Source: an uncultured Porphyromonadaceae bacterium (lineage in GTDB: Bacteria; Bacteroidota; Bacteroidia; Bacteroidales; Muribaculaceae). Taken from it: 64,000 nt of DNA. Numbering within the stretch: the stretch's first letter is position 1; every line of letters begins with the position of its first letter. The translations under genes were made by a program, and so were the position numbers. Shown in pieces: positions 1 through 64,000 of the stretch. The notes under the pieces were generated by a model, which saw nothing but the letters and a program-made list of their open reading frames with translations, did no database searches and was not told the origin of the DNA. Location of the stretch: the NCBI GenBank assembly GCA_948467675.1, contig CAOKFI010000002.1, forward strand, positions 1 to 64,000. The letters run 5' to 3'.

Positions 1-1
1 G

Positions 2-304
2 GGATGGGACAACATCGACATTTTCGGCTGGATGGGCTATCCCATGCAGATCAAGATAAACTTCCTCTGCCGCGACTCAATCCTCGCAGCTCCCCTCTGT
101 CTCGACCTCGTGCTTCTGAGCGATCTCGCCGCACGTGCAGGCCTGTGGGGCACACAGCGTTTCCTGAGCTTCTTCCTGAAGAGCCCGCAGCATGACTATA
201 CCGAAGGCGAGGTTCCTGTAAACCACCTCTTCCAGCAGTATACTATGCTCAAGAACGCTATCCGTGAGATGGGCGGCTATGAGGCTGACGAAGAAATTGA
301 CTAA
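2..304 (+). CDS. myo-inositol-1-phosphate synthase, C-terminal end (partial)
   Basis: Only the last 100 codons are present; the gene enters from the left edge in frame 2 and stops at TAA 302-304. The visible protein contains GWDNIDIFGWMGYPMQIK followed by a helical stretch with LCRDSILAAPLCLDLV and a GLWGTQRFLSFFLKSP segment. This is the conserved C-terminal part of the NAD-dependent synthases that convert glucose 6-phosphate to inositol 1-phosphate. In Bacteroidales this product feeds inositol phospholipids and sphingolipids. The short acidic tail (EADEEID) ends the protein. A strong terminator follows 46 bases downstream, so this is the last gene of its transcript. The family call rests on recognised sequence flavour, not on a search. 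Confidence 0.8.
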   Translation, partial: GWDNIDIFGWMGYPMQIKINFLCRDSILAAPLCLDLVLLSDLAARAGLWGTQRFLSFFLKSPQHDYTEGEVPVNHLFQQYTMLKNAIREMGGYEADEEID

Positions 305-350
305 CCCTCAATAGAACTGATATCTTATTCCTAAATGCTTGTTAAGACAA

Positions 351-388
351 GGGGGCCGCAGCATCACTGCTGCGGCCCCCAATTTTTT
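351..388 (+). terminator. Rho-independent terminator after the inositol-1-phosphate synthase gene
   Basis: A perfect 13-bp stem, GGGGGCCGCAGCA (351-363) and TGCTGCGGCCCCC (368-380), with a 4-nt loop is followed by AA and seven T. It lies just after the first gene on the plus strand and is a textbook intrinsic terminator. Confidence 0.93.
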
Positions 389-489
389 TGAACTGCTTCC
401 AGGCGCTCCGAAAGACGCTTCGGGGAGCGCCCGCTGACCCCCGCACATGCCGTCCTCCATGTAGGGTCATTGATCCCGTAAAAAGAAAG

Positions 490-552
490 GTCGTCGGAGA
501 CGACATGCTGTGAGTAGCCCCAGGTCAGGAGCATAGCGACGCCACCTGGGGT
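490..552. repeat. Left inverted repeat of the IS200-like element
   Basis: It pairs with 1118-1180 in inverse orientation. It contains the hairpins GTCGTC/GACGAC (490-504) and CCCCAGGT/ACCTGGGG (518-525 with 544-551). Confidence 0.9.
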
Positions 553-600
553 TAGAGCGGTGGAGTGAAACAACTTCGAAGATGTTGTCTGTGATACACT

Positions 601-1044
601 TTAATTAAGCAGCCGATCATTCCATTTTATACCCTCACGGCCAAACCATTCACGCATTTCATCCTCGAATGACAGTCTGCCATGATGTTCCTGCTGGCTT
701 CTAATATACTCTATCACATGGTGCATGCGCTCCCTGTCTCTGCCGAACGCAAAATATTCTTTTCCCCATCTGTCAAAATCAGGGAATAAGCCTGACTGTT
801 TCATCCATGCGCTGCTCTCTTTTTTGATATCACGCATCATATCGCTAAGTGCGACGTTGGGATTCAGATCAAACAGGATATGCACGTGATTTGCAATTCC
901 GCCGATACGATATAGATAGCATCCGTGGCTTTTAAGTACAGACCATATAAATCGGTACAGCGCTTCCCGATTATGATTACAGATGGTCATACGTCGGCCA
1001 TACGTGTTTATGACTGCATGTATCGGATTGGAAACTTTACTCAT
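601..1044 (-). CDS. IS200/IS605-family single-tyrosine (Y1) transposase, RAYT-like
   Basis: This 147-residue protein has the two catalytic signatures of the Y1 HUH nucleases. The metal-binding NHVHILFDL puts histidines at residues 53 and 55, and the nucleophile motif YIRSQ has Tyr113 and Gln117. Members cut and join single-stranded DNA at hairpin ends, either moving themselves (IS200) or acting on dispersed palindromes (RAYT, REP-associated tyrosine transposases). The length fits an intact enzyme and the frame is open, so it may be active. It stands alone between hairpin-bearing inverted repeats, without a TnpB partner. Whether it is a true insertion sequence or a domesticated RAYT cannot be decided from one copy; related palindromes at 46-49 kb favour a REPIN-type relationship. 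Confidence 0.9.
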   Translation of the reverse strand: MSKVSNPIHAVINTYGRRMTICNHNREALYRFIWSVLKSHGCYLYRIGGIANHVHILFDLNPNVALSDMMRDIKKESSAWMKQSGLFPDFDRWGKEYFAFGRDRERMHHVIEYIRSQQEHHGRLSFEDEMREWFGREGIKWNDRLLN

Positions 1045-1117
1045 AATGACAAAGATAATAAATATGTCTGTATCACAGACAACTTCTCCGAAGTTGTTCG
1101 GGCATCGTATTGCCTAT

Positions 1118-1180
1118 ACCCCAGGTGGCGTCGCTATGCTCCTGACCTGGGGTTACTCACAGCATGTCGTCTCCGACGAC
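1118..1180. repeat. Right inverted repeat of the IS200-like element
   Basis: This is the reverse complement of 490-552 with a single difference (T in place of C just after the GGGG of the second hairpin). It contains the CCCC/GGGG hairpin and the hairpin with TCTCCGAC at its apex. Confidence 0.9.
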
Positions 1181-1198
1181 TTAGTAATAAGCATACAA

Positions 1199-1228
1199 TT
1201 GGTTATTATCTGAAAAATATTATCTTTG
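1199..1228 (+). promoter_or_regulatory. Putative Bacteroidetes-type promoter upstream of the 1487 lipoprotein gene
   Basis: TTG (1199-1201), a 19-base gap and TATCTTTG (1221-1228) match the Bacteroidetes primary-sigma consensus. The implied transcript would carry an untranslated leader of about 250 bases before the lipoprotein start. The stretch 1183-1486 shows no convincing gene. Confidence 0.5.
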
Positions 1229-1486
1229 TGGCTGATACAACGTATCGCGACATTTCGGAAAAGAAGCGTTATGCTTATCTTTTAGTTTGAGAACCTGAGA
1301 AATTCACAAAAGAGCAAAGATAGCATAGTGGTTCTCACGCAATATGCGTGGGCTGCTATTGTTACATCTGCTCACAGGTTTTCTCAGGACCTTCAAACTA
1401 AGACGTGGCATTGCAGTTCCACGCTTCGTTGTTTGATGAGGGTGCATAAGGAACTGAATGCATCGAATATTGAGATTATAAATTGT

Positions 1487-2173
1487 ATGAGAATTGGGGC
1501 GTTTACTTCTGTAATTGCATTATTTTTGATTTTGCTGACTTGTTCTTGCTCTCAAAGCAGAGAAGATAAGGTGCAAGATATTATAGCAAATTATATGAAA
1601 GCTAATTTCCGTAATTATGATAGTTATGAGCCGCTTGAGGTAAGAATTGATAGTTCATTTACATCGTTAGAGCAGAATGAAAAAGCCGTAAATACCATGA
1701 TGGAGATTCTGAGCATTATTGAATCTGCGCATGAGTATAGGAGTAAGATTGATGATGCCGAGCGTTCTATGGAGATTTATTCTATTACAGGAGGCGCTTC
1801 TTATCGCCAGACTAAAAGAGACCGCGATGAGTATCAGAGGTTGTTGGATCGGAGTCGGGACAGAGTTGGACAGGCATTTGATAAACTAAAAGATATTGAT
1901 AAACATATTGGTGTCGGTTTATTTAATGGGTGGATCGTTTTTCATAAGTATCGATTTCATGTTAATTGGAAAGAGCATGATTATGACAAGATAGACACTG
2001 TTGTATTTTTATGTGATAAAGATTACACGATTAAAGAGGCTTACTCATTGGATGAGTATGATGCGCTACTTGTTCTTATGAATTCAGTCAAAGAGTCCGA
2101 AGATATAGAATCTTGGTTTGATGAAGTTCAGGATATTATGACTTCAAATAAACATCGTATTGGATCGTATTAA
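1487..2173 (+). CDS. Putative lipoprotein of unknown function, AT-rich
   Basis: The 228-residue reading starts at the ATG that gives MRIGAF plus a hydrophobic stretch ending in LLTCSCS, a lipobox-like lipoprotein signal. The longer upstream reading (from 1328) has no signal character. The mature part is highly charged and helical, with Glu/Lys/Arg-rich stretches (about residues 60-145) that could form coiled coil. It then has a Trp/Tyr-containing section near HKYRFHVNWKEHDYD. I do not recognise the family. Base composition is far more AT-rich than the housekeeping genes, and the gene sits next to a transposase, which suggests recent acquisition. It is followed 21 bases later by another exported protein on the same strand, probably in one transcript. 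Confidence 0.6.
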   Translation: MRIGAFTSVIALFLILLTCSCSQSREDKVQDIIANYMKANFRNYDSYEPLEVRIDSSFTSLEQNEKAVNTMMEILSIIESAHEYRSKIDDAERSMEIYSITGGASYRQTKRDRDEYQRLLDRSRDRVGQAFDKLKDIDKHIGVGLFNGWIVFHKYRFHVNWKEHDYDKIDTVVFLCDKDYTIKEAYSLDEYDALLVLMNSVKESEDIESWFDEVQDIMTSNKHRIGSY

Positions 2174-2194
2174 TAAATTAAATTGCAATCTGCC

Positions 2195-2614
2195 ATGAAA
2201 AGAATTCTTGTATTTTTATCTATGTTTCTGATTGTCGTAGTTTGTTCTTCACAAACAACCGATAATAGCGCAGTAACGAGGTTGCTTGAAGATATATCTA
2301 CTCGTGTGGTAAAGGCAGATACCCGAGGTAGATATAAACTTTATCCTACGCAAAACATATATACATTCTTGTGTTTGGAGACTACCAGTGGAAGAATTGC
2401 ACAAATTCAATGGTCGTTAAAAGCGAAACAAGAGGGTGGTGTATATGTGAATAGAAATTATCTTTCGTTTGGAAGTACAATTGGAGAATTCGAGCTATAC
2501 CCGACGGATAATATGTATCAGTTTATATTGTTGAATACTATTGACGGGCGTTGTTGGCATGTGCAATGGGGAGGGGATGATGACAAGAGATGGATCAGGC
2601 AGATCTATTATTAA
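2195..2614 (+). CDS. Small exported protein with two copies of a KLYPTxNxYxF...GRxxxxQW motif
   Basis: The ATG at 2195 (not the upstream TTG at 2183) gives MKRILVFLSMFLIVVVCSSQ, a signal peptide with a possible lipobox cysteine; the protein has 139 residues. The mature region holds an internal duplication. RYKLYPTQNIYTFLCLETT...GRIAQIQWS is echoed about 50 residues later by EFELYPTDNMYQFILLNT...GRCWHVQWG. This suggests two beta-rich modules. I believe similar small proteins occur in other Bacteroidales genomes, but I know of no function. It is AT-rich like the gene upstream and is probably co-transcribed with it. Its stop is only 18 bases from the convergent rnhB stop. Confidence 0.65.
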   Translation: MKRILVFLSMFLIVVVCSSQTTDNSAVTRLLEDISTRVVKADTRGRYKLYPTQNIYTFLCLETTSGRIAQIQWSLKAKQEGGVYVNRNYLSFGSTIGEFELYPTDNMYQFILLNTIDGRCWHVQWGGDDDKRWIRQIYY

Positions 2615-2632
2615 TGGTGCATAGATCCTGAT

Positions 2633-3211
2633 TCAGGGGAGGAGACGGAAGGTGAGGCGGTGGTGCGGGGTGGTGCCGTGCAGGGCTATGGCTTCGCGGT
2701 GGGCGCGTGTCGGGTACCCTTTGTTGGCGAGCCAGCCGTAGGCTGGATATTCGGCCGCGATTGCGTCCATATAATCGTCACGGTAGGTTTTGGCCAGTAT
2801 CGAGGCCGCGGCGATGTTGCCGAGCTTTGAATCGCCTTTTACCACGGTCTGATATGGTACGTCGCTCCACTGGCGGAAGCGGTTTCCGTCGACCGATACC
2901 GCTCCCGGACGCACGCTGAGAGCGTTGAGTGCGCGGTGCATCGCTTCGATCGATGCCTGGAGAATGTTGATGCGGTCGATTTCTTCCGGGCTTACTGATG
3001 CTACAGCCCAGTCAATGGCTTCGGCTTCGATGATGGGCCGCAACTGGCGGCGGAGTGCGTCGGTGAGCTGTTTGGAGTCGTTGAGAAGAGGGTGGGTAAA
3101 GCTGTCGGGGAGTATTACCGCTGCTGCGAATACGGGTCCGGCCAGGCATCCGCGCCCGGCTTCATCGCATCCGGCTTCGAGCCGTCCTTCGATCATGCAT
3201 GATGGTAGCAT
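2633..3211 (-). CDS. rnhB: Ribonuclease HII
   Basis: The 192-residue protein carries the RNase HII opening [13 protein letters not shown] with the metal-binding Asp16-Glu17 pair. VSVDGNRF and the helix starting [21 protein letters not shown] follow. The enzyme removes RNA from DNA:RNA hybrids and single misincorporated ribonucleotides in the cytoplasm. Length and motif order are normal. Met1 or Met6 could be the start; Met1 places the gene 6 bases behind the response regulator, suggesting co-transcription. The C-terminus ends at [10 protein letters not shown], as is common in short bacterial members. Confidence 0.95.
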
Positions 3212-3217
3212 ACGTTT

Positions 3218-3958
3218 TTATTCCATTAGACCGTAGCCGAATCCGGAGCGGTTGACGATATGTGCGCCTATGTCGGCGCCTATTTTCTTGCGTATGCGCG
3301 AAATGTTGGTGTCGATGGCGCGTTCCGATACAACAGCGTCCGGTGGCCATGCCGCGGCATAGATCTCGTTGCGGTTGAACGTGCGGTTCACGTTTCTCAT
3401 AAACAATACGAGTATGTCGTATTCGGTCCGTGTCAGCGCTACCGGATTTCCGCCTATGGTTATGGCGCGGGCCACGAGATCGGCCTGCATGGATCCGAAT
3501 GTAAGTATTGTGTCGGCAGTGATGGGGATACCGCCCATGGTGTGACGGCGGAGGATTGACCGCAGTCTCGCGATCATGACGCGCAGTGAGAAAGGTTTAG
3601 TTATATAGTCGTCGGCTCCGGCATTCAGGCCGGCTACTATATCTTCCTCTGAGTCGAGAGCTGTGCATAGGACTATGGGGATGTGGCCGGTTTCGGGATC
3701 GCTCTTGGCGCTGCGCACGAAATCGAGTCCGAGCATAGATCCCGGTACTGCGGCATCGATTATGATCAGTCGGTAGCGACGCAAATCGTTGGCTATGGCT
3801 TCGTCGGTGGTGCCGGCGATATCTATGTCGAAACCTTCGTTGTCGAGGTTGTAGGCGAGCAGTTCGCATATCGATTGCTCGCTGTCGACGATCAGTATGC
3901 GCCCTGAGGCGCTTGGGCCATTCGTTTTGCTGTCTGCCTTACAGTCCAATTCAGACAT
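3218..3958 (-). CDS. OmpR/PhoB-family response regulator, orphan
   Basis: Residues 20-135 form a receiver domain (ILIVDSEQSI, phospho-acceptor Asp68 in LIIIDAAVPG, Thr99, Lys121 in ITKPFS). Residues 150-246 form a winged-helix DNA-binding domain (LTRTEYDILVLFM, RAIDTNISRIRKKIG, GFGYGL). It should bind DNA and switch genes when phosphorylated. No histidine kinase gene is adjacent. The acid pocket is altered: the usual two acidic residues after the first strand read Asp25-Ser26. The gene lies 139 bases downstream of a Na/Pi cotransporter with a PhoU-like tail and directly ahead of rnhB. A link to phosphate status is possible but is inference from position only. Confidence 0.9.
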   Translation of the reverse strand: MSELDCKADSKTNGPSASGRILIVDSEQSICELLAYNLDNEGFDIDIAGTTDEAIANDLRRYRLIIIDAAVPGSMLGLDFVRSAKSDPETGHIPIVLCTALDSEEDIVAGLNAGADDYITKPFSLRVMIARLRSILRRHTMGGIPITADTILTFGSMQADLVARAITIGGNPVALTRTEYDILVLFMRNVNRTFNRNEIYAAAWPPDAVVSERAIDTNISRIRKKIGADIGAHIVNRSGFGYGLME

Positions 3959-4097
3959 TACTTTTTCCTTTCGGTGCGAAAGTAGTCACATGCGTGCTTA
4001 CAAGCGATATTAGTAACCGGTTTGTAGCAACTTTGTGCTGAAAATTTAACTATGAGTCTACACTCCCCGGTGTTGCGTATTCGGTTGCTACCGGTTG

Positions 4098-5924
4098 TCA
4101 GCGGCCTCCTGCCGGGCGGCGGAACTGCTCCTTGATGGTGTCGACCACGTTGATTATGTAGTCGCCGGTTTTCTCGAGGTCGGCTATTATGTCCATGTAG
4201 AATATGCCCGACTGATACTCGTAGAGACGGTTGTTGATATTCTCGACGTTGCCCGAACGCAGCTGGTTGCGCAGGTTGTTGATCTCACGCTCGCGGTTGT
4301 ATGATCCGAGCAGATCGACTTCATGCACGTTCTCTACGTCGCCGAGCAGTGATATCATCTGGTCCATTGCAGCTTCGACGTGGCGGAACATCGTGTCGAT
4401 ATTGTTGTAGATCGTATCGTTGAACTGTACGGTAGCCTGCTGTTTGCGTACCAGGGCGCGGCCTATGTTGTAGCAGCAGTCGGCTATGCTTTCGATCTCG
4501 CTGTCTATGCTCAGCATAGCTGCTATGTGCAGCTTGCCTTCGTTTGACAGGCGTCCTTCGGCGCAACGGTTGAGGTAGTGGGCTATCTCGAGTTCCATGC
4601 GGTCCGATATCTCCTCGTATTTCTCTATGCGCGAGAACAGGTGGTTGAATTCCTCGCTTTTCTCTGGCGTGTGGACGAGGTTGCGCGACATGTCGATCAT
4701 CCGCCGTACGCGTTCGGCATACACTACCATCTCTTTCTCGGCCTGGGCTATGTTGAGCTCCGATGCGCTGAGTATACCGCCGGATATGAACTTGAGCTGG
4801 AATTCCGCTTCCTCGGTATGTTTGGCCGGGATGAGATATTCCACGATCTTGACGTATACGTTGGTAAGCCATATCATTATGGACAGGTTGACCAGATTGA
4901 ACACGGTGTGGAATATGGAGAGGCCGAAGGATACGCTCATCTGCATGACCGCTATGTTGCGCAGGACTTCATGTCCGGACGGAAGCGAGTTGTCAAACAG
5001 ATGGTCGTAGAGATCCGGCTGGGTGGCGTGGATATGGTTTACATACTGGTACAGCGCGTTGGGATTGCCCTGGCCTATGGCTTCGGTGATCCATGCGTTT
5101 AGATCGGCAAACGGCACGAAAACAGCCATGCACCAGACGGTGCCGAGCACGTTGAACAGCAGGTGTCCCATCGCCGTGCGCTTTGCGGCCACATTGCCGC
5201 TCATCGATGCGAGAAGCGGTGTGATCGTGGTTCCGATATTGCTGCCGAGCACCAGTGCGCAGGCAAGGTCGAATGTGATCCATCCTTTGCTGCACATGAT
5301 GAGGGTGATGGCGAATGTGGCTGCCGACGACTGTATGACCATGGTCACTATGATGCCGACTGCCAGGAATATGGCGATGGATCCGAAGCCCATTGAGGAG
5401 TATTCCTGCAGAAATGCGAACATCTCGGGATTGCTCTGCAGATCAGGCACATACTGGCTGATCAGATCGAGACCCATGAACAGGAACGCAAAACCGATGA
5501 AGAATTCGCCTATCGACTTGTTGCGTGATTTCTTTGCGAACAGAAGAGGTACCGAAAGTCCGATAAGCGGCAGTACGAATGCCGATATGTTGACTTTAAA
5601 CCCGAACAGGGCTATGACCCATGCTGTGAATGTGGTTCCGACATTGGCGCCCATGATTACGGCCATGGACTGTGCCAGTGTCATGAGTCCGGCATTTACG
5701 AAACTTACCACCATTACGGTGGAGGCCGATGAACTCTGGATTAATGCAGTGATGAAGAAACCGGTTATGGTACCTGTGACCCGGTTGCGGGTCATGGCTG
5801 ACAGGATGTTGCGCAGGCGGTCGCCGGCTGCTTTCTGCAGACCTTCGCTCATCACCTTCATGCCGTAGAGGAACAATCCTACGGCGCCCAACAACCCGAG
5901 AAAGTCTAAGAAACTGTAGTTCAT
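4098..5924 (-). CDS. Na/Pi cotransporter family protein with C-terminal PhoU-like domain
   Basis: This is a 608-residue inner-membrane protein. Two inverted-topology repeats carry the family signature QSSSA (residues 63-67) and QSSAA (198-202), each flanked by glycine-rich hydrophobic segments such as MGANVGTTFTAWV and LGSNIGTTITPLL. From about residue 370 onward it is charged and helical, with the PhoU-like pattern seen in NptA-type proteins (for example MLSIDSEIESIADCCYNIGRAL). Family members import inorganic phosphate with sodium. The PhoU-like tail suggests control by the phosphate state. It is transcribed from its own promoter (5952-5984) and may read through into the response regulator and rnhB. 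Confidence 0.93.
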   Translation of the reverse strand: MNYSFLDFLGLLGAVGLFLYGMKVMSEGLQKAAGDRLRNILSAMTRNRVTGTITGFFITALIQSSSASTVMVVSFVNAGLMTLAQSMAVIMGANVGTTFTAWVIALFGFKVNISAFVLPLIGLSVPLLFAKKSRNKSIGEFFIGFAFLFMGLDLISQYVPDLQSNPEMFAFLQEYSSMGFGSIAIFLAVGIIVTMVIQSSAATFAITLIMCSKGWITFDLACALVLGSNIGTTITPLLASMSGNVAAKRTAMGHLLFNVLGTVWCMAVFVPFADLNAWITEAIGQGNPNALYQYVNHIHATQPDLYDHLFDNSLPSGHEVLRNIAVMQMSVSFGLSIFHTVFNLVNLSIMIWLTNVYVKIVEYLIPAKHTEEAEFQLKFISGGILSASELNIAQAEKEMVVYAERVRRMIDMSRNLVHTPEKSEEFNHLFSRIEKYEEISDRMELEIAHYLNRCAEGRLSNEGKLHIAAMLSIDSEIESIADCCYNIGRALVRKQQATVQFNDTIYNNIDTMFRHVEAAMDQMISLLGDVENVHEVDLLGSYNREREINNLRNQLRSGNVENINNRLYEYQSGIFYMDIIADLEKTGDYIINVVDTIKEQFRRPAGGR

Positions 5925-5951
5925 TTAGAATAGGGTCTGTTGATCCGCTGA

Positions 5952-5984
5952 CAAAGATATAAAAATATTGCAGAGTATGCAAAA
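5952..5984 (-). promoter_or_regulatory. Promoter of the Na/Pi cotransporter gene
   Basis: On the minus strand TTTTG (5980-5984), 20 bases and TATCTTTG (5952-5959) match the Bacteroidetes promoter, 28 bases upstream of the ATG. Confidence 0.7.
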
Positions 5985-6012
5985 GTGTTAAATCTCTGCC
6001 GTTTCTTTTGGG

Positions 6013-6065
6013 GCACATATTATAAAAGCACGGAACTGCGAGTTCCGTGCTTTTATAATATGTGC
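6013..6065 (-). terminator. Terminator of the TonB/DUF5689 operon (25-bp perfect palindrome)
   Basis: Arms 6013-6037 and 6041-6065 are perfectly complementary around a GCG loop. The core AAAAGCACGGAACT/AGTTCCGTGCTTTT gives A- and T-tracts on both sides, so it could stop transcription in either direction. It lies 14 bases after the stop of the 6079-8754 gene. Confidence 0.9.
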
Positions 6066-6078
6066 GGAGCGGGAGGGA

Positions 6079-8754
6079 TCAGTTGTCCCAGCTGAGGTTC
6101 CAGATGGTGACGCGGTCTTTGTTGCCGGTCGCTGCCGAGAGGCAGTCGTTGACGATCTCGATTGTGAAGTCGCCGCTTACGGATACTGCCCATTCAAATG
6201 TATAGGCCTTGGCCTGTTCCAGAGAGTTGATGGTCTCTGTCTTGCTCTGGACTACATTCCCGTTCTGCTTGATGTTGACAGTAAACTGGCATTTTGTGTC
6301 GGTGAATGCGAAACCGTAGTTGAACATCAGTTTGGAAAGGCCTCCGTTGATAACTGGCGATGTGAGAGTACCGGGAGTGGAGACTTTTCCGTTGAGGCAT
6401 GCTCCGAGCACGGAGGTCGAGTTGCTGATAAACGAGAATGAAGGATTGGCTCCGGGTGCGTTGGCCGATCCGCTCTGGATGGCGGCATTTTTGGCCTCCC
6501 AGCCCGATGCGGTGCTGTAGTCCTGATATTTGGTCGATGCCGCGCCCCCGTTGAAGGTGTCGAAGTCGGCCACGTTGGTCAGATGCGGGAGGTCGCCCGG
6601 GGTGTCGGGAACATCTGGCTTGTCTGGATTGTCGGGAGTCTCGGAGCCGCCTCCAAGAATCTTATAGCCCGATGTTTCGCCGAGACCGCACACTCTGAAG
6701 TAGGCGCGTATGTTGCCCTGAAGTGCCACGTGAGCCTTGTAGTTGCCGGGGTTGTCGCCAAGGTTCAGGGCTGTGCGGGCATCGGTCTTGCTTACGAGCT
6801 GTACAGGCATACACTTGTTCGGATCGGTTTCGTCGGCGCTGGCCGCGATGAGCACGTTGGAGTAGACCTTGGTACTGCCCATCTCGTTGGTGAACTGCAC
6901 ACCCTCGAGATATTTCTGTCCGCTTACATAGCCCACGATATATCCTTCGACCCAGGCATTGGTGCCGGGTGCTGTGGCATATACCGACATGGCTTCGGTC
7001 ACGGTATAGGGCTTGTCCTCAGTGCCGCCGTCGCCTACGGGCGGTGTCGGGGTGTCGCCGCCGGAGGGCTTGCCGTTAGGCCATGAGTATGCCGTGGTCG
7101 TTTTCAGACCCGGGAGACGGAAATATGTCTCAAGGTTGCCCTGGATGTTGACAAGGTTGCCTGCATTGGCGGGATTGTCCATGAGGTTGAGGGCTTTGCG
7201 TACATCGCTTCCGCTTACAAGCTGTACCGGCACACAGTTGTCGTAGTTGGTCTCATCGGGAGTTGCCGCGAGCAGAAGGTTGGCTGCGGCGGTAAACGGT
7301 GCTGAGAACTGGTACTTGTAGTTGTTGGAGTCGGATGTGTCGACGCAGCCCACGATATAGCCTGTGACCCATACGGAGGTGCCGGTGGCTCCTGTTCGTA
7401 CCTGCTTGACAGTATAAGGCTTGGCTTCGGTGCCGTCGCCGTCGGTCGGTGTGTCTGACGGTATGTCTGCGCCTTCCAGACGGAATTCGGCTGTAGTGCC
7501 GCGGTTGCCGGTCACACCGTATGTGTCCATGTATTTGTCCAGACGGCCGGTCAGTTCGAGGAGTTTGCCATAGTTGCCGGGATTGTCCACGAGGTTGACA
7601 TACTGGCGCATCTTGGAGCCTTCAGGAAGTGCGATCACCAGGCACTTGGTATAGTCCTTGACATCGGGAGCCGATGCTATGACTATGGTGTTGTCCATAA
7701 ACGCGTCGGCCTTCCACTCGATGTCGCTGTTTGAGGTCACAGATGTCACCTCGGGAGCCACGGCTCCTACTATGTAGCCTTTGACCCAGCCCGTTGGAGT
7801 AGATGTGCCGGCTGTCTCGATAGCTATCGCCTGATCGACAGTCCAGGGATTGGATTCGGCGCCGGGGTTGAGTGTGGGGTTGCCGAAGTTCATGAAACTT
7901 GCCCGGTCGATCGGCAGAAGCTGCCATGCGCTGTTGAAATAGCCGAGTATGCCGACAACGTCGCCGTGTTCGGCGGGTATTATGTCGCTCCAGAAGTTGG
8001 CGTATCCGCTTATGCGGAGAGTCAGGAAGTTGCCGTCGTTGTCGTAGATGGTGCGGTTGGTAGTGACCTTATGTTCGGTGCAGAAGGTGGTGCCTGCATC
8101 CTGGAAATATACGTCGTTGATGCGTACGAGCCGGCTCTGCATTTTGCGGAGGCTTTCCGGAGAGCCGTTGGCGGCGTTGATCTCCGGCAGAGTCACGGTC
8201 AGTGTGTCGACATGATGACGCTCGGTGGTGCCGTCGGGGAGTTTCTCGAACGGAGATCCGTTGAGCTGCAGGTGCTCGGTGAGGAACGGATAGGGCATGA
8301 ATGTGGCCTGCCATCCATAGCGTTCCGAATAGTCGGGAAATCCGAGCTGCTGCAGGCCGCTGAACTTGCCTATGTACATGCCGGTGAGGTCGATGACCAC
8401 CTCCTGACCTACGGGATACTGCTGGTAGAGAGAGCGGCGGCGTACCGATATGGAGAGGGCGGCGCTCTCGTCCTGTATCACGAGATTGTTGTAGATGTTG
8501 CCCGATGCGTCGGAGCTTACCACGCGTCCTGATACTACGTAGTGCGAGCCGTCTTCACGGGCCGGGATGGAGTCGATGTAGTTGTCGTCGTCACTCCAGA
8601 ATTCTGTCTTGATGTCAAGTATGGTAGTGGTCGGCTGAATGGTTGCTACCGGAACCAGCGAGTCGGGATTGGGCGCGTCGAAGTCGTCCTGGCACCCTGT
8701 GAGACCGGCGAGGCCGAGTATCATCAAGCCGAGATATGTTTTTAGATTTCTCAT
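6079..8754 (-). CDS. DUF5689 surface lipoprotein with three DUF6359-like modules and a C-terminal beta-sandwich
   Basis: The start is the ATG giving MRNLKTYLGLMILGLAGLTGC, a clear lipoprotein signal with Cys21; the protein has 891 residues. Residues about 30-285 form a DUF5689-type OB-like domain (VVSGRVVSSDASGNIYNNLV). Three homologous modules follow, each with a (T)GYIVG core and a closing LxGNL/R..Y pattern. They are joined by Pro/Gly/Asp-rich linkers (SGGDTPTPPVGDG, PDNPDKPDVPDTPGD). The last about 170 residues look like a choice-of-anchor/jelly-roll domain (FDTFNGGAASTKYQDYSTASGW). Such proteins are typically surface-exposed partners of TonB receptors. The ligand is unknown. It is the last gene of a three-gene operon, 26 bases behind a shorter paralogue. 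Confidence 0.85.
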   Translation of the reverse strand: MRNLKTYLGLMILGLAGLTGCQDDFDAPNPDSLVPVATIQPTTTILDIKTEFWSDDDNYIDSIPAREDGSHYVVSGRVVSSDASGNIYNNLVIQDESAALSISVRRRSLYQQYPVGQEVVIDLTGMYIGKFSGLQQLGFPDYSERYGWQATFMPYPFLTEHLQLNGSPFEKLPDGTTERHHVDTLTVTLPEINAANGSPESLRKMQSRLVRINDVYFQDAGTTFCTEHKVTTNRTIYDNDGNFLTLRISGYANFWSDIIPAEHGDVVGILGYFNSAWQLLPIDRASFMNFGNPTLNPGAESNPWTVDQAIAIETAGTSTPTGWVKGYIVGAVAPEVTSVTSNSDIEWKADAFMDNTIVIASAPDVKDYTKCLVIALPEGSKMRQYVNLVDNPGNYGKLLELTGRLDKYMDTYGVTGNRGTTAEFRLEGADIPSDTPTDGDGTEAKPYTVKQVRTGATGTSVWVTGYIVGCVDTSDSNNYKYQFSAPFTAAANLLLAATPDETNYDNCVPVQLVSGSDVRKALNLMDNPANAGNLVNIQGNLETYFRLPGLKTTTAYSWPNGKPSGGDTPTPPVGDGGTEDKPYTVTEAMSVYATAPGTNAWVEGYIVGYVSGQKYLEGVQFTNEMGSTKVYSNVLIAASADETDPNKCMPVQLVSKTDARTALNLGDNPGNYKAHVALQGNIRAYFRVCGLGETSGYKILGGGSETPDNPDKPDVPDTPGDLPHLTNVADFDTFNGGAASTKYQDYSTASGWEAKNAAIQSGSANAPGANPSFSFISNSTSVLGACLNGKVSTPGTLTSPVINGGLSKLMFNYGFAFTDTKCQFTVNIKQNGNVVQSKTETINSLEQAKAYTFEWAVSVSGDFTIEIVNDCLSAATGNKDRVTIWNLSWDN

Positions 8755-8780
8755 AATTGGCAATTCTATATTATTGCGGA

Positions 8781-10544
8781 TTATTTACCGGTTACTTTAA
8801 AGTTTCTTATTTCCCATGTGTCGGCGCCTGATGTCGATGAGCCGTATTTGAGTCCTACCTGGATCTTTTTGCCGGCAAATGCCGAGAGGTTGATCGATCC
8901 GGAGTTTACAAATGTCCAGCTGCCTGCTGCCGGCCATGTGGGTATGGCTACCGGAGTCCAGTCCGATGCGCCCGATTCGCGGACCGCGAATCCGCAGAGA
9001 GTTGTAAGTGTGGTCTGGAATTTGGCGGCATGTTCGAACGATGCTGTTGCCGATGTCACGGCCGTGAGGTCGATCTCGGGCGATACCGCATACGATTCGG
9101 CTGCATAGGCTACTTTATCGAGATAGGCGCTGCCGTTCAGATAGTGGTTGCCGTTGTATTCAGTCCACTTCCAGATGTAGGAGAGTTCTGTCGGCATGGT
9201 GACATTGTCGAAGGTCCAGTCGCATTCTGCCGCTGACTGGGCGAGGCCGGTATAGATCACCTGTCCATCCTCGACTTCCCCGCCACCCGTACCGCCGGTG
9301 CCGCCCCAGTTGTAGGAGGTGGTTGTCTTGAGTCCGGGCTGATTGAAATACTTCTCTACGTTGCCCTGGATTGTCACCTGCTTGCCATGGTTTGCAGGAT
9401 TGGCCGGGAGGTTGAGTTCGTTGCGCACTGTTGTTCCGTTGCTGAGCTGTACGGGCACGCAGTTTTCCAATATCTTCTCGTCGGGATTTGCGGCAAGCAG
9501 CAGGTTTGCTGCGCCGGTAAACGGAGCTGAGAACTGATACTGGTAGTTGTTTGAGTCGGATGTGTCTATGCAGCCTACGATGTAGCCGGTCACCCATACG
9601 CCGGTGCCTGATGCCGCTCCGCTTGTCACAGCGTCGACAGTGAACGGATTGGCCGAAGATCCGTCGCCCTCACCGCCGGGATTCGGAGGATTGATCGAGG
9701 GGGTGTCGTCGAAGCCCTGCAGGCCTGCGGCGTCGACGAGCATCAGCTGCCAGTCGGATCCGAAGTATCCCAGTATGGCTGTCACGGATCCGGTGCCGGT
9801 AGGTGCGGTCATGCCGGCAAGTGTACTCATGTTGTTGGTGCGCAGCTCGATGGTCTTGCCTGATTCATCGCTTAGCTTGACCGAGGTGCCTGATGTGGTG
9901 CCTGGCACGCCGAGCATAGTGCGGCCGCCCTGATTGAATTTCATTCTGTCGAGACGCACCAGACGGCTCTGCCAGCGTATCAGCCCTTCGGTTGTGGCCT
10001 TGTATGTGGCGAGATCCTCGAGGGTGACAAGGGCGGTGTCGACAAGTGCCGGATTCGGCAGACGGTTCACCTGGGCGTGAGTGGTGAACTGGGCTTCGTC
10101 CATACGGCCTATGCCGTTGTTGTAGATGGCGCCTATGCGCACCAGGCCGGAATATTTGCCTATGATCATGCCTGTGACGTTGACACGTACTTCCTGACCA
10201 TAATAATATTTGGTGTTGATGTCGTTCATCGTCACGGAGAAGTCGATGGCTCCGGTCTCGTCTTCTATGATTACCTGACGGTACAGGTTGCCTGCTGCAT
10301 CGTTGGAGACGACGCGTCCGGCTATGATAATGCTGTCGCCTTTGGACGTGGTCAGGATCGGGGTATAGTAGTTGTTGTCAGCCTGCCAGTATGCCTCCTT
10401 GAGTTCGGCTATAGTGGTGTTGGGCTGATATGTTGCCATCGGCTCGATCACCGGCGGGCGGTCGAGTTCCTCGTCGCATGATGAGAATCCCACTGCCGAG
10501 CCGCACAGTATTGCCGATGCAAGAAATATTCGGTTGATTTTCAT
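8781..10544 (-). CDS. DUF5689 surface lipoprotein with one DUF6359-like module and a C-terminal beta-sandwich
   Basis: MKINRIFLASAILCGSAVGFSSC is a lipoprotein signal (Cys23). A DUF5689-type domain (about residues 35-285; VVSNDAAGNLYRQVIIEDET) follows. Then comes one GYIVG module (about 295-420) and a C-terminal carbohydrate-binding-like sandwich of about 150 residues (AECDWTFDNV...WEIRNFKVTGK). Its single module is much closer to the second module of the downstream paralogue than the latter's modules are to each other: DTSDSNNYxYQFSAPFT is shared. This points to module exchange between the tandem genes. It probably captures ligand for the TonB receptor encoded 36 bases upstream. Confidence 0.85.
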   Translation of the reverse strand: MKINRIFLASAILCGSAVGFSSCDEELDRPPVIEPMATYQPNTTIAELKEAYWQADNNYYTPILTTSKGDSIIIAGRVVSNDAAGNLYRQVIIEDETGAIDFSVTMNDINTKYYYGQEVRVNVTGMIIGKYSGLVRIGAIYNNGIGRMDEAQFTTHAQVNRLPNPALVDTALVTLEDLATYKATTEGLIRWQSRLVRLDRMKFNQGGRTMLGVPGTTSGTSVKLSDESGKTIELRTNNMSTLAGMTAPTGTGSVTAILGYFGSDWQLMLVDAAGLQGFDDTPSINPPNPGGEGDGSSANPFTVDAVTSGAASGTGVWVTGYIVGCIDTSDSNNYQYQFSAPFTGAANLLLAANPDEKILENCVPVQLSNGTTVRNELNLPANPANHGKQVTIQGNVEKYFNQPGLKTTTSYNWGGTGGTGGGEVEDGQVIYTGLAQSAAECDWTFDNVTMPTELSYIWKWTEYNGNHYLNGSAYLDKVAYAAESYAVSPEIDLTAVTSATASFEHAAKFQTTLTTLCGFAVRESGASDWTPVAIPTWPAAGSWTFVNSGSINLSAFAGKKIQVGLKYGSSTSGADTWEIRNFKVTGK

Positions 10545-10580
10545 ATCTGATGTTTCGGTTATTATTAATAATGTGTCGGC

Positions 10581-13337
10581 TTAGAAACGTACTCCGACGT
10601 TGAAGAACACTTTTATACCCTGTGCGAAATAATAGCGGTTGGGATATTTGGTGGAGTCGTAGTTGGTGTAGTCGAAACGTCCCTGCTGGTAGCCGTAGGT
10701 CATGATGTTGCGGTTGTTGAGGATGTTGTCGACGTTGAGGTTGAGGTTGAGGCTCACTTTGCGGTTGATGTAGATGATCTTGCCGATCGATGCATTGAGC
10801 ACGAAAGCGTCGTTGAGTTTGTCCTGAGTGGCGAGTTCCTCCATTTTGGCCTCGAGTTCCTCGTAGGTCGGGTATTTCTCCCAGAGGTTGGGAAGCGCCT
10901 CGTGGTGTATCGGCGAGAGATTTACGTAGCTGTCGCCCATCCATGAAGCGTTGATGTTGAAGAACCACTGCTTCGGTGCTGCCCAGTCGATGCCGATGTT
11001 GAAGGCGGTCTGCGGAGTGCCTCCGAGATAGAAGTTCTTGATGTATACCACCTGGGAGGTGTCGGGACGCATGCCGTTTTCGTAGGACCGCACGCCTACG
11101 GGACGGTTCTTGTACTGGTAGCGGGCTACCGTACCGGCGAAGGTGGCTGTGATGGAGGGCGTGATCTTGTAGGCCATGCCGATCTCGATACCTTTATAGC
11201 GTTTGTGTACGCCGGTCAGCACATAGTTCATGAATGTCGAGTACTGGTCATCGTAGTACGAGGTACGTTCGTTTCCGTCGAACATCTCTGTCCAGAACCC
11301 GGTTATGCTGCCGCGGAACCGGCGGTAGTTCCATGTGTAGCTCGCGTCGACCGATAGTATGCGTTCGTTCTGCAGCCCGGTTATCGCATCGTCCTTGATG
11401 CGTGGCGAGATGTAGGCGTACTCGAAGAGCGGTGCGCGGGTCTCGTACGATCCGTGTACGGAGAAGAAGTTGCGGCCGTCGAGTTTGTATGTGGCGCCGG
11501 CTTTGATGGCACCGTTGTCGAAGCGATGGGTCTCGCCTTTTCCGAACGAGTTTTCGGGAGCGCGTCCGTTGCGCATCTTGCCGTCGCGCTGGAACTGGGT
11601 ATAGCTCAGTTTCAGACCGTAGTTGATGTCCCACTGCGGAAGGTTTATCATGTTCTGAAGCCATGCCGACAGCTGTACGGCATTGATGTCGTAGTCGTAG
11701 CCGAAACGTCCGCCCTGGGCTACCTCGCGGTTGGGATTGTTGAGGTCGTTCTGGAGCAGGTTGGGATCGTTGGGGAAGTCACGTTCGGAGAACTGGTCCA
11801 CGTCGAGCCAGAATTCGCCTCCGAGGAGGTCGCGCACGGTCTTGAAGTAAGATGCGCGTGTGTAGTTGAGGCTTACTCCGCCCTGCAGCGACATGTAGTC
11901 GTTGAGCCGGTGGTTAAGCACTGAGTTCAGGAGGAAGTTGAACTGGTTGCTGTGCCGGTTCTCGAGTATGTAGCTCGATCCGCGGCGACGGGCGGCGTTT
12001 GGATCGGCGTTGTTGAGATTGTTGTCGTAGTTTGTACGGTACATCATGTCCCAGTCGAGCTGGCGGAACGACTCGTCATTGCGCCACATGTCGGTGTAGT
12101 AGGCAAATGCCGGGGCGTTCGATTTCCAGTACGACGGAAGGTTCTGGTAGTAGTCGGCGCGTGGATCGGCGCAGTTGTACCATTGCAGGGCAGATGTCGA
12201 GTAGTGTACCCACCGGGCGGCGGCGCCGGTATTGAGCGTGGTTCCTGCTTTAGGTTTCCATACCCAGTTGAGGATTACTGTCGGATCGAAAGTCTCGACG
12301 ATCTTCGAACTGCGCTTCTTTCCGTCCTGATAGCCCCAGTTCGGATTGTAGAGGTTGTTTCCGGAGAGTTCGTAGGCTTCGAGATAAGTGGCCGACGATG
12401 TGGCTCTCTGCGTGGGTGCGCCGAATGTGGTCAGCGACAGGGAGTGCTTGTTGTTGAATACTTTCTCGAGCGAGAGGAAATAACCGGCCGAGTTATAGAA
12501 CGTACCGGGGATTATGCCTTCGTTGGCATAGCGCCCGATAGCCGCTACCGACAGAGCCCATCCGTGTTTGTTGAGGCCGGTGGAGTACTGGGCCATGGCA
12601 CGGAGCATGTAGTTGCTGTTGGTGTAGGCTACTGAGCCGTTGAATCCGGGGGCATAGTTGGTGGCATAGGTGCTGATGTTGGTGGTTCCGCCTATATCGC
12701 CGAATCCGAACGCGGCGGCGCCCAGACCGATGGCTGTAGTCTTGTTGCGGAACGCGCGGTTCATGCCTCCGAGTGTGGAGTAGTTGAAACGTCCGCGGGC
12801 CAGGTCGTTGAAGCTGATCCCGTTTATGTATGTCTGCTGATATTCTGAGTTGTATCCGCGCATACGGAAGCGCATGGCAGAGAAGTCATAGCTTGCGGCA
12901 TTGTAATATATGTCGTCGGAAGCTCCTACGAGAGCGCCGATAGACTGTGCCGAATCCTCCTCGTCTTCAAGGGCGGCCTCATCGAAGAGCATGTCCTGAT
13001 GGTCTTCGTAGAATGTGGTGTTGAGGTCGTTGTTGTCGAGTTTAAGATAGCCTGCGTCGGTGGTCTGTCCGTTGAACAGGGCTACGGCTTTCTCGAAGTC
13101 ACGGTATCCGTAGGCGACGACCATTATGTAATCGTCTCCGGCGGCCGCGTTGCTTATGCGGAAGTCACCGGCAGGTCCCGATGTCACCACCAGACCCTGC
13201 TCTCGGAGCATCACGGTGGCTCCGGCCACCGGCTGTCCCGTGTAGGCGTCAACTACTGTGCCCGCAACGCCGGCGCTCTGCGCCAGCGTCGGCAGCGCTG
13301 CCGACAGCAATAGAAGCAAAAACAGTTTTAATCTCAT
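10581..13337 (-). CDS. TonB-dependent outer-membrane receptor with carboxypeptidase-regulatory-like N-domain
   Basis: The 918-residue protein starts with a signal peptide (MRLKLFLLLLLSAALPTLAQS). A CarboxypepD_reg-like fold follows at about residues 22-95 (GVAGTVVDAYTGQPVAGATVML). The rest is plug and beta-barrel, rich in Tyr/Asn-containing strands and ending FFNVGVRF with a terminal Phe, the usual outer-membrane assembly signal. It lacks the STN domain of SusC proteins, and no sigma/anti-sigma pair is adjacent. It leads an operon with two DUF5689 lipoproteins, which could serve as surface lids or capture proteins. The substrate is unknown. Confidence 0.9.
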   Translation of the reverse strand: MRLKLFLLLLLSAALPTLAQSAGVAGTVVDAYTGQPVAGATVMLREQGLVVTSGPAGDFRISNAAAGDDYIMVVAYGYRDFEKAVALFNGQTTDAGYLKLDNNDLNTTFYEDHQDMLFDEAALEDEEDSAQSIGALVGASDDIYYNAASYDFSAMRFRMRGYNSEYQQTYINGISFNDLARGRFNYSTLGGMNRAFRNKTTAIGLGAAAFGFGDIGGTTNISTYATNYAPGFNGSVAYTNSNYMLRAMAQYSTGLNKHGWALSVAAIGRYANEGIIPGTFYNSAGYFLSLEKVFNNKHSLSLTTFGAPTQRATSSATYLEAYELSGNNLYNPNWGYQDGKKRSSKIVETFDPTVILNWVWKPKAGTTLNTGAAARWVHYSTSALQWYNCADPRADYYQNLPSYWKSNAPAFAYYTDMWRNDESFRQLDWDMMYRTNYDNNLNNADPNAARRRGSSYILENRHSNQFNFLLNSVLNHRLNDYMSLQGGVSLNYTRASYFKTVRDLLGGEFWLDVDQFSERDFPNDPNLLQNDLNNPNREVAQGGRFGYDYDINAVQLSAWLQNMINLPQWDINYGLKLSYTQFQRDGKMRNGRAPENSFGKGETHRFDNGAIKAGATYKLDGRNFFSVHGSYETRAPLFEYAYISPRIKDDAITGLQNERILSVDASYTWNYRRFRGSITGFWTEMFDGNERTSYYDDQYSTFMNYVLTGVHKRYKGIEIGMAYKITPSITATFAGTVARYQYKNRPVGVRSYENGMRPDTSQVVYIKNFYLGGTPQTAFNIGIDWAAPKQWFFNINASWMGDSYVNLSPIHHEALPNLWEKYPTYEELEAKMEELATQDKLNDAFVLNASIGKIIYINRKVSLNLNLNVDNILNNRNIMTYGYQQGRFDYTNYDSTKYPNRYYFAQGIKVFFNVGVRF

Positions 13338-13444
13338 ACGTTTTGTCGGTTAATGTTTTATTTTGGTTTCGATGTATCTGTTATATTTTATGTACTGATA
13401 TACTTGACTCGTGGTATCGGAGCATACGAATGATTAAATACCGT

Positions 13445-13478
13445 CAAAAGTAGCAAATAAATTCCAAATAAGACCAAA
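13445..13478 (-). promoter_or_regulatory. Putative promoter of the TonB receptor operon
   Basis: On the minus strand TTTG (13475-13478), 22 bases and TACTTTTG (13445-13452) resemble the Bacteroidetes consensus, about 110 bases before the ATG. The spacing is slightly long. Confidence 0.45.
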
Positions 13479-13525
13479 TATTGAGACCTCAAATTTTCAG
13501 AATTGTGCTGAATGATACCATAATA

Positions 13526-13555
13526 AAAAAATCCGGACGCATAGCCCGGATTTTT
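13526..13555 (-). terminator. Terminator of the FimB/Mfa2-like lipoprotein operon
   Basis: The stem AAAAATCCGG/CCGGATTTTT with a 9-10 nt loop is followed on the minus strand by a T-run (TTTTTTTATTATGG). It separates the lipoprotein operon from the TonB operon. Confidence 0.88.
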
Positions 13556-13593
13556 GTGCCGTATCGTTGCCTCGTCGGCCGTGGTAGGGCCCG

Positions 13594-15402
13594 CTACATC
13601 GGCAGGCCGGTCACTTCGGTTATCGAGTTCACGGGTAGTTTGCCGCTCTGCCCCATGTTGACAAATACCGTCGCACACAGCACGGTCCACCGGTCGCCGT
13701 AGGTCATCGTGCTGCTGTGGTTGTATCCCAGGCAGTGTCCGTATTCATGAAACATAGCCTGACGCGGATAGTTGTGTGGATTGCTTCCCGGGGGGGTAGC
13801 GTCGAAGTATACACCCGTATAGCAATAGTCGGCAAGGCCGTAGGTGGTGCCTCCCCCCAGTCCTCCTACTCCTGACACACGCCCCAGAACGAGGCCGCTG
13901 TGATTGCGGATCTTGGATCTCAATGTGTTTAGATCTATCGGGTTGCGGCTGTTGTCGAGCAGGAGTCCGTCATATTTTTCCATTTCTGTGTTGAAATCTT
14001 CTGACGAGAACATGAACGCCATATTTGTGGCGAGTGCGACTCCGTGGCGGCATAGCAGCGGTGTCATGTGGCGCCAGTAGGCGTGTCCGTTGTCGGCTCC
14101 GTATGGCGAGAACCGGATGTACCAGTGGCTGTCGATCTGTGCGATCTTGCGCATATAGGGATCGTCGGTCTCCGCGATCAGAGTCACGTCGTCGGCCGAT
14201 AGATTTGGTTGGGCGGGGATTCTGATCTTACGACCCGAGGAGGTGGTGAATACAGCATCGCGCTCTACTGCGGGAATCGGGAAGTCACCTTCCATGAACG
14301 GGTATATCACATCGAAATGTGCGAGCTCCAGAAATTCAGAACTTATCTTGCCGAACCGGCACATTATCTTCACATCCCTTATGGCCACGGGAGAGAAGAA
14401 CCTGACGCGCAGCCGGTGGTCGTCGGATATGGAGAGCTGCAGCGGGGCGTCGGCATGGAACGATCGCTTGCTTGCGTCGTAGAACACGCTCTGGGGTTCG
14501 TCGGCCATGAACATCGTGTCGGTCCGGAATTTGCAGAAGTCCGGTTCTCTGACATACATCATGCCTTCGTCGCTTTCGGGATGACGGTAGTCGATGTCGA
14601 TATGCGAAATCCGGCCGGCTTCGATCTTGCAGTCAGCAAAGCGGTAGCGGTATGAGAATGTTTCGCCGTCGCTGCGGTCCGATGTGATTTCAACGAAACC
14701 GGATAGCGGGGTTTCTGACGGGAAGGAGAAGAACTCCTGATTTCCGGTTATGTCGTATGCCTGTATCCGGCCTGCGCCTGAATATTGTCCGTCGGCGCTT
14801 ATCGCTGTGGGGATGTCGCCGTTATTGTCGAATGTGATCCGTACGTTTCTGATAAACCGCCACTGATATTCGGAGGATACACTGATGCGCAGGTCGATTT
14901 TACCGACGCAATGTTCCAGCAGAATCTGCTGCGATATGGGTTTCTGCTCCTTTGTGATGGTGAAATTCACTTTTTTGTAGAGGTAGGGAGAGTCGACGGG
15001 TGATGTGTCTGATCCGTTTTGCAGCCAGATATCATGCAATGACGCCGGTTGGCCTGTATCGGCTTTGTCGTCTCCTGTCGTGGCGAGAAAGGCTATCGTA
15101 TATTCGCCGTATTTCAGCCCTTCGATCGTCAGTCTGGAGAAATCCGGCTCCAGTTTCTGATAGTGCGGATTCAGTATCTCGCCATGCTCGTTGGCTATGA
15201 CATACCTCAGATCCGTGATTTTGCCTGACTGGCTGTCGGAACTGCGGGAATTTACGCCTATGTCGAGCCCTGAGTCTGTGCCGATGACGAAAGTGACTTC
15301 TCCTGAGCCGGTATACGGACAGTCGGGTTCGGTCTCGCCGGTACATCCGTTAAGACAGAGAGCTACGGCAATGGCCGGAATGAGCTTGTAGAACAGTTTC
15401 AT
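13594..15402 (-). CDS. FimB/Mfa2-like lipoprotein with a C-terminal metzincin-type zinc protease motif
   Basis: MKLFYKLIPAIAVALCLNGC is a lipoprotein signal (Cys20). Residues about 30-270 resemble the beta-sandwich anchor/adaptor proteins of Bacteroidales fimbriae (IEGLKYGEYTIAFLA, QQILLEHCVGKIDLRIS). The last about 180 residues are different. They contain HEYGHCLGYNH at residues 552-562, an exact HExxHxxGxxH zinc signature of metzincins. A methionine turn candidate, MTYG, starts at 566, closer than usual. Upstream there is a Gly-rich stretch (VSGVGGLGGGTTYGLADYC). I read this as a surface-anchored zinc peptidase fused to a fimbrillin-type scaffold. It follows a second lipoprotein gene by 17 bases and is followed by a terminator. 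Confidence 0.75.
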   Translation of the reverse strand: MKLFYKLIPAIAVALCLNGCTGETEPDCPYTGSGEVTFVIGTDSGLDIGVNSRSSDSQSGKITDLRYVIANEHGEILNPHYQKLEPDFSRLTIEGLKYGEYTIAFLATTGDDKADTGQPASLHDIWLQNGSDTSPVDSPYLYKKVNFTITKEQKPISQQILLEHCVGKIDLRISVSSEYQWRFIRNVRITFDNNGDIPTAISADGQYSGAGRIQAYDITGNQEFFSFPSETPLSGFVEITSDRSDGETFSYRYRFADCKIEAGRISHIDIDYRHPESDEGMMYVREPDFCKFRTDTMFMADEPQSVFYDASKRSFHADAPLQLSISDDHRLRVRFFSPVAIRDVKIMCRFGKISSEFLELAHFDVIYPFMEGDFPIPAVERDAVFTTSSGRKIRIPAQPNLSADDVTLIAETDDPYMRKIAQIDSHWYIRFSPYGADNGHAYWRHMTPLLCRHGVALATNMAFMFSSEDFNTEMEKYDGLLLDNSRNPIDLNTLRSKIRNHSGLVLGRVSGVGGLGGGTTYGLADYCYTGVYFDATPPGSNPHNYPRQAMFHEYGHCLGYNHSSTMTYGDRWTVLCATVFVNMGQSGKLPVNSITEVTGLPM

Positions 15403-15419
15403 GATCGAGCCTCCTTCCG

Positions 15420-17303
15420 TTATTCCTTGACGCAGCGTACAGATGCGAATGCTTCCATCTGGAGCCTTTGTTCGACTATGGTCGTGGACTCATTGCCCTC
15501 GAACGGGAACCAGTAGGCGAGTGCGTATCCGCCGGGACACCCCTGGTTGCTGTTGGTCCATAGTACCGCGCGCTTGCCGAATGCCGGGTTGTTGCTGGTG
15601 CTTTTGTCGCCTTTTCCGCCGGCGAGCGGTATTATCAGATAGCGTCCGGTGTCTTCCGATGTGAATTTCACGTATATCTGCGATCCTTTCACACCGGTAG
15701 GTGTGCTCAGGGTGCCTTCGGCCGTATGCAGGGTGGCTGTGATCCTTTCGCCGTTGCCTGCCACGTAGCTTCCGGGAATGGTCTGGCCTTTAGGGAATAT
15801 CGACTCCAGTTCGGCACGTGTGGGAAGGCGGTATCCTTCCGGACACGGCATGTGGGTTTCGGATTGCCACGGTATATCCTGCTTCTGGCCGCCCAGATTG
15901 TTGGACGGGTTGTATCCGACCCACGGAGTGTACATATACTTTCTGCCGAACTGGAACAGACCGCCTACGGTATTGATCCAGTTGTACCGGTACATGTCTT
16001 CGACCGAAGCTCCGTCGAGCGGATATATCTGGTCTTCGAGATCGCTGCTGCGCGCGTTGAAGGCCATCCATACACTTCCGCCGATCTCCACCGTCTCGAT
16101 CTGATTGTGGCTTGGGGCCACTCTGATCTCCACGAAATCGTAACTGTCCGACATGAGCGCGTTGCGCAGATGTATGAATATAGAGTAACCCAGACGGCCG
16201 TTGGTCTGAGCCGGCACAGATACGTCAAAGGCCGAAACAATGCCTTCCGGAGCGTCGGAAACGGACATATCGCTGATTGTTACCCCGTCCGACAGCCCTT
16301 CGACGGATGTTATGTCGATTCGGGTATCGGCCACGAACGCGAGCCGGAGCCCGGCGACCCCTTCGGCCGGGACACTGACTGTGTTGCTGGAGAAGTCGAC
16401 CGATGTGGTTTGTGGTATGGTCGAATGCGCTGCGCTTATAGTGATGCTGCTGTCGGTATCAGGCTTGCCGGTTACGGTCGAGCCCTCCTCCCAGTCTTTT
16501 ACCTCGAAACTGCCTTCGACGGTGGCTCCGGCATTCAGAATCTCGATCTCATAGATCTTGTTGCGCTTGACTGAGGGGATCTGTACCTGAAGCCGCACAG
16601 GTATGCCGTCGTAAGAGCCGCGTACGCTTACATCGACAGCTTTTGCACTCTCGAAGATATAGAACACGGCTTCTTCCTTGCCGTTGAATGCCGACTGAAA
16701 CCGCTTGGTGTAGCTGACGGTGTTGTCTGAAACCGGTTCGTTCTCGATGAATGCATAGGTTTCGGCAGGTGCGTTTTGAACAATCATCTCCTCGATCTGT
16801 ATCTTGGGATCGGAAATGGTGCTGAGGTCGATACGGGCAACACCGTGTTTCATCGATATGCTCGTTTCGGAGTTCCCGCTTAACGAACTGACTGCCGTTG
16901 TGGCCGACATGAAATACGGTGCCGAATCTTGGCCGCTTGCGATTACCGATTTTCTGAAAACGGATTCGTCGGCCGTCTGGTCCTGTGACTGCAGCGTGGT
17001 GTTTGCGATGCAATACAGATTTGTGGATCCTACAATTGATATCTCGGTTTTTCCGTCCTGGCCGGGGCGGTGTGTCTGCTGTTTGTACAGTTGGCCGTCG
17101 CTGAACTGATAGATGGTCACTTCATCGATTTTTTCTTCAGCCGCGGGTGCGTCGGCAAACGATATTCCCTTTATTGCCAGAGTGTGTCTGATCGGTTGGT
17201 TGTCGGTCGTGCCATCCGGCGCATCTTCACTGCATGCAGTGTGAAAACATAGGATTGTCCCTAAAACGGCAGACCACAGTGAGTAAGTTTGACGATGATT
17301 CAT
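15420..17303 (-). CDS. FimB/Mfa2-like surface lipoprotein with C-terminal FISUMP-like domain
   Basis: The ATG at 17303 gives MNHRQTYSLWSAVLGTILCFHTAC, a lipoprotein signal; longer readings begin inside the promoter. The protein has 627 residues. The first half has the fimbrial-anchor character (DEVTIYQFSDGQLYKQQ, KHGVARIDLSTI). Residues from about 440 form a separate domain with MAFNARSSD, YNWINTVGG and MPCPEGYRLPTRAELESIF, ending in FASVRCVKE. This pattern is like the lectin-related FISUMP domains of Bacteroidetes surface proteins. It is probably an accessory subunit or tip protein. It heads a two-gene operon with the metzincin-bearing lipoprotein; no pilin gene is nearby. Confidence 0.75.
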   Translation of the reverse strand: MNHRQTYSLWSAVLGTILCFHTACSEDAPDGTTDNQPIRHTLAIKGISFADAPAAEEKIDEVTIYQFSDGQLYKQQTHRPGQDGKTEISIVGSTNLYCIANTTLQSQDQTADESVFRKSVIASGQDSAPYFMSATTAVSSLSGNSETSISMKHGVARIDLSTISDPKIQIEEMIVQNAPAETYAFIENEPVSDNTVSYTKRFQSAFNGKEEAVFYIFESAKAVDVSVRGSYDGIPVRLQVQIPSVKRNKIYEIEILNAGATVEGSFEVKDWEEGSTVTGKPDTDSSITISAAHSTIPQTTSVDFSSNTVSVPAEGVAGLRLAFVADTRIDITSVEGLSDGVTISDMSVSDAPEGIVSAFDVSVPAQTNGRLGYSIFIHLRNALMSDSYDFVEIRVAPSHNQIETVEIGGSVWMAFNARSSDLEDQIYPLDGASVEDMYRYNWINTVGGLFQFGRKYMYTPWVGYNPSNNLGGQKQDIPWQSETHMPCPEGYRLPTRAELESIFPKGQTIPGSYVAGNGERITATLHTAEGTLSTPTGVKGSQIYVKFTSEDTGRYLIIPLAGGKGDKSTSNNPAFGKRAVLWTNSNQGCPGGYALAYWFPFEGNESTTIVEQRLQMEAFASVRCVKE

Positions 17304-17353
17304 ACTTGCTGTTTGTTTTTGAATAATAGAGTAAGTCCCCAAAAAATAGCGCG

Positions 17354-17384
17354 CAAAGATATACACATCATTCCGATTGTGCAA
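17354..17384 (-). promoter_or_regulatory. Promoter of the FimB/Mfa2-like lipoprotein operon
   Basis: On the minus strand TTG (17382-17384), 20 bases and TATCTTTG (17354-17361) match the consensus, 51 bases before the ATG at 17303. Confidence 0.7.
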
Positions 17385-17456
17385 TACGGAATTGTGTGTT
17401 AACATTTACTGATCTATTTTGTGTACATTTGTCTCGGAAATCAAAGATTATATGCA

Positions 17457-18083
17457 ATGATAAGAAATCTGCTGTTTGACTTGGGCGGGGTGCTGATGGA
17501 TCTGGACCGCAGCCGTTGTGTGAGGGCTTTCGACGCCATGGGTATGGCCGATGCCGACAGTTTTTTCGGCCTGTACAAGCAGACGGGGCCGTTCATGAGT
17601 CTGGAAGAGGGCTCGATAGATCCGGTGACATTCCGGCGGCAGTTGCGTGAACTGTTGCCCGGAGGCGGCGCCGGTGTGAGCGACCTGGCTATCGACGAGG
17701 CTCTGTTCAAGTTTCTGATAGGCATACCGCCGCATCGCCTGGAGGCGTTGCGTGAGGCTCGTCTGCGCGGTTATAAGATATATATGCTGTCGAATACCAA
17801 TCCGATCATGTGGCATGGATTCATAGCCGATGAGTTTCCCCGCAGCGGAGGTCATCCCATGGACTGGTATTTCGATGGAACGGTGACTTCATTCGAGGCC
17901 GGAGTGTGCAAGCCTGATGCGAAGATATTCGGCTATGCGTGCAGCAAACTCTGCATAAAGCCGGAGGAGACTCTGTTTTTCGACGATTCGGCGGCCAACT
18001 GCGCGGCTGCCGCAGCTCTCGGATTCGCTACGGCTGTAGTGTCGCCTGGTACCGATGTGGTGACTCTGTTGCCTGAGGACTAA
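17457..18083 (+). CDS. HAD-superfamily hydrolase (subfamily IA)
   Basis: The ATG at 17457 gives MIRNLLFDLGGVLMDLD with nucleophile Asp8 in the DxGGV motif. LSNTN (motif II), a Lys in CKPDAKIF (motif III) and FFDDSAAN (motif IV) follow over 208 residues. This is the layout of YihX-type HAD phosphatases with a helical cap. They act on small phosphorylated sugars or nucleotides; the substrate cannot be told. A TACATTTG box at 17424-17431 could be the -7 element. The gene overlaps the convergent alcohol dehydrogenase gene by four bases. Confidence 0.9.
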   Translation: MIRNLLFDLGGVLMDLDRSRCVRAFDAMGMADADSFFGLYKQTGPFMSLEEGSIDPVTFRRQLRELLPGGGAGVSDLAIDEALFKFLIGIPPHRLEALREARLRGYKIYMLSNTNPIMWHGFIADEFPRSGGHPMDWYFDGTVTSFEAGVCKPDAKIFGYACSKLCIKPEETLFFDDSAANCAAAAALGFATAVVSPGTDVVTLLPED

Positions 18084-19255
18084 CCTTGGCAACAGAGCTG
18101 GTATATCTGCCGGGTGGCTTCTGAATCGAGCCTGTAGTATGTGCCTATCACGTCGCCTTTGTTTTCGTGCAGTTTTCTGACGAGCAGATCTATGTCGGGG
18201 TCGGCTATGCCGAGTTCGGACATAGTGAGAGGCAGTCCGAGCGACCGGAAGAGTGCGCGCATGCGCCGTATGCCTTCAAGTGCGGCTGCGGTGTCGTCGG
18301 TATCGGTCACCGCGAATACCCGGCGGGCGAGCTGTGCCGGCCTGGCCGGTTTGTGACTGGCCATGAATGTGAGCCATGCGGGGAATACTACAGCCAGTCC
18401 GGCGCCGTGGGCTACAGAGTAGACGGCGCTGATCTCATGCTCCATGAAATGCGACACCCAGTCCTCGGCGCGTCCTGTGCCGCAGATACCGTTGTGGGCT
18501 ATGGTGCCGCTCCACATTATGTTGGCGCGGGCTTCGTAGTTGAACGGGTCGGCCATGACTTTTGGCGCTTCTTCGACTATGGCCATCAGTGCGCCTTCGC
18601 ATAGACGGTCGGTGATCCCGACCTGGGCAGTGCTTGTGAAGTAGCGTTCCATGATGTGGGCCATCATGTCGGCGATGCCGCATGCGGTATGATAGGGTGG
18701 CAGCGTCATGGTCAGTTCGGGGTTCATCAGAGCGAATCGGGGGCGAAGTGCGCTTTCGGTACGAAGACTTATTTTGTGAAGTCCTTCGGTCTTGGTTATC
18801 ACGGAGTTGCCTGATCCTTCGCTTCCGGCAGCGGCTATTGTCAGCACTACTCCTACGGGGAGTGCACGCTCCACGATACTTTTTCCGGCATAGAAATCCC
18901 AGAAGTCACCGTCGTAGAGGGCGCCTGCGGCTATGGCTTTGGCCGTGTCTATGGCCGATCCTCCGCCTACGCCGAGTATGCCGTCGATTCCGAGGGCGCG
19001 GCACAGCTCTATGCCTTCATATACTTTGGTGTCGGTCGGATTGGGCTGCACCCCTCCGAGTTCGGAGTATGCTATGCCTGCCTGACCGAGCGATTCCTTG
19101 ACGCGGGCAAGCAATCCGCTGCGGACTACAGATCCGCCTCCGTAGACTATCAGGACGTTGGATGCTCCCATCCATGCTGTCATTTCGCCGGTACGGCTTT
19201 CGGCTTCTTTGCCGAATATGTATTTTGTAGGGCTGTAATATGTGAAATTATCCAT
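18080..19255 (-). CDS. Iron-containing alcohol dehydrogenase (butanol dehydrogenase/YqhD type)
   Basis: The 391-residue protein opens with FTYYSPTKYIFGKEAE and has the NAD(P)-binding VGGGSAIDTAKAIA. It also has the metal-binding region around HTACGIADMMAHIMERYF and HGAGLAVVFPAWL. Members reduce aldehydes to alcohols with NAD(P)H in the cytoplasm and serve redox balance or detoxification. Length and motif order are normal for the BDH group. It overlaps the end of the HAD gene tail to tail; the next gene on its strand lies 67 bases upstream of nothing recognisable, so it is probably a single-gene unit. Confidence 0.92.
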   Translation of the reverse strand: MDNFTYYSPTKYIFGKEAESRTGEMTAWMGASNVLIVYGGGSVVRSGLLARVKESLGQAGIAYSELGGVQPNPTDTKVYEGIELCRALGIDGILGVGGGSAIDTAKAIAAGALYDGDFWDFYAGKSIVERALPVGVVLTIAAAGSEGSGNSVITKTEGLHKISLRTESALRPRFALMNPELTMTLPPYHTACGIADMMAHIMERYFTSTAQVGITDRLCEGALMAIVEEAPKVMADPFNYEARANIMWSGTIAHNGICGTGRAEDWVSHFMEHEISAVYSVAHGAGLAVVFPAWLTFMASHKPARPAQLARRVFAVTDTDDTAAALEGIRRMRALFRSLGLPLTMSELGIADPDIDLLVRKLHENKGDVIGTYYRLDSEATRQIYQLCCQG

Positions 19256-19322
19256 GACGGTATGATTATGACATAGTGAAGATACGCAATATGTGCGTGT
19301 ATGCAGGCCGGAATGCAGGATA

Positions 19323-19847
19323 TCAGTCTTGGCGGCGCGCTGTGACGGTGCGGTAGAGGTTGCCTACGGCGTCGTCGAGGAGGTCGAGGACGAGTTCGAA
19401 CCCTTCCGATCCTTCATAGTATGGGTCGGGAATATGGTCGTAGCGGGCACTGCTGTCGAGAAATGCCGCCATTGGAAGTATCTTTCCGGCAGCTTCCGTA
19501 GTCGGCGCCATATTGTGAAGGTTGCGCATGTTGGAATGATCCATCGGGATGATCAGATCGAAGTGGTCGAAGTCCGATTCGCGCACTTGACGGCAACGGT
19601 GGTTGAGTTCTATGCCGCGGTTGCGGGCATGCAGGCGCATGCGCCGGTCGGGCAGGTCGCCTATGTGCCAGTCGCCGGTACCGGCGGAGTCGATTTCCCA
19701 CTGGGCTTCTGTGCCGTGCTGCTGCACGATGGCCCGCAGCACTCCTTCGGCAGCCGGAGAACGGCATATATTGCCCAGACACACGAAAAGTATCCTTACT
19801 GGGCGTACGTCACATGGAGGTAACAGCGGCAGGTCTATATGTTGCAT
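19323..19847 (-). CDS. Low-molecular-weight protein-tyrosine-phosphatase
   Basis: VCLGNICRSP gives the C(x)5R(S) loop with Cys23 and Arg29, and the general acid loop DPYYEG lies at about residue 141. This is the standard LMW-PTP fold in 174 residues. The first 16 residues (MQHIDLPLLPPCDVRP) precede the fold and may mark a downstream start. Family members dephosphorylate tyrosine kinases of polysaccharide export and other proteins. It follows lpxB by seven bases on the same strand, so it is probably co-transcribed with glgB-lpxB. Confidence 0.92.
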   Translation of the reverse strand: MQHIDLPLLPPCDVRPVRILFVCLGNICRSPAAEGVLRAIVQQHGTEAQWEIDSAGTGDWHIGDLPDRRMRLHARNRGIELNHRCRQVRESDFDHFDLIIPMDHSNMRNLHNMAPTTEAAGKILPMAAFLDSSARYDHIPDPYYEGSEGFELVLDLLDDAVGNLYRTVTARRQD

Positions 19848-19854
19848 AAATGTG

Positions 19855-20982
19855 TCAGTTGAGGTTCAGATCGTTGGTTATGATACGTGCGGCATTGTCG
19901 GCGGCGTTGTCTGTTCCGAGGCGTTCGCGCATCGTCATGTATCCCTGCTGCTGGGCATCGCGTCCGGGGTGTCCAGGCAGGAGTGTCATCAGCTTTTCGA
20001 GCACTTTTACAGGTGTGCATTCGTGAAGCAGCATCTCAGGTACGATCGTGGTGCCGGCTATCAGGTTAGGCAGCGACACATGCTCGACTTTGAGCAGCCG
20101 GCGCATCAGTTCGTATGATATGCGGGAACCGTTGGCACGGTAACATACTACCTGGGGGGTTCCGGTAAGGGCGCATTCCAGAGTGGCGGTCCCGGACGTG
20201 ACGAGTGCGGCTGTGGCGTATGCCATGATTGCTGTGGCGCTGTCATAGATTACCGGAGTGTCCGTAAGAGACCGGTACAGATCGTGGTCTATGCCCGGGG
20301 CTCCGGCTATTACCGTATGATATTTCGATGCCAGCGGACGAGTGGCCTCGAGCATGACTGGAAGATTGTTGCGGATCTCGCTGCGGCGGCTGCCCGGAAC
20401 CAGTGCTATGAATGGTTTGCTGCCGAGCATATTGGCGCTGCGGAAATCGGCTTCAGGCATCATCGATGCCATACGCGAGCCGATCTCTTCGACCGACGGA
20501 TTGCCTACGTAGTTGACTGTCATTCCGTGCCGCTTGTAAAACGGCACTTCAAACGGCAGAATCGACAGCACCCTGCGCGTATATTGCCGTATGTCGTTTA
20601 CGCGGTATTCTTTCCACGCCCAGACTTTGGGAGAGATGTAGTAATATACCGGAATGCCGAGTCTGTAGGCTCTGGCGGCGAGCCGGAGGTTGAATGAAGG
20701 ATAATCGACCAGTATCACGGCATCGGGACGCACCCTCTCCATGACACGTGTTGCAAGTTTCAGGTTGGACATTACGTCGGGCAGATGCCTCAGAACCTCG
20801 CTGAAACCCATATAGGCCATCTGACTATAGTGGATGACCGGTTGCGTACCGGCCTCGGCGGCCATGAGATCGCCTCCGAGAAAACAGAAGCGCGCATCGA
20901 TATCGGCCTCGCGCAACTTGCGTATCAGTTGCGAGGCATGAAGGTCGCCTGACGCCTCTCCGGCTGATATGAAATAGAGCAC
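19855..20982 (-). CDS. lpxB: Lipid-A-disaccharide synthase
   Basis: The 375-residue protein begins MLYFISAGEASGDLHAS, the family hallmark. It also has YYISPKVWAWKEYRV, LPFEVPFYKRHG, LVPGSRRSEIRNNLP and GTATLECALTGTPQVVCYR. It joins UDP-2,3-diacylglucosamine and lipid X to make the lipid A disaccharide at the inner membrane. The length is normal. It lies six bases behind glgB, an unusual neighbour, and upstream of a tyrosine phosphatase. Confidence 0.97.
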   Translation of the reverse strand: MLYFISAGEASGDLHASQLIRKLREADIDARFCFLGGDLMAAEAGTQPVIHYSQMAYMGFSEVLRHLPDVMSNLKLATRVMERVRPDAVILVDYPSFNLRLAARAYRLGIPVYYYISPKVWAWKEYRVNDIRQYTRRVLSILPFEVPFYKRHGMTVNYVGNPSVEEIGSRMASMMPEADFRSANMLGSKPFIALVPGSRRSEIRNNLPVMLEATRPLASKYHTVIAGAPGIDHDLYRSLTDTPVIYDSATAIMAYATAALVTSGTATLECALTGTPQVVCYRANGSRISYELMRRLLKVEHVSLPNLIAGTTIVPEMLLHECTPVKVLEKLMTLLPGHPGRDAQQQGYMTMRERLGTDNAADNAARIITNDLNLN

Positions 20983-20988
20983 AGACAG

Positions 20989-23082
20989 TTATTTTTTTGT
21001 CGTTTTTTTAGTGGCAGTCTTGGCTGCGGTCTTTTTGGCCGGGGCTTTTAGGGCTCTCTTTGGTCTGGCGGCCGGCGATTTGATACGGCGCAGCACCATG
21101 GCTGTACGCGACGGAATGTAGAGTTTCAGCCACTCTACGTCGTCGTATAGAGGATCATGTATGGTAAGGTGATTGATCTCCTCGTCGATGTTGCCGTTGC
21201 CTCCGAATGCCGGGTTGTCGGTCGACAGTACCGTGGAGTATTCTCCGGCCGGCGCGAGAATACCGTATCCGGTAAACGACTTGTCGGGATGGAAGTTGAA
21301 CACGAATACCAGATCTCCACGCATGAATGCCAGCACCTGGTCATCGTCTTTGTCCCATAGCTTGCGTATAGGGAGAGCCTGAAAGTCGAATGTATCGCCG
21401 ACGAGGTGTACCATGGCATTGTCGAAGTCGTTGAGCCAGCAGTATTTAAGCTCCTTCCGATCCACCAGGTCCCACTGGCGGCGTGCATATTTGTAACTCC
21501 AGCCGTTGCCTTCCCTCGGGAAGTCGATCCATTCGGGATGGCCGAATTCATTGCCCATGAAGTTCAGATAACCGCCATTGATGGTCGACAGAGTCACAAG
21601 GCGTACCATCTTGTGGAGCGCTATTCCGCGGGCCACAGCCATATTGTCGTCATCTTTCATCATGTGCCAGTACATCTGGTCGTCGATGAGGCGGAATATT
21701 ACGGTCTTGTCGCCCACGAGTGCCTGATCGTGACTTTCGACATACGATATTGTCTTTTCATCGGCGCGCCTGTTGGTCAGTTCCCAGTAGATGGATCCCG
21801 GTTTCCAGTCTTCGTCTTTCTTCTCCTTGAGAAGTTTGATCCAGTAGTCGGGTATGCCCATGGCCATCCGGTAGTCGAAACCCATGCCGCCGTCCGTTAT
21901 CCGTGCGGCGAGTCCCGGCATGCCGCTCATCTCCTCGGCTATGGTTATGGCCTTGGGGTTTAACTCATGTATGAGTTTGTTGGCCAGGGTCAGATATGTG
22001 ATGGCGTTTGTGTCCTGATGTCCGTTGTAATAGTCGTCGTATGCGCCGAACGATTCTCCGAGGCCATGGCTGTAGTAAAGCATGGATGTCACACCGTCGA
22101 AACGGAAGCCGTCGAAGCGGTATTCCTCCATCCAGTACTTGCAGTTGGACAGGAGGAAGTGCAGAACCTCGTCTTTGCCGTAGTCGAAACAGAGCGAGTC
22201 CCATGCCGGATGCTCTCGGCGGCTGTCGCCGTAGAAGTACTGGTCATAGCTGCCATCGAGGCGTCCGAGTCCTTCCACTTCGTTTTTCACGGCGTGGGAG
22301 TGGACTATGTCCATGATCACCGCGATGCCTGCTTTGTGGGCTGCATCGATGAGCGATTTGAGGTCTTCGGGGGTGCCGAAGCGGCTGGATGCGGCGAAGA
22401 AGCTCGACACGTGGTATCCGAAAGATCCGTAGTACGGGTGTTCCTGTATGGCCATGATCTGTATGGCGGTATATCCGTCGGCCACGATGCGCGGCAGCAC
22501 TTTGTCGCGGAATTCCGTGTATGAGCCTATGCCTTCGCGTTCCTGCGCCATCCCTATGTGGCACTCGTATATGAGCAGAGGGCGCGTATCGGGTGTGAAC
22601 CTGTTTACTTTCCACCGATACGGCCGGTCGGGCGACCATACCTGCGCCGAGAAGATATGGGAGTCGGGATCCTGCACCACGCGGTTGGCGTATGCCGGTA
22701 TGCGTTCGCCGTTGCCGCCGGGCCAGTGCACGATCATCTTGTACAGGTCGCCGTGGTGTATCTCATCGGCTTTGAGACAGATTTCCCAGACACCGTTACC
22801 GATGGGGCTCAACTGATATCTGAGGGTCTCTTTCCAGTTTGAAAAGTCGCCGACGAGCGTTATGCCTGTGGCATTCGGCGCCCATTCGCGGAATACCCAT
22901 CCGTCATCCGTACGATGCATCCCGAAATAGTTGTGGGCATTGGCAAACGCACTGAGAGATCCGGCTTCCGAAGTCAGTTCGGCTTCTTTGCGCAAAGCAT
23001 CCTGATGACGTCCTTCTATTGCGGGAGCGAACGGCTCGAGCCACGGGTCGTTTTTGATGATCGCAAGGGTGGGTTCTTCCAT
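20989..23082 (-). CDS. glgB: 1,4-alpha-glucan branching enzyme with a lysine/alanine-rich tail
   Basis: It has a carbohydrate-binding N-domain (FREWAPNATGITLVGDFSNW). The GH13 barrel contains the nucleophile region FDGFRFDGVTSM, the acid AEEMSG and YVESHDQALVG; a beta-domain follows. The enzyme makes alpha-1,6 branches in glycogen. The 697 residues match the eukaryote-like branching enzymes of Bacteroidetes. Oddly, the last about 29 residues are an added basic tail rich in Lys, Ala and Thr (such as KKTAAKTATKKTTKK), resembling histone H1-like tails; it is not needed for the fold. A promoter lies at 23115-23146. Confidence 0.95.
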   Translation of the reverse strand: MEEPTLAIIKNDPWLEPFAPAIEGRHQDALRKEAELTSEAGSLSAFANAHNYFGMHRTDDGWVFREWAPNATGITLVGDFSNWKETLRYQLSPIGNGVWEICLKADEIHHGDLYKMIVHWPGGNGERIPAYANRVVQDPDSHIFSAQVWSPDRPYRWKVNRFTPDTRPLLIYECHIGMAQEREGIGSYTEFRDKVLPRIVADGYTAIQIMAIQEHPYYGSFGYHVSSFFAASSRFGTPEDLKSLIDAAHKAGIAVIMDIVHSHAVKNEVEGLGRLDGSYDQYFYGDSRREHPAWDSLCFDYGKDEVLHFLLSNCKYWMEEYRFDGFRFDGVTSMLYYSHGLGESFGAYDDYYNGHQDTNAITYLTLANKLIHELNPKAITIAEEMSGMPGLAARITDGGMGFDYRMAMGIPDYWIKLLKEKKDEDWKPGSIYWELTNRRADEKTISYVESHDQALVGDKTVIFRLIDDQMYWHMMKDDDNMAVARGIALHKMVRLVTLSTINGGYLNFMGNEFGHPEWIDFPREGNGWSYKYARRQWDLVDRKELKYCWLNDFDNAMVHLVGDTFDFQALPIRKLWDKDDDQVLAFMRGDLVFVFNFHPDKSFTGYGILAPAGEYSTVLSTDNPAFGGNGNIDEEINHLTIHDPLYDDVEWLKLYIPSRTAMVLRRIKSPAARPKRALKAPAKKTAAKTATKKTTKK

Positions 23083-23114
23083 GATTGTAGTTTTTGGTTA
23101 TATACTCTATAACG

Positions 23115-23146
23115 CAAACATACGTAAAAAATCCGTGCCGTGCAAA
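23115..23146 (-). promoter_or_regulatory. Promoter of glgB-lpxB
   Basis: On the minus strand TTTG (23143-23146), 20 bases and TATGTTTG (23115-23122) fit the Bacteroidetes consensus, 33 bases before the glgB ATG. Confidence 0.65.
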
Positions 23147-23211
23147 AAAACAGTCGGGAGGAGCCGCCGGTTAGGCCGCGGATGCTGTCGGACGTCAGGG
23201 TCGACCGGCTG

Positions 23212-24228
23212 CTATTCGTTCTTGCTTGCTTTCCAGCGGGTGAAGTCGTGAGGGAAGTCTATGCGGTTGATGACGGAGCCGTCGGCCAGGCGTATCCATG
23301 AGTCGAATCCCCTTCGCCCTTGTGTCATTTCGATGACGCGGGCGCCGTTGCCGCCCGGAATGTCGCAGTATACGGTCTTGCCGCCGGTATAACGTCCGTA
23401 GGCAAACAATATGCCTTTCATGGCCACGGCGTAGTCGTTGATATGATCGTGGCCTATGAATGTAGCCATGACATCGCCGCAGCGCAGCATTTCAGCGAAC
23501 ATGCCCGAATTGACCGATGCTGAACATGCGCGCTCGCGCCGGGTGCCGTTTAATATGGCGTACTCGTCGGATGCGGCGGTATTGACCTCATTCAGGGGGA
23601 CGTGGAAAAAGGCCAGGGCCGGGAGCGGGGTGCCGCCGTTGGCTTCGGTATAGCGGTGGCTGCTGGTGCGGTACCAGTCGATCTGATCGGGTTGTATGCC
23701 GGCATATCCTTTGGCGGTCTCGATGGTGGAATAGCCGTTGCTGTCGATCACATAGAGCAGTGCCGCGGTGCTGTCGCTCTCGGCCGATAGCACCGGGAGG
23801 ATGCAGTTGGTCACTCCCGACAGTCCGGCAACGCTGTCCGTAAGATTTCCGGGGAGTGTAGAGAGTACCTCGAACAGCTCCTCACGGCTGGCATCGAACT
23901 CGTCGTCGTGGTTGCCCCATGTGACTGCGAACGGTATGCCGCGTTTCACGGTCGGTTCCACTGCCTTGAGCACGGCTTCGCGAGCCGGTGCGGCGTAAGC
24001 GAGATCGCCGGTATAGATCACAAGATCCGGTTTTTCGGCATCGAGCACAGCGCTCATACACGCTGCGGCTTCTTCCGATGCCGGATTGCCGGGTTGCCAG
24101 TGGATATCGGTGAACTGTACGATCTTGAATCTGCCGTCGTTGCCGAATCTGAGCGGAGCCTCCCCGGCTGTCATGCAGCCGAGGGACGCTACCGCGCAAA
24201 CGAATGGAAATACAATATTCCTAAACAT
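23212..24228 (-). CDS. Exported calcineurin-like metallophosphoesterase
   Basis: The signal peptide MFRNIVFPFVCAVASLGCMTAGEA is followed by the metallophosphoesterase motifs FTDIHW, VIYTGDLAY, TWGNHDDE, FFHVP and FIGHDHINDY. This is the purple acid phosphatase/calcineurin-like two-metal site, in 338 residues. A Cys in the signal (LGCMT) might be lipidated. The enzyme hydrolyses a phosphoester in the periplasm or at the surface. It is the last gene of the SusC/D-type locus, 38 bases behind the FAD oxidoreductase. It may remove phosphate from a glycan or its breakdown product; this is inference from position. Confidence 0.88.
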   Translation of the reverse strand: MFRNIVFPFVCAVASLGCMTAGEAPLRFGNDGRFKIVQFTDIHWQPGNPASEEAAACMSAVLDAEKPDLVIYTGDLAYAAPAREAVLKAVEPTVKRGIPFAVTWGNHDDEFDASREELFEVLSTLPGNLTDSVAGLSGVTNCILPVLSAESDSTAALLYVIDSNGYSTIETAKGYAGIQPDQIDWYRTSSHRYTEANGGTPLPALAFFHVPLNEVNTAASDEYAILNGTRRERACSASVNSGMFAEMLRCGDVMATFIGHDHINDYAVAMKGILFAYGRYTGGKTVYCDIPGGNGARVIEMTQGRRGFDSWIRLADGSVINRIDFPHDFTRWKASKNE

Positions 24229-24266
24229 GCTTGATTTTCTTTTTTCTACTGGCGGTTATGAGGACT

Positions 24267-26120
24267 TTACCTGATCTCCGGTTTGCGGCTCAGATGTCCG
24301 CCTTCGTTATAATTCTGGTTGTTCGGGAGGTTCGGACGCGCTACGCCTTTCTGCATCAGCTGCTTTAGCTCAGGCAGATGGTATCTGTATATGTCGCGCG
24401 GAAGCGCTCCGTGCTCGCGGCACAGCGATGCGGCCATTCCCACGACCTCGCCCATCATGCCGGTGGTGCGCATCACCCTGACGCTGCCGAGTGCCACGTG
24501 AGTGACACTGATGTTGCGGCCGGCCATGAACAGATTGTCGACGTTGCGCGAATACAGGCACCTGTATGGTACGGGATACGGATAGATGACGACATGAGCC
24601 GTGGAGGCTATGAATTCCTCGCCGGGAAAATAGCGCGAGTTCTCAGGGTCGGGGAAGTGCAGGTCCATGCTCCATGTGGCGGTGAACGATCCGTCCTCGT
24701 GAAACAGATGTTTCGTCATATCCTCCTCTTTGAGGATGTAGTCGCCGAGAAGCCGCCGCGATTCTCGCTTTCCGGCTATGTATGCCACCCATTCGAGCTG
24801 GCGGTCGGGATATAGTCCGAGCTTGTTTTTGATGTGGCTCCAGTTGGTGTATACCACGAGCATGCCGTAGTCGCGTATGCGTTCGGCATCGGTGATCTGG
24901 TTGTATCGCATGCCCGTCTCCCAGGTCCATTCTCCCATGTCGACGCGGTGGCAGCTCTCGTCGGTGAGCCCCAGGCCGTAGTCGAAGTCGGGGAAGCGCG
25001 CGTCCTTGCGGCCGGTTGCCGGCCTGCTGCGCCACTGCACGGATGCTCCCATGGTCATGCTGTCGGCTCTTTCGGGTGCCGTAGGCTCGCCGTATTCGTC
25101 GCGCCCCTCGCGTCCGTACAGGTAGTCGGCCCCGGCGAGATATCCCACGGTGCCGTCGCCGGTACAGTCGACAAACAGCGGAGCCTCGAAGCGCAGCCGA
25201 CGGCCAGACTCGATTTCGGTGGCCGTGATGGAACGGATATGTCCTCCGTCGGCATCGACTTCATCGACACGGTAGTTCAGGAATGGCGTGACATTGGTCT
25301 CGGCTGCTATCCAGTCGAGTTTCTTCCGGTCTTCGTAATAGTCGGCGGGCTGTGCGTTCCCTTCGCGTTCGGGACCGAATTCTTTCTGGAGGCCGCCTAC
25401 AGCGGGATACCGTCCGAGGTCGAGCGCACCGCCGAGGTGGACACGGATCTCGGAACTGTTGTTGCCGCCGAGCACCGGACGGTCGTTGATCAGCGCCACG
25501 CGGCAACCCAGCCGGGCCGCGCTTACGGCCGCACTCATGCCCGCAATGCCTCCGCCTGCCACCACGAGGTCATAGCCGGTCACTGCCTCGGGTTCGGGGA
25601 GATTGCGGAATGCCCGCAGGCTGTCGGGATCGGACGGGGGCACGTCGCCGCGGTCGGTGGTGAAATACACGGCGTCGCAGCGTCCGTCGAAACCGGTGGC
25701 GTCTTTCAGCGAGATGCATGCCCGTGGACGGCGTATGTCGACCTCTCCGGCATACTGCCACTGCCAGCAGTCGCCCGCGGTGCCGAGATTCTTACCGACG
25801 GTCTTGCCGTCGACGGCGAGTGAGAAGCGTCCGGGACCGGCGCCGTCGTGCCAGGGCGATGTCCAGTTGTAGGTACGCACATAGGCGTAGTAGCGACCGG
25901 TCTGCGGAAAGGTGATCTCCGTAGAGGCATCGCCTACTGGCCGTCCAAGCCCGTGGGCTATGAGATAAGGAGAGCCCATCTGGTCCATAAACTGCTGGTC
26001 GACGGACCAGCCGCCTTTGTCGGCAAAGCTCTCGGCTTCGACCAGGAGGGAGGCCGATGAGGCCGGGAGGGAGGCGAATAGAATCGCCGCTGCGGTCAGT
26101 CTTATTCCGGATATTGTCAT
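24267..26120 (-). CDS. Exported FAD-dependent oxidoreductase with N-terminal carbohydrate-binding-like domain
   Basis: The ATG at 26120 overlaps the upstream stop (ATGA) and gives a signal peptide (MTISGIRLTAAAILFASLPASSA); the protein has 617 residues. Residues about 25-155 look like a CBM6/35-type module (LLVEAESFADKGGW, GRYYAYVRTYNW). From residue 184 there is a Rossmann FAD domain (DLVVAGGGIAGMSAAVSAARLG, then LGGNNSSEIRVHLGG), the FAD_oxidored pattern also found in many gut polysaccharide loci. It should oxidise or reduce a sugar or another small substrate outside the cytoplasm; the substrate is unknown. It is translationally coupled to the GH20 gene. Confidence 0.85.
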   Translation of the reverse strand: MTISGIRLTAAAILFASLPASSASLLVEAESFADKGGWSVDQQFMDQMGSPYLIAHGLGRPVGDASTEITFPQTGRYYAYVRTYNWTSPWHDGAGPGRFSLAVDGKTVGKNLGTAGDCWQWQYAGEVDIRRPRACISLKDATGFDGRCDAVYFTTDRGDVPPSDPDSLRAFRNLPEPEAVTGYDLVVAGGGIAGMSAAVSAARLGCRVALINDRPVLGGNNSSEIRVHLGGALDLGRYPAVGGLQKEFGPEREGNAQPADYYEDRKKLDWIAAETNVTPFLNYRVDEVDADGGHIRSITATEIESGRRLRFEAPLFVDCTGDGTVGYLAGADYLYGREGRDEYGEPTAPERADSMTMGASVQWRSRPATGRKDARFPDFDYGLGLTDESCHRVDMGEWTWETGMRYNQITDAERIRDYGMLVVYTNWSHIKNKLGLYPDRQLEWVAYIAGKRESRRLLGDYILKEEDMTKHLFHEDGSFTATWSMDLHFPDPENSRYFPGEEFIASTAHVVIYPYPVPYRCLYSRNVDNLFMAGRNISVTHVALGSVRVMRTTGMMGEVVGMAASLCREHGALPRDIYRYHLPELKQLMQKGVARPNLPNNQNYNEGGHLSRKPEIR

Positions 26121-28093
26121 TTCAGTTCTATCTCTTTTATGGTTAATCTGGAGTTTTTCGATTTTGTAAGTTCGATCTTCACCGCAGATACGGAGCGGGG
26201 TGTCTCGAACGATGCCTGCAGTTGTCCGCATGAGTCAGGCACAGCGACAATCTCGAAGCTCTCGCCGTCGGTGCTTATGCTTAGCTCTGCGCCGTCAGTG
26301 AAGCCGTCGCTCGAGAGATCGGAGATGACCCGTATCGACGACAGTTCCTGAGCCGAGTCCAGCCTTACGGTCATATAGTCGCCCGGCAGATGCGAATATG
26401 GCGATGAATAGAATGTCACCGTGTCGCAGTCGAAAGCGAATTCCTTTTCATAGCCTTTGATGCAGTTCATGTTTGTTTCGATGGAAGCCGGAAGGGCCAT
26501 GGTTACGCTGTCGGCAGAGAAGTCGGCGGCATTGAACCACCGGTCGTCGGGATTCTCGCCCGTGAAAGTGTCTATGCCCATCCTGCCGAGTATAGGCTCT
26601 ACAGTGGCCATGCGCGCGAGGTAGCTGTCCCAGTCGCGTGTTTCGGCCGGGCTCCATAGCACTTCGGCAAGTGCGCACAGTCTCGGAAACAGCATCTGCT
26701 GAAGATCGGAAGGGGTTGGCACGAATTCTGTCCACAGACATGCCTGTCCGCCGCGTATGCTGTTGACGGTCAGAGAGTCGGTATGTCCGTATGCCGGATC
26801 CCATCCGTAGATTTTTTTTGATGGATTGCGTGTGTAGCTGAAGTCGAAATAGCACGGGTCTTTAGGACACATGATCACGTCGATGCCACGGGCCACAGCT
26901 TTGTCGAGGATGTCCATCGGCTTACCCTGCCAGATGGTTATCAGATTGTCGTCGAGGGCTGCGCCACGGTCGTTGATTTCCTCCCAGCCGATCATGATAC
27001 GGCCGCGGTCGCTTACCATCCGGCCGATCCGGCGCGTGAAGTAGTCCTGAAGCTCTACATAGTCTTTCATTCCCTCGCGGTGGAACAGTCCACGACATTT
27101 GGAGCATGTCTGCCATACATGGGTCGACACTTCGTCGCCGCCGGTGTGGATGTATTTCGAAGGGAATATCTCTACGAGCTGGTCGAGGATGTCGCCTGCC
27201 AAGTCGAACACGGCCTCGTTGCCGATGCATACCATGTTCTCGCTAAGGCGCTTGCGGTCTTTCTGCTCGCGCTCGTCCTGATAGGTCTCGAACTCGCCGC
27301 CACGGCACGACAGATCGGGGCGTGCCGCAAGCAGAGCCAAGCAGTGGCCGGGCATATCGATTTCAGGTATGATTTCTATTCCGCGGTCTCCGGCATAGCT
27401 TACGAGTTCTTTCAGCTCGGACGGAGTATAGAACTTGCCGCTGCGTTCGGGGAAATCGTAGTAATACGTACCCTTGTCGGTCAGATCGGGATGCTTGTCG
27501 AGATACAGGCGCCAGCCCTGGTTGTCGCTCAGATGGAGATGCAATACATTAAGTTTGAAGAGAGACATCGCACTGATGATCCGTCGCAATTGGTCCGGAG
27601 TCCAGAAATGCCGGCTGCAATCTATCATGACACCGCGGTAGCTCCATTGCGGGTAATCCTCTATTGTCACTACCGGCAGACGACCGTCGCGGTTGCCCTC
27701 CATGAGCTGGCGCAGAGAGGCCAGGGCGTGTGCGGCACCTTCCGGATCCGTAGCGGTTATCACGATAGAGTCGGGGCCGGCGGTCATGCGGTATCCTTCC
27801 GGTCTGTTTCCGCCGGGCGCTACTATGACCCTGGCGCTGGAACGGTTGCCGGTCATCACGGCCTGTGTCATGTCGGCGGCATCGGCTATGAATGCGCCGC
27901 AAGCGGCCGCAAACGCGCTGTCGGCGGCATAGATGGCTGTGATGTCGCTGACTCTCACGCCTCGTGATCCGTTGTCGACGGTCATTTCGGCAGGAGCCGG
28001 TACTAAAGCCGTGACCGGCCTGACTGAAGACGAGCAGCCGGTCGATCCGATCCAGGCGCAGAACATCGCTATGATTGGACTGTATGGTTTCAT
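26117..28093 (-). CDS. GH20 beta-N-acetylhexosaminidase, lipoprotein
   Basis: The ATG at 28093 gives MKPYSPIIAMFCAWIGSTGC, a lipoprotein signal (Cys20); the protein has 658 residues. A GH20b-like N-domain (about 30-150) precedes the barrel. The barrel has DCSRHFWT, LHLHLSDNQGWRL, EIDMPGH and the catalytic pair Asp320-Glu321 in HTGGDE. A C-terminal F5/8-type or chitobiase-C-like domain (about 540-658) closes it. The enzyme removes terminal beta-linked GlcNAc or GalNAc, typically from host mucin or N-glycans. It is coupled to the FAD oxidoreductase gene by a four-base overlap. Confidence 0.93.
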   Translation of the reverse strand: MKPYSPIIAMFCAWIGSTGCSSSVRPVTALVPAPAEMTVDNGSRGVRVSDITAIYAADSAFAAACGAFIADAADMTQAVMTGNRSSARVIVAPGGNRPEGYRMTAGPDSIVITATDPEGAAHALASLRQLMEGNRDGRLPVVTIEDYPQWSYRGVMIDCSRHFWTPDQLRRIISAMSLFKLNVLHLHLSDNQGWRLYLDKHPDLTDKGTYYYDFPERSGKFYTPSELKELVSYAGDRGIEIIPEIDMPGHCLALLAARPDLSCRGGEFETYQDEREQKDRKRLSENMVCIGNEAVFDLAGDILDQLVEIFPSKYIHTGGDEVSTHVWQTCSKCRGLFHREGMKDYVELQDYFTRRIGRMVSDRGRIMIGWEEINDRGAALDDNLITIWQGKPMDILDKAVARGIDVIMCPKDPCYFDFSYTRNPSKKIYGWDPAYGHTDSLTVNSIRGGQACLWTEFVPTPSDLQQMLFPRLCALAEVLWSPAETRDWDSYLARMATVEPILGRMGIDTFTGENPDDRWFNAADFSADSVTMALPASIETNMNCIKGYEKEFAFDCDTVTFYSSPYSHLPGDYMTVRLDSAQELSSIRVISDLSSDGFTDGAELSISTDGESFEIVAVPDSCGQLQASFETPRSVSAVKIELTKSKNSRLTIKEIELK

Positions 28094-28119
28094 CAGTGGA
28101 GTATGATGTTGTTTATTAA

Positions 28120-28174
28120 AGAAAAAAAGACGAAAGGGGGCAACATCGTTGGGCATGTCTACCACCCTTTCGTC
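28120..28174 (-). terminator. Terminator after the SusD-like gene
   Basis: The stem GACGAAAGGG (28129-28138) / CCCTTTCGTC (28165-28174) is followed on the minus strand by a TCTTTTTTTC run. It may lower expression of the enzyme genes below the SusC/D pair. Confidence 0.8.
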
Positions 28175-28216
28175 TCCCGTAATTTACGAGATTATCGATA
28201 TGTGGTCATCCGTGGA

Positions 28217-29953
28217 TTAGTAACCGGGATTGTTGACCATCTTGTCGTTGAGCATTATGTCGGTGGTCGGGAGTGGCCAGAGATACTGGCGGTCGTTCCA
28301 TGAGCGTTCCGACAGAGGCATGATCTTGCCTGCGGCTTCAAGGCGCGAGAAGTCGGCCAGACCTTCGTCGTCCACGTCGGGAGTGAAAGCCCAGAACCAG
28401 TCGCCGGTGTTGACGATCTGTTCGAGACAGTCAGAGGCAGGGTAGAGCATGCCGTAGTTTTTGCGCTTCATCACCTTTTCGGCCTGTCGCCAGCGTATGA
28501 TGTCGGTGTAGCGCATACCTTCCTTGGCCATCTCCATGCGTCGTTCCACACGCAGTTTGTTGCGCAGTGTGGCTTGTCCCTCGTTGGTGAATGCGGGATA
28601 CATCGATGTGTCGTCCTTGCTGACACCGTAGGCGCGGGCACGTACGGAGTTGAGGGCGTCCAGCACTGTATTGTCGATCTCGTTGAGCTCGATCTTGGCT
28701 TCGGCATAGGTCAGGAGTACCTCGGCGTAGCGGCACCATATCAGATCCTTGTCAACCTTCCAGCCGTTCTGGGTGTAGGTGATGTCGACACCTTTTTTCC
28801 AGTAAAGGCCGTTGAACGATGCGTACTGTGCGTTGACGCGGGAGTCGTTGTTGATGATCAGCTTGCCGGTATTGTAGTTCATTACCTTCTCGGCAGCGGG
28901 ACTTGGATTGTACTCTATGCCGAGGAATGTCGATCCGAACGGTATGATGGTCTCGGACAGACGCGGGTCGCGGTTGTCGAACGGATTGTGGGGATCGAAC
29001 AGGTTGCTCTCGTCGATCAGTTTGCCGTCGGTGCAGGTGAACGCGGCGAGAAGTTCCCACGATGGAGTGCGTGCACCCCAGCCGCTGGCGTTGCGGATCA
29101 CCTCGTTGTATGTCACGTTGGCACCCCAGCCCCAGTCATCGACATGATCGCCGTAGGCCCAGCCGGAGGAGTAGCCGATACCGCGGGTGATCTTGAATAT
29201 GAACTCTTTCGACTGCTTTGTGCCGGAACGGAACACTTCGCCGAAATCGGGGTGAAGATCATATACGTTGAGATCTATCACATCTTTGGCTGCTTTGGCT
29301 GCGGTAGCCCAGTCTTCCATGATCAGCGCCACGCGTGCTTTCAGCGCCAGAGCGGCTCCTTTGGTGGCACGGCTCACATCGGCATAGCTTTCGGGAAGCA
29401 GTGCGGCGGCATCGTCGAAATCAGTGTAGATCTGCTTCAGCACTTCGGCTTTGGGTGTGCGGTCTACGTCGAAAGCGTGCTCTATGTCCATGTCGGTGAG
29501 AACCAGAGGCACATCGCCGAATTTTATGATCAGTTTGGCATAGTTGGCGGCACGGTGGAACTTGGCCTCGGCTATCAGACGGTTCACGTTGGTGGCGGAT
29601 GCGCCGTTCTCTATGGCGCGGTGCGATTTCTCGATGATGGCGTTGGCATGGGCTATGGCTTTGTAGCACATGTTCCAGCGGCGGAATACGAATTGAGTCT
29701 GGCCGTTGAGAGAGGCATTCTCAAACGGACCGGAGAAATTGCGGTAGTAGGTGTCATCGCTCCAGTCGGTCTCGTTCTGTCCGTCTTCCTGCCAGTATCG
29801 GATATGGTAAAGATCATTGACGGCCATCTCAACCTCGGTTTCGGTAGAGTACCAGTTCTCGGTAGAGCCGCTCGCCAGCGGGTTCAGATCGAGGTCGTGG
29901 CAGGCCGAGAGCATAAGGGCTGCTATTGGAAATATAATTTTATTCAGTTTCAT
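28217..29953 (-). CDS. SusD/RagB-family nutrient-binding outer-membrane lipoprotein
   Basis: MKLNKIIFPIAALMLSAC is a lipoprotein signal (Cys18). The 578 residues show the SusD pattern: an NENWYSTE-like start (STENWYSTETEVEMAVNDLY), TPR-like helices (RLIAEAKFHRAANYAKLIIKFG), and the C-terminal RVERRMEMAKEGMRYTDIIRW. It binds glycan at the cell surface and closes over the SusC barrel encoded 21 bases upstream. The glycan is unknown; the GH20 enzyme downstream suggests a HexNAc-containing host glycan. Confidence 0.95.
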   Translation of the reverse strand: MKLNKIIFPIAALMLSACHDLDLNPLASGSTENWYSTETEVEMAVNDLYHIRYWQEDGQNETDWSDDTYYRNFSGPFENASLNGQTQFVFRRWNMCYKAIAHANAIIEKSHRAIENGASATNVNRLIAEAKFHRAANYAKLIIKFGDVPLVLTDMDIEHAFDVDRTPKAEVLKQIYTDFDDAAALLPESYADVSRATKGAALALKARVALIMEDWATAAKAAKDVIDLNVYDLHPDFGEVFRSGTKQSKEFIFKITRGIGYSSGWAYGDHVDDWGWGANVTYNEVIRNASGWGARTPSWELLAAFTCTDGKLIDESNLFDPHNPFDNRDPRLSETIIPFGSTFLGIEYNPSPAAEKVMNYNTGKLIINNDSRVNAQYASFNGLYWKKGVDITYTQNGWKVDKDLIWCRYAEVLLTYAEAKIELNEIDNTVLDALNSVRARAYGVSKDDTSMYPAFTNEGQATLRNKLRVERRMEMAKEGMRYTDIIRWRQAEKVMKRKNYGMLYPASDCLEQIVNTGDWFWAFTPDVDDEGLADFSRLEAAGKIMPLSERSWNDRQYLWPLPTTDIMLNDKMVNNPGY

Positions 29954-29974
29954 ATTGTGGTCAATGTTGAGAGA

Positions 29975-32899
29975 TTAAAATTTAACTGACGCGCCGATGA
30001 GGAACTCACGGCAGATAGGATAGCCGCTTGCGCTTACTTCAGGATCCCATCCTTTGGGGAAGTTGCTGATGCTGAAGAGATCGTTTCCGGTCACATATAC
30101 GCGGACGGATTCGATGTGGGCGCGACGGGTCAGTTCGCTTGGCAGTGTATATCCCAGTGTGAGATTCTTCAGACGGATATACCGGCCGTTGAACAGCCAG
30201 AAGTCCGATACCGCCAGGTTGCTGGTGCTGTTGCTGCGGGTCAGACGCGGGTAGATGGCCGCTGCGTTCTGGGCGTCGGTGTTCTTCTCGCTCCAGTAGT
30301 TGCCCTCGAGCAGTGTGGGGAAGCTCAGCCAGTCGTCGGCAAGACCTTCGATCATGGTCGGTGTGATGCGGCAGTTCTGCGATCCTACGCCCTGGAACTG
30401 TAAGCCGAGGTCGAATCCTTTGTACTGGCCGTTGAAGCCGAAGCCGAAGATGTAGCGCGGAAGCGATCCTCCGAGGAGTACGCGGTCGTACTCGGGCGAG
30501 ATGATGCCGTCGGGCACACCGTCGGGACCGGAGATGTCCTTGTACTTGACATCACCCACTTTTACGTTGTTGTTGAGTTTAGGCGAATTGTCGACATCAT
30601 ACTGTGTAAGATACAGACCGTCCGATACGTAGCCGTACCATTCGTTGAACTCGCTGCCTTCGAATTTCACGAGTCCGGAGCCGTCGTTGATGCCGAAGCG
30701 GGTTCCGTTGAGGTTGCCCATGCGTGATACGAAGTCGGAGAAGTTGGCATTGACTGTATAGCTGAATTCACCTACGCGGTCTGTCCAGCTAAGTTCGATG
30801 TCGTAGCCTTTGGTCTTCATGTCGCCTGCATTGACGTCTGGATCGTCATAGCCCATGTAGCCCGGTATATTGCGGGCAAGAAGCATATCCTTGGTAGTCT
30901 TCTGATAGTAGTCGGCGATCAGTCGCAGACGGTTGTTGAAGAAGTTGGCGTCGATACCTATATCCCAGCTTTCGGTGGTTTCCCATGTGATATTGCGCAC
31001 TGCGTAGATCTGCTGTGCGGCAGATGTGGACGATACGATTCCTTTAGGATTGCGCAAAAGCACGGTGTCGAAGTTGATTGCGGCCTGGTAAGGATAATAG
31101 CTGCCTATACGCTCGTTGCCGAGACGGCCCCACGATCCACGGATCTTTGCGAATGACCACCAGTCCATGCCGGCATTCTTGAAGAAGTCTTCCTGTGAGA
31201 TTACCCAGCCTGCCGATGCAGAGGGGAAATTGGCCCATCGGGTGTTCTTGGCGAAACGCGACGATCCGTCACGGCGCATGTTGAACTGCACCAGATAGCG
31301 GTCGGCATAGTTGTAAGTGGCGCGGCCGAAGAACGAGTGGTAGGCATATTCCTCGGCGTTTCCGCCGTTGTCACGGAAGTTCTGGTTGCCGAGATCGAGA
31401 TACGGGAAGTTGGTCAGCTCGAACTGGTCGCGCGAAGCGGTCAGGTTGTCCCATGATGCGTAGTAGTCCTCATAACCGAGCATTACGGTCATTCCGTGTT
31501 TGCCGAAATCCTTGGCATAGTTGGCGAAGAACTGGGTGGTGATGTCGTAGTTCTTGTTGCGTTTTTCCTCAAGGCTTGTGGTCGAATAGAAGTAACCGGC
31601 CACGGTGTTTGGATCGTTGTAGTTGGTGTAGGGCAGTTTCTTGTAGAACTGTTTCGAGTCGTAGTTGCACCAGTTCGGAGCTACCACACCCGATATGCGC
31701 AGACCTTCGATAGGTGTGATGTCGATACCGAGTTTACCGCCGGCGCGCTGGTCGTAGGAGGTCATTGTACCGCCGTCGGTCATGCGGGCGAGAAGGTTGT
31801 TGCCGCTCTTCACGTCGCCCCACTCGCCGTTGCTCCAGCGTACGGCATAGATCGCAGGCACTTTGCGGGCGTTGGCATCCATCGGGTTGGCGTTGGGTGA
31901 GTCGGATTTCGCGCGCGAGAAATTTATATCGAGATGAGCCTGGATATATTTGTTGATGATGAAGTCGGAATTGACGCGGGCCATGAAGCGCTGGTACTCT
32001 TTGTTGACATACAGACCGTCGGATTTGTCGAAACGGAGCGAGGCGTTCGAACGTATTTTGTCATTGCCGCCGGATATGCCGATAGTGTGGGTGTAGCGGG
32101 GTGCTGTGCTTTTGAGCAACTCTTTCTGCCAGTCCACTACAGGATATTGGTCGGGGTTGGTCTTGTTGTACTCCATCCAGTTGTTGATCTGATCTTCGGA
32201 GTAGGTCTGGTACCATCCGCCGGTGGGGTTGTCATTGTAGCGTGTCTCGTTGACCATCTCGAGGAAGCGCTGGGCGCCTACGTAGGTCGGCAGTGTGGTG
32301 GGTTTCTCCCAGCCGTATTCGAAGTTGTAGCTCAGCGACAGCTTGCCGTCGGTGGCGCGGCGGGTGGTGACGATAATGACACCGGCGGCGGCGCGGGCAC
32401 CGTAGATCGATGCGGCTGCGGCATCCTTGAGCACGGAGATGCTCTCCACGTCGTCAGGGTTGATGTTGTTGAGGTCGCCGGGCACTCCGTCTATGATTAC
32501 AAGAGGGCTGGAATCGCTGATGGTTGTGATACCGCGTACAGTGATGGTGGCGGTACCGCCGGGTGTGCCGCTGTCGCGTGTCACCGTGACACCTGACAGT
32601 GCTCCCTGAAGTGCGGTGGAGAGCTGCGTGGAGCGGCGGGCTGCGACTTCAGTTCCGTTGAGGGCGGTGACAGCGCCGGTAAGGTCGGATTTCTTCATAG
32701 AGCCATAGCCCACTACGACTACCTCGTCGAGCAGTGTGGAGTCTTCGGCGAGAACCACGCTGGCGGGTTTGCCGCTCACGGCTTTGAACTGTGCCGGCTT
32801 GCAGCCGATATAGGACACCTCTACAGTAGCGTTTTCAGGTGCGTTCAGGGTAAAACGGCCGTTGATGTCGGTGCCCGTGGCGATAGAGGTGCCGGGCAC
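29975..32899 (-). CDS. SusC/RagA TonB-linked outer-membrane transporter, body (cut from its N-terminus by a stop)
   Basis: The open frame after the stop at 32951 encodes the CarboxypepD_reg-like domain (GRFTLNAPENATVEVSYIGC), then the TonB box/plug (EVVVVGYGSMKKSDLTGAVT, VIIDGVPGDLNNINP, SIYGARAAAGVIIVTT). A long beta-barrel follows, ending FLIGASVKF. These are the hallmarks of SusC importers of oligosaccharides. The open frame itself starts at a GTG in mid-domain and has no signal peptide. The protein would reach the outer membrane only if the stop is read through or is a sequencing error. It pairs with the SusD gene downstream. Confidence 0.85.
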   Translation of the reverse strand: MPGTSIATGTDINGRFTLNAPENATVEVSYIGCKPAQFKAVSGKPASVVLAEDSTLLDEVVVVGYGSMKKSDLTGAVTALNGTEVAARRSTQLSTALQGALSGVTVTRDSGTPGGTATITVRGITTISDSSPLVIIDGVPGDLNNINPDDVESISVLKDAAAASIYGARAAAGVIIVTTRRATDGKLSLSYNFEYGWEKPTTLPTYVGAQRFLEMVNETRYNDNPTGGWYQTYSEDQINNWMEYNKTNPDQYPVVDWQKELLKSTAPRYTHTIGISGGNDKIRSNASLRFDKSDGLYVNKEYQRFMARVNSDFIINKYIQAHLDINFSRAKSDSPNANPMDANARKVPAIYAVRWSNGEWGDVKSGNNLLARMTDGGTMTSYDQRAGGKLGIDITPIEGLRISGVVAPNWCNYDSKQFYKKLPYTNYNDPNTVAGYFYSTTSLEEKRNKNYDITTQFFANYAKDFGKHGMTVMLGYEDYYASWDNLTASRDQFELTNFPYLDLGNQNFRDNGGNAEEYAYHSFFGRATYNYADRYLVQFNMRRDGSSRFAKNTRWANFPSASAGWVISQEDFFKNAGMDWWSFAKIRGSWGRLGNERIGSYYPYQAAINFDTVLLRNPKGIVSSTSAAQQIYAVRNITWETTESWDIGIDANFFNNRLRLIADYYQKTTKDMLLARNIPGYMGYDDPDVNAGDMKTKGYDIELSWTDRVGEFSYTVNANFSDFVSRMGNLNGTRFGINDGSGLVKFEGSEFNEWYGYVSDGLYLTQYDVDNSPKLNNNVKVGDVKYKDISGPDGVPDGIISPEYDRVLLGGSLPRYIFGFGFNGQYKGFDLGLQFQGVGSQNCRITPTMIEGLADDWLSFPTLLEGNYWSEKNTDAQNAAAIYPRLTRSNSTSNLAVSDFWLFNGRYIRLKNLTLGYTLPSELTRRAHIESVRVYVTGNDLFSISNFPKGWDPEVSASGYPICREFLIGASVKF

Positions 32900-32950
32900 T
32901 CTTACGGTGGCGCCGATTACAGGCTCGCCGGATTCATCATAGACAGTACC

Positions 32951-33307
32951 TTACACCTGGACTTTTGTGGCGGAAAGATTGTCGTTTTTCTTGCCGTCGC
33001 TGATCACGATGGTGTTGTCGGAAATGACATTGAACGAAAGGTTGGTGCCTTTCAGTGCGGCAGCCAACACTTTTTCTACCGGTGCCGCAGCCATGTGGAT
33101 TGTCACATTCGGCTTGTTGGCGAGGGCGTCCTCCCTGTAGGAGAACCGGTATGAGGTCTGTGCTTCGATAGACTTCAATACCTCTTTTACCGTTGCGTTG
33201 TCTACGTTGACCGTGACGTCACGGCCGCTTTGGGCAAACATGGCGCTGATGCTGCACATTGCGCACATGATTGTTGCCAATAATCTGATCCTAAGGATTT
33301 TTCTCAT
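32951..33307 (-). CDS. Signal peptide plus STN domain of the SusC receptor, ending at an in-frame stop
   Basis: The ATG at 33307 gives a signal peptide (MRKILRIRLLATIMCAMCSISAMFAQ). A complete STN domain follows (VTVNVDNATVKEVLKSIEAQ, TNLSFNVISDNTIVIS). The frame then ends VQV and TAA. In intact receptors the STN domain projects into the periplasm and contacts the FecR anti-sigma factor. As it stands, this 118-residue product would be a free signalling domain. The same frame continues directly into GTVYDESGEPVIGATV of the receptor body, so this is the severed front of one gene. Confidence 0.8.
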   Translation of the reverse strand: MRKILRIRLLATIMCAMCSISAMFAQSGRDVTVNVDNATVKEVLKSIEAQTSYRFSYREDALANKPNVTIHMAAAPVEKVLAAALKGTNLSFNVISDNTIVISDGKKNDNLSATKVQV

Positions 33308-33491
33308 AGAACAGGCAGTAAGATTTAAGTTGATTAGATTGGTTATTATTAAAGTATATTTAAGGTATACACGCCGATCGGCCGGTATTCCCAATCTTTT
33401 TATATGTTTTATAGCATAATTTAACTGATGTCGGCGGATGCGTGGCCCGGCTGTTTGCGGATCCGTTCACTCCGCATGGGGTGTAATGCTG

Positions 33492-34484
33492 TCACTTGGT
33501 AAGGGTGATCGTGCGGCCGTCGATATGCGCTTTCAGATGGTAGGCGTATTCCAGTATGCCGAGAGCCTCGTTGAGATTGTTGGCGGGGATGTGTCCGGTG
33601 AAACGTCCCGTTATTTCGGCACTGTCGGCTTCCAGTGATATGCGGTAGCCGTAGTTGGAACTGAGCACATTTATAACTTTGTCGATCGGACGGTTGTTGA
33701 AGCGCAGGAAACCGGTACGCCATGCTGTCTGCTCCAGTGCTTCGGAGGTGTCGGTCACATCGATCCGGCCTGTGGTGCGGTTCACGCTCGCCAGCTGTCC
33801 GGGTGTGAGCCTTACATTCTGCTGGCTGGTGCGGAGATCGACGCAGCCTTTGTCGAGATACAGGCTGGCCAGTTCCTCGTCCTGGCGCACATGCAGGTTG
33901 AACGTCGTACCCCGCACTATGACCTCGAGTCCTGATGCGTCGACGGTAAATGTCGCGGTTTCATTGCGTGTCACTGTAAAGAATCCTTCGCCCGAGAAGC
34001 GGATACGCCGCTGTGTCATGTTGAATGTCGACGGACTGTAGCTCAGTTCCGACATGTAGTTCAGCTCCACCTTGGATCCGTCGGGGAGTATGGTTGTGAC
34101 TCTTTCCCCTTCTCCGGTCATCACGGTTATGTCGGCCTCGGTCATCCGGCGGTAATCGTTGTTCTGCATGAACAGGTAGGCCGATACGGCTATAAGAGCC
34201 GGAATGATCGCTGCCGCTGCCCATGCTGCCGGACGGAGCCAGCGCATAGGCTGTCTCTGTTTTGTCAGGCCGGCTTCCTCGAAGCAGTGTTTGCGTATGC
34301 GCCTTATGGTCTCCTCCGTGAGATCGGCCTCTCCGGCTGTCGCGAAGTCTTGTTCATATTCGTCGAGCAGTGTGGCCAGTTCCTCATCGTCGAGCGGTTC
34401 GATGATACGGCGCATCTGTGTCAGTTCATCAGGTGTGAGCCTGTCGTTACGATATTTATTCAATAGTTCCGAAAGCATAATCAT
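33492..34484 (-). CDS. FecR-family anti-sigma factor
   Basis: The 330-residue protein has a cytoplasmic N-part (residues 1-82) that would bind the sigma factor, one membrane helix (about 84-106, AAWAAAAIIPALIAVSAYLF), a periplasmic FecR domain and a C-terminal DUF4974 domain. FecR features include GERVTTILPDGSKVELN, RIRFSGEGFFTV and GTTFNLHV; the DUF4974 part has RFNNRPIDKVINVLSSNYGY. It should hold the ECF sigma factor encoded 16 bases upstream until the STN domain of the SusC receptor signals bound glycan. Met1 or Met3 could be the start. Confidence 0.95.
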   Translation of the reverse strand: MIMLSELLNKYRNDRLTPDELTQMRRIIEPLDDEELATLLDEYEQDFATAGEADLTEETIRRIRKHCFEEAGLTKQRQPMRWLRPAAWAAAAIIPALIAVSAYLFMQNNDYRRMTEADITVMTGEGERVTTILPDGSKVELNYMSELSYSPSTFNMTQRRIRFSGEGFFTVTRNETATFTVDASGLEVIVRGTTFNLHVRQDEELASLYLDKGCVDLRTSQQNVRLTPGQLASVNRTTGRIDVTDTSEALEQTAWRTGFLRFNNRPIDKVINVLSSNYGYRISLEADSAEITGRFTGHIPANNLNEALGILEYAYHLKAHIDGRTITLTK

Positions 34485-34500
34485 GATACTTGCATAAAAG

Positions 34501-35079
34501 TTATGAGTGGAATAGCATCGTTGCGATGCCGATTCCTGAAATTACTACCGGTATTATGTTCAAAGCGCTGCGCATGGCTTTCAATGCGAGCGAGAGCTGA
34601 TTGTGGACAGTTTTCTCCGACAGATTCAGCTCGCGTGATATTTCATTGACATTCTGATTCTTGAAACGTGACAGCATAAATACTTTGCGTTGTGTCTGCG
34701 GCAGTTTTGCCGCCAGCATTAGCACGCGTCGGCGCAGATCGTCGTATTCCAGCGGACAATGGTCGTCGTGTCTCAGATCGTTCTGATAGGCCACGTAGTC
34801 TTCGTAGACCGGTTCATTGATCACTGTACGCATGGCATTGATCCGGTAGCGGCGGGCGACGGTATAGAGCAGCGTCGAAAGCTCGCGTTCAGGATCTATG
34901 CGCTCGTGATAGCGCCACAGGTTCAGAAATACATCCTGCACGACTTCCTCCGTGACCTGACGGGATTTGAGATACGGATAGCAGAAAGCGTAGATACGCT
35001 TGACATACCTGTGGTATATCGTGTCGAACGCTTTCGTCGACCCGTTTTTCAGTTCGATGACTAATTCCGCGTCTGTCAT
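34501..35079 (-). CDS. ECF-type RNA polymerase sigma factor (FecI-like)
   Basis: The 192 residues comprise a sigma-70 region 2 (AFDTIYHRYVKRIYAFCYPYLK, EEVVQDVFLNLWRY) and region 4 (LPQTQRKVFMLSRFKNQNVNEIS, SEKTVHNQLSLALKAMR). A short hydrophobic C-terminal tail (IIPVVISGIGIATMLF) is unusual for a cytosolic sigma and might touch the membrane. It is the regulatory head of the polysaccharide locus, with FecR, SusC and SusD downstream, and should drive transcription of susC when released. Confidence 0.95.
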   Translation of the reverse strand: MTDAELVIELKNGSTKAFDTIYHRYVKRIYAFCYPYLKSRQVTEEVVQDVFLNLWRYHERIDPERELSTLLYTVARRYRINAMRTVINEPVYEDYVAYQNDLRHDDHCPLEYDDLRRRVLMLAAKLPQTQRKVFMLSRFKNQNVNEISRELNLSEKTVHNQLSLALKAMRSALNIIPVVISGIGIATMLFHS

Positions 35080-35145
35080 AAGTATGGGGTGCGGGCTATT
35101 TCATGGTGCGGATGCATATATAATTATATACACAGACGAAAGAAT

Positions 35146-36666
35146 TTACTCCCGAGTGTTGAATTGCAACAGCGGATCCAGGAAGCGGCGGTCGTTGCAC
35201 AGCCGGGGCACTTTGCGTTGTCCTCCGAGCTTGCCGGTCGATGCCAGCCATCGGTCGAACACACCCTGACGCCCCTCTATGACCGACAGGCGGTCGAGAA
35301 ATATTCCGCCTGAACGCTTGGCCTGGTAGTCGGAATTCTCTGCCTGCAGATTGATGTCGAGTCTGTCGGCAAAGGCGTCGATTGATGCTGGCGGAGTGGA
35401 AAACTCGATGAGCCATTCGTGCCGGCCGCGGCTTCGGTCGCCGGCATAGACCGGAGCCGCAGTGTAGTTGGCGACATCGCAGTGCAGTTCGGAGCAGGTT
35501 CTGGCTATGGCGGCATCGGCATTGTGTACCATCAGTTCCTCGCCGAACGCATTTATGTAGTGTCTGGTGCGGCCGGCGATGGTGATGCGCAGCGGATCGA
35601 CGGTCTCGATGCGCACTGTATCGCCTATAGGATATCGCCACAGGCCGTTGCAGGCGGTGATGACCATGGCATAGATCTGTCCGGGCTCGACGCGCCATGA
35701 CGGTATGAGTGTCGGAGCCGGATCATCGATGTCGGCTGCCGGTATGAATTCGTAGAACACGCCGACGTCCTGAAGCAGCAGCATGGCACGGCTGTCGCGC
35801 CGGTCCTGTACGGCGAAGAAGCCCTCGGATGCATTGTATGTCTCCAGATACCGCATGCGCTCCGGATCAGTGATGCGGCGGTATTGTTCGCGGTAAGGCT
35901 CAAACGATATGCCGCCGTGAAAAAATACTTCGAGATTCGGCCATACGTCGTGGATCGTAGTCGCTCCCGACTGTCGTATCACCTCTTTGAGTACGGTAAG
36001 AAACCACGACGGCACTCCGGATATGTTGGTCACATCGGCATGGATCGACGCTTCGACCAGAGCAGGGAGCTTCTCGGTCCAGTCCTGCATCAGCGCTATA
36101 CGTTTCGACGGTACGCGAAGCAGATTGACTATAGGATTGATGGCGTCGATAAGGTTGGCCGACAGATCGCCGACCCTGACTCTTTTCGGGAGGCCGTGAA
36201 GCTCGTTTGCGAAACTGCCGCCGAGTATGAAACTGCGGCCGTTGAATATCCTGGTGTCGGGATACAGATCTATATAATGTGCCACCACGTCGCTGCCGCC
36301 GCGGTAGTGGCATATCCGCAGCGAATCGTCGGTCACCGGAATATATTTGCTTTTGCCGTCGGATGTGCCCGATGACTGGGCGAACCGCCGTGTGATGCCT
36401 GGCCAGAGGATATCGCGTCGGCCCTCTGCCATCTCCATCACCCACGGGCGGATGTCGGGATACGGAAGCAGCGGCACTGTGGCTGCGAACTGTTCGTATG
36501 ATGCCATGGCGCCGAAGCCGTAACGTTGGCCTATAGCCGTCTGTCGGGCGCGATGCAGCAGCCATTGAAGCTGTGCGCGCTGCACAGCCTCGCCATCGTG
36601 TTCCCACCGGGCCGCAGCCCTGATGCGTGGTGCGAAATAAGGAGCCGCGATCTTAGTCAGGTTCAT
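35146..36666 (-). CDS. GH3 auxin-responsive-promoter family protein (acyl-adenylating type)
   Basis: The 506-residue protein has the GH3 pattern FAQSSGTSDGKSKYIPVT (ATP-binding), YNASEGFFAVQD and GLWRYPIGDTVRI. Plant GH3 enzymes couple amino acids to acyl hormones through an acyl-adenylate. The bacterial members, common in Bacteroidetes, have no proven substrate. It diverges from mtnN, with a CAAATATA box (minus-strand TATATTTG, 36671-36678) right at its start. The gene stands alone. Confidence 0.9.
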   Translation of the reverse strand: MNLTKIAAPYFAPRIRAAARWEHDGEAVQRAQLQWLLHRARQTAIGQRYGFGAMASYEQFAATVPLLPYPDIRPWVMEMAEGRRDILWPGITRRFAQSSGTSDGKSKYIPVTDDSLRICHYRGGSDVVAHYIDLYPDTRIFNGRSFILGGSFANELHGLPKRVRVGDLSANLIDAINPIVNLLRVPSKRIALMQDWTEKLPALVEASIHADVTNISGVPSWFLTVLKEVIRQSGATTIHDVWPNLEVFFHGGISFEPYREQYRRITDPERMRYLETYNASEGFFAVQDRRDSRAMLLLQDVGVFYEFIPAADIDDPAPTLIPSWRVEPGQIYAMVITACNGLWRYPIGDTVRIETVDPLRITIAGRTRHYINAFGEELMVHNADAAIARTCSELHCDVANYTAAPVYAGDRSRGRHEWLIEFSTPPASIDAFADRLDINLQAENSDYQAKRSGGIFLDRLSVIEGRQGVFDRWLASTGKLGGQRKVPRLCNDRRFLDPLLQFNTRE

Positions 36667-36705
36667 GACGCAAATATAGCAAATTTATTTTTTTAGGATA
36701 ATCGT

Positions 36706-36713
36706 TATCTTTG
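36706..36713 (+). promoter_or_regulatory. -7 box of mtnN
   Basis: TATCTTTG lies 21 bases before the mtnN ATG. No clear -33 TTTG is seen at the expected distance. A divergent TATATTTG for the GH3 gene lies at 36671-36678. Confidence 0.5.
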
Positions 36714-36734
36714 TGGACTATAAACAGGAAAAAT

Positions 36735-37427
36735 ATGAAGATAGGTATAATAGCGGCGATGAGCAAGGAGCTGCAGCTTCTGCTGCCGTTGATGAATGAT
36801 GTTGAGATTGTAGAAGCCAGCGGCTTCAGATTTCATATAGGCACGATAGGCTCGGCTTCGGTCGTGGCCATGCAGTGCGGTATCGGCAAGGTCAATGCGT
36901 CGGTGGGATGCATGACCATGATAGATATGTTTCATCCGGATATGGTCATAAATACCGGAGTGGCAGGTGGTACCGGTTCGGCAGCGGGGATTCTCGATAT
37001 TGTAGTGGCCGAGGCCGTGGCTTATCATGACGTATGGTGCGGGCCCGGCACCCAATGGGGCGAGGCGGCGGGATGTCCGGGGCGCATGGAGACTGACGCT
37101 CGGCTTCTGGCTCTGGAGTGCCTCAACGATGTGCCGCATCTTCACAAGGGGCTTATCGCTTCGGGCGATATATTTGTCGACCGGGCGTCGCAGGTCGAGC
37201 ATATACTGACGCTGTATCCGGACGCTATGGCCGTCGATATGGAGTCGGGGGCATTGGCTCAGACATGCCGGTTGCGGGCTGTGCCGTTTTTCTGTTTCCG
37301 GGTGGTAAGCGACACTCCGGGAGCCGGTGTTGACAATGCCGCACAGTACGAGCACTTCTGGGAGGATGCCCCCAAGAGTGCATTCGGATTGCTGAGCCGG
37401 ATCATAGGAGAGCTTACCCGCGGCTGA
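36735..37427 (+). CDS. mtnN: 5'-methylthioadenosine/S-adenosylhomocysteine nucleosidase
   Basis: The ATG at 36735 follows AGGAAAAAT and gives MKIGIIAAMSKE with the catalytic Glu12. NTGVAGG, AVDMESGALAQTC and the catalytic Asp in CFRVVSDTPG complete the active site. The 230 residues match the family. It cleaves adenine from MTA and SAH in the cytoplasm. The SRH so formed is the substrate of LuxS, encoded about 3 kb downstream on the same strand, so both steps of SAH recycling are present. Its end overlaps the convergent flavoprotein gene by 14 bases. Confidence 0.95.
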   Translation: MKIGIIAAMSKELQLLLPLMNDVEIVEASGFRFHIGTIGSASVVAMQCGIGKVNASVGCMTMIDMFHPDMVINTGVAGGTGSAAGILDIVVAEAVAYHDVWCGPGTQWGEAAGCPGRMETDARLLALECLNDVPHLHKGLIASGDIFVDRASQVEHILTLYPDAMAVDMESGALAQTCRLRAVPFFCFRVVSDTPGAGVDNAAQYEHFWEDAPKSAFGLLSRIIGELTRG

Positions 37428-37998
37428 GACGGAGTGCTATTCTGTCGCACCGGTGCAGTAGTGCGGATGGCGGAGTGCCGTTGAGATGCCGTGTTCCGGC
37501 GGCTTGTATCGTTCCGGCCGATCTGTAGCCGGCGGTACGGATCACTTCGTGTATGGCCCGTACGGTTCCTGAGGTCTGTCTGAACAGACGGTTCCATGGC
37601 CATGGTGTCGTTGAGGCTGTGACTACGGCACTTCGCTTGCCTTTGAGCAGCCCGTGGGGAATGCCGCGTCTGTCAGTGGTCATCATCCCGTAGACCATGC
37701 GGTCGAACAGGAGTTTCAGTGTGCCCGGCATGTTGCCCCAGTAGCATGGCGCGCCTACTATCAGGGCGTCGGTCTCACGCATTAATGACAGTATATGCTG
37801 GGCGTCATCGTCAGGAAGTGTGCATCTGCCTGTGCTCCGGCAGGCCATACATCCGCGGCATGGCGCTATCCGGCAGTCGCTTACATCGATGGTGACGGTT
37901 TCCCATCCGTGATCTGTAAGGGCGGAGGCTATACGGGAAGTCATGGCTGTCACCAGCCCGCCGCGTCGGGGACTCGCATTGAGTATTAGTGCTTTCAT
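37414..37998 (-). CDS. Flavodoxin-family NAD(P)H-dependent oxidoreductase
   Basis: It begins MKALILNASPRRGGLV, the FMN-phosphate loop of NADPH-dependent FMN reductases. CRIAPCRGCMACRSTGRC follows, a Cys-rich stretch also seen in iron-sulfur flavoproteins. The flavin motif is APCYWGNMPGTLKLLFDRM. The 194 residues fit a small cytoplasmic quinone, nitro or FMN reductase. Whether the cysteines bind a cluster is open. Its own promoter lies at 38029-38060. Confidence 0.88.
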   Translation of the reverse strand: MKALILNASPRRGGLVTAMTSRIASALTDHGWETVTIDVSDCRIAPCRGCMACRSTGRCTLPDDDAQHILSLMRETDALIVGAPCYWGNMPGTLKLLFDRMVYGMMTTDRRGIPHGLLKGKRSAVVTASTTPWPWNRLFRQTSGTVRAIHEVIRTAGYRSAGTIQAAGTRHLNGTPPSALLHRCDRIALRLSRG

Positions 37999-38028
37999 CT
38001 ATGCTCGGTGCTGAAAAATATCACTGTG

Positions 38029-38060
38029 CAAATGTATCGGTTAGATATAATATTGCCAAA
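38029..38060 (-). promoter_or_regulatory. Promoter of the flavodoxin-family gene
   Basis: On the minus strand TTTGG (38056-38060), 19-20 bases and TACATTTG (38029-38036) match the consensus, 31 bases before the ATG. A TATCTTTG at 38067-38074 probably serves the divergent GDPD gene. Confidence 0.6.
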
Positions 38061-38101
38061 TATTATTATCTTTGGGAATATTTAAAAATAAAACTCATAC
38101 G

Positions 38102-38938
38102 ATGATATTCAATTCAGGCAGGATGGCCGCGTGTGCGGTCATGTTGGCCGCAGGTATATCAGGCCTGCTGGCTCAGGATCAGGAGATACGGGTGTTTTCG
38201 CATCGGGGCGGCAGACTTGAGAACGATGAAAATACCATTCAGGCGTTCCGCGCCAGCTACGATGCCGGTTACCGCGGATTCGAGACGGATTTCCGCATGA
38301 CACGCGACGGGGCCCTGGTCGTGACCCACGACAGCTCGCTCGAACGTACGACCGACGGTACCGGAAATATCGAGGATAAGACGCTCGCTGAAGTCCGGAA
38401 GCTCTCGACAAAGCAGGGCAACCGGTTGCTTACACTTGACGAACTGATGGAGTTTCTGCGTGACAAGCAGGGGCTTTATGTCGAGTTCGAGATGAAGACC
38501 AAGCCGGAAGAACTGTATCCTGCCGACCGTCTGGCTATGTATTGCGACAAACTGTACAATACCGTTACGGCCTCGCAGCCTGACGACGCACTGTTCGTGT
38601 TTACCTCGGCCGATACCCGTGCCCTCCGCTACATGCAGCAGCATCATCCCGATGCGCAGTTGCTGCTTATCACATCGAAGCCATGCTGTGATGAAACTAT
38701 AGCACTATGTAAAGCGTTGGATATACCGCGTCTTGGAGCCAAGATGGACGGTACCAGCCGTGAAGCTGTGCGCAAAGCCCATAAAGAAGGGCTGACGGTA
38801 AGTCTGTGGCCGGGACAGAGCAGCGCCGATTTCATGCTCGGAGCCTATCTCGGAGCCGACTATCTGTGTACCGATGTCCCCATCATGCTAAAGGACTGGA
38901 TTGCAGATCATGCTCCGTATCTTAAAGTCAGATATTAA
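38102..38938 (+). CDS. Exported glycerophosphodiester phosphodiesterase
   Basis: The ATG at 38102 gives a signal peptide (MIFNSGRMAACAVMLAAGISGLLAQ). The GDPD signature follows: FSHRGGRLENDENTIQAF, GFETDFRMTRDGALVVTHD, and YVEFEMKTKP. The 278 residues form one TIM-barrel domain. It releases glycerol 3-phosphate from deacylated phospholipids in the periplasm. A sugar symporter gene follows after 26 bases on the same strand, so the two may form an operon with luxS. Confidence 0.92.
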   Translation: MIFNSGRMAACAVMLAAGISGLLAQDQEIRVFSHRGGRLENDENTIQAFRASYDAGYRGFETDFRMTRDGALVVTHDSSLERTTDGTGNIEDKTLAEVRKLSTKQGNRLLTLDELMEFLRDKQGLYVEFEMKTKPEELYPADRLAMYCDKLYNTVTASQPDDALFVFTSADTRALRYMQQHHPDAQLLLITSKPCCDETIALCKALDIPRLGAKMDGTSREAVRKAHKEGLTVSLWPGQSSADFMLGAYLGADYLCTDVPIMLKDWIADHAPYLKVRY

Positions 38939-38964
38939 CCTTAGAATTTCTATATCACAGCGAG

Positions 38965-40407
38965 ATGAAAACAGAAACCATTGCATACGACGATGTAGTG
39001 AAAAAGGAGAATTCGACACCGTCGCTCACCAGTATAATCGCATACGGTCTGGGCGACGGAGGCAATAACTTCAGCTGGATGTTTGTCGGCAACTTTCTGA
39101 TGATATTCTATACCGACGTGTTCGGCATCAGTATGGCCGCCGTGTCCATCCTGATGTTCGTGTCGCGCTTCTGGGATGCCATCAACGATCCGATCATAGG
39201 TACGCTTAGCGATAAGACACGAACCCGATGGGGACGGTACCGGCCGTGGATCCTGATAGCGCCTACTGTCACCGCGATAGTGCTGCTGCTTACATTCTGG
39301 GCGCATCCCGACTGGAGCGATACATCCAAGATCGTATATATGTCGGTCACGTACTGCATACTTGTACTGGCCTATACATGTGTGAATATCCCATACGGCA
39401 CACTCGGAGGAGCAATGACCCAGAATATCGACGCGCGAGCCAGGATCAATACGTCACGATCGGTATGCGCCATGATATGTATAGGCATAATCAATGTGGT
39501 CACGATACCGCTTATCAACAAGCTGGGAGCCGACGACCCGAAACAGGGATATCTGCTTACGGCTCTCATCTACGGTCTTATCTTCGTGGGATGCCACATG
39601 TTCTGTTTCGCCAAAACCCGTGAGGTGGTCGAGATCCCTAAGAAAGCCAGCATCCCGCTGAAGACTAATCTGAGGGCCGTTCTGAAAAACCGCCCTTATC
39701 TGCTGGCTCTCGCAGCTCAGCTCCTGTTCGGACTGATACTCTACGGACGCAGCGCCGATCAGGTATATTACTTCAAATACGTGGAGGGCGACGAAAGTCT
39801 GTTCACATTCTTCGCCATCACCATAATACTGCCGTCGATAGTGGGAGCGTCGTTGTTTCCGCTGGTATTCAGGTGGACCAAGAACAAAGGCTGGACCGGT
39901 GCGGTATTCTCATTGCTTATGGGACTTTCGATGTGCATGATATACTTCTTCGACCATCATACGTCGCCGGTTCCCTTTTATACGTTCTGTATTCTTGCAC
40001 AGTTCTTTTTCTCCGGATTCAACACTGCGATCTATGCCATTATCCCGGACTGTGTAGAGTATGGCGAGTGGAAGACCGGCATACGCAACGACGGGTTCCA
40101 GTATTCATTCGTGTCGCTCGGCAACAAAGTGGGCATGGCTATCGGTACCGGAGCGCTGGCTCTTGTACTCGGTGCGGCCGGATATGTGCCCAACGAGGTG
40201 CAGAATCCTACCGTCATAGCGATTATCAAATGGTCGTTTACGATCATACCTGGTGCGCTGTGGGTGCTGACTGCAGGCGTACTCATGTTCTATAATATCA
40301 ATAAGAAAAATTACAATAAGATAATCACTGAACTGCATCAGCGCGAAGCCGACGATCCGGATATGATACCTTCGGAGTCGGGCGAGAGCATAGCATTTGA
40401 CAAATGA
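38965..40407 (+). CDS. GPH-family (MelB-like) sugar:cation symporter
   Basis: The 480 residues have about twelve hydrophobic segments. The GPH signatures are YGLGDGGNNFSWMFVGNF, RFWDAINDPIIGTLSDKTRTRWGRYRPW and NIPYGTLGGAMTQN. Members import glycosides, pentosides or hexuronides with Na+ or H+. The substrate is unknown. It ends in ATGA overlap with luxS, an unusual translational coupling between a sugar carrier and the SRH lyase. Confidence 0.92.
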   Translation: MKTETIAYDDVVKKENSTPSLTSIIAYGLGDGGNNFSWMFVGNFLMIFYTDVFGISMAAVSILMFVSRFWDAINDPIIGTLSDKTRTRWGRYRPWILIAPTVTAIVLLLTFWAHPDWSDTSKIVYMSVTYCILVLAYTCVNIPYGTLGGAMTQNIDARARINTSRSVCAMICIGIINVVTIPLINKLGADDPKQGYLLTALIYGLIFVGCHMFCFAKTREVVEIPKKASIPLKTNLRAVLKNRPYLLALAAQLLFGLILYGRSADQVYYFKYVEGDESLFTFFAITIILPSIVGASLFPLVFRWTKNKGWTGAVFSLLMGLSMCMIYFFDHHTSPVPFYTFCILAQFFFSGFNTAIYAIIPDCVEYGEWKTGIRNDGFQYSFVSLGNKVGMAIGTGALALVLGAAGYVPNEVQNPTVIAIIKWSFTIIPGALWVLTAGVLMFYNINKKNYNKIITELHQREADDPDMIPSESGESIAFDK

Positions 40408-40889
40408 TGGAAAAGATAGCCAGTTTTACGATCGACCATACGCGTCTGCTCCGTGGCGTGTATCTGTCGCGCCGCGATGTCACTCCCGGCGGAGATGTAG
40501 TGACCACTTTCGATATCCGCATGACCGAACCTAACCGGCAGGAGCCTCTTTCGGGCAAAACCCTTCATGCCATAGAGCATCTGGCGGCCACATATCTGCG
40601 TAACCGGGAAGACTGGAGCGGTCGTGTGGTCTACTGGGGACCCATGGGGTGCCGTACAGGCAACTATCTGCTGCTGGCAGGTGATTATACTCCGGCCGAC
40701 ATATTGCCGCTGATCCGCGACACGTTCGAGTTTATAGCCGGTTTTGACGGCGAGATACCGGGCGCGACTCCGCGTGATTGCGGCAATTATTCGTATATGG
40801 ATCCGACCGATGCCAGGATACAGGCACGCCGTTATCTCGATGAGGTTCTGGCTGCTCCCTCAGAAGACAATCTCAATTATCCTGCATAA
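40404..40889 (+). CDS. luxS: S-ribosylhomocysteine lyase (autoinducer-2 synthase)
   Basis: The 161-residue protein has the zinc motif HAIEH (His55, Glu58, His59) and the third ligand Cys126 in RDCGNYS. It also has the active-site Cys83 in GPMGCRTG and the early FTIDHTRL segment. It converts SRH to homocysteine and DPD, the precursor of AI-2. The start overlaps the symporter stop. A strong hairpin at 41033-41070 ends the transcript. With mtnN nearby it completes the two-step SAH recycling route. Confidence 0.97.
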   Translation: MMEKIASFTIDHTRLLRGVYLSRRDVTPGGDVVTTFDIRMTEPNRQEPLSGKTLHAIEHLAATYLRNREDWSGRVVYWGPMGCRTGNYLLLAGDYTPADILPLIRDTFEFIAGFDGEIPGATPRDCGNYSYMDPTDARIQARRYLDEVLAAPSEDNLNYPA

Positions 40890-41032
40890 ATTACGCTTCT
40901 ACAGCAGCAGAATACCTTTTTTTAGGTATTGCGCATGGCTGAGGGCAGCAGTAATTTTGTAACCGAAAGTTATACGAATGAATATAGAGTAATCTACTTT
41001 TATTCTTGATGAGATTGTTTTATACCAAAAAG

Positions 41033-41070
41033 AATACGGCGGAATGTCTGTGAAGATATTCCGCCGTATT
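41033..41070. terminator. Bidirectional terminator between luxS and the convergent phosphatase gene
   Basis: The perfect 13-bp stem AATACGGCGGAAT (41033-41045) / ATTCCGCCGTATT (41058-41070) lies between two converging genes. A-rich sequence (ACCAAAAAG) lies on the left. Confidence 0.8.
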
Positions 41071-41093
41071 TGATGTATTGTTTACGGTAGCTG

Positions 41094-42152
41094 TTATCGT
41101 TTTACTTCCTGGACAAGGAATATTTCTGTAGGGAAGTGGTCTGAGTATCCGTCGAGCCATACGCCGGCAGAGAATGTGCGGAGAGGATACCCCTGGCGGG
41201 TGCCGTCTGTGTCGCGCAGGAACTCATGGTTGTGGACCTGAGCCTTGAAGTAGCGCAGTCCGTCTGACTTTGCGTTCTGTTTCAGCAATGTGCCGCTGAC
41301 TATTATCTGGTCGAACAGATTCCACTGCCCTTTGTAGGCGAGAGTGCCTATGCCTTTGTCGAGTATCGCCCACCAGGGATTGTAGAATCCGTGAGGCTTG
41401 ACTGTATCCGGTTTCTTGACGGCGCCGAGCACTTTCGCACACGATTTGTTCTGCGGATCGTCGTTGAGGTCGCCCATTATTACCACTCCCTGGTTCGGAT
41501 CTACAGCCCACAGGGAGTCGGCTATATGTTTCGACAGAGCTGCCGCCGCTTCACGCAGATAACTCGACTGCTCCTCTCCGCCCAGACGCGACGGCCAGTG
41601 ATTGACGATGAAGCTTATCTTTGAATCGCCGAGCAGTCCGGTCACGCACATCTGGTCGCGTGTGCGGAAACTTTCGTAGCCTTCGATCTTAAGCGTATGA
41701 TTGGTGACATTCAGAACCTTGAAGAAACGGGGATTGTAGAGCAGCCCCACATCCACGCCGCGGCGGTCGGGCGAGTCGTGGTGCACGACCTGGAGCGCCA
41801 TCTTGCGTATCGGCTCTGCCTTGACAAGGTCTTCGAGCACGCTGCGGTTCTCAATTTCCGACACGCCGATTACGGCCGGTCCCATAGGGGTGGTCGTCGT
41901 TGTCATCTGCGATATGGCATAGGCCATTTTGTTGATCTTCGACCAGTATTTGCGGCTGTCCCACTGGCGTGAGCCTTTAGGGGAGAACTCAAGGTCGTAT
42001 GTGCCGTTTGCGTTGATTGTGTCGAACAGGTTCTCGAGATTGTAGAACGCCACTCCATACACGCGGTATTGTGCACCGGATCCGTTTTTCTGACCATATA
42101 CCGCCCCGGCGCATAGAAGCATCAGCAGAGGCAGGATAAAGATACGTTTCAT
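41094..42152 (-). CDS. Exported endonuclease/exonuclease/phosphatase-family protein
   Basis: The ATG at 42152 gives a signal peptide (MKRIFILPLLMLLCAGAVYGQ); the longer reading upstream overlaps metG and is not supported. The 352 residues contain FYNLENLFDT, GVSEIENRSVLEDL, VNHWPSRLGGEEQS, GDLNDDPQNKS and SDHFPTEIF, the metal-site motifs of the DNase I-like fold. Substrates in this family include DNA and phosphorylated lipids or sugars; an exported nuclease or phosphatase is likely. It has its own consensus promoter and a shared terminator. Confidence 0.9.
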   Translation of the reverse strand: MKRIFILPLLMLLCAGAVYGQKNGSGAQYRVYGVAFYNLENLFDTINANGTYDLEFSPKGSRQWDSRKYWSKINKMAYAISQMTTTTTPMGPAVIGVSEIENRSVLEDLVKAEPIRKMALQVVHHDSPDRRGVDVGLLYNPRFFKVLNVTNHTLKIEGYESFRTRDQMCVTGLLGDSKISFIVNHWPSRLGGEEQSSYLREAAAALSKHIADSLWAVDPNQGVVIMGDLNDDPQNKSCAKVLGAVKKPDTVKPHGFYNPWWAILDKGIGTLAYKGQWNLFDQIIVSGTLLKQNAKSDGLRYFKAQVHNHEFLRDTDGTRQGYPLRTFSAGVWLDGYSDHFPTEIFLVQEVKR

Positions 42153-42183
42153 ACTTAAATCTGTGAGGGATATCAAATTTCCG

Positions 42184-42214
42184 CAAATATAGCAAATCTT
42201 TGTGTCAGTGCAAA
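42184..42214 (-). promoter_or_regulatory. Consensus promoter of the exported phosphatase/nuclease gene
   Basis: On the minus strand TTTG (42211-42214), exactly 19 bases and TATATTTG (42184-42191) match the Bacteroidetes consensus fully, 31 bases before the ATG. This is the best promoter in the window and supports the ATG at 42152. Confidence 0.8.
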
Positions 42215-42251
42215 ACACGATTACTATGCGCGGTATTTGGTGAATAATGCG

Positions 42252-42259
42252 TAAATTTG
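42252..42259 (+). promoter_or_regulatory. -7 box of metG
   Basis: TAAATTTG lies 34 bases before the metG ATG. The -33 element is not clear. Confidence 0.4.
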
Positions 42260-42293
42260 CAGTCATTAAAACAAAACAAACGCTATTGTCCTG

Positions 42294-44342
42294 ATGGAAA
42301 AGAAGTTTAAACGCACTCTCGTGACCACGGCGCTCCCGTATGCCAACGGTCCCGTTCATATAGGCCATCTGGCCGGAGTATATGTACCTGCCGATATCTA
42401 TGTACGCTACCTGCGCCTTTGCGGGCAGGAGGTGATAATGATCGGAGGTTCCGACGAACATGGTGTGCCGATTACCATCAAGGCTATGCGCGAGGGAGTG
42501 ACTCCCCAGGATATAGTCGACCGTTACCATTCGATCATCAAGGAGTCCATGAAGGGGCTCGGTATCTCGTTCGATATCTATTCACGTACGACATCCGAGA
42601 TACACAACCGTACGGCATCGGAATTTTTCCGCCGGCTGTACGACACCGACCAGTTCGTGGAGAAGAGCTCGATGCAGCTGTATGATCCGGAGGCGGGGCA
42701 GTTCCTTGCCGACAGGTATGTGACCGGCGAATGTCCCCATTGCCACAATGCCGGCGCCTACGGCGACCAGTGCGAGGCATGCGGCACGTCGCTTGCCGCC
42801 ACCGATCTGATCAATCCCAAGTCGGCTATCACTGGATGTATACCCGAATTGCGCGAGACGCGCCACTGGTTCCTGCCGCTCGACCGCTGGGAGCCGATGT
42901 TGCGGAAATGGATTCTTGACGGACATCAGGAATGGAAGACAAACGTATACGGCCAGTGCAAGTCTTGGCTCGACATGGGTCTGCAGCCGCGTGCTGTGAG
43001 CCGCGACCTGAGCTGGGGCGTGCCGGTGCCTGTGGAGGGCGCCGAGGGCAAGGTGCTATATGTCTGGTTCGACGCTCCCATCGGCTACATATCCAACACC
43101 AAGGAACTGCTTCCCGACAGCTGGGAGCGCTGGTGGAAAGATCCGGAGACCCGTGTGATCAATTTCATCGGCAAGGACAATATAGTGTTCCACTGCATAG
43201 TGTTCCCGGCAATGCTTGCCGCCTATGGCGACGGATTCCAGCTTCCGGACAATGTGCCGGCCAACGAGTTCCTGAATCTCGAGGGCGACAAGATCTCTAC
43301 CTCCCGCAACTGGGCCGTATGGCTCCACGAGTACCTGCAGGACTTCCCCGGCAAGCAGGATGTGCTGCGTTATGTGCTGACCGCCAATGCCCCGGAGACA
43401 AAAGACAATGATTTCACATGGCGTGACTTCCAGGCCCGCAACAATAATGAGCTCGTGGCGATACTCGGCAACTTCGTTAACCGTGTGGTAGTGCTGATGC
43501 ACAAATATTTCGGTGGCGAGGTTCCTGCCGCCGGAGCGCTTCAGGATATCGATACCGCCGTACTCAACGAGATTACCGCTCTCAAGGATTCCGTATCGGA
43601 AAATATAGAGACATTCCATTTCCGCGAGGCTCTGCGCGAGGCGATGAACATAGCCCGTGCCGGCAACCGCTATCTGCAGGAGACCGAGCCTTGGAAACTG
43701 GCGAAAACAGATATGGCTCGTGTGGCAACCGTGCTCAATGTGGCCGCCCAGATAACCGGCGCTCTCGCAGTGGTGACTGAGCCGTTCCTGCCGTTTGCCT
43801 CCGAGCGTATGGCCCGTATGCTCGGCATGACTGATCCTATGGACTGGGCTATGCTGTCGGATGTGGCTGCAATAATTCCGGCCGGCCGCAAGTTCGGCGA
43901 GGCCGAACTCCTTTTCGAAAAAATAGAGGATGCGGCGATCGAGGCACAGACAGCACGTCTGGCACGTATCAAGGAAGAGAACAGGATAAAGTCGTTCACT
44001 CCGGCTCCTCAGGCTGCCGATGTGGATTTCGACACTTTCTGCCGTGCCGATCTCCGCGTAGGCACTGTCGTGGAGTGCGAGCGGGTTCCGAAAGCCGACA
44101 AGCTGCTGCGGTTCCTTATCGACGACGGTATGGGACGCCGTACTATAGTGAGCGGTATCGCCAAGTATTATGCGCCTGAAGATCTTGTGGGCAAGCAGGT
44201 CTGCTTCATTGCCAATCTGCCGGTACGCAAGCTCCGCGGCATAGAATCGCAGGGCATGATTCTCTCGGCCGAGAATGCCGACGGATCCCTCGTGGTCATC
44301 GGCCCGACCGCACCTGTGGTGCCAGGCGCTCAAGTGAAATAA
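42294..44342 (+). CDS. metG: Methionyl-tRNA synthetase
   Basis: The 682-residue class I synthetase has the HIGH motif (His22-Ile-Gly-His25 in PVHIGHLAG). A zinc knuckle [18 protein letters not shown] is present, and KISTS at about residue 333 stands for KMSKS. Further motifs are WFDAPIGY and [10 protein letters not shown]. The C-terminal about 110 residues form a tRNA-binding EMAP/Trbp111 domain ([34 protein letters not shown]). It charges tRNA-Met in the cytoplasm. Length and domain order are normal for the long form with the appended domain. Confidence 0.98.
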
Positions 44343-44371
44343 CCAGAATATAACCCCTCCATACCATTACC

Positions 44372-45415
44372 ATGGCCAGCACAGACCGCAAGCCCCACAT
44401 CCTGATAATATATACCGGGGGTACGATTGGCATGATAGAGAACCCGGTGACGCGGGCTCTCCAGCCGTTTGACTTCAATCACCTTATCGACAATGTGCCT
44501 AAGGTGAAGATGCTCGACTATACGATAGAGCATATCCAGTTCGATCCGCCTATCGATTCGTCGGATATGGATCCGCACCACTGGATGGACATAGCCCGTA
44601 ATATCGAGGAGAACTTCGACCGTTTCGACGGATTCGTTGTGCTCCACGGTACCGATACGATGGCGTATACGGCCTCAGCGCTGTCGTTCATGCTGGAAAA
44701 TCTGCATAAACCGGTCATTATCACCGGTTCGCAGCTGCCTATAGGCGAAGTTCGTACCGATGGTGAGGAGAATCTTATCACAGCGCTGCAGATTGCCGCC
44801 GATACCGATGCCTCGGGGCTGCCGACGGTACAGGAGGTGGCTATACTGTTTGAGAATTATCTCTGGCGGGGAAACCGCGCCACCAAGATGAGCGCCGACA
44901 ATTTCAATGCGTTCAAGAGCAACAACTATCCGTCGCTTGCCAAGATCGGCCTGGGGATACATTTCAATTACGACGCACTGATGCGCGCCCAGGTGAAACG
45001 TCCGCTTAAAGTCCAGTATGCTATGGATACCGGCGTGATGTTTCTGGATCTGAATCCGGGTATCACCGAAACCACGCTGCGACATCAGCTGTCGACTCCC
45101 GGCATCAAGGGAATTGTGCTCAAGACGTTCGGCTCGGGCAATGCCCCTACGGCATCGTGGTTTACCGATGCCGTACGTGAGGCTGTGGAGCGCGGTATCG
45201 TGATACTCAATGTTACGCAGTGTGTCAATGGCGGTGTTCATTCCAAACGCTACGACTCCGGTGAGCGTCTGGCTGGAACTGGCGTGATCTCAGGACATGA
45301 CATCACATCGGAAGCGGCTATCACCAAAATGATGTATCTGTTCGGCCTCGGACTCGCTCCGGCCGATGTGCGCCGTTATCTCAACTGCTCCCTCTGCGGC
45401 GAAGTCACCATGTAG
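44372..45415 (+). CDS. ansA: Type I (cytoplasmic) asparaginase
   Basis: The 347 residues contain both catalytic threonine regions: IIYTGGTIGM (Thr15/Thr18) and VVLHGTDTMAYTA (Thr94-Asp95). No signal peptide is present, which points to the cytoplasmic AnsA form. It hydrolyses asparagine to aspartate and ammonia. It follows metG after 29 bases and may share its transcript. Confidence 0.95.
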   Translation: MASTDRKPHILIIYTGGTIGMIENPVTRALQPFDFNHLIDNVPKVKMLDYTIEHIQFDPPIDSSDMDPHHWMDIARNIEENFDRFDGFVVLHGTDTMAYTASALSFMLENLHKPVIITGSQLPIGEVRTDGEENLITALQIAADTDASGLPTVQEVAILFENYLWRGNRATKMSADNFNAFKSNNYPSLAKIGLGIHFNYDALMRAQVKRPLKVQYAMDTGVMFLDLNPGITETTLRHQLSTPGIKGIVLKTFGSGNAPTASWFTDAVREAVERGIVILNVTQCVNGGVHSKRYDSGERLAGTGVISGHDITSEAAITKMMYLFGLGLAPADVRRYLNCSLCGEVTM

Positions 45416-45452
45416 ATTTCCGGGTCATACAGCGGTAGGGGGGGTGCCTGCT

Positions 45453-46034
45453 TTACCCGATTTGATCTATCGCCATATCGGAGGGAATAAAGCCGTTGTC
45501 CAGAGAATCGATCAGTTTCTGGCAGAACCTGCGTTCCGATAGAGATTCTTCGGTGAATTCGCCGGTGCGTCCGTGTTCGATGATGTAATCCCTGAACTCC
45601 TCTATAAGCACATCGAAATCCACTACCGGAAGTTTATCGAGAATCAAGTCACGCCATGCGTGGTCGGAGCACATGCTGAGTGCCGTGTTATAGTAGGCTT
45701 CATCAAAATCTATGGCCGGTATCTTTGACTTTTCCGGCTGTGGTTTCTGTGCGACGTTGGATATTTCCGGCTGCGGTTCCGGCTGCGGTTCGGGTTCGGG
45801 CTCGGGAACCGGTTGAGGTTGCGGCTCCTTTTTGCGGCTCCGGTTGGGTACGGCATCTATCTCGGCACGGATAAGTATGAATGCGATCTCGACGACAGGA
45901 TCCATCGCCTGTGGCAAGTCGCCGTCTATGGCATAACGGCATATCGCGTCCATCAGTGAAAGGCGCTGGGTATCGGACATTTTGCCCATGGCTTCATACC
46001 AGGAACTACGGAAGGTAAAGGTCTTGCGTATCAT
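45453..46034 (-). CDS. DUF6291-like protein with a Pro/Glu/Gln-repeat linker
   Basis: The N-part (residues 1-65: RKTFTFRSSWYEAM, LMDAICRYAIDGDLP) resembles the small DUF6291-type domain often found in Bacteroidales phage, plasmid or island genes. A low-complexity linker of alternating Pro with Glu/Gln (about 70-95) follows. The C-terminal helical part (about 108-193) resembles domains of replication-initiation accessory proteins. The function is unknown. It lies tail to tail with ansA and has a TATATTTG box (minus strand, 46065-46072) 31 bases upstream. A second copy of that upstream stretch lies at 47988-48066. Confidence 0.65.
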   Translation of the reverse strand: MIRKTFTFRSSWYEAMGKMSDTQRLSLMDAICRYAIDGDLPQAMDPVVEIAFILIRAEIDAVPNRSRKKEPQPQPVPEPEPEPQPEPQPEISNVAQKPQPEKSKIPAIDFDEAYYNTALSMCSDHAWRDLILDKLPVVDFDVLIEEFRDYIIEHGRTGEFTEESLSERRFCQKLIDSLDNGFIPSDMAIDQIG

Positions 46035-46046
46035 ATCGTGTGTTTG

Positions 46047-46110
46047 TTAATAGATTGGACACCGCAAATATAATACGCCAAAACAGCGCTGACCTGCGAT
46101 TTTTACAAAA
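46047..46110. repeat. Upstream segment of the DUF6291-like gene, copy 1
   Basis: The segment from TTAATAGATTGGACACCGC to the CCACAAAAA stretch recurs almost unchanged at 47988-48066. It includes the minus-strand TATATTTG box. In copy 1 it faces the DUF6291-like start codon. In copy 2 it abuts the stop of the LRR lipoprotein gene. Confidence 0.85.
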
Positions 46111-46134
46111 TCCACAAAAAAATTTATTTGCCCA

Positions 46135-46501
46135 TCTGCTGCGCATCTCCGAAGCGCGATGGCGGTGTCGGCCAGCCGGGTGCCCCATGTGTTCCACATG
46201 GGGTTCTTCGCCCCGCCGGATCTCCGACCCGGCCTGAGAGCAGCCTCAAGTGGGGGCGACCACAATGCATGCCGGGTTGCCAAAATCCGTAAAAATATCC
46301 TGCGCATCTCCGAAGCGCGATGGCTGTGTCAGCCTGTCGGGTACCCCATGTGTGACCACATGGGGTTCTACGTCCCGCCGGATCTCCGACCCGGCCTGAG
46401 AGACGCATCGGAGATGCGGCAAGATGCAGAACCCCACGTGGAGTGCAACGGCACGTGGGGAGACAACAAGACATACAATCTGGAGCGCATCGGAGATGCG
46501 C
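46135..46501. repeat. Palindromic repeat array A
   Basis: Two forward units (46141-46233 and 46302-46395) are followed by one inverted unit (46404-46501). A forward unit has hairpin I GCGC...GCGC with TCTCCGA at the apex, hairpin II CCCCATGTG/CACATGGGG (46183-46203 with TTC loop; 46344-46365 with TGAC loop), and hairpin III GCCGG/CCGGC around TCTCCGAC. The inverted unit has CGCATC-GGA-GATGCG, CCCCACGTG/CACGTGGGG (46432-46460, 11-nt loop) and GCGCATC-GGA-GATGCGC. Open frames through the array are Arg/Pro/Gly/Cys-rich nonsense, so it is not coding. Confidence 0.9.
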
Positions 46502-46518
46502 GGGAAAACATTTATCGG

Positions 46519-46637
46519 TCAGGAGTTGGCGAGGATGTCGAGGTAGTAGGCGATGTAGCCGTCGATACATTGCTGCCATGTGAACCGGGCTGCGTGTTCG
46601 CGCAATCTGTCGGCCATGGTGGCATCGGCATCGGCCA
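46519..46637 (-). pseudogene. Fragment of the glycosyltransferase 3' end, copy 1
   Basis: About 119 bases are nearly identical to the last 39 codons of the gene at 49219-50298, including its stop. It differs by a few bases (a codon for Tyr where the gene has Cys; CCATGTG for CCAGGTG). It is preceded by the same palindromic units that follow the intact gene. It has no start and is not a gene. Confidence 0.9.
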
Positions 46638-46782
46638 CGCCTGTCGGTGATCATTTGTTGTCAATTTGCGCAATTTTAAGATGAACTTTTGTTTTTTCTT
46701 GGATATTACAATATTTTTACATATATTGTGCTCATCAACTTTATTGATAGAGACCAATTTCTAATATCTGATTATTATCGCT
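46638..46782. other. AT-rich intergenic stretch
   Basis: This short AT-rich region separates the end of the glycosyltransferase fragment from the small exported protein gene. It probably holds that gene's promoter (for example TATTACAATATTTT near 46704), but no full consensus is seen. Confidence 0.4.
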
Positions 46783-47028
46783 ATGGGAAAGAAATTAATT
46801 ATTGCAATGCTTGCATGTATGTTGTCAGGGACTGCATTCGCACAACAGCTACAATTCTCTTTCGTTTCTAAAGAAGATGCATTGTTAACTGCCCAAAGTG
46901 AGTTTAAAGATCAGGATGTAGATTACTTCCTTTTAAATGATTACTCCCGTGGGGAGTGGTCTATATTCGTTGATGCGGAGCCTATGAAAGGGTGGGAACA
47001 TGATCAAAAGAAAATTACTATTAAATAA
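46783..47028 (+). CDS. Small exported protein of unknown function
   Basis: The 81 residues start with a clean signal peptide (MGKKLIIAMLACMLSGTAFAQ) and leave a mature chain of about 60 residues, acidic then basic (LNDYSRGEWSIFVDAEPMKGW), ending KKITIK. I do not recognise it. It is AT-rich, unlike its surroundings, and lies with the LRR lipoprotein gene in a cassette bounded by duplicated sequence. Confidence 0.6.
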   Translation: MGKKLIIAMLACMLSGTAFAQQLQFSFVSKEDALLTAQSEFKDQDVDYFLLNDYSRGEWSIFVDAEPMKGWEHDQKKITIK

Positions 47029-47112
47029 GGGTATATTGTATTCATAGGGACGTGGCATTCGGACATGTCGGATGTCGAGTCTATAAAATAAAACTTATAA
47101 AATTGTGTTGAC

Positions 47113-47988
47113 ATGAAATTCAGAATGCTATATGTAGTGCTGATGTCTGTAGCGATAGCGGGCTGTTCGCCGGATGAGCCGGAGATTAGATTGGACGATA
47201 TGGTTGTCAATATGACTGCTGCCGGACAATTGGGTGAAGCTCTTGGAGCACAAGCCAATGAGATAACGAAACTTACAGTACGCGGCCCGATCAATGCCGA
47301 AGACTTCAACGCGATGTGGAGCGCATCGTTCAATGGTCAGCTGTCAGTAATAGACCTCAGCGGTGCTGTCATAGATGGTAATGAGGTGCCGGCTTGTGCG
47401 TTCTATCATCCGGATGTGCAGGGAGATCTCGATACCAATCCCAATAAATCTTCAAAATATTTAGCAAGCATTAAATTAGAACAAATTATATTGCCTGAGG
47501 GAATATACCAGATAGGGGCTTATGCATTTACCAATGTATGGAGGTTAAAAGAAGTGACCATTCCTTCGACTGTTGAAAGTATCGGAGCGTATGCTTTTGC
47601 TGATTGCGGCCTAATCACAGTATCCTTATCTGGTCGTATTAAAGAGATTGAGGCATATAGTTTTTTCCGGTGCACGAATTTGTGGGAATTGTATCTTCCA
47701 TTGATGCTCGAATCGCTCGATAAAGAAAGTTTGAATGTTAGGTTTATGTTACAAAAAATTTATTCAGCAGCTAAGAACCCTCCGGTGTGCCGGGGAGCGG
47801 CTGACGGTGACACTCCTTTCGGACGTTATGATGGCCAACTTTCCAACAGCAGCATATCCACGTACGTACCGGTATATGTACCGGCTGGATCGGCCGAGTT
47901 GTATCGCAACGCTCCGGGATGGGATTACTTCAAGAACTTTATTGAACTCGACCCGTTTCCGACGGAGGCTGTCGCCAAGATGCGTTAG
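47113..47988 (+). CDS. BspA-like leucine-rich-repeat lipoprotein
   Basis: MKFRMLYVVLMSVAIAGC is a lipoprotein signal (Cys18); the protein has 291 residues. The middle (about 80-215) has three to four LRR_5/BspA-type repeats (ILPEGIYQIGAYAF, VTIPSTVESIGAYAFADCG, KEIEAYSFFRCTNL). The end contains STYVPVYVPAGSAELYRNAPGWDYF, a typical closing motif of these surface proteins. BspA-type proteins bind host or bacterial surface ligands. Its stop abuts the second copy of the DUF6291-upstream segment. Confidence 0.85.
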   Translation: MKFRMLYVVLMSVAIAGCSPDEPEIRLDDMVVNMTAAGQLGEALGAQANEITKLTVRGPINAEDFNAMWSASFNGQLSVIDLSGAVIDGNEVPACAFYHPDVQGDLDTNPNKSSKYLASIKLEQIILPEGIYQIGAYAFTNVWRLKEVTIPSTVESIGAYAFADCGLITVSLSGRIKEIEAYSFFRCTNLWELYLPLMLESLDKESLNVRFMLQKIYSAAKNPPVCRGAADGDTPFGRYDGQLSNSSISTYVPVYVPAGSAELYRNAPGWDYFKNFIELDPFPTEAVAKMR

Positions 47989-48066
47989 CTAATAGATTAG
48001 ATACCGCAAATATAATACGCCAAAACAGCGCTGACCTGCGATTTTTACAAAATCCACAAAAATTAT
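47988..48066. repeat. Upstream segment of the DUF6291-like gene, copy 2
   Basis: It repeats 46047-46110 with few changes (TTAGATACCGC for TTGGACACCGC), including the TATATTTG box (minus strand, 48006-48013). On its minus-strand side it points into the 3' end of the LRR gene, so here it is a promoter without its gene. Confidence 0.85.
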
Positions 48067-48074
48067 TAGCACAT

Positions 48075-49201
48075 ATCCTGCGCATCTCCGAAGCGCGATG
48101 GCAGTGTCAGCCTGTCGGGTGCCCCATGTGTTCCACATGGGGTTCTGCTCCCCGCCGGATCTCCGACCCGGCCTGAGAGCAGTGTCGGCCTGTCTGGTGC
48201 CCCATGTGTTCCACATGGGGTTTTATGTCCCGCCGGATCTCCGACCCGGCCTGAGAGCCGCGTCACGTGGGGGCAACCACAAGACATGCCGGTTTCACAG
48301 CAACTGCAGAAATATCCTGCGCATCTCCGAAGCGCGATGGCAGTGTCGGCCTGTCGGGTGCCCCATGTGTGACCACATGGGGTTCTGCGTCCCGCCGGAT
48401 CTCCGACCCGGCCTTATACCTTTGTCTGACGAGACGCATCGGAGATGCGGCAAGATGCAGAACCCCACGTGGAGTGCAACGGCACGTGGGGAGACAACAA
48501 GACATACAATCTGGAGCGCATCGGAGATGCGCGGGAAAACATTTATCGGTCAGGAGTTGGCGAGGATGTCGAGGTAGTAGGCGATGTAGCCGTCGATACA
48601 TTGCTGCCAGGTGAACCGGGCTGCGTGTTCGCGCAATCTGTCGGGTGCCCCATGTGTTCCACATGGGGTTCTACGTCCCGCCGGATCTCCGATCCGGCCT
48701 GAGAGCCGCGTCACGTGGGGGCGACCACAATGCATGCCGGGTTGCCAACATCCGCAGAAAATATCCTGCGCATCTCCGAAGCGCGATGGCTGTGTCGGCC
48801 TGTCGGGTGCCCCATGTGTTCCACATGGGGTTCTACGCCCCGCCGGATCTCCGACCCGGCCTGAGAGCGGTGTCGGCCTGTCGGGTGCCCCATGTGTTCC
48901 ACATGGGGTTCTACGTCCCGCCGGATCTCCGACCCGGCCTGAGAGCAGCGTCGGACTGTCGGGTACCCCATGTGTGACCACATGGGGTTCTGCGCCCCGC
49001 CGGATCTCCGACCCGGCCTGAGAGCGGTGTCAGCCAGTCGGGTGCCCCATGTGTTCCACATGGGGTTATGCGTCCCGCCGGATCTCCGACCCGGCCTGAG
49101 AGACGCATCGGAGATGCGGCAAGATGCAGAACCCCACGTGGAGTGCAACGGCACGTGGGGAGACAACAAGACATACAATCTGGAGCGCATCGGAGATGCG
49201 C
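48075..49201. repeat. Palindromic repeat array B
   Basis: Eight CCCCATGTG/CACATGGGG hairpins start at 48122, 48200, 48361, 48648, 48810, 48888, 48966 and 49044. The loops are TTC, except TGAC at 48361 and 48966. Each is followed by a GCCGG/CCGGC hairpin. Hairpin I copies stand at 48080, 48319 and 48768. Inverted units with CCCCACGTG/CACGTGGGG lie at 48435-48532 and 49104-49201. A fragment of the glycosyltransferase 3' end (48550-48644) sits inside. The array ends 18 bases before the stop codon of the intact glycosyltransferase gene. The period of the tandem part (48810-49044) is 78 bases. Confidence 0.9.
48550..48644 (-). pseudogene. Fragment of the glycosyltransferase 3' end, copy 2
   Basis: About 95 bases match the end of the gene at 49219-50298 and then switch, within CTGTCGG, into a palindromic unit. 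The switch uses a stretch shared by both sequences (GTCGG), as in recombination at short homology. It agrees with copy 1 against the intact gene at the Tyr/Cys codon. Confidence 0.9.
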
Positions 49202-49218
49202 GGGAAAACATTTATCGG

Positions 49219-50298
49219 TCAGGAGTTGGCGAGGATGTCGAGGTAGCAGGCTATGTAGCCGTCGATACATTGCTGCCAGGTGAACCGGGCTGCGTGTTCG
49301 CGCAGTCTGTCGGCCATGGTGGCATCGGCATCGGCCATGTGGGTGCGTACGGCATCGGCCATGACTTCCGGTGACAGATCAGGCCAGTAGAATGCCACGT
49401 CGCCGCCGACTTCGGGAAGGCTTGTGAGTGTGGATAGAAACACCGGTTTGCCGAATTTCATGGCTTCGATAGGCGGTAGTCCGAATCCTTCGCACAGCGA
49501 GGGGAACATGAACGCGCGGCACCGCGAATAAAGTACGGCCTTCTGTTCCTCCGATATGCGGTCGAGCGTAGTTATGTTACGGTTGGGGGCGTTGGCAATG
49601 GCTTCCTGCAGCGAGCGGCCGTATTCGTCGTTCTGCCACGTTCCTGCGATTACCAGATGTTCGTCCGGCAGATATTTCATCATCTCCACAAGCAGATGCA
49701 CGTTCTTCTTGGGATAAAGGCTCGATACGTGGAAGAAGAAACGCTCCGGCAATGGCGGCAGGATGTCTGACGCGGCGTTTTCGGCCAATGCTGTCAGATC
49801 GGTGACGCCGTTATAGATTATGCGTTGCGGGGTGTCGAGCCTGAAGTGAGCGGCAGTATCGGACTGCGCGAACTCCGATATGAACGACAGGTGGTCGGCA
49901 TGGTCAAGGCGCCATTGCAGCCGGCGGATGCCGCGCTTCAGACGGGAACCGTGCTTCTCGTACATGAAATTGATATCATGTATTGTGAGCAGGGTGTGTT
50001 TTGCTCCTGCCACCTGTTTGAGCGCGCAGTACTGATGAGGTGCATGGAACAGATCCACATCTCCGCATCCGAAATGTTTCAGAACAGGTCTGGAAAGGCC
50101 TGTCATGGTCACATATTCCACATCGGGGCCGAAGCATCCGCGATAGGCCGGCGGAACGATGAATGCGAGTTCTATGCTGTGGTCGCGGCGCAGTTCCGCG
50201 GCTCTGGCGGCCAGTCCGTTGCCGAGCTGGATCATCACTTCTTTCAGACCGCAGTACGGGGCGCTGATTATATTTGCTTCAATAAGTATCCGTGGCAT
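49219..50298 (-). CDS. GT4-like glycosyltransferase
   Basis: The ATG at 50298 gives MPRILIEANIISAPYCGL; the protein has 359 residues. The C-terminal half has the GT4/GT-B pattern: FFHVSSLYPKKNVHLLVEMM, LVIAGTWQNDEYG and FMFPSLCEGFGLPPIEAMKFGKPV, with the acidic pair of the EGFGLPPIE motif. It transfers a sugar from a nucleotide donor, probably to the lipopolysaccharide core or O-glycan, as it ends a nine-gene envelope cluster. Its last about 39 codons exist in two extra copies downstream. Confidence 0.92.
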   Translation of the reverse strand: MPRILIEANIISAPYCGLKEVMIQLGNGLAARAAELRRDHSIELAFIVPPAYRGCFGPDVEYVTMTGLSRPVLKHFGCGDVDLFHAPHQYCALKQVAGAKHTLLTIHDINFMYEKHGSRLKRGIRRLQWRLDHADHLSFISEFAQSDTAAHFRLDTPQRIIYNGVTDLTALAENAASDILPPLPERFFFHVSSLYPKKNVHLLVEMMKYLPDEHLVIAGTWQNDEYGRSLQEAIANAPNRNITTLDRISEEQKAVLYSRCRAFMFPSLCEGFGLPPIEAMKFGKPVFLSTLTSLPEVGGDVAFYWPDLSPEVMADAVRTHMADADATMADRLREHAARFTWQQCIDGYIACYLDILANS

Positions 50299-50306
50299 AA
50301 TGTAAT

Positions 50307-51146
50307 TTAGTTCAGGTAACTGGGAAATGTGACTGCTGCAAACACGAGCCCATACCGGCGTTCCAGTGTGCGGTTGTCGGCTATATGGCTGTAGTCGAGA
50401 TGATGGTTCCGCCATGGACGTACAATACGGGACTGTTTCGGAAGCCAGTTGCCGTATAGCTCGAACTCGGAGAAGCCGGATATATGGCTGCGGTCGATAC
50501 TGTCGAGTATGGCCTCATCCCATTTCCTCCCGGGATTGGCTTTCTCGATATCGGCTTGAAGACGCTTCAGGCTGTTGCGGTCGAATACCATCTTGTGTGC
50601 TACATAACTCAGCGGTGAGGTCACTTCCAGGCCGATGAGGCGCCTGATATTGTCGTAATACGGTGTATGTCGCTCGCTGCTGCGGTACAAGACGGATTTT
50701 CCGTCGGCACATACGAATGTGTGGGGACGCAGCAGTATATGATCTGAGTCGATGGTCACTATCCAGCGGCTGTCGCCTATTCGTCCGGACAGTTTCAGCA
50801 ACTGCTGGTATAGCCAGCCGGAACGGTCTACCGGCGGTTGCGACACGATAAGGCCGAGATGACCGGGTCCGTATCCCATTATCTGTAGCTCGTCGATGAA
50901 TACGGTGCCATATCTCGTACAGACCTCGCGCACTGCGGCGGTGTCGCGTGCCACTATGTATATTGCGGCTATCCGGTTGGTGACGTTACGCCGCAGGCCC
51001 TCCAGAGTCAGCGGCAATATGGTCAGATCCTTGTCGGTGACAGGGATCACCACGTCGACCGGATCGCAGGACGGAACCGGAGTGCGGTACGGCAGTATGG
51101 CCGAAGCGTGATAGCGGATCTTGCGCAGTAGTCTATGGCGGTTCAT
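50307..51146 (-). CDS. DUF6492-like putative glycosyltransferase
   Basis: The ATG at 51146 gives MNRHRLLRKIRYHASAILPYR; the protein has 279 residues. A GT-A-like core shows DVVIPVTDKDLTILPLTLEGLRR and a DxD-like WIVTIDSDHILLRPHTFV. ISGFSEFELYGNW near the end is typical of the DUF6492 group. It is probably a sugar transferase acting on the same glycan as its neighbours. It lies eight bases from the GT4-like gene. Confidence 0.8.
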   Translation of the reverse strand: MNRHRLLRKIRYHASAILPYRTPVPSCDPVDVVIPVTDKDLTILPLTLEGLRRNVTNRIAAIYIVARDTAAVREVCTRYGTVFIDELQIMGYGPGHLGLIVSQPPVDRSGWLYQQLLKLSGRIGDSRWIVTIDSDHILLRPHTFVCADGKSVLYRSSERHTPYYDNIRRLIGLEVTSPLSYVAHKMVFDRNSLKRLQADIEKANPGRKWDEAILDSIDRSHISGFSEFELYGNWLPKQSRIVRPWRNHHLDYSHIADNRTLERRYGLVFAAVTFPSYLN

Positions 51147-51166
51147 GCTATTTGTAGCTGTTTTTT

Positions 51167-51958
51167 TTACAAGTATTGGCTGATTCCTGCCGGTGCGCGT
51201 ACTATGCCGGCGGCATCGTTGTCGGCACAATGGCGTGCGTTGATGTCGATATTGCGTTCTGCTTCCGGATGCCACAGGTGGTACAGTACGGCAGCGAATC
51301 GGACATCGCGCATGCGCCGGCCGAGTCTGACGAGCCGGTGTGCAAGATCGTCATCCTCCTTTCCCCAGCCTTCGAATGTTTCGTCGTATCCGTTTACCGC
51401 TATGAAATCGCGCCGGAAATATGCCATGTTGCAACCGATGGCAGCCCAGCCGTGGCGTTTGAACCAGCGGGCAAATCCCCATGACAGGATTCTGCTGCGC
51501 ATCCATTTGAGATTGCCTTCGACTATGCCTGCGGACCATGGCGTGAGGCGAGGGGCTCTGCCCGATGCCATGACCATGGCTGTGAGTTCCGGATCGAGCT
51601 TTACCCAGTTGCCTTTGCAATAACATCCGGGATCGGCCATGCGTATATGGTCGCGTATGAAGTGGGGGTGGAGCAATACGTCTCCGTCGGTCTGTATGAT
51701 GTAGTCGCCTGATGCGGCTGCTACGCTCCGGTTGCGTATCATGGCGAGACGGAAGCCTTTGTCTTCCTGCCATACGTGGATTATAGGCACCGGAAATCCG
51801 TCTTTGAAACGGTCTATGACGCGGGCAGTATCAGCTCCGGACCCGTCGTCGCCGATTATGACCTCGTCGGGCAGGCGGCTCTGGTTGCGCACACTCTCAA
51901 GTGTTACCGAGAGTGCGTCGGGGCGGTTATAGGTCGATATTATCAGCGAAACTTTCAT
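51167..51958 (-). CDS. GT2-family glycosyltransferase (chondroitin/galactosyltransferase-type C-part)
   Basis: The 263 residues begin MKVSLIISTYNRPDALSVTLES and have GDDGSG, the metal-binding IIQTDGDVLLHP, and the C-terminal acceptor/base motif GYDETFEGWGKEDDDLAHRL. This layout (GT2 plus glyco_transf_7C-like part) is common in bacterial glycan clusters. It should add one sugar to a core oligosaccharide in the cytoplasm. Confidence 0.92.
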   Translation of the reverse strand: MKVSLIISTYNRPDALSVTLESVRNQSRLPDEVIIGDDGSGADTARVIDRFKDGFPVPIIHVWQEDKGFRLAMIRNRSVAAASGDYIIQTDGDVLLHPHFIRDHIRMADPGCYCKGNWVKLDPELTAMVMASGRAPRLTPWSAGIVEGNLKWMRSRILSWGFARWFKRHGWAAIGCNMAYFRRDFIAVNGYDETFEGWGKEDDDLAHRLVRLGRRMRDVRFAAVLYHLWHPEAERNIDINARHCADNDAAGIVRAPAGISQYL

Positions 51959-51968
51959 GGCGCGGGAA

Positions 51969-52967
51969 TCAGAATGTAATCCTTTCGTACGGTACTCCGG
52001 CGATCTGCGATGCGCGCAACGAGAAGTTGCCGCCGTACATACCGCCTCCTATCAGCTGGTATGCTTTCGAGGCGTGCGATATCATCATGAAGTCGACAAA
52101 CGTTTTCGTATGGTCTGTCGCTGATGCGGTGTCGCTGTGTGCTATCGCTCCGGGTATCACATAGACATAGGGGAGTGCAGAGCAGTGTTCGAGGAAGCCG
52201 GAACTGTCGGATGTGACGAGAATGCGGGCTGCTTCAGGATGACGGCCGTGTATGGACTCCAGTTGCGAGAGACACAGGTCTATGAGGCTCTGCCGGCGCT
52301 CCGGGCTGAGTACGGTTCCGGGCTTAGGCTCAGTGAAATCACCGAGAAGCTCCATGAACCGGGTCGATACCGACACGTATTTGCCTCCGATTGCATGGAT
52401 ATGCCGGTCGATCTCGGCCTGCAGATGCGGTACCGGTCTGAAAAGCTGGCGGAACAGGGTGGCGAAGTCGCTGTCGTCCCAGTATAGAGCGCCATACAGG
52501 TGTATCTGCCGTTTGTCATGGGCGAATGCCCTGTATGCGGTATTGCGTCTGAATGTCATCTCGCGTACAGTCTCGTAGGGGGCTGTATCGGTAAATACCG
52601 GCATGGCCTCACGGCTGTTGAATGTCAGTTCTCCAGGCTTGAGACGCCAGTCGTATGCCGCCGGTTCGAGATAGTTCTCGAGCGGGAAGGGGAATGTGAA
52701 GTTTACGGCGAAACGTATGCCATGGTCGCGGCAGTAGCGGTAGTTGGTGAGGATGCTGCGCAGCCTGTCGGCGAAACCGCCGTGTAGATATTTGCCGTCG
52801 GCCATGAAAACGATCATCCGTTCTTTGGTGACGGATGGTGCGGCATCGGGCGTATAATACCGGCTGAGATGCCGGAATGCCACGCGCCAGTACCTGTAGC
52901 GGCGGAAAAACAGATAGTTGGCTTCTGTTTTGAGATGGAGGCCTATACGTGATAATATCTTATTCAT
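51969..52967 (-). CDS. Putative fucosyltransferase-like envelope glycan enzyme
   Basis: The 332 residues include FMADGKYLHGGFADRLRSIL, LFRPVPHLQAEIDRH, YVSVSTRFMELLGDF and a late SHASKAYQLIGGGMYGGNFSL. A Gly/Arg loop after the first strand, a mid-protein VSTRF and a terminal Ser-rich loop recall the GT-B fucosyltransferases (GT11/GT23/O-fucosyltransferase types). The match is by pattern only. It overlaps the GT9 gene by eight bases within the lipopolysaccharide cluster. Confidence 0.55.
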   Translation of the reverse strand: MNKILSRIGLHLKTEANYLFFRRYRYWRVAFRHLSRYYTPDAAPSVTKERMIVFMADGKYLHGGFADRLRSILTNYRYCRDHGIRFAVNFTFPFPLENYLEPAAYDWRLKPGELTFNSREAMPVFTDTAPYETVREMTFRRNTAYRAFAHDKRQIHLYGALYWDDSDFATLFRQLFRPVPHLQAEIDRHIHAIGGKYVSVSTRFMELLGDFTEPKPGTVLSPERRQSLIDLCLSQLESIHGRHPEAARILVTSDSSGFLEHCSALPYVYVIPGAIAHSDTASATDHTKTFVDFMMISHASKAYQLIGGGMYGGNFSLRASQIAGVPYERITF

Positions 52968-53970
52968 GGCGCCGTCGGTTGATTACTGTATCGACATGAT
53001 CAGCGATGGTTTCCGGCGCGATAGCACGCAGGCAATCCAGAGTGCCGAGCGGGCAGCGGGGAGTGCCTGCCACAGAGCAGGGCTGACATTTCAGTCCGGC
53101 ACATACGGTATCGTCGGCTGTCTGCCGCCATCCGAGAAATCCGCACCCCGGAGTAGTACCGCCCCATACTGATACAACCGGAATGCCTGCGAGCGATGCC
53201 AGATGCATGTTGGCGGAGTCCATACTGACCATGGCATCGAGCGATGCCATGGTTCTGATCTCATCCTCGAGCGGCAGTTTTCCGGCTATGGATGTGACAT
53301 TGGGATACTGATCCGCCCAACGGCCGAGAGTGTCGCTTTCAGGGCCTTTGCCGCCGAACAGCAACACCCGATAGTTCCTGGCCGACAGCAGGCCGACAAC
53401 CTGTTCCATTAGTTCCGTCGGATACGTTTTGGTGAGATATCGTGCGAATGGCGCTATGCCTACAGCGGGAATGGCCGACAGTTCCGGTGTGCCGACGACG
53501 GGGGCGGTATCGATATCGACCGGATATCCGAGCCTGGCGAATGTGTCGGCGTAGCGTAGCAGATAGCTGCGCTGGGGACGGCGTCCGCCATCAGGATCTG
53601 TGATAAGGCGGCGTCCGCGGCGGTCTTTGTCGACTGTCGCCACACGGCATCCTGTAGCGCGAAGGACTGTTGATATTATACGGGACCTAAGCAGGTCGTG
53701 AAGATCGGCCACCATGTCGAACCGGCGGTGCCGCAGTTCTCTGATGAGCCTCATTAGCCCGAGTGAGCCATGATGGCGCCCCTTTGTATCGGCTGCCATC
53801 AGTTCTACATTGGCCGGCGGATCGATGAACAGCCGGGCGAAGAACGGACGTGTGAGAACCGTGACCGAAAGTTCCGGATAGCGTCGGGCGAGCGAGTATA
53901 TGACCGGGACTGTCATGGCGACATCGCCAAGTGCCGACAGCCGTATGACAAGTATGCGGCGCTGTTTCAT
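52960..53970 (-). CDS. GT9-family glycosyltransferase (heptosyltransferase type)
   Basis: MKQRRILVIRLSALGDVAMTVPVIYSL is the GT9 opening. The C-half has GIAPFARYLTKTYPTEL, LLFGGKGPESDTLGRW, and MVSMDSANMHLASLAGIPVVSVWGG, the donor-binding loop. The 336 residues are typical. It probably transfers heptose or a related sugar to the KDO-lipid A core. It overlaps both neighbours by a few bases, as in a tight operon. Confidence 0.93.
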   Translation of the reverse strand: MKQRRILVIRLSALGDVAMTVPVIYSLARRYPELSVTVLTRPFFARLFIDPPANVELMAADTKGRHHGSLGLMRLIRELRHRRFDMVADLHDLLRSRIISTVLRATGCRVATVDKDRRGRRLITDPDGGRRPQRSYLLRYADTFARLGYPVDIDTAPVVGTPELSAIPAVGIAPFARYLTKTYPTELMEQVVGLLSARNYRVLLFGGKGPESDTLGRWADQYPNVTSIAGKLPLEDEIRTMASLDAMVSMDSANMHLASLAGIPVVSVWGGTTPGCGFLGWRQTADDTVCAGLKCQPCSVAGTPRCPLGTLDCLRAIAPETIADHVDTVINRRRHE

Positions 53971-54941
53971 GGCAATTGTCCTGTGAGTCGGAAATATTTG
54001 TTAGTGACTGCCAGTGATGTGGCCAGTTCGAGACGGCTGTCGCGGAACTGGTCTACATACCGGTGGGCGTTGGCTATTATATCTTCGGCCTCACGCGGAT
54101 GTTGAAGATAGTATTCCAGCCTGTCGGGCAGATCGGAATAGTCCGGTTTTACGGACACATAGTGTTCGTCAGGCACAAGAGTCCCTTCCATGAACCATGT
54201 CTCATACCGGGGCCGGGGCATTACGGCGAGAGAGTTGGACGACATGACCCATTTCAGGTTGGTGGCCACGTCGTTGCCCTCGATGCATGCTATGAATTTG
54301 TAACGGAGCTGATCGGGTACTGACATGAACGGGCGTACCCATTCAGGGCGTCCCATGTCGGTGTTGATCTGTCCGAGATCGCACAGCGGATGTCCGAAAC
54401 ATTGCTCCATGAGCAGTGTGCGGTGAGGCTGACGCACCACGTTGCGGCTGACCATCATGTCGCGTTTTTCGTTCCATTGAATCCGGTCGCTGACGAAACT
54501 GAAATGACGTATCCGGTCGAGTTTCAGCACTACCGACCGTGTCGGGCCGTCGGTTATGGGACGGCTTTTCACGAATGCCGGCTCATCGGGTTCTTCGGTG
54601 ACATCTCCGAAACGGTATGAAAACAGCAGTTCGGGCGGAAAGTAGCGCACACATTTCTGCATTTCGAGAAAATATGTGGAGTAATGTTTTTTCTCGCCGA
54701 ACGGGAACCTGTAGCCTCCTACGCTGCGCCAGTCTGATCCGGGCGAGGCCTGGGGCATGCGGTTATAGTAGTCGCACCGGCGTTCGCATTCACGCTTCTG
54801 CTGCGGGGAGAGCGATGACATGACACTGTCGAGACGGCTGCGATATATTGCGCCGGGCAGGGCGTAGGCCGCGAAATGGCCTACGTAGTATCCGAATTTT
54901 CTCAGACCTTTGCCTACTTGCAGATAGTAGTCGATGTTCAT
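53967..54941 (-). CDS. GT90-family (LpsA/CAP10-like) glycosyltransferase
   Basis: The 324 residues show the family order: RRCDYYNRMP, KLDRIRHFSFVSDRIQWNEKRDMMVSRN, then YKFIACIEGNDVATNLKWVMSSNSL with PRPRYETWFMEG. Next come LVPDEHYVSVKPDYSDL and DIIANAHRYVDQFRD. Bacterial members add sugars to the lipopolysaccharide inner core. It overlaps the GT9 gene by four bases. Confidence 0.9.
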   Translation of the reverse strand: MNIDYYLQVGKGLRKFGYYVGHFAAYALPGAIYRSRLDSVMSSLSPQQKRECERRCDYYNRMPQASPGSDWRSVGGYRFPFGEKKHYSTYFLEMQKCVRYFPPELLFSYRFGDVTEEPDEPAFVKSRPITDGPTRSVVLKLDRIRHFSFVSDRIQWNEKRDMMVSRNVVRQPHRTLLMEQCFGHPLCDLGQINTDMGRPEWVRPFMSVPDQLRYKFIACIEGNDVATNLKWVMSSNSLAVMPRPRYETWFMEGTLVPDEHYVSVKPDYSDLPDRLEYYLQHPREAEDIIANAHRYVDQFRDSRLELATSLAVTNKYFRLTGQLP

Positions 54942-54971
54942 GCCGGTATGGATGTGTGACGTACGGTATCG

Positions 54972-55712
54972 TTATTTCTCTCCGAGACTGCGGAAGTAAC
55001 GTTCCACCCCGTCGATATCCTTGCGGTTGTCGACCGACAGGGATTTGCAATGGCAGTTGTAGTAGTATATGGGCACGTGGTTTTCGAGGAACCGGAATGA
55101 GTCGTTTTCCTCTATTTTCTCGATGGGGCCGCGCGGAGTGTTGTGGTAGAACTCGAGCACCTTTGGAGTGAACGCACCTACGCCCACGAACTTCTGATAG
55201 ACATAATCCATATTGCCTTTGGGGTAAGGGATGGGACTGCGCGATATGAACAGACAGCGGTTGTCGGCGGTGGTCACGATCTTGAGATTGGTGGAGTCGA
55301 CAACTTCGACCGGATCGGAGAAATCGGTCATAAGGTTCGACACATACATACCGTCGGCCGGCAGTTCGTCAGGTATGCACTGGATGATATATTCCTCGGT
55401 GAGCAGCGGTTCGTCGCCATTGACCATCACATACAGGTCGGCGGGAATTTTTGTCGAGACTTCATATAGCCGTTCTGTGGCGGTGTCGTGCTCGGAAGAG
55501 GTCATCACCACATCGGCACCGAAGCCTTCGCAGGCTGTGCGTATGCGGTCACTGTCGGTGGCTACGTATACAGCATCGAATCGTTTCACGGCTTTGCAGT
55601 GTTCGTAGACCCACTGGATCATGGGCTTGCCGAGAATCAGAGCGAGTGGTTTCTCAAAGAAGCGGGTAGACTCGGCGCGTGCCGGTATCACACAAATGAT
55701 TTTCATTGTCAT
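54972..55712 (-). CDS. kdsB: KdsB-family cytidylyltransferase (CMP-KDO or CMP-8-amino-KDO synthase)
   Basis: The 246 residues have VIPARAESTRFFEKPL, VYVATDSDRI, TSSEHDTATERLYEV, YVMVNGDEPLL and the late GPIEKIEENDSFRFLEN. This is the fold and order of enzymes that activate KDO with CTP. In the acceptor region ENDSFRF replaces the usual LEQLR-like stretch. Some KdsB relatives use 8-amino-KDO, so the exact sugar is uncertain. It sits between the acyltransferase and GT90 genes, matching supply of KDO to WaaA. Confidence 0.85.
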   Translation of the reverse strand: MTMKIICVIPARAESTRFFEKPLALILGKPMIQWVYEHCKAVKRFDAVYVATDSDRIRTACEGFGADVVMTSSEHDTATERLYEVSTKIPADLYVMVNGDEPLLTEEYIIQCIPDELPADGMYVSNLMTDFSDPVEVVDSTNLKIVTTADNRCLFISRSPIPYPKGNMDYVYQKFVGVGAFTPKVLEFYHNTPRGPIEKIEENDSFRFLENHVPIYYYNCHCKSLSVDNRKDIDGVERYFRSLGEK

Positions 55713-55744
55713 TTAATACAGAGTTGCGGTTGTTGAAAACCGGA

Positions 55745-56659
55745 TTATGAGGTTGGTTTATTGACGTTGTCGGCTGCAGGTCGCTTTATGCTCCAGCGTT
55801 TGTGCGACCAGAGCCAGTAGGCAGGCTGTCGCTCTATGGTAGACTGAAGCATGCGCATGAACTGCAGTGTGTGAGGATATTCCTCATGCATGAGGTCGGG
55901 ATCAGGCACTATCGGGCGGAATGTCATCCGGTAGTGGCCCCGGCGTGTTTTATCTACATCGAGATAGTAGTAGTGTGCATCTATACGGCGTCCGATCTCC
56001 TCGCCGCCGGGGGCGTAGGCCGTGTCCTGGTGCAGGAATTCTGTCCAGTGGTTGAGGTTCTCGCTATTGGGACGCTGATCGGCGATGAAGCCCATGAGAA
56101 GCTGTTCTCCGGCATGGGTTCGGCGTAGAATCGAGCGGAAAGCCTGGGCCTGCGGGATACTGAATGTGCCGAACCGGCTTCGCAGGCGGAGCATGATCCA
56201 GTCCATGGCGGGATCGTGCTGCTGGCGGTATATCTGTCCGCATGCTATGCCTTTGCGGCAGTGCAGCGTGACGGCGGGCACCCATTCCCAGTTGCCGTAA
56301 TGTCCGAGCATGATGAACAGCGGGCGGCCGTCGGCCGATGTGCGGTTCAGCTCCTCGTAGCCGCAGGTCTCTATCCTGCGTCGTACCTGGCGGTCGGTGA
56401 AGTGCAGCAGTTTTACGGTCTCTACGATCAGATCGGCGAAATGGCGGTAAAACTCACGTTCGATCCTGTCGATCTGTTGTGGCGACCTGTCAGGAAACGA
56501 TGCTGTGAGATTCTCCCGGACCACACGTTTGCGATAGCCTGCGATGCGGTACAATATAAAATAGATCAGGTCGCTGATAAGATACAGAACCCAGAACGGG
56601 AGCCATGCCAAGGGAGTGAGCAGGCCGAGTATCAGTCTGTATTTGGTGCGCGGACTCAT
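55745..56659 (-). CDS. LpxL/HtrB-type lipid A acyltransferase
   Basis: The 304 residues start with a membrane helix (LILGLLTPLAWLPFWVLYLISDLIYFILY). They have the HxxxxE catalytic motif as GHYGNWEW and the later FIADQRPNSENLNHW. It adds a secondary acyl chain to KDO-lipid A or a related lipid at the inner membrane. Its start overlaps the waaA stop by four bases. Confidence 0.93.
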   Translation of the reverse strand: MSPRTKYRLILGLLTPLAWLPFWVLYLISDLIYFILYRIAGYRKRVVRENLTASFPDRSPQQIDRIEREFYRHFADLIVETVKLLHFTDRQVRRRIETCGYEELNRTSADGRPLFIMLGHYGNWEWVPAVTLHCRKGIACGQIYRQQHDPAMDWIMLRLRSRFGTFSIPQAQAFRSILRRTHAGEQLLMGFIADQRPNSENLNHWTEFLHQDTAYAPGGEEIGRRIDAHYYYLDVDKTRRGHYRMTFRPIVPDPDLMHEEYPHTLQFMRMLQSTIERQPAYWLWSHKRWSIKRPAADNVNKPTS

Positions 56660-57945
56660 AATGCGGCTGGTTGTGGCGTTTGGGTGAGTATGTTGACGAT
56701 ATGCTCTGTCGCGCCACGGTTATGCCGTGTGTATTTTATGGCGCTCTTGCGTAGCCATGCCATCAGGCTGGAATCGGAACGTAGCTCCGAGAGCCAACTG
56801 TCGAGCTCATCGGCAGTAGTGACTATACGGCCTACACGTATGTCGATGAGGTCGGTCGGGGTCGTCTTGCGCTCTATGTTCGGGCCGAATGCTGTTGGAA
56901 GCCCGTAGACCGTGGCTTCGATGATGCTGTGGAGATACGGTGTGAATCCGCCTCCGATATATGCCCAGCGTCCGTATCGGTACAGATAGCCCAATGCTCC
57001 GACAAAATCTATTATCAGGGTTCTTACACCGGTAAAGTCTGTTGCCGGTGAGCATTCGGAGTAGGCCAGCGCCTTGTGGTTGAGCGACGCTTTGATCCTG
57101 TCCACAGTGTCGGGGCGTATCTCATGAGGCACGAGTATCGTGTACAGATCGGTATGGCGGTTGGCTACGGTAGATACCAGCTCGAGATCCTTGTCATCGC
57201 TCACGCTTCCGGCAATGAACAGTTCGCGCCCGAGTCCGAAATGCTCTATGATCTCATCTTTCCAAGGGGTCTGGGCCAGTGCTATCGCATTGTCAAACAG
57301 CGGATCGCCTGTCTCCGTCACTCTGGTGCATCCTATCCGTTCGAGGTTCAGGCGTGATTTGCCGTTGAGAACCATTATCCGTGTGTAGGCATCGAGAGCC
57401 TTGCGGTATGCGCCTCCGTACCATCGGAAGAAAGGAGCGTTGGCATTTATGATAGCCGAGACCAGAAACGTAGGAATCCGGCGCCTTTTGAGCTCGTTGA
57501 GGTAGTTGAGCCAGTATTCCGAGATCATGAATATGGCTTTCTGCGGCCTGACTGTATCGAGAAATCTGGCGGCGTTCGACGGGGTGTCGAGCGGCAGATA
57601 GAACACATGGTCCACGCCGGCCAGTTGCCGGCGTGGATGTATCGCCTCATATCCGGTCGATGAGAAAAATGTCAGCACGATACGGCACCGTTCCTGTTCG
57701 CGCAGACGCTTTATGACAGGACGCGCGACCCCGAACTCGCCGAGAGAGGCCGCGTGAAACCAGTATGTCGGCAGATCCCGCCGGTCGGCATCCATTGTCG
57801 AGGCGATATGTTGCATCAGACCGGCGTGTCCGTCGATAAATTTCCGCAGTTTGCCGGCATCATCCGGCTTTTGGTTGTTGCGGCGGCCGACAGCTCTTAG
57901 CAGTCCCTGGCCTATGTTGAGAGCCGTATTGTAAAGAACGGGCAT
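56656..57945 (-). CDS. waaA: 3-deoxy-D-manno-octulosonic acid (KDO) transferase
   Basis: The 429 residues carry WFHAASLGEFGVARPVIKRL, LTFFSSTGYE, VDHVFYLPLDTP, ISEYWLNYL, FLVSAIINANAPFF and YIGGGFTPYLHSIIEATVYGLP. These are the WaaA hallmarks, though the membrane-anchor N-terminus is short. It attaches KDO to lipid A. It heads the cluster and is the probable first gene of one long transcript through to the GT4-like gene. Confidence 0.93.
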   Translation of the reverse strand: MPVLYNTALNIGQGLLRAVGRRNNQKPDDAGKLRKFIDGHAGLMQHIASTMDADRRDLPTYWFHAASLGEFGVARPVIKRLREQERCRIVLTFFSSTGYEAIHPRRQLAGVDHVFYLPLDTPSNAARFLDTVRPQKAIFMISEYWLNYLNELKRRRIPTFLVSAIINANAPFFRWYGGAYRKALDAYTRIMVLNGKSRLNLERIGCTRVTETGDPLFDNAIALAQTPWKDEIIEHFGLGRELFIAGSVSDDKDLELVSTVANRHTDLYTILVPHEIRPDTVDRIKASLNHKALAYSECSPATDFTGVRTLIIDFVGALGYLYRYGRWAYIGGGFTPYLHSIIEATVYGLPTAFGPNIERKTTPTDLIDIRVGRIVTTADELDSWLSELRSDSSLMAWLRKSAIKYTRHNRGATEHIVNILTQTPQPAAL

Positions 57946-58197
57946 GTCTTAAATCTGCGGTTATAGTTTTATTCCCCGGCAAAACGCTTCCGGTGCAGTT
58001 TTGGCAAAATTACTACAAATTTGCCAAACTAAAAAACTGGTAGATTTATGCAGGGTTAAATCGTTTTTGTGGATTTAAATTTTTAGTATATAAATATTTT
58101 GTATGGTGCAACTGTGTTTTATGGCGGCGAATCATTATTTTTGTAGGCAAACTGGATATTAGTATGATTAAGACTGTAAAATCCAGCAAATCCGATT
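57946..58197. other. Divergent intergenic region between waaA and hsdR
   Basis: This is an AT-rich spacer. A minus-strand TAATTTTG (58005-58012) and a plus-strand TATTTTTG (58136-58143) could be -7 boxes for waaA and hsdR, but the -33 elements are weak. A 19-codon open frame starts at 58164 and runs into hsdR out of frame (stop at 58224); it could be a leader peptide or chance. Confidence 0.4.
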
Positions 58198-61188
58198 ATG
58201 ATAAAAGAAAAGCAGATAGAGGATAATTTTATCCGTAAACTGATAGATCTGAAATATATATATCGCAACGATATCTGCGACCGGGAAACTTTGGAACAAA
58301 ATTTTCGGGAGAAGTTTCAACGTCTGAACCATGTGCATCTGACAGATTCGGAATTTGCCCGTCTGCTCGATGAAATAACGGATTCCGATATATTTGCTTC
58401 GGCAAGACGTTTACGTGAGCGTAACACGTTTATACGAGAGGATGGTACACCGCTGCAATACACGCTGGTCAATATCAAGGAATGGTGTAAGAATGAGTAT
58501 GAGGTTATAAACCAGTTCCGCATCAATACCCGCAACAGTTTCCAGCGCTATGACGTGATTATTCTGATCAATGGATTGCCAATTGTTCAGATTGAACTGA
58601 AATCGTTGCAAGTTAGCCCGAGGCGGGCCATGCAGCAGATTGTGGATTATAAGAATGACCGAGGCAACGGGTATGCCAATTCTCTGTTATGTTTTATACA
58701 GTTGTTTGTGGTCAGCAATCAAAGCAATACATATTACTTTGCCAATAACAACAATACACATTTCGCTTTTAATGCAGATGAGCAATATCTGCCGGTATAC
58801 CAATGGGCTGATGAGGGAAATTCTAAAATAAGCTATCTGTATGACTTCTGCGATGCGGTTCTCGCCAAGTGTCAATTGGGCAAGATGATAAGCCGATATA
58901 TGGTGCTGATTGCGAGCGAGCAGAAAATATTGATCATGCGACCGTATCAGATATATGCTGTGGAGGCGATTATGAAGTGTATCGAAGAGAACCGGGGCAA
59001 TGGCTATATCTGGCACACTACAGGGAGCGGTAAGACTCTTACGTCATTCAAGGCTGCGACCTTGCTTAAAGATAATCAAGATGTCGAGAAGTGTCTGTTT
59101 GTAGTTGACCGTAAGGATCTTGACAGACAGACACGCGAGGAGTTTAACCGCTTTCAGGACGGTTGTGTGGAGGAGAACACCAATACCGATGCGCTGGTAC
59201 GACGTATGCTTTCCGAGGACTATGCCGACAAGATCATAGTCACAACCATTCAGAAACTTGGTATAGCATTGGATCCCAAGAACCGGAATCATTACAGAGA
59301 GAGGCTTCTGCTTCTGAAAGACAAGAGGATCGTATTTATTTTTGACGAATGCCACCGTTCGCAATTCGGCGATAACCATAAGGCAATCAAGGAGTTTTTT
59401 CCTAATTCGCAACTATTCGGTTTTACTGGAACACCGATTTTCGAAGAGAATGCGTCGTATATTCAGGTTACTGGAGAGGTGGCTCAGAACAGGACTACAG
59501 TAGATGTGTTCCAAAAAGAACTGCATAGATATACCATCACAAATGCTATCGACGATGATAATGTGTTGCGGTTTCATGTGGACTACTTCAAACCTGACAG
59601 TACTATGGCGTTGGCTGACGAACGTGCGCGAAAGCGTGCTGTAGCCGAAGCGATCATACGGAAACATTGGGTGGCTACCGATAACTGTCGATTCAACGCT
59701 CTGTTTGCCACGGCGTCAATCAATGATGCTATCGAATACTACCATCTTTTGCAGGAAGTGCAGGACAGAACACTTCAGGATGATGGCATGGAACCGCTCA
59801 ATATCACATGTGTGTTCTCCCCTCCGGCTCAGGGAAACAGCGACATCATGCAGATGCAGGAAGATCTCGAACAGGAGCGTAAAGACAACGAAGTGGAGCC
59901 TGACCGCAAAAAACGCGAGTTGGCGGCTATTATTGACCAGTATAATAGCCGGTATGGTACAGCCCATACGGTAACTGATTTTGACCGTTACTATCAGGAT
60001 GTGCAGTTGCGTATCAAGAACCAGAAATACAGCAACAAAGACTATCCGCATAGCAACAAGATCGATATTGTAATTGTGGTGGATATGCTGCTGACCGGTT
60101 TCGACTCGAAGTATCTGAATACTCTATATGTGGATAAGAATCTTAAGTATCATCATCTGATCCAGGCTTTTTCACGAACCAACCGTATTCTGAACCATAC
60201 CAAACCGTATGGCAATATCCTTGATTTCCGGGAACAGTGTGCTGCAGTGGATGGCGCTGTGAAACGGTTTTCCGGATTGGAGTCGGAGGATGCTGCGCGC
60301 AGGATCTGGTTAGTGGAACCGGCAGAAAGCATTAGACGTAAATATAATGAAGCAGTAGCTAATCTCAAAGAGTTTATGGCATCCCATAATCTGCCATTTG
60401 AAGCATCGGCGGTTTCCAATCTTAGAGGGGATGATGCAAAAGCAGGTTTTATAAACTGTTTTAAGCAATTACAGCAACTCAGAACGAAATTGGATCAGTA
60501 TACTGATTTTATTGTCGCTGACAGTGGTGATACGATAGCATCGGATGTGCAGGCAGACTATGGATTCAGCGACGATGATATGCGTGCTTTCCGTGGCGCT
60601 TATCTGGATCTTGCATCACGTCTGGAGAAACGTAGGGGACAAAGATCGGGCAATGTTTCCACTGAGATTGATAATCTGGATTTCGAGTTCGTATTGTTTG
60701 CATCGGCATTGATCGATTATGACTACATAGTGAAACTATTGGCTAGTAATTCCAATAAGCCGGTGGCGGTGCGGATGACCACACAGGAAATCATCAGCCT
60801 TATAAGTTCAAATTCGAACTTGATCGATGGCAGTGATGACTTTATCGAGTATGTTAGGAGCATAGATGGGGTCAATGGTATGACTGAGCAGGAGATCAAG
60901 GATGGTTTAGAATGCTTTAAGGCCGATAAACGGTTGCGCGAGTTGACTGTGATAGCAGAACGCCATGGCATCGATGTATCAGCGTTGGATGTATTTGTAC
61001 GTAATATAATTGACCGCAAGATTTTCGATGGCGAGAAGTTGAACGGCCTTGTTGAACCGTTGGGTCTGGGATGGAAAGACCGCACTAAAAAGGAGATTGC
61101 CATTATGACCGATTTGGTTCCATTGTTGAAACATATGGCCGATGGGCAGACTATCTCCGGACTTTCAGCATACGAAACCGATATGTAA
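58198..61188 (+). CDS. hsdR: Type I restriction endonuclease, R subunit
   Basis: The 996 residues comprise an HsdR N-terminal nuclease domain (YDVIILINGLPIVQIELKS, with the PD-(D/E)xK Glu133 and Lys135). The SF2 translocase follows: YIWHTTGSGKTLTS (Walker A, about residues 273-280), IFDECHRSQFG (Walker B, about 383), FTGTPIF, MLLTGFDSKYLNTLY and AFSRTNRI. A C-terminal helical part contacts the modification enzyme. It cuts unmodified DNA after translocation. It leads the operon; hsdS follows after 10 bases. It is AT-rich compared with the core genes, as often in restriction islands. Confidence 0.96.
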   Translation: MIKEKQIEDNFIRKLIDLKYIYRNDICDRETLEQNFREKFQRLNHVHLTDSEFARLLDEITDSDIFASARRLRERNTFIREDGTPLQYTLVNIKEWCKNEYEVINQFRINTRNSFQRYDVIILINGLPIVQIELKSLQVSPRRAMQQIVDYKNDRGNGYANSLLCFIQLFVVSNQSNTYYFANNNNTHFAFNADEQYLPVYQWADEGNSKISYLYDFCDAVLAKCQLGKMISRYMVLIASEQKILIMRPYQIYAVEAIMKCIEENRGNGYIWHTTGSGKTLTSFKAATLLKDNQDVEKCLFVVDRKDLDRQTREEFNRFQDGCVEENTNTDALVRRMLSEDYADKIIVTTIQKLGIALDPKNRNHYRERLLLLKDKRIVFIFDECHRSQFGDNHKAIKEFFPNSQLFGFTGTPIFEENASYIQVTGEVAQNRTTVDVFQKELHRYTITNAIDDDNVLRFHVDYFKPDSTMALADERARKRAVAEAIIRKHWVATDNCRFNALFATASINDAIEYYHLLQEVQDRTLQDDGMEPLNITCVFSPPAQGNSDIMQMQEDLEQERKDNEVEPDRKKRELAAIIDQYNSRYGTAHTVTDFDRYYQDVQLRIKNQKYSNKDYPHSNKIDIVIVVDMLLTGFDSKYLNTLYVDKNLKYHHLIQAFSRTNRILNHTKPYGNILDFREQCAAVDGAVKRFSGLESEDAARRIWLVEPAESIRRKYNEAVANLKEFMASHNLPFEASAVSNLRGDDAKAGFINCFKQLQQLRTKLDQYTDFIVADSGDTIASDVQADYGFSDDDMRAFRGAYLDLASRLEKRRGQRSGNVSTEIDNLDFEFVLFASALIDYDYIVKLLASNSNKPVAVRMTTQEIISLISSNSNLIDGSDDFIEYVRSIDGVNGMTEQEIKDGLECFKADKRLRELTVIAERHGIDVSALDVFVRNIIDRKIFDGEKLNGLVEPLGLGWKDRTKKEIAIMTDLVPLLKHMADGQTISGLSAYETDM

Positions 61189-61198
61189 CGCATAAAAT

Positions 61199-62476
61199 AT
61201 GATGTCAAACAATAAATCGAATCAACCTTTATGCCGTTTCCCGGAGTTTAGAGATGCTGGATCATGGCTGGAGGATATGATGCAGATCATATTTAATATC
61301 AAAAATGGATATACACCGTCTAAATCCAACCCATTGTATTGGGAGGATGGAACGATTCCTTGGTTCCGGATGGAGGATATTCGCAAAAATGGTCATATCC
61401 TGTCTGACTCTATACAGCATATTACTGCTCTAGGTGTAAAAAAAGGAGGATTGTTCCCGGCTTATTCGATTATCGTCGCGACCACTGCGACGATAGGCGA
61501 ACACGCCTTGATAATTGTTGATTCGCTTGCGAATCAACAATTTACGTTTTTAACAAAACGTAAATCGTTTTGTGACAAGATCGACATGAAGTATTTCCAT
61601 TACTTCATGTTCATTGTGGATGGATGGTGCAAACGCAACACAAATAGTGGAGGTCTGCTATCGGTGAATATGGACAGTTTTAAGAAACTGATGATTCCAT
61701 ACCCTCAATCATTGACAGAACAGCATAAAATAGCCGGTTGCTTTTCGACATTGGATCGAATGATTGATGCCACGAAGCGTAAACTCGAACTACTGAAAGA
61801 ACATAGGAAAGGATTGATGCAACGCCTGTTCCCGGCCAAAGGAAAGACCGTCCCAGACTTCCGTTTCCCCGAATTCAGAAACGATACAGAATGGAAGGAA
61901 GATGTATTTTCAGCTATATTTAATAGGATTACAGAACGAAATAAACTCGGATGCAACAATGTATTGACTATTTCTGCTCAGTATGGACTGGTAAGTCAAG
62001 ATGAATATTTTAATAAAAAGATAGCAGCCTCTGACCTGTCGAATTATTTTTTAATCCATCAAAATGATTTTGCATATAATAAAAGTAGATCACAGGGCTT
62101 TCCACACGGGGTTATTAAGCCTTTGAAATTATATAAAGAAGGCATTGTATCTCCTATTTACTTATGTTTCAGAATTAAGGATTGTGTTAAGTGTGACAAT
62201 GCTTACTGTGAATATTATTTTGAGACAGAAATTATGAATCAGCAAATAGGACTGATTGCCCAAGAGGGATCACGATGCCATGGATTATTAAATATTTCAA
62301 CAGAAGATTTCTTTCAAGGGCTTATGATATCATATCCGCCTACATTGGCCGAGCAGCGTAAAATAGCAGCATGTTTTTTATCATTAGATAAGGTTATAGG
62401 AGATTGCAAGAAGAGGATTGACACATTAGAGCAGCATAGGCAAGGGCTGATGCAACAACTGTTTCCTAAAATATAA
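61199..62476 (+). CDS. hsdS: Type I restriction-modification specificity subunit
   Basis: The 425 residues form two target-recognition halves with repeated connector sequences. CRFPEFRDAGSW opens half 1, and EHRKGLMQRLFPAKGKTVPDF/FRFPEFRNDTEW opens half 2. QHRQGLMQQLFPKI closes the protein. TRD1 has GYTPSKSNPLYWEDGTIPW and TTATIGEHALI; TRD2 has LTISAQYGLVSQDEYF. The protein sets the two-part DNA target of the enzyme. Nucleotides 61471-61610 in TRD1 hold a run of perfect palindromes. No second hsdS for shuffling is seen in the window. Confidence 0.95.
   Translation: MMSNNKSNQPLCRFPEFRDAGSWLEDMMQIIFNIKNGYTPSKSNPLYWEDGTIPWFRMEDIRKNGHILSDSIQHITALGVKKGGLFPAYSIIVATTATIGEHALIIVDSLANQQFTFLTKRKSFCDKIDMKYFHYFMFIVDGWCKRNTNSGGLLSVNMDSFKKLMIPYPQSLTEQHKIAGCFSTLDRMIDATKRKLELLKEHRKGLMQRLFPAKGKTVPDFRFPEFRNDTEWKEDVFSAIFNRITERNKLGCNNVLTISAQYGLVSQDEYFNKKIAASDLSNYFLIHQNDFAYNKSRSQGFPHGVIKPLKLYKEGIVSPIYLCFRIKDCVKCDNAYCEYYFETEIMNQQIGLIAQEGSRCHGLLNISTEDFFQGLMISYPPTLAEQRKIAACFLSLDKVIGDCKKRIDTLEQHRQGLMQQLFPKI
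61471..61610. repeat. Run of perfect palindromes inside hsdS TRD1
   Basis: Five inverted repeats lie within 140 coding bases: TATCGTCGC/GCGACGATA (61471-61495, 7-nt loop); AATTGTTGATTCGC/GCGAATCAACAATT (61513-61542, 2-nt loop); TTTACGTTTT/AAAACGTAAA (61541-61564, 4-nt loop); ACAAAACG/CGTTTTGT (61553-61573, 5-nt loop, competing with the previous one); ACATGAAGTA/TACTTCATGT (61584-61610, 7-nt loop). All arms are perfect. Confidence 0.9.
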
Positions 62477-62486
62477 TATTGGATTT

Positions 62487-63638
62487 ATGAAAAGTATCGC
62501 AAAGCAAATATACGAGGCAAAGGAAAATATAATACTGATATATGCATTCAACGCTACCGGCAAGACACGCCTTTCGGTAGCATACAAGGATCTTGCCAAG
62601 AAGCATAATGGCAACCGGCATGCCGGAGTATATTACAATGCTTACAGTGAGGATCTATTTTATTGGGACAACGACGAGGAACATGGCAATCAGGATGTAA
62701 AGCTGAATATTGTCGCATCGAGCCTTAATCAATATCATACGAATATCAATGAAGATGTGATACTCGAGAAACTGGCGTCATATCGGCCTAAATATAAATT
62801 CTTCCTAAATCCGTCGGATGAACAGAATCCTGAGGCTGGATTCGGATCTGTTTCCTTTTATCTTGATGGAGACGATACTCATACACCCATCAAAATATCG
62901 CGTGGAGAGGAACGTATTTTCATCTGGTGCTTTTTCCTCGCGCTGTTTGATGTTGATGACTGGGCCGGTACTCAAAACCAACACTTTTTTATTGATGATC
63001 CGGTATCGAGTATGGATGACCACAATATTTTTATCACTGCTGATCTGTTGTTGCAGCTTTTGAAAAAATATTGCGATAACAGGAAAATTATTATAACTAC
63101 CCATCACATGGGCATATTCTCCATTTTGCAGGATTGGCTGAAAAAGGGGGAGTATGCCGGATCGTTTAAAGCTGTAAGGATGATCGAAAAAGAAACAAAA
63201 GGAGTAGATGGGCAACCAGTAATTGTGCAGGAAAGAAAAGAAGAAAATAAATATCTGATCCGTTTTCTCGAAGTACACGACGGAGTATACCGTGTAGTCG
63301 GGTATAACAAGGGTATACATTTGTACCACCTTATGCTGCTGGCGATTCTTAAAGAAGCCTCGGATCAGAAACAGTTGAACACATATCATTTTGTCATATT
63401 GCGGCAAATCCTGGAATGTGTAGCATCTTTTGTCGGTGAGGGGCGTTTCAGCTACGTTCTCGATATCTTGTTTCCCGAGGATACCGATGCTCAGCGGAGC
63501 ATGAAAGCTAATGTCATCAATGCGCTTTCTCATGATAAGATCTATACTCAAAAGATTGCATTGCTCAATGATGATAACCGTCTGCTGCTGGAAACGGTAT
63601 TGGACAGACTGATATCTGTATTTCATTTTTCATTGTAA
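62487..63638 (+). CDS. PrrC-like anticodon nuclease (AAA/ABC-type ATPase plus RNase tail)
   Basis: The 383 residues start with an ABC-type ATPase: a Walker A-like loop FNATGKT (21-27), the signature-like ISRGEER (137-143), and Walker B FFIDDPVSSMDD (167-178) with D-loop. The switch histidine region is IITTHHMG. The C-terminal about 110 residues hold RQILE (Arg306, Glu310) and NALSHD (His349). These match the Arg-Glu-His triad spacing R-x3-E and the NxxSH pattern of PrrC/RloC anticodon nucleases. PrrC is about the same length (396) and is also encoded within hsd loci. It is normally kept silent by the restriction complex and cleaves a tRNA when phage proteins block restriction. The Walker A differs from the usual G-rich form. 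Confidence 0.75.
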   Translation: MKSIAKQIYEAKENIILIYAFNATGKTRLSVAYKDLAKKHNGNRHAGVYYNAYSEDLFYWDNDEEHGNQDVKLNIVASSLNQYHTNINEDVILEKLASYRPKYKFFLNPSDEQNPEAGFGSVSFYLDGDDTHTPIKISRGEERIFIWCFFLALFDVDDWAGTQNQHFFIDDPVSSMDDHNIFITADLLLQLLKKYCDNRKIIITTHHMGIFSILQDWLKKGEYAGSFKAVRMIEKETKGVDGQPVIVQERKEENKYLIRFLEVHDGVYRVVGYNKGIHLYHLMLLAILKEASDQKQLNTYHFVILRQILECVASFVGEGRFSYVLDILFPEDTDAQRSMKANVINALSHDKIYTQKIALLNDDNRLLLETVLDRLISVFHFSL

Positions 63639-63643
63639 CGACT

Positions 63644-64000
63644 ATGACAGCGAATAATCAGCAGGAGTTGGGAAAGACTCTGTGGAATATAGCGAATAGC
63701 CTGCGTGGCGCCATGATGGCGGATGATTTCCGCGATTATATGCTTTCTTTTCTGTTTTGGAAATATCTGTCGGATAATTATGTTGCGGCCGCGAGGAAGG
63801 AACTCGGATCTGATTATCCTGAAGTTTCTGCCGATACTGAAGGCGGCAACGATGTGCGCATTCCGCTTCAAATATGGTATGACAGCAATCCTGATGATAC
63901 CGTACTGTTTGAGCGGCAGATGCGGCGCAAGATACACTATGTAATTGATCCTCTGTATTTGTGGGATCGTATCGTGTTTCTTGCAAGGACGCAGAGCGAT
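63644..64000 (+). CDS. hsdM: Type I restriction-modification methyltransferase subunit, N-terminal part (cut by window end)
   Basis: The ATG at 63644, five bases after the anticodon-nuclease stop, opens a frame that runs to the window edge (119 codons). It reads MTANNQQELGKTLWNIAN then SLRGAMMADDFRDYMLSFLFWKYLSD, the helical HsdM N-terminal domain. The methylase core lies beyond the edge. With HsdS it methylates adenine at the target and guides HsdR. The order R-S-nuclease-M differs from the M-S-nuclease-R order of the E. coli prr locus. Confidence 0.93.
   Translation, partial: MTANNQQELGKTLWNIANSLRGAMMADDFRDYMLSFLFWKYLSDNYVAAARKELGSDYPEVSADTEGGNDVRIPLQIWYDSNPDDTVLFERQMRRKIHYVIDPLYLWDRIVFLARTQSD

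Follow-up and report, generated by a model that had tools for sequence, protein, structure and literature searches.

Introduction

REP/RAYT systems are a main known case of a tamed transposase that lives with its own repeats. In Escherichia coli, Pseudomonas and Stenotrophomonas, the REP, BIME and REPIN palindromes that go with class-2 TnpA-REP (RAYT) proteins are described as dispersed between genes, singly and in inverted pairs, and as also lying on either side of a low-copy HUH/Y1 transposase gene; every such gene is paired with its own repeat family, and the enzymes read features of the loop or the stem in the cases tested (accounts in PMC6006769 and PMC8266576). In the classification of Quentin et al. 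2018 (PMC6006769), class 2 carries the motif Y---NP, and subclass 1.2, with the motif Y---Q--HH, is separated both from it and from IS200 (subclass 1.1). Subclass 1.2 is listed there with a median length of 148 aa, a low copy number and an occurrence in Bacteroidetes, and the table of that paper gives it zero REPs. It stood apart for lacking both insertion-sequence features and REPs, which left its role open.

Here we analyse a 64,000-nt stretch of DNA (the window) from an uncultured Muribaculaceae bacterium, in which palindromic arrays at 46 and 48-49 kb resemble the flanks of a distant Y1 transposase gene. An earlier note, made from the sequence of the window, had suggested that they look like REPINs of a RAYT/IS200 system.

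A three-hairpin plan

The arrays and both flanks of the window's transposase gene have a common plan (Table 1), in which hairpin I, with a 3-nt loop, is followed after 20-26 nt by hairpin II, then by a linker that mostly begins with TT, and finally by hairpin III, again with a 3-nt loop. We confirmed the coordinates of the three hairpins that the earlier note had described in the right flank, a forward unit and an inverted unit, and as single-stranded DNA all of them folded better than dinucleotide shuffles (z -5.3, -2.4 and -6.0, respectively). The left flank, which had not been used in that description, harbors the same three-hairpin set in inverted orientation (z -2.7). Its arm at 490-552 is 98% complementary to 1118-1180, and the inverted repeat of the right end reaches inward to about 1069. 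The end of the last inverted unit is corrected here to 49202.

The apex of hairpins I and III had been given as TCTCCGA, TCC or an equivalent. What is shared in the source genome is a 3-nt loop on a C-G closing pair, TC[TCC]GA, and in hairpins I and III of the forward units the TCTCCGA core is adjoined by a single mismatch (A.A and A.C); beyond the source genome the loop is TNC. Read on the opposite strand, the hairpins have GNA loops, closed by C-G in most of them, and a GNA loop closed by C-G is exceptionally stable in DNA.

Table 1. Transposase gene, element ends and array units in the window
Feature	Position	Strand	Basis or remark
Y1 (HUH) transposase gene, 147 aa, subclass-1.2 motif	601..1044	-	PF01797 E 1.6e-17; NHVH and YIRSQQEHH
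Transposase element left end, III 490-504, II 518-551, I 570-588	490..588	-	hairpins, folding; outward on minus strand
Transposase element right end, I 1079-1097, II 1118-1153, III 1166-1180	1079..1180	+	hairpins, folding
Forward unit, I 46141-46157, II 46183-46203, III 46215-46233	46141..46233	+	
Forward unit I-II-III	46302..46395	+	
Inverted unit, I 46501-46485, II 46460-46432, III 46417-46405 (minus strand)	46402..46502	-	77% identical to C21 transposase left flank over most of its length
Forward unit I-II-III, then tandem II-III repeat up to 48250	48080..48172	+	
Forward unit I-II-III	48319..48412	+	
Inverted unit	48433..48533	-	identical to 46402-46502
Partial forward unit (II-III)	48642..48705	+	
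Forward unit and three tandem II-III repeats	48768..49095	+	78-79 nt period
Inverted unit	49102..49202	-	identical to 46402-46502

Two kinds of longer copy lie around the arrays. An 82-nt upstream stretch is present twice (46039-46120 and 47981-48062), and a block of 282 nt, made up of array and the 3' end of a glycosyltransferase gene (49219-50415), is present three times (46356-46637, 48387-48668 and 49056-49337). The duplicated blocks bracket a BspA-type LRR gene (47113-47988), which amounts to a segmental duplication around the arrays.

The transposases of the source genome

The assembly spans 2.58 Mb in 60 contigs, is 99.9% complete and contains two Y1_Tnp genes, the one in the window (contig C2) and one at C21:7907-8347. 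Both are intact with their catalytic motifs, NH[VI]H and Y..[SN]Q.EHHG, and the combination of HUH with Y---Q--HH was found in both proteins as well as in every relative that reaches the motif. By motif, length, copy number and taxonomy, the two proteins would belong to subclass 1.2. The class-2 motif Y---NP is absent from both, and by motif they are not class-2 RAYTs. Instead of the several near-identical whole-element copies that characterize IS200/IS605, the genome holds these two genes, whose products, of 147 aa each, are 47% identical. An AlphaFold2 model was confident (pLDDT 91), with ISDra2 and IS608 TnpA as its best fold matches in the PDB, followed by E. coli TnpA-REP (4ER8), and NCBIfam scored the window protein as IS200-like at a value below the cut-off (41.9 against 55).

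Pattern searches and fetched stretches of the source genome were used for a census of the hairpins. The hairpin I pattern was found at 52 places, against none for its reversed control, and the fetched stretches yielded 98 hairpins, grouped into 29 clusters that include a few weak single matches; clear members of the family amount to about 90 hairpins in about 20 clusters. These counts are probably underestimates, since several arrays lie at contig ends. Arrays no more than about 200 bp from an end were seen at C7:200, C17:47628, C21:90, C24:43217, C50:78 and C50:6068, and the arrays probably cause the assembly breaks.

Conservation of structure within the family and beyond

The earlier note had proposed that the stems differ in sequence and stay complementary, and had suggested a covariance model and a search of this and related genomes as a check. 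We built the model from 23 units of the source genome, and covariation was indeed found among the copies. In these units 91.7% of the pair cells hold standard pairs, compared with 82.6% after shuffling, ten pairs have changed on both sides, and pairing falls to 24-51% when the partner is slid along the sequence. With at most ten candidates scored per genome, the model had matches in 117 of the 397 same-family genomes. Among 150 matches from relatives, in an alignment fitted to the model and therefore leaning towards it, 92.8% of cells are paired (72.9% when shuffled, no more than 50% when slid) and double-change cells number 570, against 181 when shuffled.

The plan extends well beyond this family. 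It was recognized on one or both sides of the gene in most of 50 further homologue loci, mostly from Bacteroidales MAGs, and across Bacteroidota it stays the same while the stem sequences are unrelated. The flanks of the homologues contain 217 triloop hairpins where shuffles give 24, and 138 outward hairpins with a TNC loop where shuffles give 1.9; a strict parser that demands the full outward plan accepted 59 of 184 flanks and rejected all 920 shuffled flanks. The linker after hairpin II has a T at its first position in 25 of 31 cases and at its second in 26 of 31. A Cytophagales plasmid (Persicobacter, L302) and a Lentisphaerae MAG (L092) carry the plan. The latter and a locus in a record titled Pseudoflavonifractor (L076), both with subclass-1.2 homologues and similar flanking hairpins, bear labels outside Bacteroidota, either through horizontal transfer or because the MAGs are mislabelled. 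At locus L050 hairpin II of the right flank is interrupted by an unrelated palindromic insert of about 90 nt that is absent from L049 in the same MAG, and the two form a clean filled and empty pair for a different repeat family. Zero relatives were found in the viral contigs searched, and phage records returned only distant Y1 proteins with less than 30% identity.

Coupling of the repeats to the gene

Flanks and proteins diverge together. The Mantel Spearman coefficient between protein distance and flank similarity was -0.47 for the 85 genes that have both flanks, and none of 500 permutations went below -0.17; where the proteins differ by more than half, the flank sequences are unrelated and the plan persists. 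Dispersed units follow the gene of their own genome as well: for 29 of 45 units from 12 genomes the flank of the resident transposase was the best match, compared with a mean of 3.7 and a maximum of 21 in 2000 permutations.

At the level of whole genomes, 83 of the 201 that have the gene contain units, compared with 34 of the 196 that do not (odds ratio 3.35, p 1.8e-7); among high-quality genomes the counts are 40 of 109 and 18 of 113, respectively (p 4.5e-4), phylogeny being ignored in both tests. Against the link stand 118 genomes that have the gene and no match, although the model was built from one genome and stems diverge. The earlier note had asked whether copy number follows this type of transposase; repeats are enriched where the gene is present, with exceptions in the 34 of 117 repeat-bearing genomes where no subclass-1.2 gene was detected. 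Abundant arrays in genomes lacking any related Y1 transposase, which that note had named as grounds for giving up its reading, do therefore occur in part, and some of the genomes are nearly complete. A search of these 34 genomes with the whole Y1_Tnp family returned only weak matches or longer, different proteins. At least nine model matches in the absence of the gene were seen in genomes G003, G099 (loci L186-L195 for these two) and G183; G003 and G099 are each 99% complete, with 9 and at least 10 matches. These 34 genomes are the main counter-evidence to a link with the gene. Gaps in the MAGs could possibly account for missing genes, and REPs are known to outlive their gene (PMC3733652).

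Element ends and gene-less copies

A gene-bearing element usually has the order III'-II'-I'-[gene]-I-II-III, with ends of about 95-110 nt that each comprise three hairpins and are inverted relatives of one another. Of the pairs of model matches around the gene, 10 are divergent, 2 tandem and 1 convergent, which means that outward-pointing ends are the usual case; units pointing inward stand beside some genes (G281, G079). The sequence before hairpin I tells the two ends apart, CTTCCT or TCCT being of the right-end type and GTGTC of the left-end type.

Gene-less divergent doublets, with a spacer of about 20 nt, look like joined ends. In genomes G072 and G195, the doublet spacer TCTATGGTCGCCACCATAGGCTC resembles a junction of the gene-bearing element's inner left end, GGTCTGTGGTTGC, with its inner right end, ATACCATAGGCTC, and a second family there (GATGTGATGGTAA..TTACCATCACATC) corresponds in like manner to the ends of a second transposase gene. 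On C21 of the source genome, a gene-less copy adjoins the gene-bearing one and the inner ends match (GACACACGA.. and CTTCCT). Copies that lack the gene and keep the ends of the gene-bearing element, a MITE trait, are thus present in G072/G195 and on C21, while the match between doublet spacer and gene ends was unclear in G281, G079 and G175. The arrays of the source genome are convergent, I-II-III being followed by III'-II'-I', and would in this respect look as the joint of two element ends should. As in REPINs and BIMEs, inverted pairs are dispersed between genes and also flank the transposase, and units were intergenic wherever their neighbours were checked. An empty-site search for one G072/G195 unit yielded no clean empty site, since the site is occupied in both genomes and other relatives have unrelated intergenic DNA at that place.

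The second repeat family, TACCATCACATCGCCCTGCGGGCTC (L207, L222 and L225; G072 and G195), matches a second subclass-1.2 gene in G072, and among 17 genomes of that genus its pattern was found only in G072 and G195.

Origin of the arrays

We consider it likely that the arrays are non-autonomous, REP/MITE-like palindromic elements that are processed as single-stranded DNA by a subclass-1.2 Y1 (HUH) transposase. Such an enzyme would most likely bind the end hairpins when they are single-stranded, for example in the lagging-strand template, recognizing the stems together with the 3-nt loops, which read TNC on one strand and GNA on the opposite one. Its nick might fall close to the unpaired, conserved TT tract that separates hairpin II from hairpin III, or else at the outer ends, and it would then move or rejoin the end pieces, those without a gene being moved in trans. 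Gene-less doublets and arrays would represent joined ends, or copies left after gene loss, and the arrays could later have been amplified by recombination. For this last step the window retains possible traces, since the 78-79 nt tandem II-III repeats and the copied blocks, which extend into the neighbouring glycosyltransferase gene at its 3' end, point to growth of the arrays by recombination.

The earlier note had paired the arrays with the gene at 601-1044, with which they share the plan and a contig. That this gene serves them is very improbable, as the arrays match the flanks of the C21 gene far better. Units with the GCGCATCTCCGATGCGC and CGCATCTCCGATGCG hairpins of the window arrays lie on either side of the C21 gene, whose flanks (best scores 53-111) outscored the C2 flanks (best scores 16-37) for 12 of 12 dispersed units tested, while a search of the genome with the C2 flank found itself, its inverted partner, two remnants and nothing else. 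The arrays therefore belong with the C21 transposase, which is their closest partner, and the transposase of the window is a paralogue that has left few remnants. Degraded copies of its flank (hairpins II-III) lie at C45:9505-9562 and C17:23180-23214. The REPIN reading was right in kind, but it named the wrong transposase, the enzymes are not of the RAYT class by their motif, and the GTAG/GTGG foot is absent (GT[AG]G at 2 of 263 TNC hairpins, with 7 on the complementary strand). That the hairpins are ordinary intergenic RNA structures, such as terminators or attenuators, which resemble one another by chance, is also very improbable. Good folding and the intergenic location where checked would suit them, yet the plan is found beside transposase genes and again in inverted pairs, the loop is limited to TNC, and an Rfam scan of the window gave zero matches. 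Of some 2,660 paired cells in the alignment of relatives, about 21 hold G.U pairs, a rarity that is unusual for RNA and would fit selection on DNA hairpins.

A more serious alternative, though an unlikely one, is that a subclass-1.2 transposase spread the units in the past but no longer moves them, and that recombination and slippage alone now keep and amplify them, the units perhaps serving the host at mRNA ends or in DNA binding. Relics of this kind would agree with the tandem repeats and copied blocks of the window, the fixed mismatch in the forward-unit stems and the repeats in 34 genomes without the gene. They would not lead one to expect that both genes of the source genome are intact with their catalytic motifs, that dispersed units resemble the flanks of the resident transposase, or that the stems change and remain complementary. 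Processing by a resident subclass-1.2 enzyme is the reading we prefer, and it would explain a class of palindromic arrays that is also found at assembly breaks in the source genome.

Comparison with known systems

The literature searched contained no report of REP-like repeats for subclass 1.2, for Bacteroidetes or for Muribaculaceae. The structured, co-diverging ends and the dispersed gene-less copies provide subclass-1.2 proteins with a likely and directly testable substrate, and suggest that proteins outside class 2 can also follow a REP-type way of life. A bolder proposal, which we put forward tentatively and regard as nearly as apt to be right as wrong, is that subclass 1.2 forms a separate, Bacteroidota-wide REP-like lineage on the IS200 side of the tree, in which a three-hairpin end would be read through its TNC/GNA loops, not through a GTAG foot, and gene-less doublets and arrays would arise by processing of single-stranded ends. 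If so, the REP-type way of life would have arisen more than once among Y1 transposases.

TIRYT/TIRtron elements (Di Nocera 2013, PMC3733652) likewise combine tyrosine transposase genes with long inverted repeats, some of them self-complementary and some repeated genome-wide, but these repeats share the motif GGGGWSAS and not the TNC triloop plan, and the proteins are given in PMC6006769 as mostly of subclass 2.1 with HTH tails. The "atypical secondary structures" reported there for subclass 2.6, which is mostly from Bacteroidetes as here, and for class 3 are also non-canonical palindromes around the gene with copies elsewhere; the proteins differ (Y---NP in subclass 2.6; repeats with a CnGA foot in class 3), and the three-hairpin plan does not figure in the description that PMC6006769 gives of them. 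With IS200/IS605 (IS608, ISDra2; subclass 1.1) our system has in common the fold, the expected HUH/Y chemistry and hairpins at the ends of a gene-bearing element, whereas here each end has three hairpins and is an inverted relative of the other, and there are only two diverged genes and no recent multi-copy element. The proteins agree with subclass 1.2 as outlined in PMC6006769 in the Y---Q--HH motif, a length of about 148 aa, low copy number and Bacteroidetes; in contrast to that outline, which has no REPs and generally no IS200-type terminal structures, we find structured ends and dispersed copies. Set against the REP/RAYT systems as portrayed in PMC6006769 and PMC8266576, the present one likewise has dispersed intergenic palindromes, single and inverted, that flank a low-copy HUH/Y1 gene with a repeat family of its own, but it differs in having Y---Q--HH in place of Y---NP, no GT[AG]G foot, and three hairpins per unit instead of one.
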